Shown in pieces: positions 1 to 59,723 of a stretch of DNA of 59,723 bases. The translations under genes were made by a program, and so were the position numbers. The stretch comes from an uncultured Verrucomicrobiota bacterium (GTDB lineage Bacteria; Verrucomicrobiota; Verrucomicrobiia; Limisphaerales; UBA9464), in NCBI GenBank assembly GCA_903939515.1, contig CAJAHH010000020.1, forward strand, positions 1 to 59,723, read 5' to 3'. The first letter of the stretch is position 1; every line of letters begins with the position of its first letter. The notes under the pieces were generated by a model. That model had not been told where the DNA came from. It did no database searches and saw only the letters and a program-made list of their open reading frames with translations.

Positions 1-219
1 CTCACGGACTTCCGGCACCCGGATTAGCAAATGAAAGTGATTGGCCATCATGCAGTAGGTAATCACCTCCAACCCGCAGAACGCCGAAAGCGACATCAGA
101 ATCTCAGACATCTTCTCCCGACACGCCTCATTCAAGAGCTTTTCCCCACCCACAGTCCTCGAAATGCAGTGGTATACAGCACTCCTCCCCTCCTGCCCCT
201 TGATCCGCGCCAACCTCAT
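1..219 (-). CDS. REP-associated tyrosine transposase (RAYT/Y1 HUH), partial at window edge
   Basis: Reading the minus strand from an ATG at 219 gives 73 codons open to the window edge. They contain YHCISR near the N-terminus and MANHFHLLIRVPE near the edge. Both are hallmarks of the Y1_Tnp (IS200-like) single-strand transposase family, with the HUH-type metal-binding His-x-His in the NHFHLLI block. These proteins nick and join single-stranded DNA at palindromic REP sequences through a catalytic tyrosine, which here would lie outside the window. The sequence is intact as far as it goes, and its 5' end faces rex across about 100 bp. No IS ends are visible, as expected for domesticated single-copy RAYT genes. 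The family call is firm; whether the full gene is functional cannot be seen. Confidence 0.85.
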   Translation of the reverse strand, partial: MRLARIKGQEGRSAVYHCISRTVGGEKLLNEACREKMSEILMSLSAFCGLEVITYCMMANHFHLLIRVPEVRE

Positions 220-321
220 CCCCTAAAACTATCCACATCCCCCTCCACGTCAATAACTTTGAACCTGTCACTTTATTTAAATCGCTTGCGGTAAGCTTCG
301 AGACTTTGCAATGTGTGAGGA

Positions 322-954
322 GTGAACAAGGCGGCGCGACCAGAGATTCCCAGGAAGACGGTCTACCGTCTTTCTCAGTATCTGCGTAGCTTGCAGCGTT
401 TGAAGGGCAACGGCATTCAAACGGTGAGCAGTGAGGCGCTCGCCAAGGCAGCCGGGGTCAAGCCGACGCAGTTGCGCAAGGATTTAACCTATCTAGGCCA
501 GTTCGGTACGCGAGGGCTTGGTTACGATGCGATCCAGTTGGCGGAGATGATTACGTCGCACTTGGGAACCAACCGGCTGCAACCCGTGGTCCTTGTTGGT
601 GTGGGTAATCTGGGAAGTGCGCTGCTTCAGTATCGAGGGTTCGAACCCGAGGGGTTCGAAATCGTAGCCGCGTTCGACTTGGACCCGGATCGCCCCAGGG
701 AAACCCCTCTCCGGGTTCCTTTACTCGGTATGGATCGACTAGAGTCGACGTTGTCCGAGCACCATGTTCGAATGGCAATCTTATCTGTACCTGCGGCTGC
801 AGCTCAGGAGGTGACCAATCGTCTGGTGGAGGCCGGTGTGCTGGGGATTCTCAATTTCGCCCCGATCGTGCCCGTGGTTCCAGACCATGTAGTGGTGAAT
901 CATGTGAATCTAGCCATCGAATTGGAGAATCTAAGTTACTTCTTAAACGACTGA
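322..954 (+). CDS. rex: Redox-sensing transcriptional repressor Rex
   Basis: A 210-residue protein of the usual Rex length. Residues about 8-80 form the winged-helix DNA-binding domain (conserved segment QLRKDLTYLGQFGTRGLGY). A Rossmann domain follows with GVGNLG at 93-98, and the C-terminus IELENLSYFL matches the domain-swapped helix of the family. Rex senses the NADH/NAD+ ratio and represses respiratory and fermentative genes when NADH is low. The start is a GTG at 322, preceded by a stop in frame; a GAGG lies almost against it, so initiation may be weak or the true start slightly downstream. It is followed by rlmN after 48 bp. I saw no clear Rex palindrome in this window, so its targets are unknown. 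A cbb3 oxidase operon lies far downstream in the same window. Confidence 0.93.
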   Translation: MNKAARPEIPRKTVYRLSQYLRSLQRLKGNGIQTVSSEALAKAAGVKPTQLRKDLTYLGQFGTRGLGYDAIQLAEMITSHLGTNRLQPVVLVGVGNLGSALLQYRGFEPEGFEIVAAFDLDPDRPRETPLRVPLLGMDRLESTLSEHHVRMAILSVPAAAAQEVTNRLVEAGVLGILNFAPIVPVVPDHVVVNHVNLAIELENLSYFLND

Positions 955-1002
955 GATCTTCGGAGATCCGCTGTTCTCCATCCGTATCGTGTCCGCATCG
1001 TC

Positions 1003-2205
1003 ATGAATCCCCCAAATCAGGAATCTCCATTACCCCAGCCCCTCTGTTTACCGGATATCCGGAACGAAACTCGGACAACGCTGGCCGCTCAGTTCGCAGC
1101 ATGGAATGAACCGTCGTACCGACTGGACCAACTCCTAAATTGGCTATACGTGAGGCGGGCCGGGAGTTGGGACTCCATGACCAATCTCTCTAAATTACTG
1201 CGATCTCAGCTGGCCTCAACTTGGAGCCTGGGATCTCTGGGTCTGGTGCGCAAACAGGGCTCGCAAGATAGTACTCAGAAATTCCTGTGGCGACTAAAGG
1301 ACGGGGCTCTGATCGAAAGTGTTCTTATACCCGCCAACCCCGCCCTGTACGGCGAGGGTGCTGACCGCCACACACTCTGCGTATCAACACAAGTGGGCTG
1401 CGCCTACGGCTGCCGCTTCTGCGCCAGCGGTCTGGATGGATGGAAGCGAAACCTCACCCCTTGGGAAATCATCGGGCAAATCATCGGAGTAGAATGCTGG
1501 CACGCCCAACAACCCCATACCCCCGATGTGTCGGCCTCCGACAAAGCCACAAGCCACCGACTCGTCAATAATCTGGTGATCATGGGCATGGGGGAACCTA
1601 TGGCCAATTATGACAATCTAATGGTGGCTCTGCGTTCGCTGAACGCTCCGTGGGGCGGCGGGATCGGTGCCAGAAAAATCACCATCTCCACCAGTGGTTT
1701 GGCTCCAAAAATTCGCCAATTGGCCGATGAACCGGAGCAGTTCCGCCTGGCAATTTCTCTTCATGGAGCCACCGACGTGGTCCGGAACCAAATCATGCCG
1801 ATCAACCGGAAGTATCCGCTGGCCGAACTAACTCAGGCTTGTAGTCACTATCTGGAAAAGAAGGGAAAGATGATCACCTTGGAGTACATTCTGATCGATG
1901 GGGTCAATGAGGCTCTCGCAGAGGTCAAACCGTTGGCCGATCTTGCTCTACGTCTGCACGCCAAGGTGAACCTGATCCCTTACAACACGGTCGAAGGTTT
2001 GCCCTGGAAACGCCCCGAAGAGTCCCGGTGTCAGCGATTCGCTGAGGCCCTTTCGCGCTCTGGAGTCACCTGTACTCTCCGGCTGGAAAAAGGGCACGAC
2101 ATCGATGCAGCCTGCGGGCAACTCCGCCTGAAGACCGAACGCGAACTCGCCTCTCTCGACGCAATTCCCGGCTCCGGCATGGACCAAACGGGACTCGAGG
2201 CATAG
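1003..2205 (+). CDS. rlmN: Dual-specificity 23S rRNA/tRNA (adenine-C2)-methyltransferase RlmN
   Basis: A radical-SAM methyltransferase that modifies C2 of A2503 in 23S rRNA and, in many bacteria, A37 of some tRNAs. The 4Fe-4S cluster motif CxxxCxxC is Cys133, Cys137 and Cys140 (GCAYGCRFCASG). The two catalytic cysteines appear as Cys126 in TLCVSTQ and Cys371 in HDIDAACGQLR, in positions equivalent to the E. coli pair. GMGEP, the SAM-binding element, follows the cluster. The 400-residue length is normal; the last ~20 residues look non-conserved. The ATG at 1003 is the first good start. hisH starts only 5 bp after the stop, so the two genes are probably co-transcribed, although they share no pathway. 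Confidence 0.95.
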   Translation: MNPPNQESPLPQPLCLPDIRNETRTTLAAQFAAWNEPSYRLDQLLNWLYVRRAGSWDSMTNLSKLLRSQLASTWSLGSLGLVRKQGSQDSTQKFLWRLKDGALIESVLIPANPALYGEGADRHTLCVSTQVGCAYGCRFCASGLDGWKRNLTPWEIIGQIIGVECWHAQQPHTPDVSASDKATSHRLVNNLVIMGMGEPMANYDNLMVALRSLNAPWGGGIGARKITISTSGLAPKIRQLADEPEQFRLAISLHGATDVVRNQIMPINRKYPLAELTQACSHYLEKKGKMITLEYILIDGVNEALAEVKPLADLALRLHAKVNLIPYNTVEGLPWKRPEESRCQRFAEALSRSGVTCTLRLEKGHDIDAACGQLRLKTERELASLDAIPGSGMDQTGLEA

Positions 2206-2210
2206 TCTCG

Positions 2211-2864
2211 TTGCCGGTGATCGCGCTCCTCGATTACGATTCCGGGAACATCCGCAGCGTAGAAAAAGCTCTCCGCAAGACGGGTGCGGAGGTGGTGCGG
2301 ACGCGCACTCCGGAGGCCTTGGCCGGCGCTCAAGGCATCGTCCTGCCCGGTGTGGGTGCCTTTGACGACTGCATCCAGGCCATGGAGCGGCAGGGGCTTC
2401 TTGGTGCGGTGCGCGCATGGATCGCAGCCGACCGACCCTTTCTGGGAATTTGTGTCGGCTATCAGGCTCTCTTCGAGCGAAGCGAAGAATTTAATTCGCG
2501 CGCCTCAGGACTCGGAATCTTTCAAGGGCCAGTGGTTCGATTCGAACCCACCCAGGAGATGCCTCACTTGAAGATTCCACAAATCGGCTGGAACCAAATC
2601 CACCTCCGCCAACCCGATTGCCCGCTCTACCGCGGAATCCCCGAGGGCAGTTGGTTCTACTTCGTTCACAGTTTCTACCCCCGCCCCGCCAACCCAATCC
2701 TCGTGGCCACTGAAACCACCTATGGGGCAACCTTTGCTTCGTCCGTTTGGCGCGGAAACACGTTCGCTACCCAGTTCCATCCGGAAAAGAGTCAGGAAAA
2801 TGGACTCCGTTTGTTGGCCAATTTTGTGGAAATAGCCGAGGCGAGTCCTGCCGTAGAGCAGTGA
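2211..2864 (+). CDS. hisH: Imidazole glycerol phosphate synthase, glutaminase subunit HisH
   Basis: Class I glutamine amidotransferase that feeds ammonia to HisF in histidine biosynthesis. The nucleophile elbow is LGICVGYQALF with Cys81. The rest of the triad is His190 and Glu192 in TQFHPEKS, and the N-terminal LLDYDSGNIRSVEKAL is diagnostic of HisH. The start is a TTG at 2211, 5 bp after rlmN, with nothing better in frame. At 217 residues it is slightly longer than usual, from a short C-terminal tail. HisF and the other his genes are not in the window, so histidine genes appear dispersed. The gene ends 9 bp from the convergent glycosyltransferase. Confidence 0.94.
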   Translation: MPVIALLDYDSGNIRSVEKALRKTGAEVVRTRTPEALAGAQGIVLPGVGAFDDCIQAMERQGLLGAVRAWIAADRPFLGICVGYQALFERSEEFNSRASGLGIFQGPVVRFEPTQEMPHLKIPQIGWNQIHLRQPDCPLYRGIPEGSWFYFVHSFYPRPANPILVATETTYGATFASSVWRGNTFATQFHPEKSQENGLRLLANFVEIAEASPAVEQ

Positions 2865-2873
2865 CTCACCTGC

Positions 2874-3956
2874 TCACCCATCGGTCCGAATGCCTGCGAC
2901 CCAGGAGTCCAGAAAACTCAAGACCGACTCCACCGAAACCGAGGACATGATGCCCAGCAATTCGTCGGCGGTGCCGGCGATCGGTCGACCGTCGTAGCGA
3001 TAAAAGTCGAGGTGGCGTCCTGCGATGGAGGGATTGGGAATTAATGTCCAATCGACCCTTCTCGGATGCACCGGCCGGTTCAGGGTCGGTGTCTCGATGA
3101 CCCACTGCCGGGGCACCCCCATCGCGGCGGCGATATGCATGAACACGGTGTCCACACTTAGGAACCCCTGGGCATGGCCAACCAAAGCCATCGCTTCCCG
3201 CAAGCCGGGACACTCGGCCTCCACAAATTCAGCGCCCGCTTGACGCAACTGAGCGTGCAAGGCCCGCTCTTCCTGGGCGCCGAAGAGGACCACGGGAATG
3301 GATGGGCTCCGCCGTCGCCATTCCTGAAGCAGTTGAGCATAGTGACCCACAGGCCATCGACGCAGCGCGAGGTTCTTTGTGCCGCCCGACCCGGTGTGAA
3401 TACCCAGCCACGGACGCCCCAAAAGCTTTCGCTTCTCCAACCAGCCCATCGCCCATTGCCGCTCCTCTTCGGACAGGAAGACTTCGTACTCAGGGCTCGG
3501 TAACTGAGGGGATAAACCCAACAATCCCAACAGTCGGGCATTGTTCTCCATCACATGCAGCGAATAGTCCTGAGGCAGCGACTGGGTCACCAACAACCGA
3601 TCCATCCATGACTGATTTTCATATTCGTGACTCAGTCTCACACGGGCGCCAATTAAGCGGGCAATCAGCCGATATCCACGACGACCCTGAGTATGGGTGT
3701 TGATGGAGAGGTCATAGCGGCGACCTCGCAATTCCAAGCAACGGGCTGCCGATGAGGCTTGGCTCGTCTTCAGAAAATCATGTTGGATCACCTCCCGGAC
3801 ATGGGGATTGCTCCGAAGCACTTGAGCGGCCCCGGCCCACAAAACCAGCACATCTAGGGTGGCTGACGGGTACTGGAGGCGCAATTCGTGCAGCATTGGG
3901 GTCGCCATGAGCGTGTCGCCAATGCCGGAAAGAGACAGGACGAGAATGCGATTCAC
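2874..3956 (-). CDS. Glycosyltransferase family 9 (heptosyltransferase-like)
   Basis: GT9 proteins transfer heptose or related sugars to lipopolysaccharide core or other cell-envelope glycans at the inner membrane. The N-terminus has the family block NRILVLSLSGIGDTLMATPML. The C-terminal half has LGIHTGSGGTKNLALRRWP and DTVFMHIAAAMGVP, typical of the sugar-nucleotide side of the fold. The most likely start is a GTG at 3956, directly before NRILVL; the frame is open 12 codons further to 3992. About 360 residues is normal for GT9. Acceptor and donor cannot be told from sequence. It is a single gene, convergent with hisH, and no other LPS genes are adjacent. Confidence 0.85.
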   Translation of the reverse strand: MNRILVLSLSGIGDTLMATPMLHELRLQYPSATLDVLVLWAGAAQVLRSNPHVREVIQHDFLKTSQASSAARCLELRGRRYDLSINTHTQGRRGYRLIARLIGARVRLSHEYENQSWMDRLLVTQSLPQDYSLHVMENNARLLGLLGLSPQLPSPEYEVFLSEEERQWAMGWLEKRKLLGRPWLGIHTGSGGTKNLALRRWPVGHYAQLLQEWRRRSPSIPVVLFGAQEERALHAQLRQAGAEFVEAECPGLREAMALVGHAQGFLSVDTVFMHIAAAMGVPRQWVIETPTLNRPVHPRRVDWTLIPNPSIAGRHLDFYRYDGRPIAGTADELLGIMSSVSVESVLSFLDSWVAGIRTDG

Positions 3957-4251
3957 CGTGCGGCCACGGTACGAAGCCTCACCCACGACCACAAGGTATG
4001 GAAGCTCCTGAGGATGGTCGGATGGCCGGTGCTGAGTGGTTCCGGTCTCTCAAAAAAACCACGGAAAAGATTTTGTCACCCTAAATAACTTGCGGCGCTC
4101 TCGGTTCAGAAGGATCTTAAAGCTCCGCAGGCGGCAACACAGTCCTCGATGTTGCCAATTTTTTCCCCCGGTAAAATCCCCGTTCGGAACTGCGTTGGCG
4201 TCTTCAAAGGCGCTACCGAGGTAAGCTCATCCGATCCAGACCCATTTTCAA
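3957..4251. other. Divergent intergenic region with rho leader
   Basis: About 295 bp separate the divergent glycosyltransferase and rho starts. No open frame with coding character is seen. The half near rho is A/T-richer, with a poly-T stretch at 4158-4164 and TAAAAT at 4172-4177, a possible -10 element whose -35 (TTGCCA at 4152) sits too close to be convincing. A leader is plausible because rho genes are often autoregulated by termination in their 5' UTR, but no defined hairpin-plus-U-tract was found. Confidence 0.3.
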
Positions 4252-5856
4252 ATGCCCCGCGCACCTAAAGACCCGTCCGAGCCCAAAAAGGCCCGGACGC
4301 CCCGCAAGAAAGCTGAAGCCCAACCAGAACTGCTCGAAGAAAAACCGGCTTCCACAGACGCCCCCAAGGCACCTAAGGCTCCCAAGGCCTCTAAGGCAGA
4401 GTCGATCGCCGAAGACACATCACTCACTGTTCGGCCTCCGGCTCCAGAACCGGCCGGTTCCCGAGAGGCCGATGATGAACCCTTGGTGGCGAAGGCCTCT
4501 CCGCTACCGCCTCGAGCCCGGATGGCGGCGCCCAACGACGACACTCCCGCGCCTGACGCTCCGGAGAAACCTAAGGTGGTTGTCGAACCCAAGAACCTCA
4601 ACCTGCACGAATTGCAACCGATGCCCATCGGTTCTCTGGCCGATGTGGCCAAGCACTTCGGCATCGAAAATTACGGCACTCTCAAGCGGCAGGAGATCAT
4701 CTTCCAGATCGTCCAACGCAACTTGGCTGCCGGCGGTATCATCAACACCCGCGGGGTCTTGGAGGTCATGCCAGAGGGCTTTGGTTTCCTGCGTTCCCCA
4801 GCCTTCAACTACCTGCCCTGCCCGGAAGACATTTATGTCTCCCCCTCGCAAATCCGGCGCTTTGATCTCGCCACTGGCGACGATGTCGAGGGGCAGGTCC
4901 GCCCACCGAAGGATAAAGAGAAGTTCTACGCCCTGCTCAAGGTAGAGCGCGTGGCCGGGATCGATCCCGACAAGGCCAAGGAAAAAACCCATTTCGATAA
5001 CCTCACCCCGCTGTTCCCGAACCGACGTTTTCTCCTCGAGACCGCGCAGGATGAGTACAGCACTCGCGTGGTAGATATCGTCTGCCCGGTCGGCAAGGGC
5101 ACCCGCGGACTCATCGTCGCCCCGCCCCGCACCGGCAAAACGGTGCTGATGCAGAAGCTGGCTAACGCCATCCTGAAGAACAATCAGGACAGCCACCTCA
5201 TCATTCTGCTGATCGATGAGCGCCCGGAAGAAGTCACCGACATGGAGCGTTCCTGCCGCGGTGCCGAGGTCGTGAGTTCCACGTTCGACGAACCGCCCGA
5301 GCGGCATGTTCAGGTGGCCGAAATGGTCATCGAAAAGGCCCGACGAATGGTCGAACACAAGAAGGATGTCGTGATCCTCTTGGACTCCATCACCCGACTG
5401 GCCCGCGCCTACAACACCGTACAACCGCACTCAGGCAAGATCCTCTCCGGCGGCGTGGATGCCAATGCACTCCACAAGCCAAAGCGATTCTTCGGTGCGG
5501 CCCGAAACATTGAGGAAGGTGGTTCCCTGACCATTATGGCCACCGCCCTAGTGGACACAGGAAGCCGAATGGACGAAGTCATCTTCGAGGAGTTCAAGGG
5601 CACCGGAAATATGGAGATCCATCTCGATCGATCTCTGGTGGACCGCCGCGTCTTCCCCTCGATCAACATCGAGAAATCCGGCACTCGCAAAGAGGAGTTG
5701 CTCTACCATCCCGACGAGTACCAGCGGATCTCGGTCCTTCGTCGTGCTTTGGTGGGAGTTCCGCCCGTGGAGTCCATGGATCTGCTGCTCGGAAAACTCA
5801 AAAAGACGCCGAACAACATCATGTTCCTGCTCTCGATGGGGCCGGGTTCGCGCTGA
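4252..5856 (+). CDS. rho: Transcription termination factor Rho with N-terminal extension
   Basis: Hexameric RNA-dependent ATPase that releases transcripts. Residues 1 to about 115 form a Lys/Pro/Ala/Glu-rich, low-complexity extension absent from E. coli Rho. The Rho N-terminal helical domain ([20 protein letters not shown]) and the cold-shock-like RNA-binding domain ([16 protein letters not shown]) follow. The ATPase core has a P-loop [12 protein letters not shown] (about 287-298), Walker [16 protein letters not shown] (about 373-387) and the secondary RNA-binding Q/R-loop region [21 protein letters not shown]. The P-loop reads PPRTGKT where E. coli has PPKAGKT. The 534 residues are explained by the extension. 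The ATG at 4252 fits the extension; the proximal leader may contribute to regulation. A 553-bp gene-free stretch follows. Confidence 0.95.
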
Positions 5857-6409
5857 ACGGTCTGGTGGCAAATCAGGTCTCCGGGGGGCCTCCTCCCGGG
5901 ACCTCGTTTCCGAAGAAGCCTGGCGACTAGCAGCCAGAGATCCGATAAACCCAAGGGATTCCAGAAATCAGGACTTCAAGAACTTCAGGATCCAACGGGG
6001 GATCGAGGGTCAGTTAAATTTCAGGGAATTCACGGGTCAGCAGGCTCGCCCGAGCCCGACCTTTCTAACGCAGCCTTCAGTGCTCTCAGCAACGTTCCGG
6101 AATCCACGGAAAGTGGCCGGTTTGAAATTCGCGGTTTTGCCGGATCCTCGGATCCGTTTTCTTTCCAGAATTAGCGCCCGCGTTTCTTTCTTCTTCCAGA
6201 TGAGGCCGAACGCGTCCGGGGCCCACCAGAGTTGATCAGAATTCGTTTGGGACAACCGACAAGCTCAGGCTCGATCGATGATCCGTTGAATTTCTTAGCT
6301 CAGTGATTTTCAAACCGGCAGGCTTCATCGGTTTTTACACCGTCAGGGACACAGCACCTCAACGGCTTCACCTCACTGCTCACAGGGCACACTTTATTCC
6401 AGCCCTGCT
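5857..6409. other. Gene-free convergent region between rho and the MerR gene
   Basis: About 550 bp without a credible gene on either strand; short open frames here have no family resemblance. It contains several inverted repeats: GGCTCG-CC-CGAGCC at 6043-6056, a near-perfect hairpin with T-rich tail at 6141-6160, and a weak AAACCG/CGGTTT pair at 6312-6334. Both flanking genes end here, so the region serves at least as a convergent terminator. The length is more than that needs. A small RNA or a decayed gene is possible but unsupported. Confidence 0.4.
6141..6166 (+). terminator. Putative Rho-independent terminator downstream of rho
   Basis: CGGATCC-TC-GGATCCG is a perfect inverted repeat with 7-nt arms. 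It is directly followed by TTTTCTTTCC on the plus strand, giving a hairpin plus broken U-tract. It lies 285 bp beyond the rho stop codon, so it would end a long 3' region. The stem is short and the tail is interrupted, so efficiency is uncertain. Confidence 0.45.
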
Positions 6410-7480
6410 TCAGCCACGACCGACGGAACCTGAGGAGTTTTCACCCCGTAACTCATTGAGCTGCAACCTAAGGTCTTCAAGGTTGCCCACTCGGATCGCA
6501 CCGATCGCGTCGATATCGGACTGGTAGGCGCAGCTGGCCCGCCCTCCGACAAGAATGCGCGTGGCTCCGGGGAGCAGTCGTCGCAGGAGCTTCAGTTCCT
6601 GAGGGAGAAGCGGATCATCCGTCGGGTGCACGATACTTAGGCCGACGGCCCTCGCACCCTGGTGAATGGCTACACTGACAATTTCCTCGGCGGGCAGGCA
6701 GGCGCCACCATAAACCACCCGCCACCCCATGCCGGTCGACGCGGCAGCAACGATGATGGCCCCCAGTTCGTGGAGCTGACCCGAGGGAGTCGCCACCACC
6801 AGAACGGGCGCCCGCGGGTGCAGAGCAATCGGCCGGGCAATGTTGCCCAGAAATGTTCTCAGGACCGCTGTAGCCACATGTTCGTGAGCCACCTTGACCT
6901 GCCCCGTCAACCATCCCTCACCGATCCGCTCGACCAAGGGGACGATCAACTCGCTCAGCAAACGAATCTGCCCCATCGCCACCGAGGCTCGCTCCAACAA
7001 GCCTTCGAGAGCCACGGCATCCATGCGCAGGACAGCCTCGAAGGCTCCCTCCAAAAATCCAAACGACCCCTCGATGGAGGGCCCAGCCACGGCAAATGGA
7101 AAGCGGCTGATGTTTGATACCCTCAGAGAGCCCGCTTCTTCCACTTCGCCAGTGTCTGTTGAGGCTCCCGCCGAGGCCTCCGGAGGCACCCCTCGAGGAC
7201 GACCGACCGACGAAGCTCCTCGTTCTGAATTCGACAGCAAAGATCGCAGGGATTCGAGGGGAATGGAGGCGATGGTTCCGATAGAAAACCCGGCTTCAGT
7301 GGCTTGGCGCAGCAAGGTTAGGCGCCCAATGTCCGCGGCGGAATACAGGCGCTGTTTTCCCTCCGAACGGGTTGGTTGGACCGTCTGATACCGCTTTTCC
7401 CACGCACGAATAACATGGGGACTCAACCCCGTTTGCCGCGCAACGGTTTTGATCGAATGCTTTACCAAGACCTCACTCAT
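6410..7480 (-). CDS. MerR-family regulator with cobalamin-binding domain (CarH/LitR-like)
   Basis: A 356-residue regulator. Residues 8-75 form a MerR winged helix (IKTVARQTGLSPHVIRAWEKRY). Residues 80-135 are a low-complexity linker, about 140-215 a helical bundle, and 225-340 a B12-binding Rossmann domain. Trp190 and Glu200-His201 reproduce the W-x9-EH signature of adenosylcobalamin photoreceptors of the CarH/LitR type. His237, in GQLHELG, is placed like the lower axial ligand of Thermus CarH (47 residues after the Trp, against 46). Family members repress carotenoid or light-response genes in the dark and release DNA when light breaks the Co-C bond. The first residue of the usual DxHxxG motif is Gln here, as in other non-catalytic binders. 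It is divergent from a sigma factor gene 252 bp away, which may be its target. Confidence 0.88.
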   Translation of the reverse strand: MSEVLVKHSIKTVARQTGLSPHVIRAWEKRYQTVQPTRSEGKQRLYSAADIGRLTLLRQATEAGFSIGTIASIPLESLRSLLSNSERGASSVGRPRGVPPEASAGASTDTGEVEEAGSLRVSNISRFPFAVAGPSIEGSFGFLEGAFEAVLRMDAVALEGLLERASVAMGQIRLLSELIVPLVERIGEGWLTGQVKVAHEHVATAVLRTFLGNIARPIALHPRAPVLVVATPSGQLHELGAIIVAAASTGMGWRVVYGGACLPAEEIVSVAIHQGARAVGLSIVHPTDDPLLPQELKLLRRLLPGATRILVGGRASCAYQSDIDAIGAIRVGNLEDLRLQLNELRGENSSGSVGRG

Positions 7481-7732
7481 CTGCGCACACGGTTAGCCCA
7501 TAGTTCCATACAATCAAGGACATGAGGCTGCAAGCCGAAGACTTTATTTTGAAGAGCGTCAAATCGGAACAAAAGCTCACCAAAACCTCCTGACGGGTGA
7601 ATTTTGTTAACTCTTACTTAGACAACTGTGCATCAAACTGTTGACACCTTTCGTTCTATCCCTCATTCTCACTCTGCGGGTCGGTGAACCCTCAATTTTC
7701 TCGAAACAGTCACTGATCCCACTCCTCCCTCG
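7481..7732. promoter_or_regulatory. Divergent control region of the CarH-like and sigma genes
   Basis: A 252-bp shared upstream region. A TTGACA hexamer lies at 7641-7646 in the right orientation for the sigma gene, but no good -10 follows at 16-18 bp. AACTGT occurs at 7624-7629 and 7636-7641 with a related AACTCT at 7609-7614, a loosely spaced direct-repeat pattern overlapping the putative -35. CarH-type repressors can bind direct repeats over a promoter -35, so this is a candidate operator. The repeats are short and may be chance. Confidence 0.3.
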
Positions 7733-8917
7733 ATGAAGCCGTCCAAAAAAAATCTGAAGAAGGCTGCAGTTCCATCTAAGGCCTCCGCCACTGGGAAACG
7801 TTTGTCGCCCACTGCCACACTCTCTTCAGTCTCAAAACCTTCGTCGGTGAGTTCTAAGAAACCGGCGAAGCTCAAAACCCTGAGGTCTAAAACCCAGATT
7901 AAACCGCTGAAGGTGCTTTCTGCTTTGGCCACCCGGGCCACGAAAGCTCCTTCCCGTCCGAGAAAAGCTAGGGCGATCATGGTCGCCTTATCTGAAAGAC
8001 CCGGCCTCCAAATGATCGATGGCATCCCGGTGTTGCAGAGTCCGCCTGAGCCCGTTCGCGAAATCTACGAATCGAAGAGCGCACTCAATTTGTACATGCG
8101 TGAGGCGGTTGAGGTTCCGCTGCTCACGGTGGCCGAGGAAAACGCCCTCGCCGCACGCATCAAACAAGGGGATTCGGTCGCCCGAGAGCACATGATCCGA
8201 GCCAACCTCCGGTTGGTGGTGAAAATCGCCAAGGACTATGATGGTTTGGGACTGCCTCTTTTGGACCTGATCAACGAAGGCAATATAGGGCTCATGAAGG
8301 GCGTGGAGCGCTTCGATCCCTCCAAAGGTGGCAAGCTCTCCACCTACAGCTCCTGGTGGATTAAGCAATCCATCAAGAGGGCCCTGGCCAACCAGTCCAA
8401 GACCATCCGACTGCCAGTCCATTTAGTGGACAAGATTTCCAAGATGCGCCGTGTGGCCATGGAGCTGCAGGAACTCTTCGGCCGCGAGGCGACCGACGAA
8501 GAGATCGCTGACGAGATGGACGCCCCGCTGCGGAAAGTTACTCTCTGGCGTCGAGCCTCTTTACGGACCAGTTCGCTCGACGAATCCTTAGGCGACGAAG
8601 ATTCCAGCAAGCTGGGTGACGTGGTGGCAGACGAATCCTGCCAGACTCCCTACGAAAACCTGGAAAGCCGCACCACTCATAGCCTGCTGCAAAGCACCCT
8701 TCATATCCTAGACTTCCGCGAGATGACCATTTTGCGCGAACGGTTTGCCCTCGACGGGGGTAAGGAGAAAACCCTCGACGAAATCGGGCAAAAGTTCGGT
8801 GTCACCCGCGAGCGCATTCGTCAGCTGCAGAACATCGCCTTGGCCAAGCTCCGTAAGAAAATCGAGGCATTCGAGGCGGTTCGAACCCCCATCGAGGCCG
8901 GCGACGGTGTGAGCTGA
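7733..8917 (+). CDS. RNA polymerase sigma-70 family factor (RpoD/group 2 type)
   Basis: A 394-residue sigma factor. Residues 1 to about 110 are a Lys/Ser/Ala-rich extension without the classical region 1.1 look. Region 1.2 follows (LNLYMREAVEVPLL), then region 2 with NLRLVVKIAKDY, GNIGLMKGVERFDPSKG (about 183-199) and the -10-binding STYSSWWIKQSIKRAL. Region 3 (IRLPVHLVDKISKM) and region 4 with the -35 helix VTRERIRQLQNIALAKL (about 357-373) follow. All four conserved regions are present, so it should recognise ordinary -35/-10 promoters and is not an ECF factor. Size and the short N-terminal region suggest a group 2 (RpoS-like) role or a lineage-specific primary sigma. It is divergent from a CarH/LitR-like repressor, which suggests but does not show light or B12 control. 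Confidence 0.9.
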   Translation: MKPSKKNLKKAAVPSKASATGKRLSPTATLSSVSKPSSVSSKKPAKLKTLRSKTQIKPLKVLSALATRATKAPSRPRKARAIMVALSERPGLQMIDGIPVLQSPPEPVREIYESKSALNLYMREAVEVPLLTVAEENALAARIKQGDSVAREHMIRANLRLVVKIAKDYDGLGLPLLDLINEGNIGLMKGVERFDPSKGGKLSTYSSWWIKQSIKRALANQSKTIRLPVHLVDKISKMRRVAMELQELFGREATDEEIADEMDAPLRKVTLWRRASLRTSSLDESLGDEDSSKLGDVVADESCQTPYENLESRTTHSLLQSTLHILDFREMTILRERFALDGGKEKTLDEIGQKFGVTRERIRQLQNIALAKLRKKIEAFEAVRTPIEAGDGVS

Positions 8918-9071
8918 GTCTCAATTCATCCGGAGCCGAACATTCGACTCCCCTCATTCCCCGGGGCTTCCGAAGTCTCCGCCAGACCAGCGACGACGGG
9001 TTTTAGCGGAGCGTGTGATCTGCAATGCATTAAAGGATTAGGATCACACTTGTGGCAGCACGCGGGCAGAG

Positions 9072-9104
9072 CGACCGAAAGTCCTTGGGAACTTCGGTCG
9101 TTTT
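9072..9104 (+). terminator. Rho-independent terminator after the sigma gene
   Basis: CGACCGAAAGT (9072-9082) pairs with ACTTCGGTCG (9091-9100), leaving one bulged A and an 8-nt loop, and TTTT follows at 9101-9104 on the plus strand. It lies about 155 bp beyond the sigma stop codon and just before the convergent acpS end, so it probably separates the two transcription units. Confidence 0.6.
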
Positions 9105-9109
9105 GCACT

Positions 9110-9487
9110 TCAACCCTCGAGAATCGCCACAGCCGAGGCGTATTGAGCGGTGTGGGTCAAGTTGAGGTGAATGATTTTCGCTAACCGGCGCTCCATCAAT
9201 TGAGCCCCCGCTCCCTGCAGTCGGACTTGAGTGCTGCCGCTCTCCAAACGGATCACCTCGATGTCCAACCACCCGAGCTCCGTTCCGATACCCGTCCCGA
9301 AGGCCTTGCTCACGGCCTCCTTGGCGGCGAACCGGGCCGCCACATGAGTGGAAGGATCGGTGTGACTGAAACAATAGTCGTACTCGGCCGGACACAGGAT
9401 TCGACGGGCAAATCGCTCACCCAGACGTTCTAGCGAATCCCGTATGCGGCCAACCTCCACCAAGTCGATTCCCACACCCAGGATCAT
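9110..9487 (-). CDS. acpS: Holo-[acyl-carrier-protein] synthase AcpS
   Basis: Transfers 4'-phosphopantetheine from CoA to acyl carrier protein in the cytoplasm. The 125-residue length is standard. The N-terminal [12 protein letters not shown] carries metal-binding Asp8, and [15 protein letters not shown] carries Glu57, the second magnesium ligand. The C-terminal [17 protein letters not shown] is the final family block. The ATG at 9487 overlaps the pdxJ stop by 4 nt, the familiar pdxJ-acpS arrangement, implying translational coupling. Last gene of the lipoprotein-pdxJ-acpS unit. Confidence 0.95.
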
Positions 9488-10248
9488 GGCGCCGAAAGAG
9501 TCTGAGGCTTGCCCCCGTAACCCTCCATGGCCTGAAGGATTTCCTGCACCGCCTTCTCTAGGCCGACGAAGATCGCACGACTGATGATGGAGTGGCCGAT
9601 GTTCAACTCTTCGAGATGGGGCACCACATGCAGCAGTGGCAGGTTTTCCCGATTAAGTCCGTGCCCGGCATTGACCCGCAGACCCACTTGATAGCCCCGC
9701 TCGGCGGCCGCAACCAAGCGCTCCAACTCCCGGTTCCGCTCGGCTTTTTGATGAAACACCTCGGCGTAGGCTCCGGTGTGTAATTCGATGAATTGCGCAC
9801 CCACCCGGGCAGATGCCTCGATTTGGGCCAAATCCGGATCCACAAAAAGACTCACCTCGATGCCGGATTCTTTCATCCGACGGATGGTCTCCCTCAGTGC
9901 GGCTTCGTGCCCCAGAACATCTAGCCCACCTTCCGTGGAGATTTCCTCCCGCTTCTCCGGCACCAGGCAAACGATGTCGGGTCGAACCGCCAGAGCGATC
10001 TCAACGATCTCCGGGGCATTGGCCATCTCGAAATTAAGACGGGTGCGGATGGCCTTTCTCAACGCCACGATGTCCCGGTCGATGATATGTCGGCGATCTT
10101 CCCGCAGGTGAGCCGTGATCCCATGGGCACCAGCCTGCTCGCACAGAAGCGCCGCAGCGATGGGATCGGGTTCTCCCCGTTCCATGCCGCGGTACCGGGC
10201 CTGACGGAGGGTGGCGACGTGGTCGATGTTGACGCCGAGTTTCAGCAT
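9484..10248 (-). CDS. pdxJ: Pyridoxine 5'-phosphate synthase PdxJ
   Basis: Condenses 1-deoxy-xylulose 5-phosphate with 3-amino-2-oxopropyl phosphate in the DXP-dependent vitamin B6 pathway. From the ATG at 10248 the protein is 254 residues. It opens with [17 protein letters not shown] and contains [24 protein letters not shown] and the C-terminal phosphate-binding [17 protein letters not shown], all conserved in PdxJ. A TTG seven codons upstream would overlap the preceding gene; the ATG sits 7 nt after that gene's stop and is preferred. It overlaps acpS by 4 nt. Confidence 0.95.
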
Positions 10249-10255
10249 GTGGTGT

Positions 10256-11764
10256 TCAGGGTTGAGCAACAGGCTTGGGGGCGGGCGGCGTCTTCGCGGA
10301 CGGCGTCTGGGGCAGCCCCATCGGGGGCGGCGGAGTCAGACGGGGGGCCTTGGGCTTACGGGGCGTGGCCGGATCCAGCCATCGGCCTAAGAGAACCCAT
10401 TCCATAGCGCTCAAACCCGCCGGAGCCTTGCGAGTCCAAGTGAACACCCCGGGGCCCGACTGGCGGACCTGGGTCACGGTGTTGTCTACCTTGGCCAGGG
10501 TGTCGGTCAGCCAGAGATAGGCCAGACCATCCCCAGGAGCCGGATTAAGTCCTAACGAAAGATCACGGTTCTGAAGGTTGGCCCACCAGTGGACGAAGTT
10601 CTCGGAAGTAATCTCCCAGTCATAGACCACCAAACCCGGTTGCTGGAGCTGTTGGAGTAATTCCCTAGGCACGGGTTGAACCGAACGCTGCCGCGGAACC
10701 ATGCTAAAACCCAGAAAGCCGGGCTTCTGATTCTCCGTTCCGCTGAGCATCGGAACGACAAACGGTGCACTGCTGAGTGCGAGGATTTGCTTCTCGGCAT
10801 CGTACATCACCAGGCCGTCCAGCTTGCCCGGTTCAGCATTGGTCGAATAACGGCGGCTCAATTCCGCATTAGCCGCCTTGAGCACCGAAGCCGAGTCCTT
10901 CACATGAACCACGGCATAACTCTGGAAGGGCGACTCGGCTTGGGCCCAGAGGTACATCTGGCCCATTTCCTGACCCTGAAGGTAGGTCTCCAGACCGAGC
11001 AGATTTAACACCTGAGGGGTGACACCTCGTATGGCAGTCAGCGAGACCAACGGATCGTAAATCAAATTGGTCGGGTACTGCCAGTCATGCAGAGCCAGTT
11101 CACTCAGTCCGGGCTGCTTCAACGTTCCGGACCACACCACTGACCCGTTGGTCGCGATCGCAGTAGCCTGGAGTCCTGGCCAAGCACCCGGCGCCTTCTG
11201 GAAATCCAGCAACCGTGAGGCATTGGATGCTGTCGCAAGAACCTGAGAACGAAACGCTTTGGCCCGCGGTGAATCCGAAGGGCTGACAGCAAAGAGCCAC
11301 CCTTTTTCCGCGCTCACCCAAGCACCGGATGCCTTGGAGCCCAGGAGTTTGACCAAGGCCGGATAACGGTCATTCCAAATGGGGGCTCGCTCGGCGGTGA
11401 TCCGAACAGCCACGAAGACTTCCTTTGATCCATCACCCCGACGCCACACCTCGCCAGCCGACTCGTGGGCCAGCAAGTCGGCGATCAGGGGCTGCCCTTG
11501 CGTCACAACGGTGTCAGTGGTGGTGGTTTCCGACAGCCAATCCAATGCCGCGCGAGTGGCTTTCGAACGCAGGCGATCGGTCAATGCCGGAGCGTTGCTG
11601 TGGGAGAAGAAGGCTCGCAAGGCCAAGGCCCCGGTCTGGCTGCGCAGACCATCGGCTCCGACGAAATGCCATCGGGTAGCCAATTCGGGGGCTGGCTCCT
11701 TGCATCCGGAAAGGAGCGCCAGCAGCGCAACGGCCAGCAGCACAAAAATCGAGCGACGATTCAT
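10256..11764 (-). CDS. Predicted lipoprotein of unknown function
   Basis: From the ATG at 11764 the protein has 502 residues and begins with a textbook lipoprotein signal: basic MNRRS, a hydrophobic stretch and the lipobox LLSGC with the modified Cys at about 23. The open frame continues 68 codons further upstream, but that part has no coding look and would hide the signal. The mature protein has no motif I recognise; it alternates Trp/Tyr-containing segments and ends in a Pro/Lys-rich tail of about 40 residues. It lies 7 nt before pdxJ on the same strand, and so is probably the promoter-proximal gene of that operon. Its start is 88 bp from the divergent lipoate-ligase-like gene. Confidence 0.7.
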
Positions 11765-11852
11765 AGTCAGGACTGCTTGGTTGCCAGAGAACTCACCCCG
11801 AAGCAATGCGCCTTTGCGATCCCGGTCTCTCCAGCGCACCGTTACGACCGAA

Positions 11853-12539
11853 ATGGGCGAAGAATGGTACTGGCTAGATTCCTCAACGGGAGACGCTCCC
11901 GCCAACATGGCCTGGGACGAAGCGCTGCTGGAGGCCGCCGCAGAGCTCGGTCGTCCGGTGCTGCGCACCTATGCCTGGGCGACCCCCGCGGCCACCTTCG
12001 GCTACTTCCAACGGCACGCCGATATTGCTGCTTGGACTCCACTCCGCCCACTCATCCGTCGACCCACTGGAGGCGGCCTGGTTTCCCATGCAGCGGACTG
12101 GACCTACGCGATCGTCGTTCCTCCACGGCACCCGTGGTATTCGCTCTCGGCGGTGGAGAGCTACCGTCGTGCGCACTCCTGGCTCCAACGGGCCTTCGCC
12201 CACTGTGGCGTCGAAACTGTTTTAGCTCCCTGCTGCAATCCGGCGGGTCCGGGACAGTGCTTCGTGGGTGCAGAGCGGGAAGACCTGCTACTTCAGGGCC
12301 GCAAGATCGCCGGGGCCGCCCAGCGCAGAAACAAACTAGGCCTGCTGATCCAGGGCAGCATCCAACCAACCCCACTCGATCTCTCACGAACCCGCTGGGA
12401 AGAGGCAATGCTTCGGACCGCAGAAGAAGATTGGGGAGTTCGATGGGATCACTGGCCCGCCCCCTCCAACACACTGGCACGACGGGTCGAAGAACTCCGC
12501 TTGCGCTATGCTTCAAGCGATTACAACGAACGCCGTTGA
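11853..12539 (+). CDS. Lipoate-protein ligase A-like protein (BPL/LplA/LipB family)
   Basis: A 228-residue single-domain member of the biotin/lipoate ligase fold. It has the lipoyl-AMP/substrate loop RRPTGGGLVSH and the catalytic-lysine block LLQGRKIAGAAQRR followed by LLIQGSI, the usual order in LplA and octanoyltransferase LipM/LipL relatives. The ATG at 11853 gives a start shortly before WYWLDSS; the open frame upstream is antisense to the lipoprotein gene and non-coding. It lacks the LplA C-terminal accessory domain, so it may be a transferase-type (LipM-like) enzyme instead of a full ligase; sequence alone does not decide. It stands alone and ends 30 bp from the convergent AraC gene. Confidence 0.8.
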   Translation: MGEEWYWLDSSTGDAPANMAWDEALLEAAAELGRPVLRTYAWATPAATFGYFQRHADIAAWTPLRPLIRRPTGGGLVSHAADWTYAIVVPPRHPWYSLSAVESYRRAHSWLQRAFAHCGVETVLAPCCNPAGPGQCFVGAEREDLLLQGRKIAGAAQRRNKLGLLIQGSIQPTPLDLSRTRWEEAMLRTAEEDWGVRWDHWPAPSNTLARRVEELRLRYASSDYNERR

Positions 12540-12568
12540 GGCACGGTCGTTCGACCCACTCGGAACGC

Positions 12569-13330
12569 TCAGACTTCTTCTCGACGGCTTTGACGGAATT
12601 GAGTGGGTGTCATGCCCGTGGCGGCCCGGAATGCCCGAGTGAAGGCGCTGTGATCATAAAACCCACAGGCATGGGCGATCTCGGCCACGGGCTTTTGACT
12701 CTCCTCCAACCATCGGGAGGCCGCCGCCAGTCGGGTGTGGGAAATCAACTGGCTTGGGGTGGTTCGGAAAAGCTTTTTGATGAGGCGGGCGAAGCGGACC
12801 GGCGGGATGCCCGCTCGCTCTGCCAGCGAAGTCGGGCTCAACTCCTCGTCATAGTGGGCCTCGAGGTGATCCAAGGCTGAGGCCAGTCCGGCCGGAATCC
12901 GCCCGGCTCCGGCGGGCACCTGAAGGTCTCGGGAGATGCCCACCAGGCCGATGATGTGCCCGTGGTCATCGCGAATGGCGAACTTAGTGGTGAAGCACCA
13001 ACCCGTCTTTCGCCGAGGGTACCAATGCAGTTCCAGCTTCTCGATGATGGGTCGCCCTGTCCGTAGAACCGCCTCATCCTGCCGGGCGAATCGGGTCGCC
13101 AACTCGATCGGGTAGACTTCTCGCACCGTCTTGCCTACCAGGTCCTGGGTGCGTCGAAAACCCACTCTCTCGGCGAGGGATTGATTGACCGCGGTGTAGC
13201 GACCGGCGGTGTCCTTCACAAAGAATGCGGTGTCGGGCATATGCTCGAAAATCTCTGCATACAGACTCACGGGAAGGTGAGTCACTGCAGGCACCTTGTC
13301 GGCCACGCCTGTGCGGACTTTGACGGACAT
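12569..13330 (-). CDS. AraC-family transcriptional regulator with N-terminal PAS domain
   Basis: A 253-residue protein starting at the ATG at 13330. Residues about 20-120 form a PAS sensory domain (FEHMPDTAFFVKDTAGRYTAVN, then a C-terminal GLVGISRDL strand). Residues about 145-250 are the two-helix-turn-helix AraC domain, ending with IAHACGFYDHSAFTRAFRAATGMTPTQFR. The open frame upstream to 13819 runs antisense into the peptidase gene and is not coding. PAS-AraC proteins sense small ligands or redox state. Its start is 51 bp from the divergent secreted S9 peptidase, so that gene is the obvious candidate target. Confidence 0.88.
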   Translation of the reverse strand: MSVKVRTGVADKVPAVTHLPVSLYAEIFEHMPDTAFFVKDTAGRYTAVNQSLAERVGFRRTQDLVGKTVREVYPIELATRFARQDEAVLRTGRPIIEKLELHWYPRRKTGWCFTTKFAIRDDHGHIIGLVGISRDLQVPAGAGRIPAGLASALDHLEAHYDEELSPTSLAERAGIPPVRFARLIKKLFRTTPSQLISHTRLAAASRWLEESQKPVAEIAHACGFYDHSAFTRAFRAATGMTPTQFRQSRREEV

Positions 13331-13381
13331 GATCAGAGGCTGCTGCAAGACCCGTTTCAGGGCGATGTCAGAGTGAAGGGA

Positions 13382-15961
13382 ATGATCCGTATCCAGACCA
13401 ATAAATCGCCCGGGTTCCGAGGGCGCTTTCGCACCCACGGATTCGGCTGGACCGTGTTCTTGCTGACCTGCCTGACTGCGTTGGCCCAAGGCTCTCGGGA
13501 GGATTACCAACGAGCCATGAGCCTGGCTCAACGCACTGAAAACACGGTGTTCCGGGCCTCGATCCAACCCCAATGGATCGCCGGTGGTGGCGGCCAATTC
13601 TGGTATCGGGTGGCGACCGGCCCCGATCGGCAGGATTTCCTCTTCGTGGATCCGGAACGGGGCACTCGAGAAGCGCTCTTTGACGCCGCGACGCTGGCAA
13701 CCCACCTCTCCACGGCCCTCGGCAGTCCAGTAGTTCCCGAATCCTTGAAACTGGATTCTCTCACCGTGCAATTGGAAGGCGAGCGCCGGACGCTCCGTTT
13801 CCGGCAGGGAGGCAAGCACTGGAAAACCACGGTTCCGGAACTAGTACTGGAGTCGGACCCTAAGCCCGAGGACCCGCTGCCGATGGCTTCGGCACAACGG
13901 ATCCCAAAGCGGTCCCGCAACACGGGTGAGGAGACGGAAATCCTTCTGGTGAATCGGACGACCGAGGATGTCGAGCTGTACTGGCTGGATGATCAGGGAA
14001 CGCGCAGGCCGTACGGTCGTCTGCGCCCCGGAGCCGAACGCCGCCAGCACACCTTCGCCGGGCATGTCTGGCTCGGGACCGACCGAAACGGCAGTGTTCT
14101 AGGCGCATTCACCGCACAGGAAAGCGAGGGGCGAGCGGAGTTCGTCGGGCCACCCGCCGGGACCAAGGCACCCGCCGCATCGGCAGATTCGCCTCCAGGA
14201 CCCCAGTCCAGTCCGCAGGATTCACCCGACGGAAAATGGACGGTCGAATTGAGCGAGAACAATCTATTCCTGCGACCCAAAGCCGGCGGAGAGACCGTGC
14301 GCCTGAGCCGGGACGGCACCACTGAGGACGCCTATCACTCCGAAGTGCAGTGGTCTCCTGACTCTACTCATCTGGTGGCACGGCGGGTCCAAGGAGCCTC
14401 CTCACGCATCGTCTCCTGGATCGAAGCGGCCCCGAAGGATCAGCTTCAGCCTCAGGTGCATTCACACACCTATCCCAAGCCAGGAGACCCCCTTCCCCAC
14501 CCGCGTCTTCGGGTCTTTGCTGTGGATGGATTTCGCCAATATGACGTGGACGAGAAGCACTATCCAACGCCCTTCACCGAGAGCGGGGCACTGGAGGTTC
14601 AATGGGCTCCAGACAGTCGGGAATTTTACATTAACTACAACCAGCGAGGCCATCAGGTGTACCGGATCCTCGCCGTCAACCAAACCGGAAAGGTCCGCAC
14701 TGTGGTCGAAGAGGCGCCTAAAACCATGGTGGACTGGACTGCCAAGACCTGGCGTCACTGGTTACACCCACGCGGAGAACTCGTGTGGATGTCCGAGCGC
14801 AGTGGCTGGTGCCACCTCTGGCGGATCGACATCGCCACCGGCACCGTGAAGAACCCAATCACGGAGGGCAACTGGGTGGTGCGCTCGGTCGAACACGTCG
14901 ATGAAAAACGCCAACAAGTCTGGTTCTTTGCCGGCGGAATCCGACCGGGGCAAGACCCTTACTACCTGCACCTTGCGCGGGTGAATCTCGATGGCACTGG
15001 GTTGACGGTACTCACCGAGGGTGACGGCACCCACAAGGTCCAGTTCTCGCCCGACCGACGCTGGTTTCTCGACACCTGGTCCCGGGTGGACCAACCGCCC
15101 ATCACCGAACTGCGCAGCGCCATCGACGGCCGCAAGATCCTGGAACTCGAGCGGGCCGACATCACCCGACTCTTGGCCACCGGTTGGTCGATCCCAGAAC
15201 GGTTCACCGCCCCGGGTCGCGATGGAACCACCGACATCCATGGCATCGTCATCCGCCCATCGCACCTCGATCCGAAGGTTGGCTACCCGGTGATCGAAGA
15301 GATTTACGCCGGGCCCCAGGGTGCGTTCGTGCCGAAGGAATTCGGCCGATTAACCCGACAACACGCCCTAGCGGAACTGGGTTTCGTGGTCGTACAAATC
15401 GACGGCATGGGCACCAGCCAACGCTCCAAGGCCTTCCACGATGTCGCCTGGAAGAACCTTGCCGATGCCGGATTTCCCGATCGGAAACTCTGGATCCGGG
15501 CGGCCGCTCAATCGCGTCCCTGGATGGATCTCGGCCGCATCGGTCTCTACGGTGGAAGCGCTGGTGGACAGAACGCCCTCCGCGGCCTGCTGGACCACGG
15601 GGATTTTTACCAGGTGGCCGTTGCCGACTGCGGGTGCCATGACAACCGGATGGACAAAATTTGGTGGAACGAGCAATGGCTCGGCTGGCCCGTGGATGAG
15701 TCCTACCGCCGCAGTTCCAATGTCGAGGATGCCCACAAGCTGACGGGCAAACTCCTCCTCATCGTGGGAGAAGTAGACACCAACGTGGATCCGGCCAGCA
15801 CCTTGCAAGTCAGTGCCGCGCTGGTGCGCGCGGACAAGGACTTCGAGTTGCTCGTCATGCCCTCAACCAACCACGGCGCCGCCGAGACCCCGTACGCCAG
15901 CCGACGCCGCATGGATTTCTTCGTGCGGCACTTGCTGGGTCGGGAGCCTCGCTGGCACTAA
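13382..15961 (+). CDS. Secreted S9 family peptidase (DPP IV-like prolyl oligopeptidase)
   Basis: An 859-residue serine peptidase exported by an N-terminal signal (FGWTVFLLTCLTALAQG). The middle is a DPP IV-type beta-propeller (SPDGKWTVELSENNLFLR, VQWSPDSTHLVARR, YPTPFTESGALEVQWAPDS). The C-terminal alpha/beta-hydrolase carries Ser726 in YGGSAGG, Asp799 in GEVDTNVDP and His831 in STNHG, a complete catalytic triad. The propeller usually restricts substrates to short peptides, cleaved after Pro or Ala. The ATG at 13382 has GAAGGG immediately upstream. It is divergent from the PAS-AraC gene (51 bp) and convergent with DUF1501; it probably supplies periplasmic peptide breakdown. Confidence 0.92.
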   Translation: MIRIQTNKSPGFRGRFRTHGFGWTVFLLTCLTALAQGSREDYQRAMSLAQRTENTVFRASIQPQWIAGGGGQFWYRVATGPDRQDFLFVDPERGTREALFDAATLATHLSTALGSPVVPESLKLDSLTVQLEGERRTLRFRQGGKHWKTTVPELVLESDPKPEDPLPMASAQRIPKRSRNTGEETEILLVNRTTEDVELYWLDDQGTRRPYGRLRPGAERRQHTFAGHVWLGTDRNGSVLGAFTAQESEGRAEFVGPPAGTKAPAASADSPPGPQSSPQDSPDGKWTVELSENNLFLRPKAGGETVRLSRDGTTEDAYHSEVQWSPDSTHLVARRVQGASSRIVSWIEAAPKDQLQPQVHSHTYPKPGDPLPHPRLRVFAVDGFRQYDVDEKHYPTPFTESGALEVQWAPDSREFYINYNQRGHQVYRILAVNQTGKVRTVVEEAPKTMVDWTAKTWRHWLHPRGELVWMSERSGWCHLWRIDIATGTVKNPITEGNWVVRSVEHVDEKRQQVWFFAGGIRPGQDPYYLHLARVNLDGTGLTVLTEGDGTHKVQFSPDRRWFLDTWSRVDQPPITELRSAIDGRKILELERADITRLLATGWSIPERFTAPGRDGTTDIHGIVIRPSHLDPKVGYPVIEEIYAGPQGAFVPKEFGRLTRQHALAELGFVVVQIDGMGTSQRSKAFHDVAWKNLADAGFPDRKLWIRAAAQSRPWMDLGRIGLYGGSAGGQNALRGLLDHGDFYQVAVADCGCHDNRMDKIWWNEQWLGWPVDESYRRSSNVEDAHKLTGKLLLIVGEVDTNVDPASTLQVSAALVRADKDFELLVMPSTNHGAAETPYASRRRMDFFVRHLLGREPRWH

Positions 15962-15988
15962 CCCTCGGACAAGCGGAAGGCTCTCCGT

Positions 15989-17458
15989 TCAGGCCAAGAG
16001 TGCCTGAATGGGGTGGGATTCTTCGACACCAGTCAGTCGCTGATCGAGTCCCTGACTCTTGAAAGTGAACCGGCGGTGGTCCACGCCCATGCATTTCAGG
16101 ATGGTGGCATTCAGATCATTGATGTGCACCGGGTTCTCCACAACGTTGTAGCTGAAGTCGTCCGTCTCGCCGTAAGAGATACCGCCCTTGATGCCGCCGC
16201 CCGCCATCCACATACAGAAATTCCGCGGATGGTGGTCGCGACCATAGTCGGTACGAGTCAAGCGCCCTTGAGAATACACGGTTCGACCGAACTCGCCGCC
16301 CCAGATGACGAGTGTGTCCTCCAGAAGACCCCGGGCCTTGAGATCATGAATGAGCGCCGCGGAAGCTTGATCGATGTCCTTGCACTGAGCGCGGATCTCC
16401 GACGGCAAATTGCCATGCTGGTCCCAACCCCGGTGGAGGATCTGAACACACCGCACACCCCGCTCAACCAACCGACGAGCCAACAGCGCACTGGCCGCAA
16501 AGGTCCCCGGCTTCTTTACCTCGTCACCATACAAGTCGGTGGTGGCCTTCGACTCGCTGGAAAAGTCCACCAAGTCCGGGACGCTGCTCTGCATGCGGAA
16601 AGCCATCTCGTACTGAGCGATGCGCGTCAGCGTCTCCGGATCACCCCAACGTTCATGAGTCTTGGCATTGAGGCGATTGAGAGCGTCGAGCACCACACGC
16701 CGATCCTCCCGGCTGACTCCCGGCGGGTTGTCGATGTACAGCACGGGGTCACCGATGGACCGCAAGGCCACGCCCGTGTAGCGGGTCGGCAAATATCCAC
16801 TGCTCCACATGCGAGTGAAGAGCGCCTGGGCATCGGCCTTGGACGACCAGTTGGGTGTCAGCACCACGAAGGCGGGCAGTTCGTTGTTCTCGCTGCCTAG
16901 GCCGTAGGCCAACCAAGAGCCCAGACTCGCCTTGCCCGGAACTTCGCTGCCGGTCATCACGAACGTGCAGGCTGGATCGTGATTAATGGCGTTGGTCTGA
17001 ACCGACTTGAGCACCGCAATTTCGTCCACCACCCGAGCCGTATGCGGGAGCAACTCGCTAATCCAGCGTCCGCTCTGGCCGGCTTGATTGAACTTGAACA
17101 TCGTCGGTGCCACCGGAAACCGGGTCTGACCCGAAGTCATGGTGGTGATGCGTTGACCATTGCGGACCGAATCCGGCAAATCTTTGTCGAAATACTCCTG
17201 CAACTTGGGCTTGTGATCCCACAAGTCGAGCTGGGACGGAGCCCCGTTCATGTGCAGGTAGATGAGGCGCTTGGCCTTGGGCGCGAAGTGCGGAAATCCC
17301 GGCAACGGCGGATAAATCCGCGCAACCGCAGAATCCGCAGCCCCCAGCAACTTGCCGGCTCCGAGCGTGGCGAGTGCCAGTCCGCCAAGGCGGATGCCTG
17401 CATTGCCAAAAAACTGACGTCGGGTCTGATTGAGTTGAAATTCGAGCAGAGGATTCAT
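15989..17458 (-). CDS. DUF1501 domain-containing secreted protein (first copy)
   Basis: A 489-residue member of the sulfatase-like DUF1501 family, abundant in Planctomycetota and Verrucomicrobiota. The N-terminus [20 protein letters not shown] resembles a Tat signal. Family blocks include [42 protein letters not shown] and [17 protein letters not shown]. Biochemical function is not established; members are nearly always next to a PSD1-type protein, as here (the PSD1 stop is 2 bp upstream of this ATG). The pair is inferred to act together in the periplasm, perhaps in polysaccharide or sulfated-substrate metabolism. Confidence 0.92.
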
Positions 17459-17460
17459 AG

Positions 17461-20400
17461 TCAGTTGCGGGTCACGGTTTCGTCGAGGTTGAGCAGCAAG
17501 TTGGCCGTCAGCGTGTAAGCAGCCAGTTCGGTTTCCGGCAAGCCGGCTCGTGGTGCCGATTCACCGACACGGATCGCCTTACGGGCCGATTCCGGATCCG
17601 CCTGATAGCGTTCAAAACAACGGTCCAAGGTGGTCCGAACGACTTCCATCTCCGTCCCGCTGGGCGAACGGGACAGGAGTGTTTTGAAGGCGAACCGAAT
17701 GCGATCCTCAGGACGGGTTCCGCCCTCGGTCATCATTCGGGTGGCCAACCCGCGTGCGGCCTCAAAGTGCTGGATATCATTGAGGAGTTGCAGGGCCTGC
17801 AAGGGAGTGTTGCTGCGCTCACGCCGAGAGCAGAACTGCTCCCGGTTGGGGGCATCGAAGGTGGCCATGAAGGGAGGTGGCGCCGTGCGTTTGAAGAACA
17901 CGTAAAGGCTTCGACGGTAATGAGAGGAACCAGTTTCTTGACGGTAATTGCGGGTATTGGAACCACTGTAGGCCACCGGTTCCCAAATGTTCGGCGGTTG
18001 ATAGGGCCTAACTCCCTTCCCTCCCACAGTCCCGTCCAGGAGCCCAGAAACAAACAAGGCATTGTCACGCAACTGCTCGGCATCCAGTCGGAAACGCGGA
18101 CCACGAGCCAACCAACGATTCTCCGGATCGCGTTGCAGCAGAGCCGGCGGTAGGACCGCCGACTGACGATACGCCGCCGAGGTCACTAGGGAGCGGACCA
18201 GTGCTTTCACATCCCAACCGGATTCTTGAAAGGTCACCGCCAGCCAATCCAGTAGTTCGGGATGACTGGGGGGCTCGCCCTGCGAACCAAAATCGTCGGC
18301 AGTCTTCACTAGACCCACTCCGAAGAACTGCTGCCAGAATCGGTTGACCGTCACTCGGGCGGTGAGCGGATGATCCGAAGACACCAACCAACGGGCCAAA
18401 TCGAGGCGGTTCGGGAGCGCTCCGGCCGGCTTCATCGCGGGGAAGACCGCAGGCACCGCACGCCCCACCTTCTCGCCCGGCGCATCGTACTGACCGCGCA
18501 CCATGACGAAGCTCTCACGAGGTTTGTCCATGTCGCGCCAGATAAAGGTCTGCGGAATCTGATCCCTGAATTTGTCCCGCTGCTGACGCAAGTCCGTCAC
18601 GGTGGCATTGAGCGGATCCAAAGTGGCCCGGGTTTCCGAACACACCTTGGCCAAGTAATGCTCCCGGAGCATCCGGGTTTGTTCAGGCGTCCGCTGGTCG
18701 GCCGCCACGTCCTTGAGGATCTTTCGGAGATTCTCCGGCACTTCCTTAGGCTCCTTGCCCTGATTTTGAGCAATCCACGCCGAGAGAGAGAACCGCGGAT
18801 CCCGAGCTGGATCGATGCGACCCACGATCCCTGCGCGATCCCAATGAGCTAACCCGCCATGCTGCGTGTAAGCGATCCCGGTGACGGGTTGTCCGACTTT
18901 AAGTCCCACGGCTTCGGCATCGAACTCCAAGCGCGCCCACTCCCCGACCTGAGGCAAGGGCCCCGCGTGCTGGCGACTGGGCTTGCCTTGGGTGCCCCAT
19001 TCGGTGGCGCCTGCGTCGCCCCAGACGACACGGTGTTCCCAGTCGCCCTGAAAGAATTGAAGCATGACCATCTTAGGCGTGGCGGCCGGATCCAAACGGA
19101 CCCAAGCAAACACCTTGGCCGAAGCAGGAACTTCAAGGGACAGGCCCTCATAGACCGCCTGAATCAAACCGTCTCCGCGCTGCTTCAGGGCGGACTGCCC
19201 GAACTTCACGGGACCCTCAGGCGCTTTTACCCAGGTTGGAGCACCCTGAACGCGGGCTCCAGTCGGGGTCCCGTCTTCAAGCCAAACCGTCTCGACCTCT
19301 CGGGCCGGTGGTTGCGGGTTCAGGGTGGCTGGATCGGTGTAGGACAAGCTCTGAACACGGGCCTCCACCGCCTTCTCCGCCTCCTGAATACCCGTCTCCA
19401 TTTCGGCGAGTTTCTGAAAATCTTTTTCCGACTTTACCGAAGCCACCGGCGGAGTGCGCAGCGCGTTTCCATCCATCGCGGGATCGGCTGCGCTGTGGAA
19501 GAACGCATAGAGCGAATAGAACTCCTTCTGGGAGATGGGGTCGAATTTGTGGTCGTGACAGACGGCGCACCCGGCCGTCAACCCCATCCAGGCCTGCGCG
19601 GTGGTGGAGGTCCGCTCGACCGCGTAGCGGAACACGAACTCGGCATCGATGGCGCCGCCTTCGCCCGTAGTGACATTGTTGCGATTGAAGCCTGTTGCCA
19701 CCAACTGGTCCTGGGATGGATTGGGGAGAAGATCTCCCGCCAACTGCTCCACGGTGAATTGATCGAAGGGCAAATTGCGGTTGAAGGCCCGGACCACCCA
19801 ATCGCGATAGGGCCAGATTTGACGTTCATTATCCAGGTGGAGCCCGTGGGTATCGGCGTAGCGCGCGACGTCGAGCCAATGGCGCCCCATTTGTTCGCCA
19901 TACTGCGGGCTATCCATCAATCGATCGACCCAACGCTCATAGCCCCCGGGACCGGAGTCCGCCAAGAACGCGTCCACTTCGGCCGGTGTGGGCGGGAGCC
20001 CCCGGAGGTCCATGCTCAGGCGGCGCAATAACGTCGATCGATCCGCCTCGGGCCCCGGAGACACGCCCTCGCGCCGCCGGCGGTCCGCCAGAAAAACATC
20101 AATAGGACCGAAGGCTTTGTCCGCCACCAACGGAGGCTGAACCTTGCGGGGCAGTTCAAAAGCCCAATGTTTCTGGTAGGGAGCGCCCTGTTGAATCCAC
20201 CGGCGCAAAAGATCTTTCTGGGCGGCGCTAATCGTCTTGTGGGATTCCGGCGGCGGCATGATCGAGTCTGGATCGTTCGTCTCGAGACGCTGCCAGAGTC
20301 CACTGGCCTTCAGGTCGCCAGGCCGAATGGCCACTCGGCCCTCTTTGTTGGGCGTAAAGGCTCCCTCTGCAACATCTAGGCGCAAACCCGCTTTACGCTT

Positions 20401-20559
20401 CTTGGCATCCAACCCGTGACAGGAAAAGCAGTTATCGGAGAGGATCGGGCGAATGTCCTGATTGAAGGTCAGGTCTGCAGCCAAGGCCGAAACAACCGAG
20501 ACCGTCGCCATCGCCGGAATCCACCGGAATGCGCTTTGAAGCACGCGAATGGGAAGCAT
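17461..20559 (-). CDS. PSD1 family protein with planctomycete cytochrome c, DUF1549 and DUF1553 domains
   Basis: A 1032-residue exported protein. An N-terminal signal is followed by a planctomycete cytochrome c domain with heme motif CFSCH (Cys44-His48). DUF1549 follows ([42 protein letters not shown]). The middle section has a second CxxCH (CAVCH in [20 protein letters not shown]) and a jelly-roll-like insert. DUF1553 forms the C-terminus ([40 protein letters not shown]). The family's role is unknown but implies a heme protein in the periplasm. It precedes DUF1501 by 2 bp on the same strand, the usual coupled pair. The start at 20559 fits the signal peptide. Confidence 0.92.
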
Positions 20560-20755
20560 GGCTGAACTGTCTCTGGAAACCAGAGAGATTCAACTCCACA
20601 TCCTCCTGTTTCATCAGATTCCTTCCAAGATAAATGGAACACCTTGGCTGCCCCACAAGGGATACTTCGATGCGCCGTCCAGCGCCCCCACGGCATGTCC
20701 ACTCAAGAACTCTCACCCTCTCGGCGTGAGACGGAGCGCTTGCCGGTCTCAAACG

Positions 20756-20787
20756 AAAAAACCCAAGGCGAATGCCTTGGGTTTTTC
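20756..20787 (-). terminator. Bidirectional Rho-independent terminator
   Basis: ACCCAAGGC-GAAT-GCCTTGGGT is a perfect 9-bp stem (20761-20782), flanked by an A-run on the left and a T-run on the right, so it can end transcription either way. It lies just downstream of the FecR-like gene, which is transcribed toward it, and is the clearest terminator in the window. The rest of 20560-20755 holds only the PSD1 promoter region; no gene is seen. Confidence 0.9.
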
Positions 20788-20830
20788 AGAGGGATCTCTA
20801 ACCAGGGAGATCGATACGGTCAAATCACCA

Positions 20831-21970
20831 TCACGGCTTGATCGGGGAGGTGACGAGCTCGGGCTTCTTCGGGACGATACCTTCCGGGCCGACCACGAAC
20901 GCTGGTTCAACTTTGTCGACCTTGACATCTTCACGAAGAGGATTTTCCGCAAACAGTTTATTGAACGTGGCTTGATCTATAATATCGCCCTTTTGATAAC
21001 CCGGAACATTCACCACCACGAGTAAACCACCCACCGGAACAGCAACAAGACCAGGATTAGTCACGACCTTACCAGGATAGGCGGCGACAGCCTTATCAAG
21101 TTCAGGCTTCGTCAGGGTCTGGCCAGCTGCCAGCACGACCTTACCATCGACCAAGATATCCTTACTCACCACCACCACATCGATCTTTTCAGAACCATGC
21201 TGAGCACGAACACTATCAAGCTGGGACTGTGTCACGATCTGGCCAGCTGCCAGCACGACCTTACCATCGATGACAACATCCTTATTCACCACCACCGTCT
21301 GGAGGTAATTACCCGGGGTCGGTTTGGGGCGAAGAGACAGCACTGGAAGACTCAGACTGACGTTGGCCGACTGCTGGACAGCCGAAGAAGCTCCTGCGGG
21401 CCGGGGTAAGGTGTTAGCGACGACAGAAGCCGCAGCGGGGTCGAACATCTGGCCGCCGCACACTTCGTACGAAGCGCCACGATAAGACACCGTTACGCAA
21501 CCGGACCAAACAGCAACCGTTCCGTTGTCGGTGACCTGGTACTCCGAGGAACGAATGACAGCGGTCACGGTCGAACCCTTGACGATGTAGGAGGACTGCG
21601 AAGAAGTCTTCTTCACGTAGCCAGCCACAGTACCCCCCTTGAGGTTGATCTTGGTGGTGATCACCGGTTCGGCACCGGACTTATCAACCGAGAGCTCGTC
21701 GAAGGAAATCGAGGAATCCGGGAGAACGACGACGGTCGGACCGTTGTCGGCAAGATACAAGTTGGCCTGAGCACCGGCACCGGTCTCAATCTTTTGGCCT
21801 GTCTTAATCGCCTCGCCCACGAATGCAGCCTGACCGTCCACTTTGACGCTGCCCTTGACTCCGGTGAGCTCGGCTTTGCCCGTTTCAGCGGCAGAGAGAG
21901 AGGAACCCGCCATAATCGCGGTGATCGCGCAGAGGCTGGCGAAGCGGGGAGAAATCCCGATCATTTTCAT
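20831..21970 (-). CDS. Secreted FecR-like domain protein with internal 40-residue repeats
   Basis: From the ATG at 21970 the protein is 379 residues with a signal peptide (SLCAITAIMAGSSLSAA). Residues about 35-175 resemble the FecR beta-domain (GSVKVDGQAAFVGEAIKTGQ, VLPDSSISFDEL, VKGSTVTAVIRSSEYQV). The C-terminal half has two copies of a 40-residue unit (NKDVVIDGKVVLAAGQIVTQ and SKDILVDGKVVLAAGQTLTK). The matching DNA includes 33 identical bases spaced exactly 120 bp apart (21118-21150 and 21238-21270). FecR itself is an iron-uptake signalling regulator, but a secreted protein without a sigma partner is more likely structural or carbohydrate-binding. Monocistronic, with a strong terminator behind it. 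Confidence 0.75.
   Translation of the reverse strand: MKMIGISPRFASLCAITAIMAGSSLSAAETGKAELTGVKGSVKVDGQAAFVGEAIKTGQKIETGAGAQANLYLADNGPTVVVLPDSSISFDELSVDKSGAEPVITTKINLKGGTVAGYVKKTSSQSSYIVKGSTVTAVIRSSEYQVTDNGTVAVWSGCVTVSYRGASYEVCGGQMFDPAAASVVANTLPRPAGASSAVQQSANVSLSLPVLSLRPKPTPGNYLQTVVVNKDVVIDGKVVLAAGQIVTQSQLDSVRAQHGSEKIDVVVVSKDILVDGKVVLAAGQTLTKPELDKAVAAYPGKVVTNPGLVAVPVGGLLVVVNVPGYQKGDIIDQATFNKLFAENPLREDVKVDKVEPAFVVGPEGIVPKKPELVTSPIKP
21118..21270. repeat. Two 33-bp identical direct repeats inside the FecR-like gene
   Basis: The same 33 bases occur at 21118-21150 and 21238-21270, and the similarity continues for about 25 bases beyond with few changes. The 120-bp period equals 40 codons, so this is a recent internal duplication of coding sequence and not a mobile element. 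Confidence 0.85.
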
Positions 21971-22120
21971 GGTATCGCGTGTGAGAGGTTGAATTTTGTT
22001 TCTTCCGGAGGTTAGGAACCAACCTAGGGAAGTCAACCGGGAATTCCGATGAAACCACCCACAATGATCGTCCTAATTTTGCTAATCTGGAGACAACCCT
22101 GAACCGGCGAAGTCTTAGAA

Positions 22121-23062
22121 TCAAGACTTTGCCGCCACGATTTCAGCCAACCCGGCGGACCATAACTCCCATGCATCCAGCAATTGACGCGATTGATCCA
22201 CATCCGGAGAGCGCATGGGCAGCCGAACCGAACCGACCGCGATTCCTTCATGAGACAGAACTGTCTTGAGTGAACCCAGGTACCCGTTCTGACCAAGGAT
22301 CTCAATCAGGCGGATGGAATGACGCTGCGCACGACGGGCCAGCGCCCAATCTCCTCGGGCGGCCGCAGCCTGCATGGCTCGATACAAGGGAGCCGCGAGA
22401 TTGTAAGTCGACCCCACGGCTCCAGTGGCTCCCAGAGTGAGTGCAGGCAAGAGCAAGTCATCGCACCCGTAAAGCAACTCCTGCCCCGGACTCAAGGCCT
22501 CCACACAGCGCTGCAGCAGCACCAGGTCCGGATTGCTGAACTTCAGCCCAGCCATGGTGGGAATCCGCTGGGTGGCCTGAAGGAGAAATCGATCCGAGGC
22601 CAAATGGATTCCGGTCATGCCCGGCAGGTCATAGGCATGAAACGGCAGACCAGGAGCCCCGGAGGCAATGAAGGCGCTGGACTCAACCCAAGCCTCCACA
22701 TCCGCCGGCTTGAAGTAGCTCGGAGCCAGAGCGGCGATGCCCGTTGCACCGAATTTCTGAGCATGGACCGCCAATTCGCGAGCCTCCCGAAGACAGTTGG
22801 AGCCGACATGAATAATGCACCGCAAAGACGTGCCCCGAAGAATGGAAATCCAGCGTTCGGCCAATTGACAGCGCTCGATCGCGCTGAGGGAGTGACTTTC
22901 GCCAGTGGTGCCGTTGACGAAAACCCCGTCTACACCCTGCTGAACCAATCGAGCGGCCAAAGCCTCCACAGGCCCCAAGTCTAAAGTTCCGTCCGGGGCG
23001 AAGGGAGTTACAGGAGCAGCAATCAGGGGAACTCGGATCGGAAGTTGGGTGTTGGGGGACAT
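22121..23062 (-). CDS. Dihydrodipicolinate synthase / N-acetylneuraminate lyase family protein
   Basis: A 313-residue class I aldolase of the DapA/NanA superfamily, read from the ATG at 23062. It has the pyruvate-binding GTTGES at 51-56, Tyr144 in FHAYDLP and the Schiff-base Lys174 in AGLKFSNPD. LKFSNPD and AYDLPGMTG resemble the N-acetylneuraminate lyase branch more than biosynthetic DapA, and no lysine genes are nearby. It should cleave or form a pyruvate-derived 2-keto acid, possibly sialic acid or a sugar-acid. It is divergent from the adenylate-forming enzyme, with 135 bp between them. Confidence 0.85.
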   Translation of the reverse strand: MSPNTQLPIRVPLIAAPVTPFAPDGTLDLGPVEALAARLVQQGVDGVFVNGTTGESHSLSAIERCQLAERWISILRGTSLRCIIHVGSNCLREARELAVHAQKFGATGIAALAPSYFKPADVEAWVESSAFIASGAPGLPFHAYDLPGMTGIHLASDRFLLQATQRIPTMAGLKFSNPDLVLLQRCVEALSPGQELLYGCDDLLLPALTLGATGAVGSTYNLAAPLYRAMQAAAARGDWALARRAQRHSIRLIEILGQNGYLGSLKTVLSHEGIAVGSVRLPMRSPDVDQSRQLLDAWELWSAGLAEIVAAKS

Positions 23063-23197
23063 GGCGGGATTGGAAGTCTCGTCAGCGCTTCGATTTGAAT
23101 GCAACGCGGGAAAACACGAGGAGCCGGTCAACGCGGATCACTTTCCGGGTTTAAAAAGTACGGATGCGTACTAATCTCTCAAAAACTGAGGTCACTT

Positions 23198-24280
23198 ATG
23201 CCCATACCCACTGTCGCTCCTGAAGCCGTCGCCGCCGCCAAGACTCAACTCAACCAGCACCTGCTGGAGATCATCGAGTGGCACTTCAACCCCGCCACCG
23301 GGTGCTCCTTCTGGCTGGATTGGGCCCGCAAAAACTGGGATCCGCGCAAGGAGATCACCTGCTTTGAAGACTTGCTGAAATTTTCCCATTTCCAGGACGA
23401 GTCACTACGCGACTTGCAACCCGAGGTTTGGGTTCCGGCCGAGTTCAAGGGCAAGCCCTTCAATATCTTCGAAACCGGTGGCACTACCGGCATGCCCAAG
23501 CAGCGCATCGGTTGGAATGACTACAAGGTCGATTACTCCGAGTTCAGCGACAAGATCGACGACACCCACTTCCCGCGCGGGGGCGCTTGGCTGATGATGG
23601 GGCCGACCGGTCCTCGCCGCCTGCGCTTGGCCATTGAACATCTGGCCAATGTCCGGGGCAGCTCCTGCTACTTCATCGATCTCGATCCGCGCTTCGTGAA
23701 GAAGCTCTTGTCGAACAAGCAGTACGAGGTGGCCAAGCAGTACATGGCTCACGTGGTGGACCAAGCCGCAACCATTCTGAAGCACCGCAAGGTCAGCGGG
23801 CTCTTCACCACGCCGAAGTTGCTCGAAGCCTTGGCCGAGCAGGTCAACCTGTGGGAAGCGGGCATCCGCGGCGTGTTCTGCGGCGGCACCTCCATGAAGC
23901 CTCAGGAAGTGCGCTTCATTGTCGAGGAACTGCTCGAGGGACGCATCGGATTCTACCCCACCTACGGCAACACCCTCATGGGTCTGGCAGCGAGCGTGCC
24001 GCTGCAGCCGGAAGATAATTTCAGCGTGACCTATTACGCGCCGCAGCCGAGAGCCGTCTTGCGCGTGGTTAAACCCAACGCCACCGATGAGGTGGTGAAC
24101 TACGGCGAATTCGGCCGCGTCGAACTCACCACCCTGACCCGCGAGTTCTTCATGCCGCGGTTCTTGGAGCGCGACGAGACCATCCGCCGCGCGCCGCGCC
24201 CCCCTTACGCCTGGGACGGCGTGGGTGATGTGCGTCCGTTCGGTGCGATGGAGAAGACCATCGTCGAGGGCGTGTACTGA
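23198..24280 (+). CDS. Lone adenylate-forming (ANL/PaaK-like) domain protein
   Basis: A 360-residue protein starting at the ATG at 23198. It shows the ANL phosphate-binding loop FETGGTTGMPKQR and a distant PaaK-like adenylation fold, with the adenine region near FYPTYGNTLMG. It ends soon after RVELTTLTREFFMPRFLERDET. It is shorter than phenylacetate-CoA ligase (about 430 residues) and appears to lack the mobile C-terminal domain with the catalytic lysine. It may therefore activate an acid only as acyl-AMP, or use a partner protein. No carrier protein or reductase is adjacent. Substrate unknown. A strong terminator follows. Confidence 0.7.
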   Translation: MPIPTVAPEAVAAAKTQLNQHLLEIIEWHFNPATGCSFWLDWARKNWDPRKEITCFEDLLKFSHFQDESLRDLQPEVWVPAEFKGKPFNIFETGGTTGMPKQRIGWNDYKVDYSEFSDKIDDTHFPRGGAWLMMGPTGPRRLRLAIEHLANVRGSSCYFIDLDPRFVKKLLSNKQYEVAKQYMAHVVDQAATILKHRKVSGLFTTPKLLEALAEQVNLWEAGIRGVFCGGTSMKPQEVRFIVEELLEGRIGFYPTYGNTLMGLAASVPLQPEDNFSVTYYAPQPRAVLRVVKPNATDEVVNYGEFGRVELTTLTREFFMPRFLERDETIRRAPRPPYAWDGVGDVRPFGAMEKTIVEGVY

Positions 24281-24331
24281 CGTCCTGGGCGATCTCCGCC
24301 CGAAATCCCGACACTAAATTCCGACACTGAA

Positions 24332-24364
24332 ACGCCGACCTGGGTAGAACCGGTCGGCGTTTTT
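24332..24364 (+). terminator. Rho-independent terminator between convergent genes
   Basis: ACGCCGACC (24332-24340) pairs perfectly with GGTCGGCGT (24352-24360) around an 11-nt loop and is followed by a T-run. It lies 52 bp after the adenylate-forming gene and before the convergent EF-hand gene end. Only the plus-strand side has a good U-tract. Confidence 0.85.
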
Positions 24365-24405
24365 ATTTCAGGTCGGACGTATCCAGAACGATTCGAATTG
24401 TTGGC

Positions 24406-26685
24406 TCAGGGCGCCGGGGCCGCCTTAGGCACCGAATTGGTCTCGATCTTTGCCGGGCCGGCTTTAGCTCCGACGTCCTTCTTTGGGAAGTGATAGCGGT
24501 GCTTCAACACTTCGGGGATGTCCTCCTCCAGCTTGTCGGTGCTCCATTGCCAGCCGAGAAAGGCCACGACAACCAACGCCAGATAGAGTTTCCAAGGCCG
24601 GCGGGTCTCCTCAAAGGGATCCACCAGATCGCGGGTTGAACCCGGCGGTAACTCGGCGATGGCCGTCAAACGCGTACCGAAAGGCACATTAATCCGCGCC
24701 TTGGCGTTCACGGCCCAACCATTGGCGTCGAGAATGGGGCCCAGGTTCCGCTTGCGCAGCTTGATGTAGGTCATCACCAGCGACGGACCCGAGATGAGGA
24801 CCATGATGCCCAGGACGGCACCGACCATGGCGAAGGCGCCCTGCGCCCATAGGTCTTTGCCCAGAGTGGCGACCGCCGCAAAGAAGCCCCCGATGGCCCC
24901 GAAGGCCACACCCAGGGCCGCGACCGTGCCGACATCCACTTTCGGTGGCGCGCTCACCGCAGGCGTCGCCACCGCGGGTGATGCCCCCTTGCTAACCACC
25001 GCCGTCGCGGCCGCTGTGAGTTTTTGGTTGGCCGCCGCATCCGCCTCGGCCGCCCGCTTAGCGATTTGCTCTTCCACCCAGCGGACGAAGCGCTTGTACG
25101 GCTGCCAGAAGGCTTGGCGGAGGCTGATGGGGTTGACCACGATCTTGGTGATGGTGGCGTCGTAATCGAGCCCCTTGCGGTCGTAGAAGACCCCGTTGCG
25201 ACCCACCATTAAGTTCTCGTCGTCGCCCTGGGAGAAGATGGCCACAACGGTCATCTTCTGGCTGTTCGCCTTGCGCACGCACTCGACGTAGGCCAAGTAG
25301 GCTCCGGCCAGGCTGGCCATCACCGCGTGCTTGGCCGGATCCGCCACCGTGATGCAGAGATTGCAGGACCGCTGGTCGAGGTAAAGAACGCCCGCCTGGA
25401 AGATCGCCGGTGACCCGCCGTCATAGAGGTCGCGGAAGTTCACGAAGTTCGAGGCGAGCACGATCAGGTCGCGGTGGAAGCGAACGAGTTTTTCCACCGA
25501 AGCAACCCCGGACGCTTCCGCCTCCAACTCGCGGTCGCGAGCGATGAGCGCGGTGATCGTCGTCTTGGCCGGCCCCCGAAGGATTTCCCGCACCCGGACA
25601 ATGCCCAGAGTCTCGACACGAATTCCCGCTTTGGTCCCCAACCACGCGGTATGAGGAGTCAAGCGATTCTGAAGAGTTTGCCACTCCTCTTCGGTAAGGC
25701 TCTCGCGGTCTCCCAAGAGCGGCCCAACGGAGGCCGAACGAAACGCGGCCATGGCGGCGGCATGAGCCGGGTTGAGACCCGCGACCAAGGACAGCGGTTG
25801 TCCAGGAACGATTCGAGATAAGGGAAAACCGGAGACCTCCTGCGCCGACAAGGTCAGGTCCTTGGTCAAGAGAGCCTTGTAATCGTCCTCGGTGCGGTTG
25901 ATCAGCGATGAAAGACGGCCATCGAAGGCAGCCAATCGGCCGCGACCAAAGTAGTCGTCGATCTTGGCCTTCACGGCCTGCATCGCCGCCGCGGCCGCGG
26001 CCGTCGCCGGACCGGCCGGAAGAATCTTCGTCGCTTCGGATTCGGAGGTGCTCACCCAGGCATCGAACCGGGTTAATTCGCCGAAGAACTCCTCGAGTTT
26101 CACTGCATCGATGCCCGGCTTCCCACTGCGGTCCATCACCGATCCGACGGCGACCATCGCCTCACGGACCACTTGCTGGACTGCGGTGTCGTCGGCGGAT
26201 TCGGGGATAATGATTCCGTCACCATTGAAAACAGTGTTAGCGAAGCTCTGTGTTGCCGCCGCGGCGTCTGCAACCGTGATGACCCCGGCCTCGGCCTTAC
26301 CCAATTGTCGGAGGATGACCCGGGCCGAACCCAAGATCTGCCGCCCCTCCGGAATGCTGTCGTTGATCGCGGAGAGAGAAACTCCGTCGCGCCCCTTCAC
26401 GAGGTCATCGGAGTCTTTGAGCATCGATCCGGCCCAACGAAGGGCCGTGATGAGTTCCTGGGCCCGGATGCGACCGTCTCCGTCGGTATCGATGAGCGCG
26501 GCGGTCTTGGTATCAAATTCGATGCCCGCGGTCGGACAGGCCAAGGCCACCCAGAGTTTCTGGTCCAACTGGTCCAGGTTCATGAGGTCGGCTCCGGTCT
26601 GGAGCTTGACCTGATCAAACCCTCCGGCGCGAAAGAACTGCCAGAGGTGCGGGGGCCGAGGGGCGGAGGCGGGCGATGTTTGCAT
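24406..26685 (-). CDS. Large EF-hand membrane protein of unknown function
   Basis: A 759-residue protein. A canonical EF-hand loop, DTDGDGRIRAQE, is at 66-77 (acidic or polar ligands at 1, 3, 5 and Glu at 12), and a weaker NGDG loop is near 155. A long soluble region follows, with Ala-rich segments and conserved-looking blocks such as GVLYLDQRSCNLCITVADP and VVAIFSQGDDENLMVGRNGVFYDR. A Pro/Ala linker near 580 leads to two hydrophobic membrane segments (FGAIGGFFAAVATLG, VGAVLGIMVLISGPSLVM) and another near 710 (LYLALVVVAFLGWQW), ending in a short charged tail. No enzyme motif is recognised. The EF-hand suggests Ca2+ binding. Most of the protein precedes the membrane segments and there is no N-terminal signal, so the bulk is probably cytoplasmic. 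Confidence 0.7.
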   Translation of the reverse strand: MQTSPASAPRPPHLWQFFRAGGFDQVKLQTGADLMNLDQLDQKLWVALACPTAGIEFDTKTAALIDTDGDGRIRAQELITALRWAGSMLKDSDDLVKGRDGVSLSAINDSIPEGRQILGSARVILRQLGKAEAGVITVADAAAATQSFANTVFNGDGIIIPESADDTAVQQVVREAMVAVGSVMDRSGKPGIDAVKLEEFFGELTRFDAWVSTSESEATKILPAGPATAAAAAAMQAVKAKIDDYFGRGRLAAFDGRLSSLINRTEDDYKALLTKDLTLSAQEVSGFPLSRIVPGQPLSLVAGLNPAHAAAMAAFRSASVGPLLGDRESLTEEEWQTLQNRLTPHTAWLGTKAGIRVETLGIVRVREILRGPAKTTITALIARDRELEAEASGVASVEKLVRFHRDLIVLASNFVNFRDLYDGGSPAIFQAGVLYLDQRSCNLCITVADPAKHAVMASLAGAYLAYVECVRKANSQKMTVVAIFSQGDDENLMVGRNGVFYDRKGLDYDATITKIVVNPISLRQAFWQPYKRFVRWVEEQIAKRAAEADAAANQKLTAAATAVVSKGASPAVATPAVSAPPKVDVGTVAALGVAFGAIGGFFAAVATLGKDLWAQGAFAMVGAVLGIMVLISGPSLVMTYIKLRKRNLGPILDANGWAVNAKARINVPFGTRLTAIAELPPGSTRDLVDPFEETRRPWKLYLALVVVAFLGWQWSTDKLEEDIPEVLKHRYHFPKKDVGAKAGPAKIETNSVPKAAPAP

Positions 26686-26770
26686 GGGCGGACAGCAGCG
26701 TTGGTGACGACCAATAACAGCGGGATCGATCGGACGCCACCCAGTGTATCGGGCGATTCCGAGGTAAAAT

Positions 26771-27730
26771 TCACCCAGGCATGGTGATCTCCGGCGGAGG
26801 CGGGGATTCCTTGAGACGGCGATGCATCTCGGGATCCAAGCGCTTCAGAAGCTCGAGGCGTTTCACAACCCCCTCACCCCCTGCCCCGCCGCTGAAGCAG
26901 GCATCGAGCCGGGTGTATGGCTTGAAAGGCTGAGGCAGCCCGATCACCCGTGCCCGATCTGGCGTCCACTCGGCCACGGGACGCCGATCGAGAATCATCC
27001 AACTGTAGGGCAGACTGCGCAAATCCACCCCGGCTCGACGCCCGAATTGAACCCACTCCCCGTCAGTAAAGGCCTCGGTCGGGGCCTTGGCGAAAAAATG
27101 ACACCAATCGGTTTCCCGACCGGCGACCTGAAGTCCGCAGGTCTGACGGTGCGGACACGGAGCAACGATGTGGAATTCTTCCCGCAACTGCTCGCGCAGT
27201 GTGATTAAGCCTCGACTGCAGGCATGAGTGCCGGGTTCCAACCACAAGATGCACTGGGCCGCTCGCACGGCCGTCATCAGTCGCGGCAAATCGTCCCGAT
27301 GCAATTCATTGAGCACATGACTGATCACCAGTGTGGTGCAGGAGTCTGCCCCGGATGAATCAGGCTCTGCTCGAAGACCCGGGAAGCGCTCCCGGGCCCT
27401 GCGCGCGGCAAATTGCATGGCCAGGGCGGAACGGTCGTGGAGGCGAACCTCGGAGAAGGTGGCCGACCCAAAGGCATCGACCACGCAACGCGAGGCCACA
27501 CCGCTGCCGCATCCCCAGTCCAGCAAGGAACCCGACGGCGGGGCCCAACCCAGACGCAGCAACTCAGACAAGGCCGCCCCCCACTTCCAGGCGATCCGTT
27601 GAGCATAGGTAAAGTCGTAGCTCGCGAGGTCCGACACGGAGCGCCAGTAGGGCTCACGCACAGGCTCCGAGCGCAGGAACAACGCTCGAAGTCGTTCCAG
27701 AGAAGCCCAGTCCACTTCCTCCCAGGTCAT
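26771..27730 (-). CDS. Rsm22/METTL17-like class I methyltransferase family protein
   Basis: A 319-residue protein of the small-subunit-ribosome-associated Rsm22 family, the bacterial relatives of mitochondrial METTL17. It has the N-terminal Rsm22-type ASYDFTYAQRIAWKWG, the SAM-site LLDWGCGSGVASRC, and a Cys-containing block: Cys in THACSRG, then PCPHRQTCG and DWCHFF. These four cysteines are spaced like those proposed to hold a 4Fe-4S cluster in METTL17. The role is probably ribosome assembly or rRNA binding, with methylation unproven. Its start overlaps the preceding gene's stop by 4 nt (27727-27730), so it is translationally coupled to the METTL25-like gene. Confidence 0.82.
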   Translation of the reverse strand: MTWEEVDWASLERLRALFLRSEPVREPYWRSVSDLASYDFTYAQRIAWKWGAALSELLRLGWAPPSGSLLDWGCGSGVASRCVVDAFGSATFSEVRLHDRSALAMQFAARRARERFPGLRAEPDSSGADSCTTLVISHVLNELHRDDLPRLMTAVRAAQCILWLEPGTHACSRGLITLREQLREEFHIVAPCPHRQTCGLQVAGRETDWCHFFAKAPTEAFTDGEWVQFGRRAGVDLRSLPYSWMILDRRPVAEWTPDRARVIGLPQPFKPYTRLDACFSGGAGGEGVVKRLELLKRLDPEMHRRLKESPPPPEITMPG

Positions 27731-28965
27731 GACTCCGTCGGGGTTTCGGATGAAACCGGGGCCACTGAAACCGGGGCCACGAATCCGGGCAACTCAAAGC
27801 CCAATCGCTCCGCCAGACGCTGACGGATAATTCCGTGAAAGGCGGCGAAGTCGGACACGGCTCGAGCACGAGCCTCGGTGTCACCCAGAGGGGTCTTACG
27901 ACGGATGGCCGCAATCATCAGATTTTTGCCGGTGTGCTCGGTCGAAATAAACTCGAAGACCCGGGTCTCGTAACCAGCCCACTCGAGCAGCAAGGCCCTC
28001 AGCGCGTCCGTCGCGAATTCTGCATGACGCTCCCGAAAAATTCCGTGACGCAGCGAGCCGGCCAGCGGCGCAGACACCGACAATTGGGGCCGAACCTCAC
28101 GATGGCAGCACGGCGAGACCAACAACAGCGCCGCTTCAGACTGCACCCCCTTGGCCAACGCCTCGTCGGTCGCGGTGTCGCAGGCGTGCAAGGCCATCAC
28201 TACCGAAGCGGACTCAAGACGACTTGAGGCGATGTCGCCGGCCTCGAACTTCAACCGGGTGAATCCGCAACGGCCGGCCACGGCCCGCCCCTGCTCGACG
28301 AGACCCGAGCGCACCTCGACACCCAAGGCCGTGACCGTTCCGGTGCGGGTTTTAGTCAGGTGCTCATAAGCCGCGAAGGTCAAATAGGCTTTGCCACACC
28401 CCATGTCCACCAGGTGCAACGGAACGGTCGGATCTAGGTGAGCCCCGACCAATAGCGGCTGAAGCACCTCAACAAACCGATTAATTTGCCGGAACTTGGC
28501 CTCCATCCCGGCCTTGATCGAGCCATCGGCTGCGGTGACACCCAACTCCTTGAGCCAGACCGAATGACCCGGGACCGGTCGCTCCTTAGCCCGATCGTGG
28601 GCCGTATCGGGCACTTCAGTGACTTCGGGCTTGCCCAACAGCATTCGAGTCGGCCGCCCCTTGCGGAAGGTGAGCTGAACCGTGCTGATCGTTGTCGACA
28701 GGAAGGCATTGAGAAATTGCTGACCCAGAAGGTCGCGCAACAACTCGATCGCCTCACTGTGCGAGAAATTCTTGGTCACATCCCGCGTCGGATGGCGATA
28801 CACGAAGGAGAGCACGGTCGCGTCCTTGAGAGACACAGGCCGGATGAACACATTGCGAATGCCATCGGGTTGCAGCGGCGCACCGAGGTTGAGCCGGACC
28901 AGGGTCCCGTCTTGAGCGCTCTGACGCACGTGGTCCAGAAAATCGTCCACCGTCTTGGAACTCAT
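27727..28965 (-). CDS. SAM-dependent methyltransferase, Methyltransf_32/METTL25-like
   Basis: A 412-residue protein from the ATG at 28965; the open frame continues upstream into rlmD without coding character. The N-terminal ~150 residues are a family-specific domain. The SAM-binding core begins with LVDMGCGKAYLTFAAYEHL, followed by LGVEVRSGLVEQG and VMALHACDTATDEALA. SPCCHRE is a hallmark shared with METTL25/RRNAD1 eukaryotic proteins. Bacterial members are unstudied; association with RlmD (11 bp upstream) and Rsm22-like (4-nt overlap) suggests an RNA substrate. SAM binding is well supported; the target is inference. Confidence 0.82.
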   Translation of the reverse strand: MSSKTVDDFLDHVRQSAQDGTLVRLNLGAPLQPDGIRNVFIRPVSLKDATVLSFVYRHPTRDVTKNFSHSEAIELLRDLLGQQFLNAFLSTTISTVQLTFRKGRPTRMLLGKPEVTEVPDTAHDRAKERPVPGHSVWLKELGVTAADGSIKAGMEAKFRQINRFVEVLQPLLVGAHLDPTVPLHLVDMGCGKAYLTFAAYEHLTKTRTGTVTALGVEVRSGLVEQGRAVAGRCGFTRLKFEAGDIASSRLESASVVMALHACDTATDEALAKGVQSEAALLLVSPCCHREVRPQLSVSAPLAGSLRHGIFRERHAEFATDALRALLLEWAGYETRVFEFISTEHTGKNLMIAAIRRKTPLGDTEARARAVSDFAAFHGIIRQRLAERLGFELPGFVAPVSVAPVSSETPTES

Positions 28966-28976
28966 GACCGCTGAAA

Positions 28977-30173
28977 CTAACCGATCGCGGGAGTCGGGGA
29001 CAGGACGCTTTCTGGGGGCAGTGGTCCGGCCAGGCGCAAGTCCGCCACACACTCTACGTGCTGGGTCTGAGGAAACATGTCCAGCGGCTGAACCGTCTCC
29101 AACAAATAGCGTCCATCGGCGCACAAAATCTTAAGATCCCGCGCCAGCGTGGCGGGGTGGCACGAGACATAGAGAATTTGGCCCGGCCCCGTCCGGCGCA
29201 GTACCTCTAAGCTGGGGGGGCGACAACCGACGCGAGGAGGGTCGAGCAGCACCGAGGTCTGGGAGGGATCCCATTTGGCCAAAAGACTCGGGAGAACCTG
29301 ATCGGTATCGCCCGCCACATACGATCCATTGTGAATGCCGCGGGATTCCTGATTCCGCCGGGCCGCCCGGATGGCCGGAGCATCCAATTCAACCCCCACA
29401 AAACTTTCCACGACATCGGCCACCTCCAGGCTAAAGAAGCCCACCCCGCAGTAAGCATCAACCAAGTGCCGGGCTCCGTGACTGCGCAGTCGTTCCTTCA
29501 CTACCCGAACCAACTCGGGCAACAGCAGGAAGTTATTCTGGAAAAAAGAATGTTCTGGTACCTCCCAGCCCGGGGCTTCCATGCGAAGGACCGTCTTGAT
29601 CCCGCCCTTGGGCGGCGGATTGCGTCGCCACTGTGTGATGGCCTCGTTGATGGCCGGTTCGGCGATCACGCACGACTCGATGTCGCACACCAAGCCACAG
29701 TCGGTGCGTATGAAACCCAGGTTCAGTTTCTGAGCCGGCTTGTTCCACTGGCTGCGAACCAAGACGCGGTTGCGATAATGGTAGGGGTTCGGACACGGGA
29801 TCACCGGTTGGACCACGGACGGATCAAACCCACCAACACGCCGGAAGAGCTCGCTGATTTGCCGGTACTTCCAACGGAGCTGGGCGGCGTAGTCGATGTG
29901 CTGGTATTGGCACCCCCCGCACTCACCGAAATAAGTGCACTTCGGAGTCACCCTCTCGGTGGAGGCTGTGAGGATCTTCACCAACTCGGCCCGACCGAAA
30001 CTCTTCTTCACCTCGGTGAGCTTGGCCTCGACCACATCGCCCGGTGCGGTGAAGGGGATAAACACCACGAATTCACCCACTCGGCCGACGCCTTCCCCAC
30101 CAAAGGCAAGGTCAGTGATTTCCAGACGCAGCCGCTGGCCGGCGATGGGCAGTCCGTTGGGCAATGTTTCCAC
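28977..30173 (-). CDS. rlmD: 23S rRNA (uracil-5-)-methyltransferase RlmD-like (TrmA family)
   Basis: A 398-residue RNA m5U methyltransferase. Residues about 10-70 are a TRAM RNA-binding domain (RLEITDLAFGGEGVGRV). The 4Fe-4S cysteines are Cys79, Cys85 and Cys88 (CTYFGECGGCQ), with a later Cys in CDIESC. The SAM domain carries VDAYCGVGFFSLEVA and LLDPPRVG, and the catalytic Cys338 is in YVSCHPATLARD. RlmD (U1939) and RlmCD-type enzymes look alike, so the exact uridine is uncertain. First gene of a three-methyltransferase run, 57 bp downstream of pheA on the same strand. Confidence 0.9.
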   Translation of the reverse strand: METLPNGLPIAGQRLRLEITDLAFGGEGVGRVGEFVVFIPFTAPGDVVEAKLTEVKKSFGRAELVKILTASTERVTPKCTYFGECGGCQYQHIDYAAQLRWKYRQISELFRRVGGFDPSVVQPVIPCPNPYHYRNRVLVRSQWNKPAQKLNLGFIRTDCGLVCDIESCVIAEPAINEAITQWRRNPPPKGGIKTVLRMEAPGWEVPEHSFFQNNFLLLPELVRVVKERLRSHGARHLVDAYCGVGFFSLEVADVVESFVGVELDAPAIRAARRNQESRGIHNGSYVAGDTDQVLPSLLAKWDPSQTSVLLDPPRVGCRPPSLEVLRRTGPGQILYVSCHPATLARDLKILCADGRYLLETVQPLDMFPQTQHVECVADLRLAGPLPPESVLSPTPAIG

Positions 30174-30230
30174 CCCGCCGAATTGCCACGAATCGGGCCT
30201 CCGACAAAAGGACGGACTTGAGAGAAGTGA

Positions 30231-31292
30231 CTATTCCCCGTTGGGATAGGACCCGAGGATTTTCACAAAACTGCAGTGCTGACCCAGCATTTCGATCGCT
30301 TTAGCCACCTTTGTGTCCTCGGCGTGACCGTCGATGTCGGCAAAGAAGAAATACTCCCAGGCCTTCCGCTTCGAGGGCCGCGACTCGATCTTTGTCATGT
30401 TAATGCGGAAGCGGCGGAAGGGAGCCAACGCCCGATGCAATGCTCCCGCCTCATCACGCAAACTAAACATCAGGCTCGTACGATCGGCTCCAGAACTAGG
30501 ACCGCATTGGCGGCCCAGCACCAGGAACCGAGTGGCGTTGGCCGAGTTGTCCTGGATGTCTCGTTCGAGAATGGGGATCTTGTATCGCTCGCCCGCCAGT
30601 TCGCCGGTGATGGCCGCTGCGTGTTTTTCCTTCGCGGCCAATTCGGCTGAACGCGCATTCGAACTGGTCTCGACCACTTCGGCCTGAGGCAGACTGCGCT
30701 GAATCCAACCCCGACACTGAGCCAATGTCTGCGGATGGACGTAGAGTTTGCGAATATCCTCACAGCGCCCCTTGGCGGCCAAGCAGTGGGAGATCTTGAG
30801 AACAATTTGCGAGACGATCTTCAGGTCGCTGTCCACGAACATGTCCAGCGTGTGGGTGACCACGCCCTCGGTGGAATTCTCAACGGGCACAACGCCATAG
30901 TCGGCCTGCTGTCGCGACACCTCGTTGAACACATCGGCGATGGTCCTCTGAGGAGCATAGGCAAGCGACGCACCGAAGCGGCGCAAGGCGGCTTGATGGG
31001 TGAAGGTCGCTTCAGGCCCGAGATACGCGATGGTCAGGCTCCGCTCCAGCGAAAGGGCGCACGACATGATCTCGCGGTAAATGGCCCGCAAGCCCTCGTT
31101 GGTGATCGGCCCCTGATTGTGGCGGAAAACTTTCTGGAACACGGCCCGCTCCCGATGCGGTGCATAGATCTCCTGGCCGTGGCGGGTCTTAATGGCCCCG
31201 ATCTCCAGCACGTGACGTGTGCGCTCGTTGAGCAGACGCACGATGTCGGCGTCCAACGCATCGATGGCCTGACGGTGTTCCAGCAAGGACAT
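30231..31292 (-). CDS. pheA: Bifunctional chorismate mutase / prephenate dehydratase
   Basis: Catalyses chorismate to prephenate to phenylpyruvate in phenylalanine synthesis. The N-terminal ~85 residues are an AroQ chorismate mutase (HRQAIDALDADIVRLLNER). The prephenate dehydratase domain follows (IAYLGPEATFTHQAAL, VVPVENSTEGVV, and the catalytic-loop NATRFLVLG). A C-terminal ACT domain (LMFSLRDEAGALHRALAPF, with the Phe-sensing ESRPSKRKAWEY) gives feedback inhibition. The ATG at 31292 gives 353 residues; a GTG four codons upstream (31304) is also possible. Followed by rlmD. Confidence 0.95.
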   Translation of the reverse strand: MSLLEHRQAIDALDADIVRLLNERTRHVLEIGAIKTRHGQEIYAPHRERAVFQKVFRHNQGPITNEGLRAIYREIMSCALSLERSLTIAYLGPEATFTHQAALRRFGASLAYAPQRTIADVFNEVSRQQADYGVVPVENSTEGVVTHTLDMFVDSDLKIVSQIVLKISHCLAAKGRCEDIRKLYVHPQTLAQCRGWIQRSLPQAEVVETSSNARSAELAAKEKHAAAITGELAGERYKIPILERDIQDNSANATRFLVLGRQCGPSSGADRTSLMFSLRDEAGALHRALAPFRRFRINMTKIESRPSKRKAWEYFFFADIDGHAEDTKVAKAIEMLGQHCSFVKILGSYPNGE

Positions 31293-31587
31293 GGCTTCGG
31301 TCACGATGCCGGAACTCGCGAGCGGGGCGAAGGAGGTTTTTTACCCTCCGGTCAGGAAAAATCGGCAACCCCAGAAAATCGAGGCGCCGGAAACGCTCCA
31401 AAAAGTGTGGCGCGTCGATTTTCAAGACCGAACCGTCCCGCAACGCGGGACCCATGGGGCTGAATCGTTGATTCCCCGTCCCTCGCGCCAAAAAAACAGC
31501 CCTCTGGATCGTTGGATCCGAAGGGCTGTTGGTGTTTTTAGTGTTCGAGGCTTTCAGAGCGAGAACACCTGGGAGAAAAATTACTTC
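31293..31587. other. Gene-free stretch between pheA start and fba stop
   Basis: About 295 bp with no credible gene on either strand. It holds the fba terminator at 31489-31530 and, beyond it, the presumed pheA promoter, for which I cannot name a convincing -35/-10 pair. Confidence 0.4.
31489..31530 (-). terminator. Rho-independent terminator of the aldolase gene
   Basis: AACAGCCCT (31495-31503) pairs with AGGGCTGTT (31522-31530), with an additional inner GGATC/GATCC pairing. On the minus strand the stem is followed by a U-run (the A-run at 31489-31496 on the plus strand). It lies about 60 bp beyond the fba stop codon. Confidence 0.8.
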
Positions 31588-32553
31588 TCAGTCAAACGCG
31601 TGTCCGGCGCAGCAGAGGACATTGCGCAACTTGTGGCGCACGAGTTCCTTCACAGCCTTGCGGGCCGGCGCGAGGTACTTGCGGGGATCGAACTCCTTGG
31701 GCTTGGTCACCAAGACCTCGCGGATCGCGGCGGTCATGGCCAAACGCAAATCGGTGTCGATGTTGACCTTGGTGCAACCCACACGGCGAGCCACCTCGAT
31801 GTCCGCCTCGGACACGCCGGCCGTCTCTTCGCCGAGGTCGCCGCCGTACTTGTTGATCTTCTGGGCAAGGTCCTTAGGAACGGAGGAGGCTCCGTGCAAC
31901 ACCAGCGGGTAGTCACCCATACCGGCTTCGAGCAACGCCTTCTTAATGGCCTTGAGGCGCTCGAGGTCCAGATGCTGTTCACCCTTGAACTTGTAGGCAC
32001 CGTGGCTGTTGCCGATGGCAACGGCCAGCGAGTCAACGCCGGACAGCTTGACGAACTGAACGGCTTCATCGGGGTGGGTGTAAGCCCCGCCCTTGGAGTA
32101 GCTACCGCCCTCTTCACCGTCGTCGTGCTGAGCGCCGACGAGCATGCCGAGTTCGCCCTCGACCACGCAATTATGCTTGTGGGCGTACTCAACGACCTTG
32201 GCGCAGACCTCGACATTCTTTTCGAAAGGATCATGCGAGGCGTCGATCATCACGCTGGTGAAACCCTCGTCGATGCACTGCTTGCACAGTTCGAAGCTGT
32301 CACCGTGATCCAGATGGATCGCGATGGGGATGGTGGACAGCTTGACCGCGGAGTCGATCAGCCCCTTGAGGTACACCGGATGAGCGTAATCACGGGCTCC
32401 CTTGGAGATTTGCAGCATCACTGGAGCCTTCTCTTCTTCGCAGGCCTCGATAATGGCCTGGAGCAGCTCCATGTTGTTCACGTTGAAAGCACCGAGGGCG
32501 TATTTGCCCTTCAAGGCCTTCGCGAACAATTCGCGCGTGTGGGTCAATGGCAT
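31588..32553 (-). CDS. fba: Class II fructose-bisphosphate aldolase
   Basis: Zinc-dependent aldolase of glycolysis/gluconeogenesis. From the ATG at 32553 it is 321 residues. It has LGAFNVNNMELLQAI, the zinc/catalytic block IHLDHGDSFELC (Asp82, His83), FTSVMIDASHDPFEKNV, EGELGMLVGAQHDD and the NIDTDLRLAMTAAIRE C-terminal block. This pattern fits the class IIB (Bacillus FbaA-like) subtype. The open frame upstream to 32604 has no family match. Monocistronic with its own terminator. Confidence 0.95.
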   Translation of the reverse strand: MPLTHTRELFAKALKGKYALGAFNVNNMELLQAIIEACEEEKAPVMLQISKGARDYAHPVYLKGLIDSAVKLSTIPIAIHLDHGDSFELCKQCIDEGFTSVMIDASHDPFEKNVEVCAKVVEYAHKHNCVVEGELGMLVGAQHDDGEEGGSYSKGGAYTHPDEAVQFVKLSGVDSLAVAIGNSHGAYKFKGEQHLDLERLKAIKKALLEAGMGDYPLVLHGASSVPKDLAQKINKYGGDLGEETAGVSEADIEVARRVGCTKVNIDTDLRLAMTAAIREVLVTKPKEFDPRKYLAPARKAVKELVRHKLRNVLCCAGHAFD

Positions 32554-32673
32554 AAGTCTAAATGTGTTACAGACCGGTTCGTGAGAACCGAATTGAGAGA
32601 CCACACTAGGAAAGTGCGTTACGGCTGGGAACTGGTTTTTTGCCTTACCGAAAACAGGTAAACAGGGGGGGGG

Positions 32674-33468
32674 TCACCACCAAGGACCATTGATGTCCAC
32701 CTTTTGGTTCACATCCGTCGCGTCATAATCCTTCGGAAAGCGGAACAGAGCCACATGCCCATCACCGTAGGTCATGTTCCATCCACGCTGGCCGCGGTTG
32801 TTGTGCCAAATACTCCGATCCCGGGTCGCCCCGCTGACCCGACCATCCCCGGAATCGCGGCTTCCATGCCACGGCCAGTCGCCCTGAAGGATCTTGGTCG
32901 ACGGTGCCAAGGCGATTTCCGAATTCTTAATGGGCTTAGAGTCACCCGCCACCGTCGGCGAGGCCAGATTCCCGGTGATGTGCTTCACCCCAAACCAGTC
33001 CACCGCCCACATCACGAGGTAACTGTTACCCCAAGCGGGGTAACACCCTTTTTTGGACTCCGCCGCCCAGTAACTGTCGCCCTTGTCAGAGGGGCAGCGA
33101 AACGCCTCCGGTGCCGGGACGTAAACATTGAGAGGACGGTTGGTCTCCCACGCATTGCCATCATGCACGATGCTCACCTTGGCCTTGCCTGGCGCAGCCC
33201 GAAGCGGAACTCCCACGGTCCCTGACCAAATCTCACCGCCGACCGTGGCCCAGTCGCCATGAGCCGGCATGAGATCCTGATTGTCCGACGAATACATGGC
33301 ATAGCCCAGATACTGTTGTTTCTGGTTGGCCACACAGCGCGTGGCATTGGCCTTCACCTTCGCCTTGGCGAGAGCCGGCAGGAGCATCCCAGCCAAAATC
33401 GCGATGATGGCAATAACGACCAACAGCTCGATGAGTGTGAAGGCACCGCGTGCAACGTTTGTCTTCAT
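32674..33468 (-). CDS. Type II secretion/pilin-like protein (prepilin N-terminal methylation domain, H-X9-DG type)
   Basis: A 264-residue pseudopilin from the ATG at 33468. The N-terminus [19 protein letters not shown] is a class III prepilin signal, cut after Gly8 with Phe methylated (here Ala-Phe). The C-terminal [13 protein letters not shown] is the motif that names the H-X9-DG family abundant in Planctomycetota and Verrucomicrobiota. Such proteins occur in many copies scattered as single genes and are thought to form surface or secretion pseudopili. Its stop codon is directly followed by a run of nine G on the plus strand (32665-32673). Confidence 0.88.
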
Positions 33469-33692
33469 GTGGAATAGAAACTCTCTACACCACTCGCCCA
33501 AGGCACGCCAGAGACGGATTAATTTGCATCAAACTATCTACGTCACCCTTTAGGCCTGTTGACCAATCCCGACAACAGCGCGAGCTCGAGCTCGTGTCTT
33601 GAGGCGGCAGCGGAGCCACCGCCCAGCAACCCATCCCAAAAAACACAAACACCCCTCTTTCACGTCACGGGGAGAAACCTCATCCACAGACC
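33469..33692. other. Intergenic region with a 14-bp perfect palindrome
   Basis: About 225 bp between the pseudopilin start and the second DUF1501 stop, without a gene. CGAGCTCGAGCTCG at 33581-33594 is a perfect palindrome, and GGCGG/CCGCC at 33603-33623 forms a further hairpin. Neither has a T-run, so a terminator is possible but unproven. Confidence 0.35.
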
Positions 33693-35147
33693 TCAAGCGA
33701 TGAGCTTATGGACCACATCTCCGAACACATCGGTCAGACGGAAATCGCGCCCCTGGAAACGGTGAGTCAACTTCTGATGATCGAAGCCCAAGAGGCGCAG
33801 AACCGTGGCATGCAAGTCATGGACATGAACCTTGTCCACCGCCGCATTGAAACCGAAATCATCCGACTCACCCAACGTCATGCCCGGACGGACACCCCCG
33901 CCGGCCAACCACATCGAGAAACAATTCGGATGATGATCACGACCATCATCTCCGCCTTGCACCATCGGCGTCCGACCAAACTCGCCTCCCCAAATCACCA
34001 GAGTGTCTTCGAGCAAACCCCGCGCCTTGAGGTCTTGAATCAAAGCCGCATTAGCCCGATCCGTGTCCATGCAGTTGCGCTTCAGATCGCCTGACAAATT
34101 TCCGTGCTGATCCCAAGCCTCGTGGAAGATCTGCACAAACCGCGTCCCCCGTTCGACCAATCGGCGAGCTAAAAGGCAGGCCGTAGCATAAGTGGTCTTG
34201 CCAGGTGTCGCCCCATAGAGATCCAAGATGTGCTGAGGTTCCTGACGAATATCCATCAACTCCGGAGCACTCGACTGCATCTGGTAGGCCATCTCGAAGG
34301 AATTGATGCGCGTGGAAATCTCCGGATCGCCCACCCGACCCAAACGCTGACGGTTGAGTTCTTGAATGGCATCCAACGTCTGCCGCTGGGACGTGCTGTC
34401 CACACCCTTCGGATTGGACAAGTAGAGAACCGGATCACCGCCGCTGCGGAAAAGAACCCCATTGTAGACGCTGGGCAAGAAACCCGCCCCCCAGTTGGAA
34501 GCCCCTCCACTCGTCCCCTTACTGCCGGTCGAAAACACCACGTAAGCCGGAAGATTACTGCTCTCACTGCCCAGACCGTAAGTCGTCCAAGCCCCCAGAC
34601 TGGGGCGACCAAATTGCTGAGAACCCGTGTTCATGAAGATCTGCGCCGGGGCATGATTGAAGGCGTCGGTGTGCATCGACTTCACGATAGCGATATCATC
34701 CGCCACCTTGGCCAAATGAGGCATGAGCTCGGAAATCTCCTGACCCGACTGGCCGTGTCGGGCAAAGCGAAACTTGGGCCCCAGCAGTTTGGCGTCTGGA
34801 CTAATGAAGGCCGACCGATACCCCTTGAGCAGTTCAGCCGGGGGAAGTTTTCCATTCCACTTCGCCAACTCCGGCTTGTGGTCGAAGAGCTCCAAATGGC
34901 TTGGGGCTCCGGCCTGGAATAAATAAATTACCCGTTTCGCCTTGGCCGGAAAGGCCGCCGGCTTCGCCGCCAGCGGTCGAGCACCGGCAATCCCCGGACT
35001 CACCGAAGCGGCCTGCGCCGAATCACCCAGGAGCGCATGCAAGGCCGCCATGCCGAGACCCACACCGCAATCCCGGAAGAACCACCGCCGGGTGAGGTGC
35101 GCCTGATGCTGAGCCAACGCCTGCTGAAGAATGGATTGAGGGTTCAT
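33693..35147 (-). CDS. DUF1501 domain-containing secreted protein (second copy)
   Basis: A 484-residue paralogue of the protein at 15989-17458, from the ATG at 35147. The N-terminus [21 protein letters not shown] is Tat-like. Family blocks are [47 protein letters not shown] and [17 protein letters not shown]. Function unknown. The ATG lies 5 bp after the stop of the DUF1549/DUF1553 gene, so the two are coupled. The 50-codon upstream extension of the frame overlaps that gene and is not coding. Confidence 0.92.
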
Positions 35148-35152
35148 GGGAG

Positions 35153-38077
35153 TCACTCCTTGGTGATGGTTTCGTCGAGATTCAAAAGAGCCCGGGCCAC
35201 GGCGGTGTGGGCGGCGAGGGTTGCCGGCGTGACACCCGAGGGAAGCCCGGTCACCGGTTCGGATTTGCCCACAGCCATTTCGGCCGCGTTCAACCAACCC
35301 TCGGCTATCCGCGCCCGCTGCTGATTCAGAAGACGTCGGAGCGCCTTTAACTCTTCCGGCTGCGGCAATCGGCTCAACACCTGTCGGAATGCGAAGACAA
35401 TCCTCTGATCATCGGTCTTACCGCCCTCATTGACCGACTTTCGGGCCAGTGCCTGGGCTGCCTCAACGAACTGAGGTTCATTGAGCGAAGTGAGCGCCTG
35501 CAACGGTGTATTGGAGCGAAGTCGACGCACGCAGGACGCATCCCCATTGGGCGCGTCGAACGCCTGCAGCACCGGATTAGGAATGCTGCGGAAGCGGAAC
35601 GTGTAGAGCGAACGCCGATAGCGGTCTGGACCGGTTTCCACCCGCCAAGTCTTGGGTCCATAGCTCGCCGGAGGCTGGAACAGAAACTCCGGAGCCGGAG
35701 GATAAACCGCCCGCCCTCCGAGAGTGGGATTCATCAAGCCGGACACGGACAGAGCGATGTCCCGAACGATCTCACCCTCCACACGAAACCGCGGGCCTCG
35801 CGCCAACAACCGGTTGTTAGGGTCCCGATCCAGCAAGACCGGACTCACCCGACTGGATTGGCGGTACGCCGCCGAACTCACAATGAGCCGGTGCAAGTGC
35901 TTGACGGACCAAGGAGCCACTCCGGATTGCGAGGGCTGCATGAACTCGACCGCCAACCAATCGAGCAATTCCCGATTGGAAGCCGGGGGCGACTGCATCC
36001 CGAGGTCTTCAACGCTCTCCACCAGTCCGACCCCAAAATACTGCTGCCAGAGCCGATTGACGGCTACGCGTGCGGTCGTGGGCGAGCGAGGATCCACCAA
36101 CCAACGGGCGAGTGTTAGGCGGGAATCATCGGCACCGGCGGGCAACGAATGCAGGAACGCGGGCGTCCCATGAGTGACTTCGCGATCCGGCTTCAGCCAG
36201 TCCCCGCGCCGGAGCAGTCGGGTGGTCATTCGACTTTCTCCCGGCCCCTGCCCTTGTCGCGCCGCGAACACCAGCGCTGGAGCCCCCTCCGGCCATTGCT
36301 TCCACAGCGCCTCAATCCGTGTGTTTACCTCGGTAAAGTTTGTCTGAGTGGTCCGCCAATAGGAGAACACCGCACCCGTTTGGGCCGGAGACCGCCCCTC
36401 CGCCGGGGTCTTCATCACGATCTCGCGCACGGCTGCCGGCAGTGGATCCGCCACCGCATTGGTGGCCGACGAAACCGAAAGACGGAAGCGCCCTAAGTTG
36501 TGGGTCTGCAAATCATCCGAGTTCCATCCACCGTGTTCCTGATGGAGCTCAAACTCGAGAATCGCCCCCTTTGGAAAAGAGACCGGCTTTTCGGCCACAA
36601 AGACCGCCTTGCGGGATTGGTTGCGTCGCCCCGGTCCCGCATCGATGCCCCAGGCGGTCTCCTTCTTGCCATCGATGGCATGGGACACCGGGCCATAAGT
36701 GCGCTTTTTATCGGAACGGTCGTCAAATTCCGCCTCCAGAGATTTCGCCTCATTCGCAAAGTCGGCGGTCGCCTGAATGAACTTCACGGAGACCTTGTTG
36801 GTCGGATTTTCTGGATCCGTGGCGGTGACCTTGAACTCACTGAGTGCCGCCATGCCGCGGATGGACCGCCCGGGCCCTTGGCAAGGCAAGTTAGGATCGG
36901 TCAATTGCTCGAGACGAAACGACGAAATGGAGGTGAGTCCATTGGTTCCCCGGAAATGCGGTGCCCACTGAGTGGGCGCGTAACTGGCAGCACGAATCGA
37001 CCCGTCTTCGTATTGATAAAATCGCTCCCCTCGTTCTCCGACATGCTCACAGTGAACCACCGTCCACTCCGGCTGGTCGCCCCGCACCGAAGCCTCCCAG
37101 GCTGCCATGCGAACCTGCCAGTCCGCCGTGGTGTGACGAAGAATCTCCTCCTGTTCCCGGATCTGCCGCACCAACTGGTCGCGCTGTTGCTGTTGCGAAG
37201 GACTGTAGGCCACGACGGACGATTCGTGATCGTTGTTCAGGAAGGCGAAGAAGCGGTAGTACTCCTCCTGCGAAATGGGATCGTATTTGTGGTCATGGCA
37301 TTGGGCGCACTGGATGGTTATGCCCAGCACCGCCTTACCGATGCAGTCCATGCGGTCGATCAAACCATCGATGCGAAACTGCTCGGGATCGGCCCCGCCC
37401 TCTTCATTCAACATCGCATTGCGCAAGAACCCAGTGGCCACGCGGCTGGAATCGGTCGCCTGAGGCAACAAATCACCGGCGATTTGCTCAATGAGAAACT
37501 GGTCATAGGGCAGGTCGCGATTGAGAGCGTCGACCACCCAATCTCGGTACGCCCAGACAAACCGAGGCTTATCCTTTTCGAAACCATCGGAGTCGGCATA
37601 GCGAGCCGCATCCAGCCAATGTCTTCCCCAGCGTTCACCGTGATGCGGGGAGGCTAGCAAACTCGATACGACCCGGTCCCAAGCCCCCGACGTTTTGTCG
37701 GCCAGGAATCGGTCCACCTCGGATGGCGTCGGCGGCAATCCGGTGAGATCCAGATGGAGGCGACGCAAGAGAGTGATTCGGTCGGCCTCCGGAGATAGGT
37801 TAAGACCCTTCTTCTCCAGACGGGCGACGATAAACCGGTCGATAGGAGATCGGATCCGATCTGCCCGACGCACCACGGGCAACTCTGGTCGCACCGGAGG
37901 TTTCCAGGCCCAGTGATCGCGGCCCACGGCATTCGTCGTCGATGCACCCCAGGCCATACCCCCAACCCAAAGCCACCCAAAAAGAAGGATCCGAAATCCA
38001 GCGTGCACCGGAGAAAGGGAGGAGGCGGGGGTGTTCACAACACCAACACTCTGCCTCGCGTCCCAGGGTTGGTCCAA
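35153..38077 (-). CDS. DUF1549/DUF1553 domain protein without N-terminal cytochrome domain
   Basis: A 974-residue exported relative of the PSD1 protein at 17461-20559. After the signal ([16 protein letters not shown]) it goes straight to DUF1549 ([42 protein letters not shown]), with no CxxCH cytochrome domain in front. The middle has [20 protein letters not shown], so one CxxCH remains. DUF1553 follows ([41 protein letters not shown]). Pairing with DUF1501 is the same as in the first locus. Start could be 38077 or a nearby GTG at 38041; both precede the signal. Confidence 0.9.
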
Positions 38078-38135
38078 TCGGATTTGAGCCCCTTCGGTAG
38101 GACCGCCCTGTCGCCAATTCCAGCCAGCCTTGAAA

Positions 38136-38822
38136 TCAGCCTTCGCAATGGGGACAGGCTCCTTCGGATGAGGGACTCAGATACGGGATACCCAAGGCCA
38201 ATCCGCGGACGATCAAGAGAACCCCCACTCCGGCGACTACCCATGGAACGGCTTTTTGGAACCGTGCCCGCGAGGTCGCACCCAACCGCTGCCCCAGACG
38301 ATCCACGACGAGCAGCAGAGGCAGTGTTCCCAAACCAAACACCACCATGGAGAGAGCCCCGGATAGCGGATTTCCGGAGGCGGCGGCCGAAACTCCTGCG
38401 GCATAAACCAGCCCACAGGGAAGGAACCCATTGACCATGCCCAGAAACATGAGGGATCCGATCGTCTTACGTCCCATGCCCAACCTAAACAAGGCCTTCA
38501 CCCAGCTCACCGACCGAACCAACCAGGCATCGAGCGACAGGCGTGAGGCCACGGCACCCCCGACCAGCAACAGCACACCGGCAACCACTGAGACGGCTCG
38601 CTGCCAACCGGCCACCTGGAACCCGCGACCCAGCAGGCCGAACACCAGGCCAATGAGGGCATAGGTGAGCAGTCGGCCCGTGTGATAAGCCACCCGGGAA
38701 CGTCGGTGCGATGCGGCATCGCTGCCCGTGCCGGAGAAAAGAGCCATTATCAACGGACCGCACATTCCGCTACAATGCAGGCTGCCTCCCAATCCAAGAA
38801 CCAATGCCGAGAAGAATTCCAT
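38136..38822 (-). CDS. TauE/SafE-like membrane protein of the cbb3 operon (CcoH2/urease-accessory-like)
   Basis: A 228-residue, six-helix membrane protein from the ATG at 38822. It opens with the SLHCSGMCGPL motif; the H-C-x3-C-G pattern marks the branch of the sulfite-exporter family found in cytochrome oxidase operons, where copper handling is suspected. The C-terminus ends in CPHCEG, a second CxxC. It is last of the ccoI-S-NO-Q-P-G-fixH run, 19 bp after fixH. I infer copper delivery to the oxidase; sulfite export is unlikely in this context. Confidence 0.85.
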   Translation of the reverse strand: MEFFSALVLGLGGSLHCSGMCGPLIMALFSGTGSDAASHRRSRVAYHTGRLLTYALIGLVFGLLGRGFQVAGWQRAVSVVAGVLLLVGGAVASRLSLDAWLVRSVSWVKALFRLGMGRKTIGSLMFLGMVNGFLPCGLVYAAGVSAAASGNPLSGALSMVVFGLGTLPLLLVVDRLGQRLGATSRARFQKAVPWVVAGVGVLLIVRGLALGIPYLSPSSEGACPHCEG

Positions 38823-38841
38823 GAGTCGAAACTTCTCCACC

Positions 38842-39336
38842 TCACGGGGCCGGAGCCCAGGCAACCATCGGCGGAACCACCACAGAACCTTCGGCGTAGT
38901 AGCCGGAGACTTCGGGTCCCCAGTGTACCCGAACCTTCCAGAGGCCCGGCTTCAGGGTGCCGGCATTGATACTCTGGATGCCGTCGGCACCGACCAACAA
39001 GGGAACCTCGCGATCCAGGGCAGCCTCGGATGGCCGGTAAAGGCGGACACGGCCCTGTGCATCGGCCGGCCGGGAAGCCAACGGCCAAGCGATGCGGATC
39101 ACTCCTCCCTGCCCGACAGGGGCATACCCAATCGAGACCCCCGAATCGGCGGAGCGCCTCAGCCGGTTGATTTGTTGCTGATAGGCCATCTCCTGCTCGT
39201 AGTAGTCGGTGCTCACGAGTTCCTCGCGGTTGCGGTGCGCGACAACAGCCCAAGTAGCCAGAGCGAAAATGAGTACTGCGAAGAAGGTGGCGATGCCGAT
39301 GGGCCAAGGTTCAATCCGCGGTTGGGGGGGCTTCAT
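38842..39336 (-). CDS. FixH family protein (CcoH-like oxidase assembly)
   Basis: A 164-residue protein with one N-terminal membrane segment (GIATFFAVLIFALATWAVVA). A short coil with the YYEQEMAYQQQINR pattern follows, then a beta-domain ending in LKPGLWKVRVHWG. This is the FixH/CcoH pattern. In proteobacteria FixH helps assemble CcoN-containing subcomplexes. Its ATG overlaps the ccoG stop by 4 nt (39333-39336), implying coupling. Confidence 0.85.
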   Translation of the reverse strand: MKPPQPRIEPWPIGIATFFAVLIFALATWAVVAHRNREELVSTDYYEQEMAYQQQINRLRRSADSGVSIGYAPVGQGGVIRIAWPLASRPADAQGRVRLYRPSEAALDREVPLLVGADGIQSINAGTLKPGLWKVRVHWGPEVSGYYAEGSVVVPPMVAWAPAP

Positions 39337-40871
39337 GGATGGGATTTCGGAGAGAGGTTTCTGGGACTGGAAAACTGGGTCGTTACGCGCTCCAACAAGC
39401 GCCCGTTGGAGTAAACGCCCAACTTCAGCTCTGTGGTCGAACCGGTTAGTTGAGCCGGATCCAAATCAATCAGGGCCGAGGTCTGCAAATATTGACCCAC
39501 GGGCACCACCGGATTCGTCGCGCCCATCAATCGGACGGAGCCCGGGAGGTTCTCGAGACGCACCTCCACCGGCAGAGGCTCGTGGGACTTATTGATCATC
39601 TTCACTGAAAACAAATTCCGAATCCGTCCGTCCGGAAGACTCTGGTACAAAGAGCCCGAGACTCTTAGGAAGGTCGTCTCGACGGGTGAGCGCGAAAGCA
39701 CCAGCCAGAGGAAGACACCAATCAGCGCCGCCAGGACGACCGAGTACAGGGCCATGCGCGAGGTGAAGCGCTGAGGCTCGCCGCATTCCAAATTGTTTTG
39801 GGAGGCAAAGCGGATGAGCCCGTTCGGACGCCCCACCTTGTGCATGATGGAATCGCAGGCATCAATGCACGCCGTGCAATTCACGCACTCCATTTGCGTC
39901 CCGTCCCGAATGTCGATACCCGTGGGACACACCGCCACGCACTGACGACAATCCACGCAGTCTCCTAGGCCAGAGGACTTCCGGGCCTCCGACCCCTGAT
40001 CGTGATGCAATGCCGCCCGCTTCTCGCCCCGAGAGCGATCGTAGGCGACCACCAAGGAATTCTCATCGAGCAGTGCCGACTGAAATCGGCCGTAAGGACA
40101 AATGAAGGTACAAGCCTGCTCCCGAAACCGGGCAAAAATCGCATAGAACAGCAATGAAAACAGGATCATGAAGGTCAACCCCACCCTATGTTTCCGAGGA
40201 TCATCAAACTGGATATCTAAGAGTTGTTCGCTGCCGATGATGTAGGCGAGCAAGGTGTTCGCCACGAGGAAGGAAAGACCGAAAAACACCGCATGCTTGA
40301 AGAGGCGGCGAGCCGTCTTAGGCAGTGTCCAGGGCGCAGCCGCCAGCGCGCGTTGCACGGCCGAGTCGCCATCGATGAGGTATTCCACCTTCCGAAACAC
40401 CATCTCCATGATAACCGTTTGCGGGCAGGTCCACCCGCACCACAGGCGACCGAAGGCGACCGTGAAGACCGCGATGCCACTGATGAACACCAGCATCGCC
40501 ACCGCGAATACTCCTGAGTCTTGGGGCCAGAAAATCTGGCCCAGGATAGAAAAGCGCCGCTCCACCACGTTGAACAAGAGGAGCGGGTTGCCCTGGATGC
40601 GAATCCATGGTCCGGCGAACATCAGTACGATCAGGAACGCGGCAAACCCAGCACGCCGTCGATGCCAGATACCCGAAGGAGCCTTAGGAAAGAGCCACCG
40701 ACGGCGTCCCTCCTTGTCAGCCGTAGCGATATGATCGCGGAAATCTCGCCAATCCACATCCTGCAGCGTACCGAGCGATTCCGGGATCGAATCTGCAGTC
40801 TGATCCGGAGTCCGGTCCGTGACGGTTTTCATGGCGAGGAGTCCTCGGATAGACCCGGGATCCTTCTTCAC
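39333..40871 (-). CDS. ccoG: Cytochrome c oxidase accessory protein CcoG
   Basis: A membrane iron-sulfur protein implicated in copper reduction for cbb3 oxidase assembly. Hydrophobic segments occur near FAAFLIVLMFAGPWI, VAMLVFISGIAVFTV and VGLTFMILFSLLFYAI. WCGWTCPQTVIMEM, ACTFICPYGRFQ and the ferredoxin-like CVDCRQCVAVCPTGIDI plus CVNCTACIDACD give the cysteine-rich core. The C-terminal Ig-like domain (about residues 400-512) is typical. A GTG at 40871 overlaps the ccoP stop by 4 nt; an ATG at 40832 is the alternative start. Confidence 0.93.
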   Translation of the reverse strand: MKKDPGSIRGLLAMKTVTDRTPDQTADSIPESLGTLQDVDWRDFRDHIATADKEGRRRWLFPKAPSGIWHRRRAGFAAFLIVLMFAGPWIRIQGNPLLLFNVVERRFSILGQIFWPQDSGVFAVAMLVFISGIAVFTVAFGRLWCGWTCPQTVIMEMVFRKVEYLIDGDSAVQRALAAAPWTLPKTARRLFKHAVFFGLSFLVANTLLAYIIGSEQLLDIQFDDPRKHRVGLTFMILFSLLFYAIFARFREQACTFICPYGRFQSALLDENSLVVAYDRSRGEKRAALHHDQGSEARKSSGLGDCVDCRQCVAVCPTGIDIRDGTQMECVNCTACIDACDSIMHKVGRPNGLIRFASQNNLECGEPQRFTSRMALYSVVLAALIGVFLWLVLSRSPVETTFLRVSGSLYQSLPDGRIRNLFSVKMINKSHEPLPVEVRLENLPGSVRLMGATNPVVPVGQYLQTSALIDLDPAQLTGSTTELKLGVYSNGRLLERVTTQFSSPRNLSPKSHP

Positions 40872-41452
40872 TCGAAATCCATGGGAACTACTGGTTTCGA
40901 GGGATCCTCCGGGGGCTTGGGATCCGGAGGATTGCTGCCGCGCAGCGTGTAAATGTAGCTGGCCACAGCCTGGATCTCGGCCGGCTTAAGCACCCCACGC
41001 CAACTGAGCATCCCCTTCTCGGCCACGCCATTGATGATCACCTTGACCGTGTCCACGTAATTGGATCCATGGCTCCAATCCAGATCGCACAAATTGGGAC
41101 CCACTAGCCCACCGCCATCAGCCCGATGGCACGGCGCACAGAGGTTAGCGAAGAACTGCTTGCCCTGCTCCAAGACCAAAGAGTCTGAGACTGGCTTCAA
41201 CGTCGCCAAATCGGATTCAAATCGCGCCAACGCAGCATTTTTCAAAGCATCGCCTTGGGCCGCCTCAGCCTGATATTCAGCCGCCTGCAACGAGCCGAGT
41301 CGCAGCACGTGGTAATACACGATGTACCCGACGGCAAAGACCGTGCAGAGAACGAACAACCAGACCCACCATCGCGGGAGGTTGTTATCGAGTTCACGAA
41401 TGCCGTCGGCCTCGTGATCCATGAGGAGTGGATCGTTCGGTTCCTTATTCAT
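40868..41452 (-). CDS. ccoP: cbb3-type cytochrome c oxidase subunit III, monoheme CcoP
   Basis: A 194-residue membrane-anchored cytochrome c. The N-terminal CcoP motif DGIRELDNNLPRWWVWLF precedes one transmembrane helix, followed by a single heme c site, CAPCH, in LCAPCHRADGGGLVGPNL. Classical CcoP/FixP carries two hemes; here only one CxxCH is present and the length fits a monoheme form. It hands electrons to the oxidase. It overlaps ccoQ by 8 nt and ccoG by 4 nt. Confidence 0.92.
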   Translation of the reverse strand: MNKEPNDPLLMDHEADGIRELDNNLPRWWVWLFVLCTVFAVGYIVYYHVLRLGSLQAAEYQAEAAQGDALKNAALARFESDLATLKPVSDSLVLEQGKQFFANLCAPCHRADGGGLVGPNLCDLDWSHGSNYVDTVKVIINGVAEKGMLSWRGVLKPAEIQAVASYIYTLRGSNPPDPKPPEDPSKPVVPMDFE

Positions 41453-41648
41453 GGTTCTTGGAAGCGGAGGGTGAGAAGGGGTGAATCTCGCCGTCGTTCA
41501 GCGGAAGTTCGCCCATGTGGCGGACATGGCTCGCCCGCTGGGCCAGAGTCCAAAGGACCGCGGCGGCAAACACGGCGAAGAACAGACAAATCGAGACGAT
41601 GCCATACAGGGCAATGCCCCCGGTGTGGGTGAGGATGTTCTTAATCAT
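41445..41648 (-). CDS. ccoQ: cbb3 oxidase subunit IV CcoQ
   Basis: A 67-residue protein with one transmembrane helix (GIVSICLFFAVFAAAVLWTL) and a short charged tail, as in CcoQ, which stabilises the oxidase core. Identity rests on size, topology and position between ccoNO (4-nt overlap) and ccoP (8-nt overlap). Confidence 0.8.
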   Translation of the reverse strand: MIKNILTHTGGIALYGIVSICLFFAVFAAAVLWTLAQRASHVRHMGELPLNDGEIHPFSPSASKNHE

Positions 41649-43804
41649 GGCAGAAGGGAGTCGGTCACTGGGGCAGTGGGGTTCGAGGCCTTGATGTCCG
41701 TACCCAAGCGCTGCAAGTAGGCAATGAGGGCAATGATCTCACGATCGGGCTGAGTCTCGATCCGTGCCGTTTTGAGACTCACCACGATGACGGCCGCCTG
41801 CTTTTTGAGATCTACCACCGCCTGGGTTTCATAGCCCGCCGGATAAGGAACCCCTACCGAGCGCAAGGCAGCGATGCGGGGCCCGACGGCGGCAGTGTCG
41901 ATCTTCTGTTCCAGAAGCCACGAGTAGCGCGGCATCATGGACCCGGGTGACGTGCTTTGAGGGTTGTCCATGTGGTTGAAGTGCCACGCATCCGGGTACT
42001 TGCCGCCAACGCGGTGCAAGTCCGGACCGGTGCGCTTGGAGCCCCAGAGAAATGGGTGGTCGTACACGAACTCGCCGGCCTTGGAATACTCGCCGTAGCG
42101 TTCAGTCTCGGATCGGAACGGTCGGACCATCTGGGAATGGCATCCAACACAGCCTTCCCGGATGTAGAGATCTCGTCCCATGACTTCGAGGGGCGTGTAG
42201 GGGCGAACTCCGGTGATCGTGGGAACATTCTCCTTCACCAAATACATAGGAACGATTTCCACCAAACCACCCACCAGCACCGCCACGAAGGCCAGCGCGG
42301 TCATGGTCAAGGGGCGAGCCTCCAGCCATCGATGTCCCCAAGCGAATTTGCCCGGCGTGCCCGCCACCGATTCAGAAGGAGTTTTCGCCGCCACAACCAC
42401 CTCGGATTCTTCCTCGAAGGATCCCGCCTGAGCGGTCTTCCACAAATTGTAGGCCATGATAAAGGCCCCAATGATGTATAGCGTGCCCCCAATGGCGCGG
42501 AGGCGGTACATAGGGAAGAGCTGGAGCACAGTCTCCAAGAAGTTCGGGTACTGAAGGAATCCGTCCGCGGTAAACTGCTTCCACATCAGTCCCTGCGTGA
42601 CGCCGCTCCAATACATCGGTACCGCGTAGAACATCATGCCCAAGAGGGCGACCCAGAAGTGCCAGTTGGCCAGCTTCACCGAGTAAAGCTCGGTGCGGTA
42701 CAGCCGAGGGAATAACCAGTAGAGCATGGAAAAGGTGAAGAACCCGTTCCACCCGAGGGCTCCCGTGTGGACGTGGGCGATGGTCCAGTCGGTGTAGTGG
42801 GACAACGCGTTGACGCTCTTAATCGAGAGCAGCGGACCCTCCAACGTGGCCATGCCATAGGCGGTCAGCGCCACCACCATGAACTTGAGCATTGGGTCTT
42901 GGCGCACGCGATCCCAAGCGCCGCGCAGCGTGAGCAGGCCGTTGAGCATCCCTCCCCACGAGGGCGCCACGAGCATCACCGAAAACACCATACCGAGCGA
43001 CTGCGCCCAGTCCGGCAGAGCGGTGTAGAGCAGGTGGTGCGGCCCGGCCCAGATGTAGATGAAGATGAGGCCCCAAAAATGGATGATCGACAGGCGGTAG
43101 GAGAACACCGGCCGCTGAGCAGCCTTGGGCAAGAAGTAGTACATCAGGCCCAGGTAGGGAGTGGTCAGGAAGAAGGCCACTGCGTTATGGCCGTACCACC
43201 ACTGCACCAGCGCGTCTTGGACGCCGGCGTAAATCGAATAGCTTTTGAAGAGACCCGCTGGCACCGCCAGCGAGTTACCAATGTGCAAGAGAGCAACCGT
43301 CACCGCCGTCGCAATGTAGAACCAGATAGCGACATAAAGGTGCTTCTCACGGCGCTTCACGATGGTGCCCATGAGGTTGACCGTGAAGGCGACCCAGACC
43401 ACCGCGATGGCGATGTCGATGGGCCATTCCAGCTCGGCGTACTCTTTGCTCGAGGTCAGACCCAGGGGCAGCGTGATGGCCGCGGCGACGAGGATGGCCT
43501 GCCAACCCCAGAAATGAAACCACCCCAAACCGTCGCTGAACATCCGCGCCTTGCAGAGCCGCTGCAGAGAATAGTAGATGCCCATGAACATCCCGTTGCC
43601 CACGAAGGCGAAGATTACGGCATTGGTGTGAAGCGGCCGCAGCCGGCCAAAGGTCGTGTACTGAAGGTTGAAGTTCAGATCGGGTAAGAACAACTGGCAG
43701 GCGATGAGCAGACCGGCCAGAAAGCCGACCAAGCCCCAGATGACGGTAGCGATGGCGAATGCGCGAACGATTCGGTTGTCGTAGCGGAATGTGTCCTGAT
43801 TCAT
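41645..43804 (-). CDS. ccoNO: Fused cbb3 oxidase subunits I and II (CcoNO)
   Basis: A 719-residue fusion from the ATG at 43804. The N-terminal ~475 residues are the heme-copper catalytic subunit, with LHTNAVIFAFVGNGM, WWYGHNAVAFFLT (Cu-B), AGPHHLLYTALPDW and the AHVHTGALGWNG heme ligands. The C-terminal part is CcoO: a hydrophobic anchor (LTMTALAFVAVLVGGLVEI) and a heme c site, EGCVGCHSQMVRPF (Cys552-His556), with SMMPRY for the axial Met. Fusion of ccoN and ccoO is known in Bacteroidota and Verrucomicrobiota. It is the catalytic core of this oxygen-reducing proton pump. Confidence 0.95.
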   Translation of the reverse strand: MNQDTFRYDNRIVRAFAIATVIWGLVGFLAGLLIACQLFLPDLNFNLQYTTFGRLRPLHTNAVIFAFVGNGMFMGIYYSLQRLCKARMFSDGLGWFHFWGWQAILVAAAITLPLGLTSSKEYAELEWPIDIAIAVVWVAFTVNLMGTIVKRREKHLYVAIWFYIATAVTVALLHIGNSLAVPAGLFKSYSIYAGVQDALVQWWYGHNAVAFFLTTPYLGLMYYFLPKAAQRPVFSYRLSIIHFWGLIFIYIWAGPHHLLYTALPDWAQSLGMVFSVMLVAPSWGGMLNGLLTLRGAWDRVRQDPMLKFMVVALTAYGMATLEGPLLSIKSVNALSHYTDWTIAHVHTGALGWNGFFTFSMLYWLFPRLYRTELYSVKLANWHFWVALLGMMFYAVPMYWSGVTQGLMWKQFTADGFLQYPNFLETVLQLFPMYRLRAIGGTLYIIGAFIMAYNLWKTAQAGSFEEESEVVVAAKTPSESVAGTPGKFAWGHRWLEARPLTMTALAFVAVLVGGLVEIVPMYLVKENVPTITGVRPYTPLEVMGRDLYIREGCVGCHSQMVRPFRSETERYGEYSKAGEFVYDHPFLWGSKRTGPDLHRVGGKYPDAWHFNHMDNPQSTSPGSMMPRYSWLLEQKIDTAAVGPRIAALRSVGVPYPAGYETQAVVDLKKQAAVIVVSLKTARIETQPDREIIALIAYLQRLGTDIKASNPTAPVTDSLLP

Positions 43805-43833
43805 GGAAAAACAGTGAACCCTCACTCGAGGTC

Positions 43834-44109
43834 TCAGACCGGAGGCACCTGGGACTTTCGAAGCGATGCATCCAAAGCAGTTTGATTCTTGGATTTTGGA
43901 GTCCTGAGAGGCTCCCCCTCGATTGCCGAGACATTCTCATGTTTTGCAACCCGCAGAGCCCTGAGGGGCGGCGGATCATCCATAAGAATCCTGAGCGCGG
44001 GCGTGCAGGTGTCCTCGTACTGCCCGGACCGAACGGCCCAGAAGAAGGCCACCAGAAAACAGGCCGCAATCAGAACGCTCAATGGGATGAGCAACATCAG
44101 TACACTCAT
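43834..44109 (-). CDS. ccoS: cbb3 oxidase maturation protein CcoS with long C-terminal tail
   Basis: A 91-residue protein from the ATG at 44109. The first ~45 residues, LMLLIPLSVLIAACFLVAFF and WAVRSGQYEDTCTPALRIL, match CcoS, a small membrane factor needed for heme insertion and maturation. The ~45-residue hydrophilic tail (EGEPLRTPKSKNQTALDASL) is longer than usual. Its ATG overlaps the ccoI stop by 4 nt (44106-44109). ccoNO begins 29 bp downstream. Confidence 0.88.
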   Translation of the reverse strand: MSVLMLLIPLSVLIAACFLVAFFWAVRSGQYEDTCTPALRILMDDPPPLRALRVAKHENVSAIEGEPLRTPKSKNQTALDASLRKSQVPPV

Positions 44110-46697
44110 GAGCGGGTCCTCGAAGAGGTCGGAAACCAACGACGTCCCAGCCCTTCGATGCCCAGCACTGAGAAGGCCACCACAGAGAGGGAGCTCAGGG
44201 GCATCAACACCGCGCAAACCAACGGCGAGAGCCGACCGGAAGCCGCGATGGAAATGCCGACGACATTGTAGAGGCCCGAAATGAGGAACCCCCAATGCAC
44301 CCAACGGACCGAGGCATTGGCAAAGCCCAAGATGCGGGCTAAATCCGGAACCCGATGCGCAGCCAGGATAAGGTCACTGGCCGGCGAGAAGGCTCCCGCC
44401 TCCTCCACGACTGCCACGCCCACGTCCGCCTGCTGCAGGGCTCCGGCGTCATTCAACCCGTCGCCAACCATGAGCACCGTCCGTCCGCCCTCCGTCTGGC
44501 ACTGGCGAACGAACTCCAATTTCTGCGACGGACTTTGATGGAAACGCAACGTCGCAGACGCCCCGAACAGGGCTCGGAATCGATCCGACTCAGAGGCGTT
44601 ATCCCCACTGAGCAAGGCCAACTCAGCACGGGTTTCAAGCCCTCTGAGCATCCCCTCGATCCCCGGACGCAGCGGAGGCTCCGCCACAAAAAAACCGAAA
44701 TAACAACCACCCAACGCCACATGTACCCGGCTTCCGGCCGAGTCCACCACTGAGGTCTTGTGGGGCTCATTCACCCAGTCCACACCGGAATAGCGAAGGT
44801 GCTCGAGCGAACCCACCACGACCGGAACACCCTGCACTATCCCGGAGATCCCCAGACCCGGGGTCTCGACGAAGCGAGAAACCGCCTCGATCCCCAAGCA
44901 CCCCTGATTATCGAAGAAATCGCGAACCCGAACGGACAACGGATGATTAGATTGGGCGCTCAGCGAACGAATCCGGCAACTGTTCAACGAATCGAGAACC
45001 TCCCCTTCCCAACGAACTGCAGCCGTACCCGTTTGCGTTAAGGTTCCGGTCTTATCTAGGACCACGTAATCCACCCGCGCCAAGGTTTCCAGAACGAACG
45101 GATTCTTCAGGTAAACCCCCAATCGCCCCAAAACTCTCTGGGCCGTTCCCAAAGTGAAGGGTGATGCCAGAGCCAACGCACAGGGACAGGCTACAATCAG
45201 CACTGAAACCAGCGCCTGCACGGCACGAGAGCCATCGCCCAAGGCCCACCATGCGCCCGCAGCGACACTGGCGATCACCAGAAGTAACAGAGAAAATCGT
45301 CGGCTGTAGGCCTGAGTGATGCGGTCTACGGGAGTCACCGAGCGGACTTTTTGGAAAGCTTCCTGATTCCACAGCGAAGTGAGGTAGCCCTGGGAGACCG
45401 GCTTCAGAATCTCCACCTCGATGCGACCCGTCGTTTGTCGGCCGCCGGCGAAGAGTTCCCCACCCACCGGGCAGGACTCCGGCTGCGATTCACCGGTCAC
45501 GAAGGCATAATCAATCCGTGCCTCACCACAGAGCAGGCGAGAATCGGCTGGAACCAGCTCACCATGGCGCAGGATGAGGCGATCACCCACGGACAATTGA
45601 GCCACCGCCACCCTCTCCTCACCCCGCACCCCTGAACGAGTGACCGCCAACGGAAAAAACGCTCGATAATCGCGGTCGAACACCAACCGGTCATACGTCT
45701 TCTGCTGGAAAAGCCGTCCACACAGCAGAAAGAACAGGAGACCAGCCAGGGAGTCGAAATAGCCATCGCCCCGCCGGGAGAACACCTCGAACATGCTCTG
45801 ACCCAAGAGAGCAAGAATCCCCAGCGCGATCGGAATCTCAATGACCGGAACCCGCTGGCGAAAACCTGTCCAAGCCGCCTGATAATAGTCCCAAGCGCTA
45901 TAGATCACCACCGGCAGTGACAGGATGAAGCTAATCCAGCCCGCCAGATGCCGGAAGGCCGGGCCGCTGACACTATCGAGACCCAAGTACATCGCCAGAC
46001 TCAGCAGCATGGTGTTGCCGAAGGCGAAGCCAGCGACACCCAACTGTAGCCACAACCGCCGCGAAACCGGTCGAGCCGCGGAGCAGTCCAGATCGGACGC
46101 ACGAAGATCGGGCTCATACCCTAGGGACGCCAACAGCGACACCACCTGACTGAGCTGAAGAACCGAGGGATCGAAAGTCAAGGTCACCTCCCGACGCAGG
46201 AAGTTGACCGAAGAGTCGCCGATCCCGGAGCGCAGGCGGAACACGTGCTCCAAGAGCCACACACAGGCCACACAGTGGATGGCCGGAACCCGGAAAGTCA
46301 CCCGAGTCCGTCGTTCATCGGAATAATCCACCAAAGCAGCCCGCACCTCCGAAGCGTCGACAAAAGAGAACCTCCCCTGCTCCTCCGCCCCACCCCCACG
46401 AACTCCCTGAGCCCCTCCCAGCCGATAGAACTCATCCAAACCCTCCTCGCGGAGCAACTCGAAGACAACCTGACACCCGGCGCAGCAGAAACACCAATCC
46501 CCTCGGAACAAGGCAGACTCGCCGCAAGGCAGCCCGCAGTGCGAGCAGGCCTCGACCTCTGAGTCAGAGACAGCCCGATCCTGGTGGGTACGTGTTGTTT
46601 CAGCCAATTCTATCGTAGGCACGGCACCCACACTCTGAGAATTCCCAGCGTCGCCGACTGCCCCGATCTTGTCCTCCCAACGGCAGGTTTTGCCCAT
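44106..46697 (-). CDS. ccoI: Copper-transporting P-type ATPase CcoI (FixI-like)
   Basis: About 863 residues. A Cys-rich N-terminal metal-binding region (CSHCGLPCG, WCFCCAGCQVVFELL) and an HMA domain (AIHCVACVWLLEHVF) come first. The ion-channel motif is CPCALALAS (C504-P-C506), the phosphorylation site DKTGT (Asp548) and the hinge GDGLNDAGALQQADV. FixI/CcoI proteins move copper across the membrane for cbb3 assembly. ATG at 46697 or GTG at 46700 are adjacent starts. First gene of the cco operon. Confidence 0.94.
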   Translation of the reverse strand: MGKTCRWEDKIGAVGDAGNSQSVGAVPTIELAETTRTHQDRAVSDSEVEACSHCGLPCGESALFRGDWCFCCAGCQVVFELLREEGLDEFYRLGGAQGVRGGGAEEQGRFSFVDASEVRAALVDYSDERRTRVTFRVPAIHCVACVWLLEHVFRLRSGIGDSSVNFLRREVTLTFDPSVLQLSQVVSLLASLGYEPDLRASDLDCSAARPVSRRLWLQLGVAGFAFGNTMLLSLAMYLGLDSVSGPAFRHLAGWISFILSLPVVIYSAWDYYQAAWTGFRQRVPVIEIPIALGILALLGQSMFEVFSRRGDGYFDSLAGLLFFLLCGRLFQQKTYDRLVFDRDYRAFFPLAVTRSGVRGEERVAVAQLSVGDRLILRHGELVPADSRLLCGEARIDYAFVTGESQPESCPVGGELFAGGRQTTGRIEVEILKPVSQGYLTSLWNQEAFQKVRSVTPVDRITQAYSRRFSLLLLVIASVAAGAWWALGDGSRAVQALVSVLIVACPCALALASPFTLGTAQRVLGRLGVYLKNPFVLETLARVDYVVLDKTGTLTQTGTAAVRWEGEVLDSLNSCRIRSLSAQSNHPLSVRVRDFFDNQGCLGIEAVSRFVETPGLGISGIVQGVPVVVGSLEHLRYSGVDWVNEPHKTSVVDSAGSRVHVALGGCYFGFFVAEPPLRPGIEGMLRGLETRAELALLSGDNASESDRFRALFGASATLRFHQSPSQKLEFVRQCQTEGGRTVLMVGDGLNDAGALQQADVGVAVVEEAGAFSPASDLILAAHRVPDLARILGFANASVRWVHWGFLISGLYNVVGISIAASGRLSPLVCAVLMPLSSLSVVAFSVLGIEGLGRRWFPTSSRTRS

Positions 46698-46983
46698 CAC
46701 CCCAGCCCCGACCCATCAACCAAAACAGCCTGTCCCTCCCAGCCCACCACGAGTCGCAGCGGGACGGGGCGAAGTGAGCATTGGAACGTCCCACGTTCCC
46801 TGCGAACGCAGACCCTTCCCGCGAACCCCACCCACCAGCGCACCCTGCCCCAACCCATCAACCAAAACAGCCTGTCCCTTCCCATCCTTCCAAAGGCCCT
46901 TGGAAACCCTTTTCTGATTCCGGCACTAGCAACGGTACTTGCCGACAAGTCATCGGCGACGCACCGTTGTATTCCAGCAAACC
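46698..46983. promoter_or_regulatory. Divergent region between ccoI and the DUF1080 gene
   Basis: About 285 bp, with no credible gene despite short open frames. It contains a 27-bp identical direct repeat (46711-46737 and 46853-46879) and a perfect GGAACGT-CCC-ACGTTCC palindrome at 46783-46799. No FNR box (TTGATnnnnATCAA) or Rex palindrome was seen. The promoters of the cco operon and of the DUF1080 gene must lie here. Confidence 0.5.
46711..46879. repeat. Pair of 27-bp direct repeats flanking a palindrome
   Basis: The same 27 bases, beginning ACCCATCAACCAAAACAGCC, occur at 46711-46737 and 46853-46879, 142 bp apart. Between them sits GGAACGTCCCACGTTCC (46783-46799), a perfect 7-bp inverted repeat with a 3-nt loop. 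Identity over 27 bp outside a gene is above chance. It could be an operator, a repeat-family member or the scar of a small insertion. Confidence 0.75.
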
Positions 46984-47691
46984 ATGAAACGCGTGCTCCT
47001 CTCCGTGATGTCCGCCGCCCTGGCGACAGTCCTCCTCTCCACACCCGCCTTGGCAGCCGACAAGAAAGACAAGAAGTCCGACAAGGAAGGGTGGAAGCAA
47101 CTCTTCGACGGCAAAGACACCTCCCAGTGGCGCGGCTACAAAGCGACCTCGTTCCCCGCCAAAGGTTGGCGCGTCGAAAACGGAACCCTGCGGCACGTGG
47201 CCGGCGAAGGCGGCGGCGACCTCATCACCCTCGACAAGTTCAGTGATTTCGAACTGCGGTTTGAATGGAAAGTTTCCCCCGGAGCCAACAGTGGCGTCAT
47301 TTATCGCGTGACCGAAGACCACAACGCCTCCTACGAAACAGGCCCTGAATACCAAGTCCTCGACGACTCCAAGCACGGCGACGGCAAGAACCCCAAGACC
47401 AGCGCCGCCGCGCTCTATGCACTCATTGCGTGCAACGCCGAGAAAGAACTCAAGCCCGTGGGCGAATGGAACAAGGCCCGCATTGTAGTCAAAGGCAATC
47501 ATGCCGAGCACTGGCTCAACAAAAAGAAAGTCGTCGAGTACCAATGGGGCGGCTCCGAGACCCAGAAGCTCATCTCCGAATCCAAATTCAAGGGCATGCC
47601 CGGCTTCGGCAAAAATTCGAGCGGCCACATTTGCCTGCAAGATCACGGCGATGACGTTTGGTTCCGCAACATCAAGATCCGCACCTTCTGA
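46984..47691 (+). CDS. Secreted DUF1080 (3-keto-disaccharide hydrolase-like) protein
   Basis: A 235-residue exported protein from the ATG at 46984, with signal SVMSAALATVLLSTPALAA. A DUF1080 jelly-roll domain follows: WKQLFDGKDTSQWRGYK, FELRFEWKVSPGANSGVIYR, VVEYQWGG and GHICLQDHGDDVWFRNIKIR. Some DUF1080 members hydrolyse 3-keto-glycosides; the family is highly expanded in Verrucomicrobiota. Activity here is inferred only. It is divergent from ccoI and 51 bp upstream of the cysteine desulfurase. Confidence 0.9.
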   Translation: MKRVLLSVMSAALATVLLSTPALAADKKDKKSDKEGWKQLFDGKDTSQWRGYKATSFPAKGWRVENGTLRHVAGEGGGDLITLDKFSDFELRFEWKVSPGANSGVIYRVTEDHNASYETGPEYQVLDDSKHGDGKNPKTSAAALYALIACNAEKELKPVGEWNKARIVVKGNHAEHWLNKKKVVEYQWGGSETQKLISESKFKGMPGFGKNSSGHICLQDHGDDVWFRNIKIRTF

Positions 47692-47742
47692 GAATTCGCG
47701 GCCCGGCCGCGCAAAACTCCCCATCGCCCCTTTCTCACCCGA

Positions 47743-48888
47743 GTGAATCCCATCTATTGGGACTACAACGCCACCACGCCTCTGGACCCTCACGTCCGGC
47801 AGGCGATGGAACCGTACCTAGAGAACGTCTGGGGCAACCCCTCCAGCGTCCACGCCGTCGGACGCCAAGCCCGAGCAGCCCTCGACGAATTCCGCTACCG
47901 ATTGGCAGGGGCCTGGAAATGCAGGCCTAGCGAAGTGATTTTCACCAGCGGCGGAACCGAATCCAACAACCTGGCCGTGTTAGGAACAGCCCGCCTCGGA
48001 GGGGCCCAGGGACGCCGCCACCTGGTGGCCTCGCCCGTGGAGCATCACGCGGTGCTGCATGCGTTAAAACACCTCGAAACCCACGAAGGGTTCACCCTCA
48101 CACTGTTGCCAGTCGATCACCACGGCCGCATCTCTCCCGAGGCCGTGGCCCAAGCCCTTCGCCCCGACACCGCACTGGTCTCGGTCATGGCTGCCAACAA
48201 CGAGACCGGCACCCTTCAACCTGTGGCCGAGATTGGGCGCTTGTGCCGCGAACGGGGCGTGATCTTTCACACCGACGCCGTCCAAGCCTTCGGAAAACTG
48301 CCCTTCGAGCGCATCAACCAATTCGAAGCCGACTTAGTATCCGTCTGCGCCCACAAATTCCACGGACCCAAAGGGGCCGGCGCGCTGTTCATCCGCTCTC
48401 CCCTGCTCCCACATCCCACGCAACATGGCGGAGCCCAAGAAAACGAACGACGCGGTGGTACCGAGAACTTAACAGCCGTAGCCGGTCTGGTGAGCGCCTT
48501 CGAAACCCTCGTCCTTCAACCGGTTTTCCCGACGGACCTATTAAGGGGCTGGACCGAACGTCTGGCCCGGACCGTGACTTCCCTTCCAGGCGTCGAACGC
48601 CACGGATGCCCAGAAAATCGCCTGCCCAATACCCTGGCTTTCTCGGTCGAAGGCACCGACAGCATCTCCCTCTTGGCCAACCTGGATTTGGAGGGCGTTT
48701 GCGCCTCCAGCGGTTCCGCGTGCACGGCCGGATCTGTCGAACCGAGCCATGTGCTCCGGGCCATGGGCGTGCCCGAGTCTCGCGCCAAAGCCCTAGTCCG
48801 TTTCTCGCTCGGCCGAGAATCCACCGAAGAGGAAGTAGCCCGGGTCGAACGTCTGCTGCCCGCCGTCATTGATCGTTGCCGGGGGTGA
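47743..48888 (+). CDS. Cysteine desulfurase (NifS/IscS-like)
   Basis: A 381-residue PLP enzyme that takes sulfur from cysteine for Fe-S clusters or other thio-products. Start is GTG at 47743, 51 bp after DUF1080. Motifs are YWDYNATTPLDP, TSGGTESNNLAV, PLP-binding Lys205 in HKFHGPKGAGALF, and catalytic Cys327 in ASSGSACTAG. The short loop around the Cys fits the NifS/IscS class. No iscU or other isc gene follows, so its partner is elsewhere. Its 3' end overlaps the convergent thioesterase by 23 bp. Confidence 0.92.
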   Translation: MNPIYWDYNATTPLDPHVRQAMEPYLENVWGNPSSVHAVGRQARAALDEFRYRLAGAWKCRPSEVIFTSGGTESNNLAVLGTARLGGAQGRRHLVASPVEHHAVLHALKHLETHEGFTLTLLPVDHHGRISPEAVAQALRPDTALVSVMAANNETGTLQPVAEIGRLCRERGVIFHTDAVQAFGKLPFERINQFEADLVSVCAHKFHGPKGAGALFIRSPLLPHPTQHGGAQENERRGGTENLTAVAGLVSAFETLVLQPVFPTDLLRGWTERLARTVTSLPGVERHGCPENRLPNTLAFSVEGTDSISLLANLDLEGVCASSGSACTAGSVEPSHVLRAMGVPESRAKALVRFSLGRESTEEEVARVERLLPAVIDRCRG

Positions 48889-49429
48889 CGCTGTTGGAAT
48901 CTTGCACCCCAAGCGCCGATCCGACCGCCGGCTTCGTAATCCAGGGCGACGGGTCCCCCACAAAGTCCGCCAGCATCGCTGACTGCCGTTCCAGAGGAAT
49001 GGGCAGAAACTTGCCGGTGGCCTCGGCATAAACAACACCATCGGGCCCCAAGACATCCCCGCGTGTCAGGAAAAGTCGCCCCCGACGATTGGCCGTCAGT
49101 TCAGCACGGACCTTCAGCGGGACTCCGGGGGACACCGATCGCAGGAACCGCACGTTCAACTCGGCCGCAAAGGCGAACGAGCGAGTATTCACACCAATGA
49201 CCCAGGCCATGACCTCATCCAACACCGTGGAGATCAACCCGCCATGCACCACGCCGGTGAACCCACAGTGTTCATCACGGAACTGAACCAATACCTCCAC
49301 GCCGCGACCATCGCTGAGAAGGGTCAACCCAAGCCCGACGGGATTATCGATCCCACAGACAAAGCAACCCCGGGTGACGGGCAGGCTTTTCCAGGAGCCC
49401 TCTTTTTCAGTGCGCTCAGGAGGGCACAT
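48866..49429 (-). CDS. Hotdog-fold (PaaI/4HBT-type) thioesterase
   Basis: A 187-residue single-hotdog protein. CFVCGIDNPVGLGL at the N-terminus and GFTGVVHGGLISTVLDEVMAW, the HGG motif of acyl-CoA thioesterases, are present, followed by the strand AELNVRFLRSVSPG. Cytoplasmic; substrate unknown. The last ~45 residues are outside the fold. Its start overlaps the stop of the site-2-protease gene by 14 nt, so it is probably co-transcribed with it. Confidence 0.85.
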   Translation of the reverse strand: MCPPERTEKEGSWKSLPVTRGCFVCGIDNPVGLGLTLLSDGRGVEVLVQFRDEHCGFTGVVHGGLISTVLDEVMAWVIGVNTRSFAFAAELNVRFLRSVSPGVPLKVRAELTANRRGRLFLTRGDVLGPDGVVYAEATGKFLPIPLERQSAMLADFVGDPSPWITKPAVGSALGVQDSNSVTPGNDQ

Positions 49430-50285
49430 GACTGAGGGTCATTCCCAAGGCCAGCAGCGCGATTAAGCCAAAGTAGGCGATGCCAATCGTCCAACGTTGC
49501 TGAGGCTCCACTTCAAAGAAACGCCGCGACTCCTCATCTCGCGCCCGGAAGAGGGAGAACAATCGAGGCAAACCCATGACCAGCACCATGAGTAGAATCG
49601 GGCTAATCCAGCCCCGCGTCATCGCCTCATAAACCAGGTAGGCGGTCATTAGGGCATAGCCCGCCACCCACAGCCAAGGAGACAGCGCAGTGACAATCCG
49701 GCCTCCATCCAAGAAACCAACCGGAGCCATGTTGAACAAGTTGAGCGTGAAGCCCGAGTAGGCCAGGGCCGACCAAAAGGGATCGCCCGTGGCCACGTGG
49801 ATCATGTAGCAGGTACCCGCGCCGATCGTTCCAAAAATAGGCCCACCGATGCCCACCACAGCCTCGATCCACGCATTCCGAGGGGCGTCCTTGAGCGCAA
49901 TGAAAGCACCCATAAAGGGAATGAAAACCGGCGCCCCGACCCGGAGCCCCTGACTTCGGGCGGCCACCAGATGGCCCAATTCATGAACAAAAATGAGAAC
50001 CACAAAACCCAAAGCAAACTTCCACCCCCACAAGAGGGCATAGGCTCCCACGCTCAGGATCATCGTTCCGCCCGTCTTGAGAAAAACCGGAAGAAACTTC
50101 AGGAACGGCATGAGAAGCAAGAGCTTCGAGCCGAACTGAAACACGGTGGCCGCCAGCAGGGCGATCGTACCCCAAAAACCCTTCTTCTTTGGGGGCGGTA
50201 CCACCGTCACCGGAGGCCGCTCTTGTCCGGAATATCCAGGCAGTAACGGCGGTTTTACGGCGGAGGATGGAGGTTCATCTTCCAT
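49416..50285 (-). CDS. Site-2 protease family (M50) membrane metalloprotease
   Basis: A 289-residue multi-pass membrane protein from the ATG at 50285. It has the zinc motif HELGH at 101-105 (VFVHELGHLVAARSQG) and the second metal-ligand block NLFNMAPVGFLDGG with Asp193. A Pro-rich cytosolic leader of about 35 residues precedes helix 1. S2P proteins cut transmembrane segments of signalling proteins such as anti-sigma factors. No substrate is obvious in the immediate operon, although an anti-sigma-like gene lies 1.6 kb away. Coupled to the thioesterase by a 14-nt overlap. Confidence 0.9.
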   Translation of the reverse strand: MEDEPPSSAVKPPLLPGYSGQERPPVTVVPPPKKKGFWGTIALLAATVFQFGSKLLLLMPFLKFLPVFLKTGGTMILSVGAYALLWGWKFALGFVVLIFVHELGHLVAARSQGLRVGAPVFIPFMGAFIALKDAPRNAWIEAVVGIGGPIFGTIGAGTCYMIHVATGDPFWSALAYSGFTLNLFNMAPVGFLDGGRIVTALSPWLWVAGYALMTAYLVYEAMTRGWISPILLMVLVMGLPRLFSLFRARDEESRRFFEVEPQQRWTIGIAYFGLIALLALGMTLSHVPS

Positions 50286-50376
50286 GGTGCTGAACCCGAC
50301 TCCAGTCCGAGGAAAACCGCAATCCAATTGCGGTATTCCGTGGCGGCATCGAACGCGAGAACCCGTTCAGGGAATG

Positions 50377-50654
50377 GCTGTCCGTGTCTGCGGACGTGGC
50401 GCTTTCGGAGAAATCGCCCTACCTCGGAGGTGCTTGGGTGAGGTTGGGGGTTTTCGGCCACTCAGAGGCCGTCCGAGGACCTTCTAACAACCCCCAGATG
50501 TGGCCCGAGGACCTCCGAGATAGGGAGCGATTTCCGAGTGGTCCGTGTCTGCGGCAGTCCGATCTCTGCGGCTGTCCGTGTCTGCGGACGTGGCGCTTTC
50601 GGAGAAATCGCCCTACCTCGGAGGTGCTTGGGTGAGGTTGGGTTTTTCGGCCAC
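50377..50654. repeat. Cluster of direct and inverted copies of an ~85-bp palindromic element
   Basis: Two near-identical ~85-bp direct copies lie at 50377-50461 and 50570-50654; they differ by a base or two in a G/T run near the right end. Each begins with GTCCG-TGTCTG-CGGAC (50380-50395, 50574-50589). Between them, 50511-50537 is an inverted, slightly diverged copy of 50405-50431 (ACCTCCGAG/CTCGGAGGT core), and TCCGTGTCTGCGG recurs at 50542. The unit fills the space between the M50 and DUF3106 genes and abuts the DUF3106 stop. This architecture resembles REP/BIME clusters. Confidence 0.8.
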
Positions 50655-50661
50655 CCAGGGG

Positions 50662-51873
50662 TCAGCGGGGAGGAGAAGCCAGCATCGTCTCTTCGGCGGG
50701 AAACGGCGGCTTCCGTGGCGAAGTAAGGGCTTTTTCGACCAACCGACGCCAGGCAGCGCGATCATTGGGACTCATGGCCTTCCAGCGCTCCGCCCTCCGC
50801 AGGAACTGCTCTCGGTCGGCAGGGCTCAAGGCCTCGAATTTCTGGAACCCACGCACACACCGCTCTCGAGCATCGGGCGTCAGGGCGGCAAAGTCGCTCA
50901 AGGCCTGTTCCATTTGATGGCGCTCGGTTTGAGATAGGGTACCCAAGGCGGCCTGACGCTCGTCGACCGTGAGGTCAAAGAACCGCGAAAAAGCGGCTGC
51001 CTTCCTGCTCCGTTCGGCCAAAGGCAAAGCCAACCATCTCTCCATTTGCTCACGGGCCACCTTCTGGGCGGACGGTGTGAGAGTGGCCATATAGGCTTCG
51101 ACGCGCTGGCGATCGGAGGACACCTCAGCTTGGCGGACGAACCACGACAGGCGTCGCTCACTTTCGAGAACATCGCGCCGCTCGGCCTCGGGGAGCAAAT
51201 CCCAGGCAGCCAAGCGCTCCTCGATCCAGGGAAGGTCTTCCTCAGGCACCACGGCCATCAAGGGGCCCCGCTCTGTCGGGGGCATTGGCAGCAGGGTTCG
51301 CAAGGAATCCTGAAACTGAGCCAAACGCAGACGAATCTCGCGCTCGTCCGGGCGGAGAGCCCCGAACTCCCGAAGCTTGGCCTCGATGAGCGTCCGGGCC
51401 GCGGGAGTCTTTCGCGACAACAAGGTCTCCCGTTGTTCTAGGTTGGCGGCCAAGAGTTCCCGAAAACGATCGGTGGGGGTGCGAACCTTGGGCACCGGAG
51501 GCAAGGTGGCCTGTTGAGGCAGGGGTGGACCCGATCGAACCTGAGGTGTTTTCGATACCCCCAAAGGACGCGGAACCGAAGGAGCGCTGTTTATCTCACG
51601 AGTGGTCTGAGGACGCACTGATTGTTGAACACCTTGCTGAAAAACCTGCTGAACAACCTGCTGAACAACGGACTGCCCAGAATTGGATTGAGAATCTAAA
51701 GACTGCCCCAGTGCCACAGGCCCCCCCGCCGAAGCCACGACCAGAAAACCGATCCCCCAAAGACCTCCAATTCGCAAGAGTGGCAAGAGTGGTCTGAAGG
51801 GTGTGTTGCCCAAAGACAACTGAACGAGAACCCCCTTGGGCCTCTGCAACAGAATCTCCTCGAGCAACCTCAT
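50662..51873 (-). CDS. DUF3106 domain-containing exported protein
   Basis: A 403-residue protein. After a hydrophobic N-terminal segment (LWGIGFLVVASAGGPVALG), residues about 55-85 are Gln-rich and 85-130 Pro-rich. The C-terminal two thirds are helical repeats of the DUF3106 type, with recurring LTPDARERCVRGFQKF, LSPADREQFLRRAERW and MSPNDRAAWRRL units. Function unknown. It is usually downstream of an anti-sigma-like protein, as here (19 bp). Stop codon lies 8 bp from the repeat cluster. Confidence 0.8.
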   Translation of the reverse strand: MRLLEEILLQRPKGVLVQLSLGNTPFRPLLPLLRIGGLWGIGFLVVASAGGPVALGQSLDSQSNSGQSVVQQVVQQVFQQGVQQSVRPQTTREINSAPSVPRPLGVSKTPQVRSGPPLPQQATLPPVPKVRTPTDRFRELLAANLEQRETLLSRKTPAARTLIEAKLREFGALRPDEREIRLRLAQFQDSLRTLLPMPPTERGPLMAVVPEEDLPWIEERLAAWDLLPEAERRDVLESERRLSWFVRQAEVSSDRQRVEAYMATLTPSAQKVAREQMERWLALPLAERSRKAAAFSRFFDLTVDERQAALGTLSQTERHQMEQALSDFAALTPDARERCVRGFQKFEALSPADREQFLRRAERWKAMSPNDRAAWRRLVEKALTSPRKPPFPAEETMLASPPR

Positions 51874-51892
51874 AGAACCTCTTTGGGCAGTC

Positions 51893-52468
51893 TCATGGAA
51901 CGTCCTCGCGGAGGGCCTGCATGAGCGTCACATCGTCGGGGGCGGAGCGAGTCTCCAAAAGTTGGACCGCCTCGAAATCCTGCAGAACAGCCACCCCCGG
52001 CATCGCGGCAGCGACCGACAACTCGGCCGCCGTTCGAGCCATCGTCCCATGTCGATGGACCTGAACCCGTTGCCAACCCCAGTTGAGGGGAATCGCCACG
52101 CAAACCAAGGCGACAACTATGGGGATCGAGTGCGCCCAAATTCGACCGGCTACCCCTGAAAAAAAACCGAACCCTTGCGAAACTCGGACCACGCTCTGAG
52201 TCCAGTATCGGGAAATCCATGATCGAAAAATCCACGACTCTTTTTCAGGAGATTCTTGGAGGTCGGAAAGGACTCGAGCAGTAAAGTTGCTAGAAACTTT
52301 CGGCCTGGGCTGGGAATCCAAAAGATGATTCAGCGCCAATTCCTCTTCCAGACGCCGCGCCTCGGACGGACGTTCAGACAACTGCCGGCGCCATTGAGCA
52401 GCCTCGTCGGCCGTCAAACGGCGTTGGGCCACCTCATCCAGCCAGTCTTGGTTCAGCGGAGAGTCCAT
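51893..52468 (-). CDS. Predicted membrane anti-sigma-factor-like protein
   Basis: A 191-residue protein. The first ~70 residues have the pattern LTADEAAQWRRQLSERP, RRLEEELALNHLL and VSSNFTARVLSDL seen in anti-sigma-like proteins that precede DUF3106 in Verrucomicrobiota. One transmembrane helix follows at about 115-135 (SIPIVVALVCVAIPLNWGW), and a short periplasmic part. The normal partner, an ECF sigma gene immediately upstream, is missing; upstream is the divergent kinase. The anti-sigma call is contextual and no zinc motif is seen. Confidence 0.6.
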   Translation of the reverse strand: MDSPLNQDWLDEVAQRRLTADEAAQWRRQLSERPSEARRLEEELALNHLLDSQPRPKVSSNFTARVLSDLQESPEKESWIFRSWISRYWTQSVVRVSQGFGFFSGVAGRIWAHSIPIVVALVCVAIPLNWGWQRVQVHRHGTMARTAAELSVAAAMPGVAVLQDFEAVQLLETRSAPDDVTLMQALREDVP

Positions 52469-52615
52469 TCAGTGGTCGTGGGTCAGTCAAAACCAGTCTT
52501 CCCGGAAAGTTGCGCTAGGAGTTTCCCCTTGAAGTGGGTCCGGCAAACATCTGAATGGCTGACAATCGGCAAACATCGCCTTAATCTGAGGCTGTTCGTA
52601 CTGATCGCTTCCCAG

Positions 52616-54565
52616 ATGCAACCCTTGCCCACGGAAACAGTGGTTCCTCATCCCGGCTCCGGCTGGTTGATCGGAGGATTGGCCGTGCTGAATCCACAAG
52701 GGCGCATCCTCTCGGTGAACGAGCCCTTGGCCGAATGGTTGGAAGAAACATCCGTGGGGCTCATTGGGCGCGACTGGTGCCAAGTACTGAGCCACCGCCG
52801 CCCGGAATGGGAACCAGGAATTCGGGCCTGGACCGAATCGACGGCCGAATTTCGAACCGAAGAACTACCAGGCCCTTCCGACCAGCCTGACGGTTGGATC
52901 CGCCTCACCGGGGGGCGCAGCCCCGGCGGACTTTTTGCTCACATCGAATCCTCGGTCCCCCCGCGACCTCGCCTCGAGGAGGAGTCTTGGCCGACCGCGG
53001 GTCGCGGCGGCGAGGCGAACCAGCGACTGCGTCTCCGACTGCTGCAAGCCGAGGCGCAAGTCGACAACCTGATGCGACGCTGGCCCGGGGTGATTTTCAA
53101 TCAACGGAGTGACATGTCCTTCCACTACGCCAGCTCGCGTTTGGAAGAACTCACGGGAGTCCCCCTCTCAGAGTTCCTGCACCGATCCGACGTGTTCTGG
53201 AATGTCATCCACGAGGCGGACATGCACGAGGTCCAGAGCCACATCCGCCGCGCGATCCGCAGTGAGGTGGGCCTGAGCACCCATTTCCGCATCCGCCATG
53301 CGCGAACCGGTCGCGTTGCCTACATCTTAGAACGCCGCCAGGCACTGCGCACCGAGAGCGGGCTTTTGCTTGGTTTCGAGGGAACCTGGCTCGATGTCTC
53401 ACGGCAGACGATCGCCGAGCGACGCCTCAGTTCGGCCGCTTGGCGGGACACACTGGCCACCCTCACCATGGGCATGGCCCACGATTTCGGAAACATCCTG
53501 GCCGGCATCCACGCGCTGGCCGAGACGTTGGAACCCGTTGAGGGCGTCGATGAACCCCTTCGGGAAAGTTTAGATCTAATCAAGCGCAACGCCATGCAGG
53601 CCAGCGCACTGGTGCGGCGGGTCTTGAGCCTCCATCAGGGGCGCATTGGCGAATACGGCTACTCCGACCTGAATGAACAAGTGAGTGATCTCTCCGAATT
53701 AGTCCGGAAGATTCTCCCTCGACGCATCCGCTTCGAGTCGCAGCTAGCCTCCCTACCGCTGCCGGTCTACGTCGATAGCGTCGAACTGCGCCAAGTCTTC
53801 CTCAACCTGGTGATGAATGCAGCGGACGCCATGCCGCACAATGGACAGCTCTGGAGCTCAACCCATCGAATCACCGAGGCAGAGGCCTTGCCTCACCTGC
53901 AAGGAACCTTCCCCAGACTGCCAGCGGTCTGCGTGAGCATCCGCGATAACGGAATCGGAATCCCGGAACGCCATCTAGGAACCATCTTCGATCCATTCTT
54001 CACGACCAAGCCGGTGAACAAGGGATCCGGACTCGGCCTCTACAACGCCCGACTCTTTGTCGAGAAACATCACGGAGCCATCTCCGTGGAGTCGATAGAG
54101 GGTCAAGGGACCACCTTCCGACTTTGGCTACCCGAGGCCGACTTCACTGAACAGGATCGCGTCCAAGAGGGAGAGGAGCGACGTCGGCGCACCTTGCTGG
54201 TGGTGGGAGCGGCCGGACGTTCCCTGGAGACCACGGTCGATTCCCTGCGGCGGGGCGGATTCTTCGTCGTCGCCGAGAGCCGGGAGAATCAAGTGCTCGA
54301 GATGCTAGATTCCCTCGATTACGAGTTCGATGCGGTCCTGGTGCAAGTGGCCGCCGACACTTCGGATCGCATCGGTCAATTGCTGCGTGAAATCCGCCAA
54401 CGCAAACCTCCGGTGAAGTCCATCTTGCAGATCATCGGCAAGAACGAAGATGAAGTGCACAGCACCTGGCTTAAGGATGCCACTCTCACCCTGCCTTCAG
54501 ACCTTCAAGAGACCGAGTTCCAGCGCCAGATCGATGAATTGTTCGACCCCAACACCAGCCGATGA
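52616..54565 (+). CDS. PAS-domain sensor histidine kinase with degenerate C-terminal receiver
   Basis: A 649-residue cytoplasmic kinase, no membrane segment. PAS 1 spans about 10-105 and PAS 2 about 150-285. The phospho-acceptor helix has LTMGMAHDFGNILAG with His289. The ATPase domain has Asn401 in LNLVMNAADAMP, DNGIGIP and GSGLGLYNARLF. From about 523 to the end a receiver-like fold begins (TLLVVGAAGRSLETTV) but lacks the acidic pocket and phospho-Asp (the strand reads AVLVQVAADTSD). The ATG at 52616 follows a 120-codon open frame antisense to the anti-sigma gene. Its stop overlaps the response regulator by 4 nt, so the two form a signalling pair. Confidence 0.88.
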   Translation: MQPLPTETVVPHPGSGWLIGGLAVLNPQGRILSVNEPLAEWLEETSVGLIGRDWCQVLSHRRPEWEPGIRAWTESTAEFRTEELPGPSDQPDGWIRLTGGRSPGGLFAHIESSVPPRPRLEEESWPTAGRGGEANQRLRLRLLQAEAQVDNLMRRWPGVIFNQRSDMSFHYASSRLEELTGVPLSEFLHRSDVFWNVIHEADMHEVQSHIRRAIRSEVGLSTHFRIRHARTGRVAYILERRQALRTESGLLLGFEGTWLDVSRQTIAERRLSSAAWRDTLATLTMGMAHDFGNILAGIHALAETLEPVEGVDEPLRESLDLIKRNAMQASALVRRVLSLHQGRIGEYGYSDLNEQVSDLSELVRKILPRRIRFESQLASLPLPVYVDSVELRQVFLNLVMNAADAMPHNGQLWSSTHRITEAEALPHLQGTFPRLPAVCVSIRDNGIGIPERHLGTIFDPFFTTKPVNKGSGLGLYNARLFVEKHHGAISVESIEGQGTTFRLWLPEADFTEQDRVQEGEERRRRTLLVVGAAGRSLETTVDSLRRGGFFVVAESRENQVLEMLDSLDYEFDAVLVQVAADTSDRIGQLLREIRQRKPPVKSILQIIGKNEDEVHSTWLKDATLTLPSDLQETEFQRQIDELFDPNTSR

Positions 54566-55845
54566 ACTCACCCGACGCCTTGTTTGAGCCCTCTCTCAAG
54601 CGAATCCTAGTCGTGGATGACGAGGAAATTGTTCGCATCGCCTTGCGGGAGACGCTGCGGCGGGAGCACTACGGAGTCACGGCCTGCTCATCCCCCGAGG
54701 AGGGCCTCCAAGTTCTCAAGACGGAGGCGTTCTCAGTCATCATTTCCGACTATCAAATGCCGGGGATGACTGGCCTGGATTTTCTGGCCCAAGCCAAGCA
54801 ACTCCAACCCGACGCCACCCGCATTCTCATCACCGCCGTCCTCAGCCTCGACACGGTCATCGAGGCCATCAACAAGGGAGAGATCTACCGCTTCGTCGTA
54901 AAGCCATGGATCCGCGAAGAACTCCTGGCAACGGTGCGCAACGCCATCCAGCGCCATGACCTCATCGTTCGCAACACGGTCCTGCAAGCGACCACGCTAG
55001 CGATGAACGATCAATTGGTGTCGCTCAACAAGACACTGGAATCCCGCGTCTCTGCCGAGGCCGATCACCGTCAGCGGCTCTCCGAAATGAACCAGGCGCT
55101 GGAACTTAATTTGCATCACTCGGTTCAGCTCTGCCTGAAGGTGCTCCAGTCGTTCTATCCCACCCTAGGCACCCAAGCCCGTCGGGTGCTCGGGCTGTGC
55201 CGAGCGATGGCCGACCTCCTGAAGCTCTCCGCAACCGACCGCCAGACGCTCGAGTTGGCTGCTTGGCTCCACGACATCGGGCTGGTGGGAACCTCCCGCG
55301 GACTCATCCACAAGTGGATGCAACACTCTGAGGCACTCAGTCCGACCGAGCAGGCCATCATCGAGCAACACCCAATCCTCGGTGAGGAGTTGGTCGATTT
55401 CGCAGCGAACCTGAAGCACGTAGGTCGGGTCATCCGCGGACATCACGAGCAGTTCGATGGACGGGGTTATCCAGACCGGCTCGCAGGCAAAGAAATCCCC
55501 TGGCTCGCACGGGTCCTTGCCGTGGCCGTGGCCTATGCCGAACAGCAGGCCCCTCACGTGGCGGCGGTCGAGATGCTCACCTTGGGGAGTGGCTGGCGCT
55601 TCGATCCCGAGGCGGTGCAAGTACTACTCCGCGCCTTGCCCCACGCGTCACTACCACGCCAGGAACGGGAAATCGCCCTACCTGAACTTAAACCCGGCAT
55701 GACGCTGGCGGCCGGAGTGAAGACCCTGTCCGGGATGCTTCTGGTGCCGGAGGGCCAAGTCTTAAACGAAACGCAGGTGGAGGCCATTCACAACCACCAC
55801 CGCATGAAGGCGGTGAACCCCGTCTTTCTCGTCTTTAGAGACTGA
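54562..55845 (+). CDS. Response regulator with HD-GYP-type output domain
   Basis: A 427-residue two-component regulator. The receiver carries Asp19/Asp20, phospho-acceptor Asp63 in ISDYQMPG and Lys114 in FVVKPW. A helical linker is at about 130-185. The output is an HD-GYP-like hydrolase with WLHDIG (His237-Asp238), GHHEQFDGRGYP (His294, His295, GYP 302-304) and a further helical C-terminus, so c-di-GMP hydrolysis is plausible. The upstream His usual in the first HD-GYP helix seems replaced (GTQARRVLG, Gln205). The ATG overlaps the kinase stop by 4 nt, and the pair is one operon. Confidence 0.85.
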   Translation: MNSPDALFEPSLKRILVVDDEEIVRIALRETLRREHYGVTACSSPEEGLQVLKTEAFSVIISDYQMPGMTGLDFLAQAKQLQPDATRILITAVLSLDTVIEAINKGEIYRFVVKPWIREELLATVRNAIQRHDLIVRNTVLQATTLAMNDQLVSLNKTLESRVSAEADHRQRLSEMNQALELNLHHSVQLCLKVLQSFYPTLGTQARRVLGLCRAMADLLKLSATDRQTLELAAWLHDIGLVGTSRGLIHKWMQHSEALSPTEQAIIEQHPILGEELVDFAANLKHVGRVIRGHHEQFDGRGYPDRLAGKEIPWLARVLAVAVAYAEQQAPHVAAVEMLTLGSGWRFDPEAVQVLLRALPHASLPRQEREIALPELKPGMTLAAGVKTLSGMLLVPEGQVLNETQVEAIHNHHRMKAVNPVFLVFRD

Positions 55846-55858
55846 CATCCCCCAGGGG

Positions 55859-55878
55859 AGCACGACTAAAACCGTGCT
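55859..55878. terminator. Possible hairpin between convergent genes
   Basis: AGCACG-ACTAAAAC-CGTGCT can form a 6-bp stem 13 bp after the response-regulator stop. There is no T-run after it, so only a weak or Rho-assisted terminator is proposed. Confidence 0.3.
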
Positions 55879-55907
55879 TACACCCTGCTGCCACTCCTGA
55901 ATTCGCC

Positions 55908-58900
55908 CTAGAGCTTACGGAGGCGGATAAAAAGCCCGGGGGCGGCATTGGCGGGAAGCTGAATCGAAGTCGGGGCGTTGGTTCCCTCGGTCACCACTTC
56001 GGACAGACCCGGCACTGGAACCCACGTTGCGCCCAGAACGGTCAATTGCTCAACCCGATAACGCCCACCGGCGATGCCGCTCAAACGCAATCCCAATCCA
56101 CCATCGGGACGCACCAACAGCCCCAGGGTAGGACCCGGCGATCCGACGATGGCATCGCGAACGATGACATCGAACTCCAGCGGCGTGGAGACAACCCCAT
56201 CGCTCACACCAATCCTCACCCGGTTGGTACTGGGTCCCTGAACCTCCGTGGGCCGCCAATGGACGACTCTGTTGGACAGGGTCAACCCCCAGGGGCCGCT
56301 CAACAAACGATAGGTCAGTGGTTGGGCCGGCAAATCCGAATCGGTGGCCGAAACGGTGAAGGTCATGAGAGAGCCCTCGCTCACCCGGCGGGTGCCCACC
56401 ACGGTGGCCCACACCGGGGCCGCGTTGGATTCGGCCACCGTCACCTGAAACTCCAAGGCAATGGCCACCACTCCGTCACTCACCCGGAGACTAACCTGGT
56501 TGGTGGAGGGTCCTTGAGCCTCGGTGGGAGTCCAAGAAAGCAGGCCATTGGTGCTCACTTGCAACCCAACGGGCCCTGAATCCAGGGTGAATTTCAAGAC
56601 CTGCTGAGGCAGGTCGGCATCCTGTACCGGGAGCTGTAATGATAGAGCCTGACCCTCGGTGGATCGGACGGTGGTGCTCCCGAACCACACAGGTTTTGCG
56701 TTGATTTCTTGAACCTGAATGCGCACCCGATTGGTCACCGATAGAATCCCATCGCTCACCGCCACCACGACGTCATTGGTGCTGGGGCCCTGCGCCTCCG
56801 TCGGCGACCACTGCACCAGACCATCGGCGTTCACGCTCAAGCCGACGGGGCCAGAGAGGAGGCGGTAAGCCAAGCTCTGCGCGGGAAGATCGAGGTCGCT
56901 GGCTCCTAAGCGAAATTGATAAGGGCTCCCTTCGGAAGTCACCCGTGCCGGTTCGGCTCCCCAAACGGGCGCCTGATTGATCTCTCGGACCACCAAAGTG
57001 TAGTCGCGAGTCACAGCCTCGACCCCATCACTCACGGTGATGCGCACCCCATTGGTCGAAGGCCCCTGAACCTCTGAGGGCCGCCATTGCATCAAGCCAG
57101 CGGGTGAAAGACTCAGACCCACCGGGCCACTGACCAGCGTGTAGACGAGTGCTTGGGCAGGCCTGTCCGCATCGGTAGCCAACACAGAACGCTCCAGCAA
57201 CGCGCCCTCGTCCAAAGTCAGCGTCGCGTCACCGGACCAGACGGGGGGTTGATTGACCTCGATCACCCGGATCTCCACCAAATTGGTCACAGACACCAGT
57301 CCGTCGCTGACGGCGACTTGGAGCCGGTTGGTACTAGGCCCTTGAGCTTCGGTCGGACTCCAGCGCACCAAACCGTTGCCGCCTACCGTCAACCCGGCCG
57401 GACCCTCGACCAGGCGGTAGCTCAACACTTGAATCGGATCATCCGCATCGCTGGCCACCAACTGCCACACCCTCTCCTGCCCCTCCAACCCGTCCGGGGG
57501 AGGATTCTGCAACCACGTCGGCGGCTGATTATCCTCATCCACCTGCACATTGAAGGCTACCCGACTGGTCAATCGACCATCCGTCGCCTCGGCCACAATG
57601 GTCCATCGCGTCCCGCCCAAGCGTTCCCCGGGCTGCCAACTCCACTGGCCCGACCCACTGACCGCAAACCCCGAAGGCCCCTGGATAAGAGACCATGTGA
57701 GTGCTCCCTTGAGATCCGGATCCGGCGTCGTCAATGGGCGCACCGTCGGAAAGTTCTCACTGATCGACACGTCAGCGATTGGAATGACGATGGGGTCAAT
57801 GCCCGTACCCGCCACCGTAATGACCCCGCGTTTCTGGACGCTAGCCACGCCATCACTGACCTCCACCAAAATCGGATACTCACCGACCACATCCGCACGT
57901 TTGGGCGTCCACTGAAGAACCCCACCCACCGTGAGGGTCACCCCGTTGGGAGCCTCCAACAGACGGTAGGACAACGTCTGCTGAGGCAAGTCCGTGTCAC
58001 GGGCGGTGATCAGCTCCTGCATCGTCTTGGCCTCCACAGCCACCAGTCGGGGGAAGGCGTCAAACACCGGCGAATTGTTCAGGATGGCGGCCGGCACCAC
58101 CGAGACATCGCCCAGTCGGTAGTTGGCACTCGAGGCACCCGTAATAGCAGAACCGATGGGAATCACCGTCTTACTAACTCCCATTAACGGATCGTTGAAG
58201 CGCGCCTCGGTCAGTTGCAGCGCCACTGAATCGCCCGCAACAACCCCATCCAACCCCCGGGACAGCACGGTCGCCAGCGTCGAGCCATCAAACCGCTTGT
58301 CTTGGACAGTGACGATGCCACGCAGCGTCTTGGGCTGGATTTGCATGGCTCCTGTCAAGACTCCTAGGTAATTAGCACTCGAGGCTCGGGCCGCGATGGC
58401 ATAAGTCCCGGCCGCCACAGGCAGGTCGGTTCGCCCGTCATAGGTGAGCGACACCGGAACACCCTCGGGCACGGTCACTGCATACACCGGAAGCCCTGAT
58501 CCGGAGTAGGTCTGGAGGGTGCCAGCCAATTGAATCAAGACTGGAGCAGGAACAATGTCAGCCCGAAGACCTGTCGGTGCAATCAACCGATAATTGCCAG
58601 CCGAGGCACCGGCCAACTGAAGACTCGCACTGACAACAATGTTCGCGCCTACAGAACTCTGCGCAAAGCCCGCTGAGATCACGTCGGCTTTAATGGAATC
58701 TCCTAGCAACACATTGACCCAGGAATTCAAACCCGAGAGCTCAGCCAGAGCAGTGCCGTCGTAATTCTTGGATACGGCCGCCACAGCAGACAACGAGACC
58801 GGACGGGGCAAAATGTCCGCGGTCAACGTCAGTGTGGAGGCCACAGAGTAGTTACCGGCCTTGGCCCCACTCAACAAATAGCCGGACACCGACACGAGCT

Positions 58901-59723
58901 TGCTAGCTCCCGTAGAAACGTCCGCAAACTGACCTACCATTCGCCCGGTCAGGCTCACAGCGTCGGTGCCTACCACACCCACCAACACCGGGGTGCCGCT
59001 CACCGTTGCCAAGGTCGTTCCGTCGTACTCCTTCGACGACACGCTCAGTCCACTCACCGTCAGCTCCTTCTTCCCAAACTGCATCGTCAACGTCCCAGTT
59101 CCAGTCCCCGCGGCGTTCCGCGCACTCACCGTCACCGAGGAGGACCCCACCTGACCTGCTATGCCGGTGATCGCTCCTGTTGTCGGGTCCAATACTAACC
59201 CCTCAGGCAACCCCACCGCAGCGTACTCCACGATCGATCGACCACTCGCTTCGATCTTCCCGCTCACAGCACTCCCATACGTCCCGCTCAGGCTCCCCGC
59301 AGACACCTCGGGCGCCTCCAGCGCCGGCTCACCATTGGCCAAAATCAATGCGTGCTGCCCACCAGCACTCACACTTCCCACAACCAACCCGTTGCGAATC
59401 TTTCCGCGCACTCCGGCCACCGCACTCCGACGGCTCACCTTCGTTCCGTCGCCCAGCTGGCCGGACTCATTGGCTCCCCAGCCATACACCACTCCATCCT
59501 CGCCCAATCCCAGGCTGTATTCCCCGCCGGCCACCACCGACTTCAGGTTCCCACTCATACCCACCGCCGCCACGGCCACAGACCGCTCTTCCAAGGTCCC
59601 ATCGCCCAGCTGTCCTGCCGCATTGCCACCCCAGCTGTAAGCCTTGCCATCCGCACCCAGCACCACGCTGTGCACCCAGCCAGCACTCACACTCCGCGCC
59701 AGCCCGCTCAATCCGCTCGACCA
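55908..59723 (-). CDS. Giant RCC1/YDG/cadherin-like repeat protein, 5' partial
   Basis: The frame runs from the window edge (59723) to a stop at 55908, giving 1271 residues with the N-terminus missing. From the edge: RCC1 repeats (SAGWVHSVVLGADGKAYSWG, GQLGDGT), an Ig-like segment (LDPTTGAITG), then three MBG/YDG-type domains (KEYDGTTLATVSG, KNYDGTALAELSG, KRFDGSTLATV). Seven ~92-residue cadherin-like repeats follow, the last five sharing NxxPVW at the start and QGPSTN near the end. A C-terminal strand region (GRYRVEQLTVLGATWVPVPG) closes it. Probably surface-exposed or secreted. The in-frame TTG at 59711 is not a real start because coding continues to the edge (WSSGLSG). Confidence 0.85.
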   Translation of the reverse strand, partial: WSSGLSGLARSVSAGWVHSVVLGADGKAYSWGGNAAGQLGDGTLEERSVAVAAVGMSGNLKSVVAGGEYSLGLGEDGVVYGWGANESGQLGDGTKVSRRSAVAGVRGKIRNGLVVGSVSAGGQHALILANGEPALEAPEVSAGSLSGTYGSAVSGKIEASGRSIVEYAAVGLPEGLVLDPTTGAITGIAGQVGSSSVTVSARNAAGTGTGTLTMQFGKKELTVSGLSVSSKEYDGTTLATVSGTPVLVGVVGTDAVSLTGRMVGQFADVSTGASKLVSVSGYLLSGAKAGNYSVASTLTLTADILPRPVSLSAVAAVSKNYDGTALAELSGLNSWVNVLLGDSIKADVISAGFAQSSVGANIVVSASLQLAGASAGNYRLIAPTGLRADIVPAPVLIQLAGTLQTYSGSGLPVYAVTVPEGVPVSLTYDGRTDLPVAAGTYAIAARASSANYLGVLTGAMQIQPKTLRGIVTVQDKRFDGSTLATVLSRGLDGVVAGDSVALQLTEARFNDPLMGVSKTVIPIGSAITGASSANYRLGDVSVVPAAILNNSPVFDAFPRLVAVEAKTMQELITARDTDLPQQTLSYRLLEAPNGVTLTVGGVLQWTPKRADVVGEYPILVEVSDGVASVQKRGVITVAGTGIDPIVIPIADVSISENFPTVRPLTTPDPDLKGALTWSLIQGPSGFAVSGSGQWSWQPGERLGGTRWTIVAEATDGRLTSRVAFNVQVDEDNQPPTWLQNPPPDGLEGQERVWQLVASDADDPIQVLSYRLVEGPAGLTVGGNGLVRWSPTEAQGPSTNRLQVAVSDGLVSVTNLVEIRVIEVNQPPVWSGDATLTLDEGALLERSVLATDADRPAQALVYTLVSGPVGLSLSPAGLMQWRPSEVQGPSTNGVRITVSDGVEAVTRDYTLVVREINQAPVWGAEPARVTSEGSPYQFRLGASDLDLPAQSLAYRLLSGPVGLSVNADGLVQWSPTEAQGPSTNDVVVAVSDGILSVTNRVRIQVQEINAKPVWFGSTTVRSTEGQALSLQLPVQDADLPQQVLKFTLDSGPVGLQVSTNGLLSWTPTEAQGPSTNQVSLRVSDGVVAIALEFQVTVAESNAAPVWATVVGTRRVSEGSLMTFTVSATDSDLPAQPLTYRLLSGPWGLTLSNRVVHWRPTEVQGPSTNRVRIGVSDGVVSTPLEFDVIVRDAIVGSPGPTLGLLVRPDGGLGLRLSGIAGGRYRVEQLTVLGATWVPVPGLSEVVTEGTNAPTSIQLPANAAPGLFIRLRKL

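Follow-up and report, generated by a model that had tools for sequence, protein, structure and literature searches.

The window, a contig of 59,723 nucleotides from an uncultured Verrucomicrobiota bacterium (GenBank assembly GCA_903939515.1, contig CAJAHH010000020.1), includes a carH-like gene and a sigma-70 factor gene that are transcribed divergently, with 252 bp between their start codons. The predicted products were designated P0001 and P0002, and the features of the locus are listed in Table 1. A sequence-only reading of this DNA had described both ORFs, their divergence, a full-length group 1/2 sigma factor as the neighbour, and the residues Trp190, Glu200-His201 and His237 in the MerR protein. 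The two ORFs are present as described, the sigma factor matches regions 1.2, 2, 3 and 4 and is group 2-like, and phmmer aligns the named residues of P0001 with the corresponding residues of Thermus CarH.

Table 1. Features of the carH/sigma-70 locus, with positions in the window.
Feature	Position	Strand	Basis
carH-like gene (P0001), 356 aa, MerR HTH + B12-binding_2 (four-helix cap) + B12-binding (Rossmann)	6410..7480	-	Pfam, NCBIfam, PDB, Foldseek
Rossmann B12-binding domain, residues 227-320, with QxHxxG (His237), x41, SxV, x27, GG	6521..6802	-	Pfam; spacing counted on sequence
Four-helix B12 cap domain, residues 144-211, with Trp190 and Glu200-His201	6848..7051	-	Pfam and alignment
MerR DNA-binding domain, residues 9-71	7268..7456	-	Pfam
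Putative carH promoter -35 region, TCCTTGATT on the carH strand	7512..7520	-	Invariant core
Predicted CarH operator: TAGACA 7619-7624, degenerate GCATCA 7630-7635, TTGACA 7641-7646, in 11 bp steps	7619..7646	+	
Group 2-like sigma-70 factor gene (P0002), 394 aa, CarH-linked sigma	7733..8917	+	Pfam regions, sequence, sigma tree

The order of the Pfam domains in P0001 is that of class I of the CarH/LitR proteins, and the recognition helix (R25-A-W-E-K-R-Y31) is close to RxWERRY, the recognition-helix motif of CarH and CarA (PMC9304148). The best solved relative is Thermus CarH (phmmer against PDB, 3whp E 2e-25 and 5c8d E 2.6e-25), and full-length TtCarH was also ranked first by Foldseek, with 23-32% identity in the Thermus CarH rows. 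The AlphaFold2 model used there was built from 9 sequences, has a mean pLDDT of 63.7 and is of modest confidence, and it served for fold ranking only, not for pocket geometry. Because P0001 scores 120.1 bits with the NCBIfam CarH equivalog NF052513, under the cut-off of 400, it is a divergent relative and was not classed with the CarH proteins that this model describes as equivalogs.

The pocket residues of Thermus CarH are W131, E141, H142 and H177 (PMC11796333), and CarH and CarA are divided by Wx9EH together with D/ExHx2G/Px41SxT/Vx22-27GG (PMC9304148). Wx9EH is intact in P0001 (W190-x9-E200-H201), and the second motif is matched by H237, G240, S282, V284 and G312-G313 at spacings of x41 and x27, with Gln235 at the D/E position. 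In a 51-row alignment, the position before the axial His is Gln in 47 rows and Glu in 4. The SignatureFinder elements GxxW, EH, GxxH and GxxxP are all found in P0001 (G187-W190, E200-H201, G234-H237 and G259-P263). Trp and the axial His are each conserved in 50 of the 51 rows and EH in 49, the exceptions being G254, which is without a CarH-type B12 domain, and G006, which has ER for EH.

P0002 has sigma-70 regions 1.2, 2, 3 and 4. Region 1.1 of the group 1 (housekeeping) factors gave no Pfam match, and P0002 is therefore group 2-like. The presence of regions 1.2 and 3 excludes the ECF type, which has regions 2 and 4 only, as in LitS and CarQ. The best NCBIfam scores are with the RpoS and RpoD models, below their cut-offs, and a further sigma match in the same genome (C96, 45% identity, 823-codon open frame) is likely RpoD. 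An N-terminal extension of approximately 110 residues (window 7733-8070) is Lys/Ser-rich and poorly conserved in sequence.

In Thermus and Bacillus, the sites bound by CarH are 11-bp repeats of the form nnnnTnnACAn in tandem, one Thermus repeat includes the -35 element, and degenerate CarH repeats are tolerated elsewhere (PMC9304148). The predicted operator at 7619-7646 has this tandem TnnACA form, with two full repeats on either side of a degenerate middle repeat and spacers of ACTGT and AACTG, and its last repeat (7641-7646) doubles as a -35-like element ahead of the sigma gene. A search of 7470-7740 for sigma-70 promoter-like sites gave none. Among 13 aligned intergenic regions, no stretch is more conserved than 7619-7646 except for a CAAG block close to carH; this block is the CTTG core of the putative carH -35 region read on the + strand and is invariant in all 13. 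An exact 22-bp TnnACA pair stands at the operator position in 10 of the 13 (the window and 9 of 12 relatives); the three deviating relatives are one base off (L011), have TTGACG (L014) or are degenerate (L016).

Across the class, TnnACA pairs at 11 or 22 bp occur in 35 of 52 carH-upstream regions, compared with a shuffle mean of 0.84 and a maximum of 4 in 200 sets. On the strand divergent from carH there are 32 same-strand pairs at a spacing of 11 and 17 at a spacing of 22, with no more than 3 at any of the remaining spacings between 6 and 17. Minor peaks (5-9 pairs) lie at 19-21 and 30-31, where one repeat pair is followed by another. On the carH strand, phased pairs are seen in only 5 of the 52 regions. 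In this count L039 (contig edge) and L015 (no N-terminus) were left out, and L074 (G254) was kept. Since the 52 include near-identical relatives, a separate count was made without the 12 close relatives, giving 25 of 40 regions (shuffle mean 0.45, maximum 3). The 15 regions of this window-plus-distant set that lack phased repeats include 4 of the 15 paired loci (L023, L029, L040 and L078). L074 encodes a MerR protein matching by its HTH alone, yet it has phased repeats upstream and a sigma-70 gene approximately 2.3 kb away on the same strand.

In the 4.7-Mb genome, exact TAGACA-N16-TTGACA occurs once, at 7619-7646, and the sole other site with one mismatch or fewer is inside an ORF call. There is no genome-wide excess of this pattern at up to 2 mismatches, with 63 matches against 101 for the reversed control. 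The 22-bp pattern alone is not significant within the window (2 matches, with as many in 13 of 100 shuffles), and an overlapping match to it lies on the opposite strand at 7605-7632. A three-repeat pattern had no match in the genome of the window; over 17 genomes it gave 8 matches against 1 for the control, and two of the eight are carH/sigma intergenic regions.

The divergent pair is present in all 12 related loci in which both genes are visible, a 13th locus (L015) beginning inside carH. Matches to a carH model were found in 39 of 286 genomes of the class, one of them (G254) via the HTH only, and 15 of these 39 genomes have a sigma-70 gene transcribed divergently from carH. These belong to six families: eight to f1 (the family of the window, which is included), two each to f3 and f8, and one each to f12, f13 and f21. 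With the pair in 12 of 12 visible related loci and 15 of 39 class genomes, the arrangement, as judged by this gene order, is not due to chance. The remaining 24 genomes have no visible divergent pair; a sigma-70 gene is nearby in another orientation in G022 and on the same strand in G254, the contig ends at carH in G229, and in the others tblastn detected no sigma-70 gene near carH in stretches of 2-12 kb. Sigma positions were taken from tblastn, the greedy ORF calls being partly wrong in high-GC neighbours (L077, L080 and L082).

In a sigma tree of 54 rows, all 19 paired sigmas fall in one 22-row branch (support 97/96), together with both sigmas of G244 and the C102 sigma from the genome of the window, which is on a long unstable branch. 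Another branch (91/84) is formed by 25 unpaired paralogues, and seven rows are in neither. The unpaired rows were picked by score among the matches listed, G088 was dropped as a short reading, and a long-branch warning applies to the RpoD-like row, C102, G022 and G101. On this tree the pair label must change at least 2-3 times. Within f1, the paired-lineage sigma is found in 8 of 8 genomes with a paired carH and in 0 of 3 without (p 0.006, with only the best match of each of the three placed); G116 and G181 have no carH match, and G211 has a carH of another lineage. The CarH tree, made from the 51 alignment rows minus G254 (no CarH-type B12 domain) and seven near-copies, requires at least 2 changes of the pair label, but its backbone was not resolved and its use for dating the pairing was dropped. 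G148, from the same genus, carries two carH copies (L075 and L079), one sigma-paired and one of another lineage.

Other carH neighbours in the class include pigment-type genes. A crtI-family gene over the cut-off is directly divergent from carH in G006, and an FAD/amine-oxidase-type gene of similar size and place, crtI-like by Pfam only, is found in G162, G209 and G232. In G101, G234 and G056 carH is divergent from a sigma-70 gene that is itself followed by crtI, and the 500 bp upstream of this crtI hold no phased repeat pair. G128 has carH divergent from a gene for a 224-aa ECF-type sigma (L066:6872-7543) with a crtI-like (Pfam Amino_oxidase) gene near, an arrangement that resembles LitR/LitS.

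Carotenoid-binding fasciclin proteins exist, and a fasciclin-domain gene is directly divergent from carH in G085. Such genes lie behind phased repeats in G148, G162, G201 and G101 (4 of 9 loci examined, of 14 matches), and are a recurrent second neighbour of carH or predicted target of CarH in the class. Fasciclin-domain genes with CarH-type repeats upstream, or divergent from carH, are those of L205:4806-5294, L206:5060-5614, L068:6232-7509, L213 and L215. In family f42, carH of L064 and L071 is divergent from a gene for a Gate/nucleoside-recognition membrane protein, and no phased repeats were found in six f42 upstream regions (L045, L071, L072, L073, L088 and L089).

At a threshold of E 1e-40, crtI, the one carotenoid gene covered by the search in f1, was not found in any of the 11 f1 genomes (93-96% complete), eight of which have the pair, and was found in 7 of 8 further genomes from the order, all except G196. 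The genome of the window has only two weak N-terminal crtI matches below the cut-off, no fasciclin match and three photolyase-family matches. Two photolyase/cryptochrome-family matches are approximately 1.6 kb apart on the same strand (G000:C77:44422-47015). Photolyase promoters were considered as second CarH targets and rejected, as the 13 kb around the C77 pair has no TnnACA pair at 11 or 22 bp and the sole phased pair in 10 kb at the C136 photolyase gene is inside an ORF call (L192:5656, - strand). With no fasciclin gene, and no convincing operator-like site before the photolyases, only the sigma gene was detected as a direct target in this genome. Light-protection genes could follow at second hand, via the sigma factor.

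The bacterium probably senses light by means of vitamin B12 and thereby turns on a full-length sigma factor. The protein family, the ligand-pocket residues, the operator, the synteny and the sigma lineage are shown by computation, whereas AdoCbl binding, a response to light, the direction of control and a regulon are inferred. The sequence-only reading had suggested that light or B12 gates a non-ECF sigma factor, and had named a pair not conserved in related genomes as one finding that would speak against this; the pair recurs in six families, which, with the conserved CarH-type operator, favours such control. Our main reading, to which we give a probability of roughly 70%, is that P0001 is an AdoCbl-dependent, light-sensitive repressor of the CarH/LitR class that holds a group 2-like sigma gene repressed in the dark and releases it, and a light-response regulon with it, in the light. 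AdoCbl-bound P0001 would oligomerise in the dark and occupy the three 11-bp-phased repeats, so that the -35-like TTGACA is masked and the sigma gene is not transcribed. Green or blue light would cleave the Co-C bond and dissociate the oligomer, and the sigma factor then produced would steer RNA polymerase to the light-response regulon. Such a cascade would be LitR/LitS-like, with a full-length group 2-like sigma rather than an ECF sigma as its second tier.

The light chemistry of P0001 would differ from that of Thermus. Leu191 directly follows Trp190, at the position of CarH His132, a point absent from the sequence-only reading, so that the His after Trp that gives the bis-His light state in many, not all, class I members is missing. 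None of the 51 rows has His at this position; the commonest residue is Arg, with Leu, Met or Ile in the window and its 11 close relatives. The bis-His light state of TtCarH is formed by His132, and the H132A protein was mostly tetrameric in the light in one study, an earlier report having found disassembly (PMC10442372). CtMerR, with Arg at this position, passes from tetramer to monomer in the light (PMC11796333). Because its His132 equivalent is missing, the Thermus bis-His chemistry cannot be assumed for P0001, where light sensing is plausible but necessarily of another kind. AdoCbl supply also appears plausible, since the genome encodes a cob(I)alamin adenosyltransferase and has two other B12-binding matches that exceed the cut-off.

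A chiefly AdoCbl-sensing (B12-status) role for P0001, in which AdoCbl-loaded P0001 represses the sigma gene at high AdoCbl levels and any effect of light is incidental, a pocket without His132 being no longer able to make the oligomer dissociate, would suit the missing His, the behaviour of TtCarH H132A, the adenosyltransferase and other B12-binding matches, and the lack of crtI over the cut-off. It is nevertheless unlikely, given that CtMerR still monomerises in the light, that the W/E/H pocket residues are kept, that carH of relatives adjoins crtI or fasciclin genes, and that three photolyase-family matches suggest exposure to light.

In the 51-row alignment, Leu236 and Cys261 of P0001 occupy the positions of the TtCarH residues that we take to be R176 and D201 and to form the dimer salt bridge. 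This would be compatible with a CarA-like repressor that acts independently of B12 and is released by an interacting protein or some other signal, as CarA itself keeps the B12 motif and works without B12 (PMC9304148). CarA has, however, lost the Trp of Wx9EH, which 50 of 51 rows retain (all but G254, where this type of domain is missing), and we regard a CarA-like P0001 as distinctly improbable. That the two genes are mere neighbours, the sigma being a constitutive group 2 factor, agrees with the 24 of 39 carH-matching genomes without a divergent pair (G229 at a contig edge) and with the two paired-branch sigmas in G244, a genome without a carH match, but is the least credible explanation given the predicted operator before the sigma gene, the synteny in six families, the joint absence in f1 and the single sigma branch.

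If repression by P0001 relieved by light is correct, the targets of B12-based light sensing, so far pigment genes under its direct control or an ECF sigma, come to include a full-length group 2-like sigma. The circuit is then also retained where crtI, a key gene for the pigments that sensors of this kind usually control, was not found. The question of further uses of CarH light sensing then becomes testable, with the predicted operator and the sigma regulon as defined targets. More tentatively, and at less than even odds, green light may be the master switch of a carotenoid-independent global regulon, acting through one detectable direct target, the dedicated group 2-like sigma, in the crtI-lacking and presumably unpigmented family f1; the sigma lineage would have been recruited inside a carH-carotenoid locus and have outlived the pigment genes. 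The type of circuit is already known from LitR/LitS and from CarH operators. Among the papers listed in a search of the open-access literature there was no description of a full-length group 2-like sigma as a CarH target, of its conserved lineage or of its presence without crtI, and no paper combining 'CarH' and 'Verrucomicrobia'.

Among known systems, Myxococcales CarH shares the Wx9EH/B12 motif with P0001, and its operators are plastic, combining full with degenerate 11-bp repeats; it controls carotenoid genes directly, and the parts of the source consulted mention no sigma-70 target (PMC9304148), whereas the predicted target here is a sigma gene. Chloracidobacterium thermophilum CtMerR (8jbs/8jbt), the tetramer that becomes monomeric in the light, is likewise a MerR-B12 protein without His132 (PMC11796333), with Arg at this position where P0001 has Leu. 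Thermus thermophilus CarH has the same domain order, the equivalents of W131, E141, H142 and H177, and an operator of 11-bp TnnACA repeats including the -35 element (PMC9304148), like the one predicted here. P0001 differs from it in the missing His132 equivalent, the Gln before the axial His and the sigma gene as predicted target. In Streptomyces LitR/LitS, a B12 photoreceptor adjoins the gene for a sigma factor that relays its signal, LitS being an ECF sigma. The window likewise has a B12-photoreceptor-type gene beside a sigma gene, but the sigma factor has regions 1.2-4 and no crtI match in the genome passes the cut-off. As a LitR/LitS-like arrangement is also found within the class, in G128, it is the type of sigma factor that differs in the window and not the principle.
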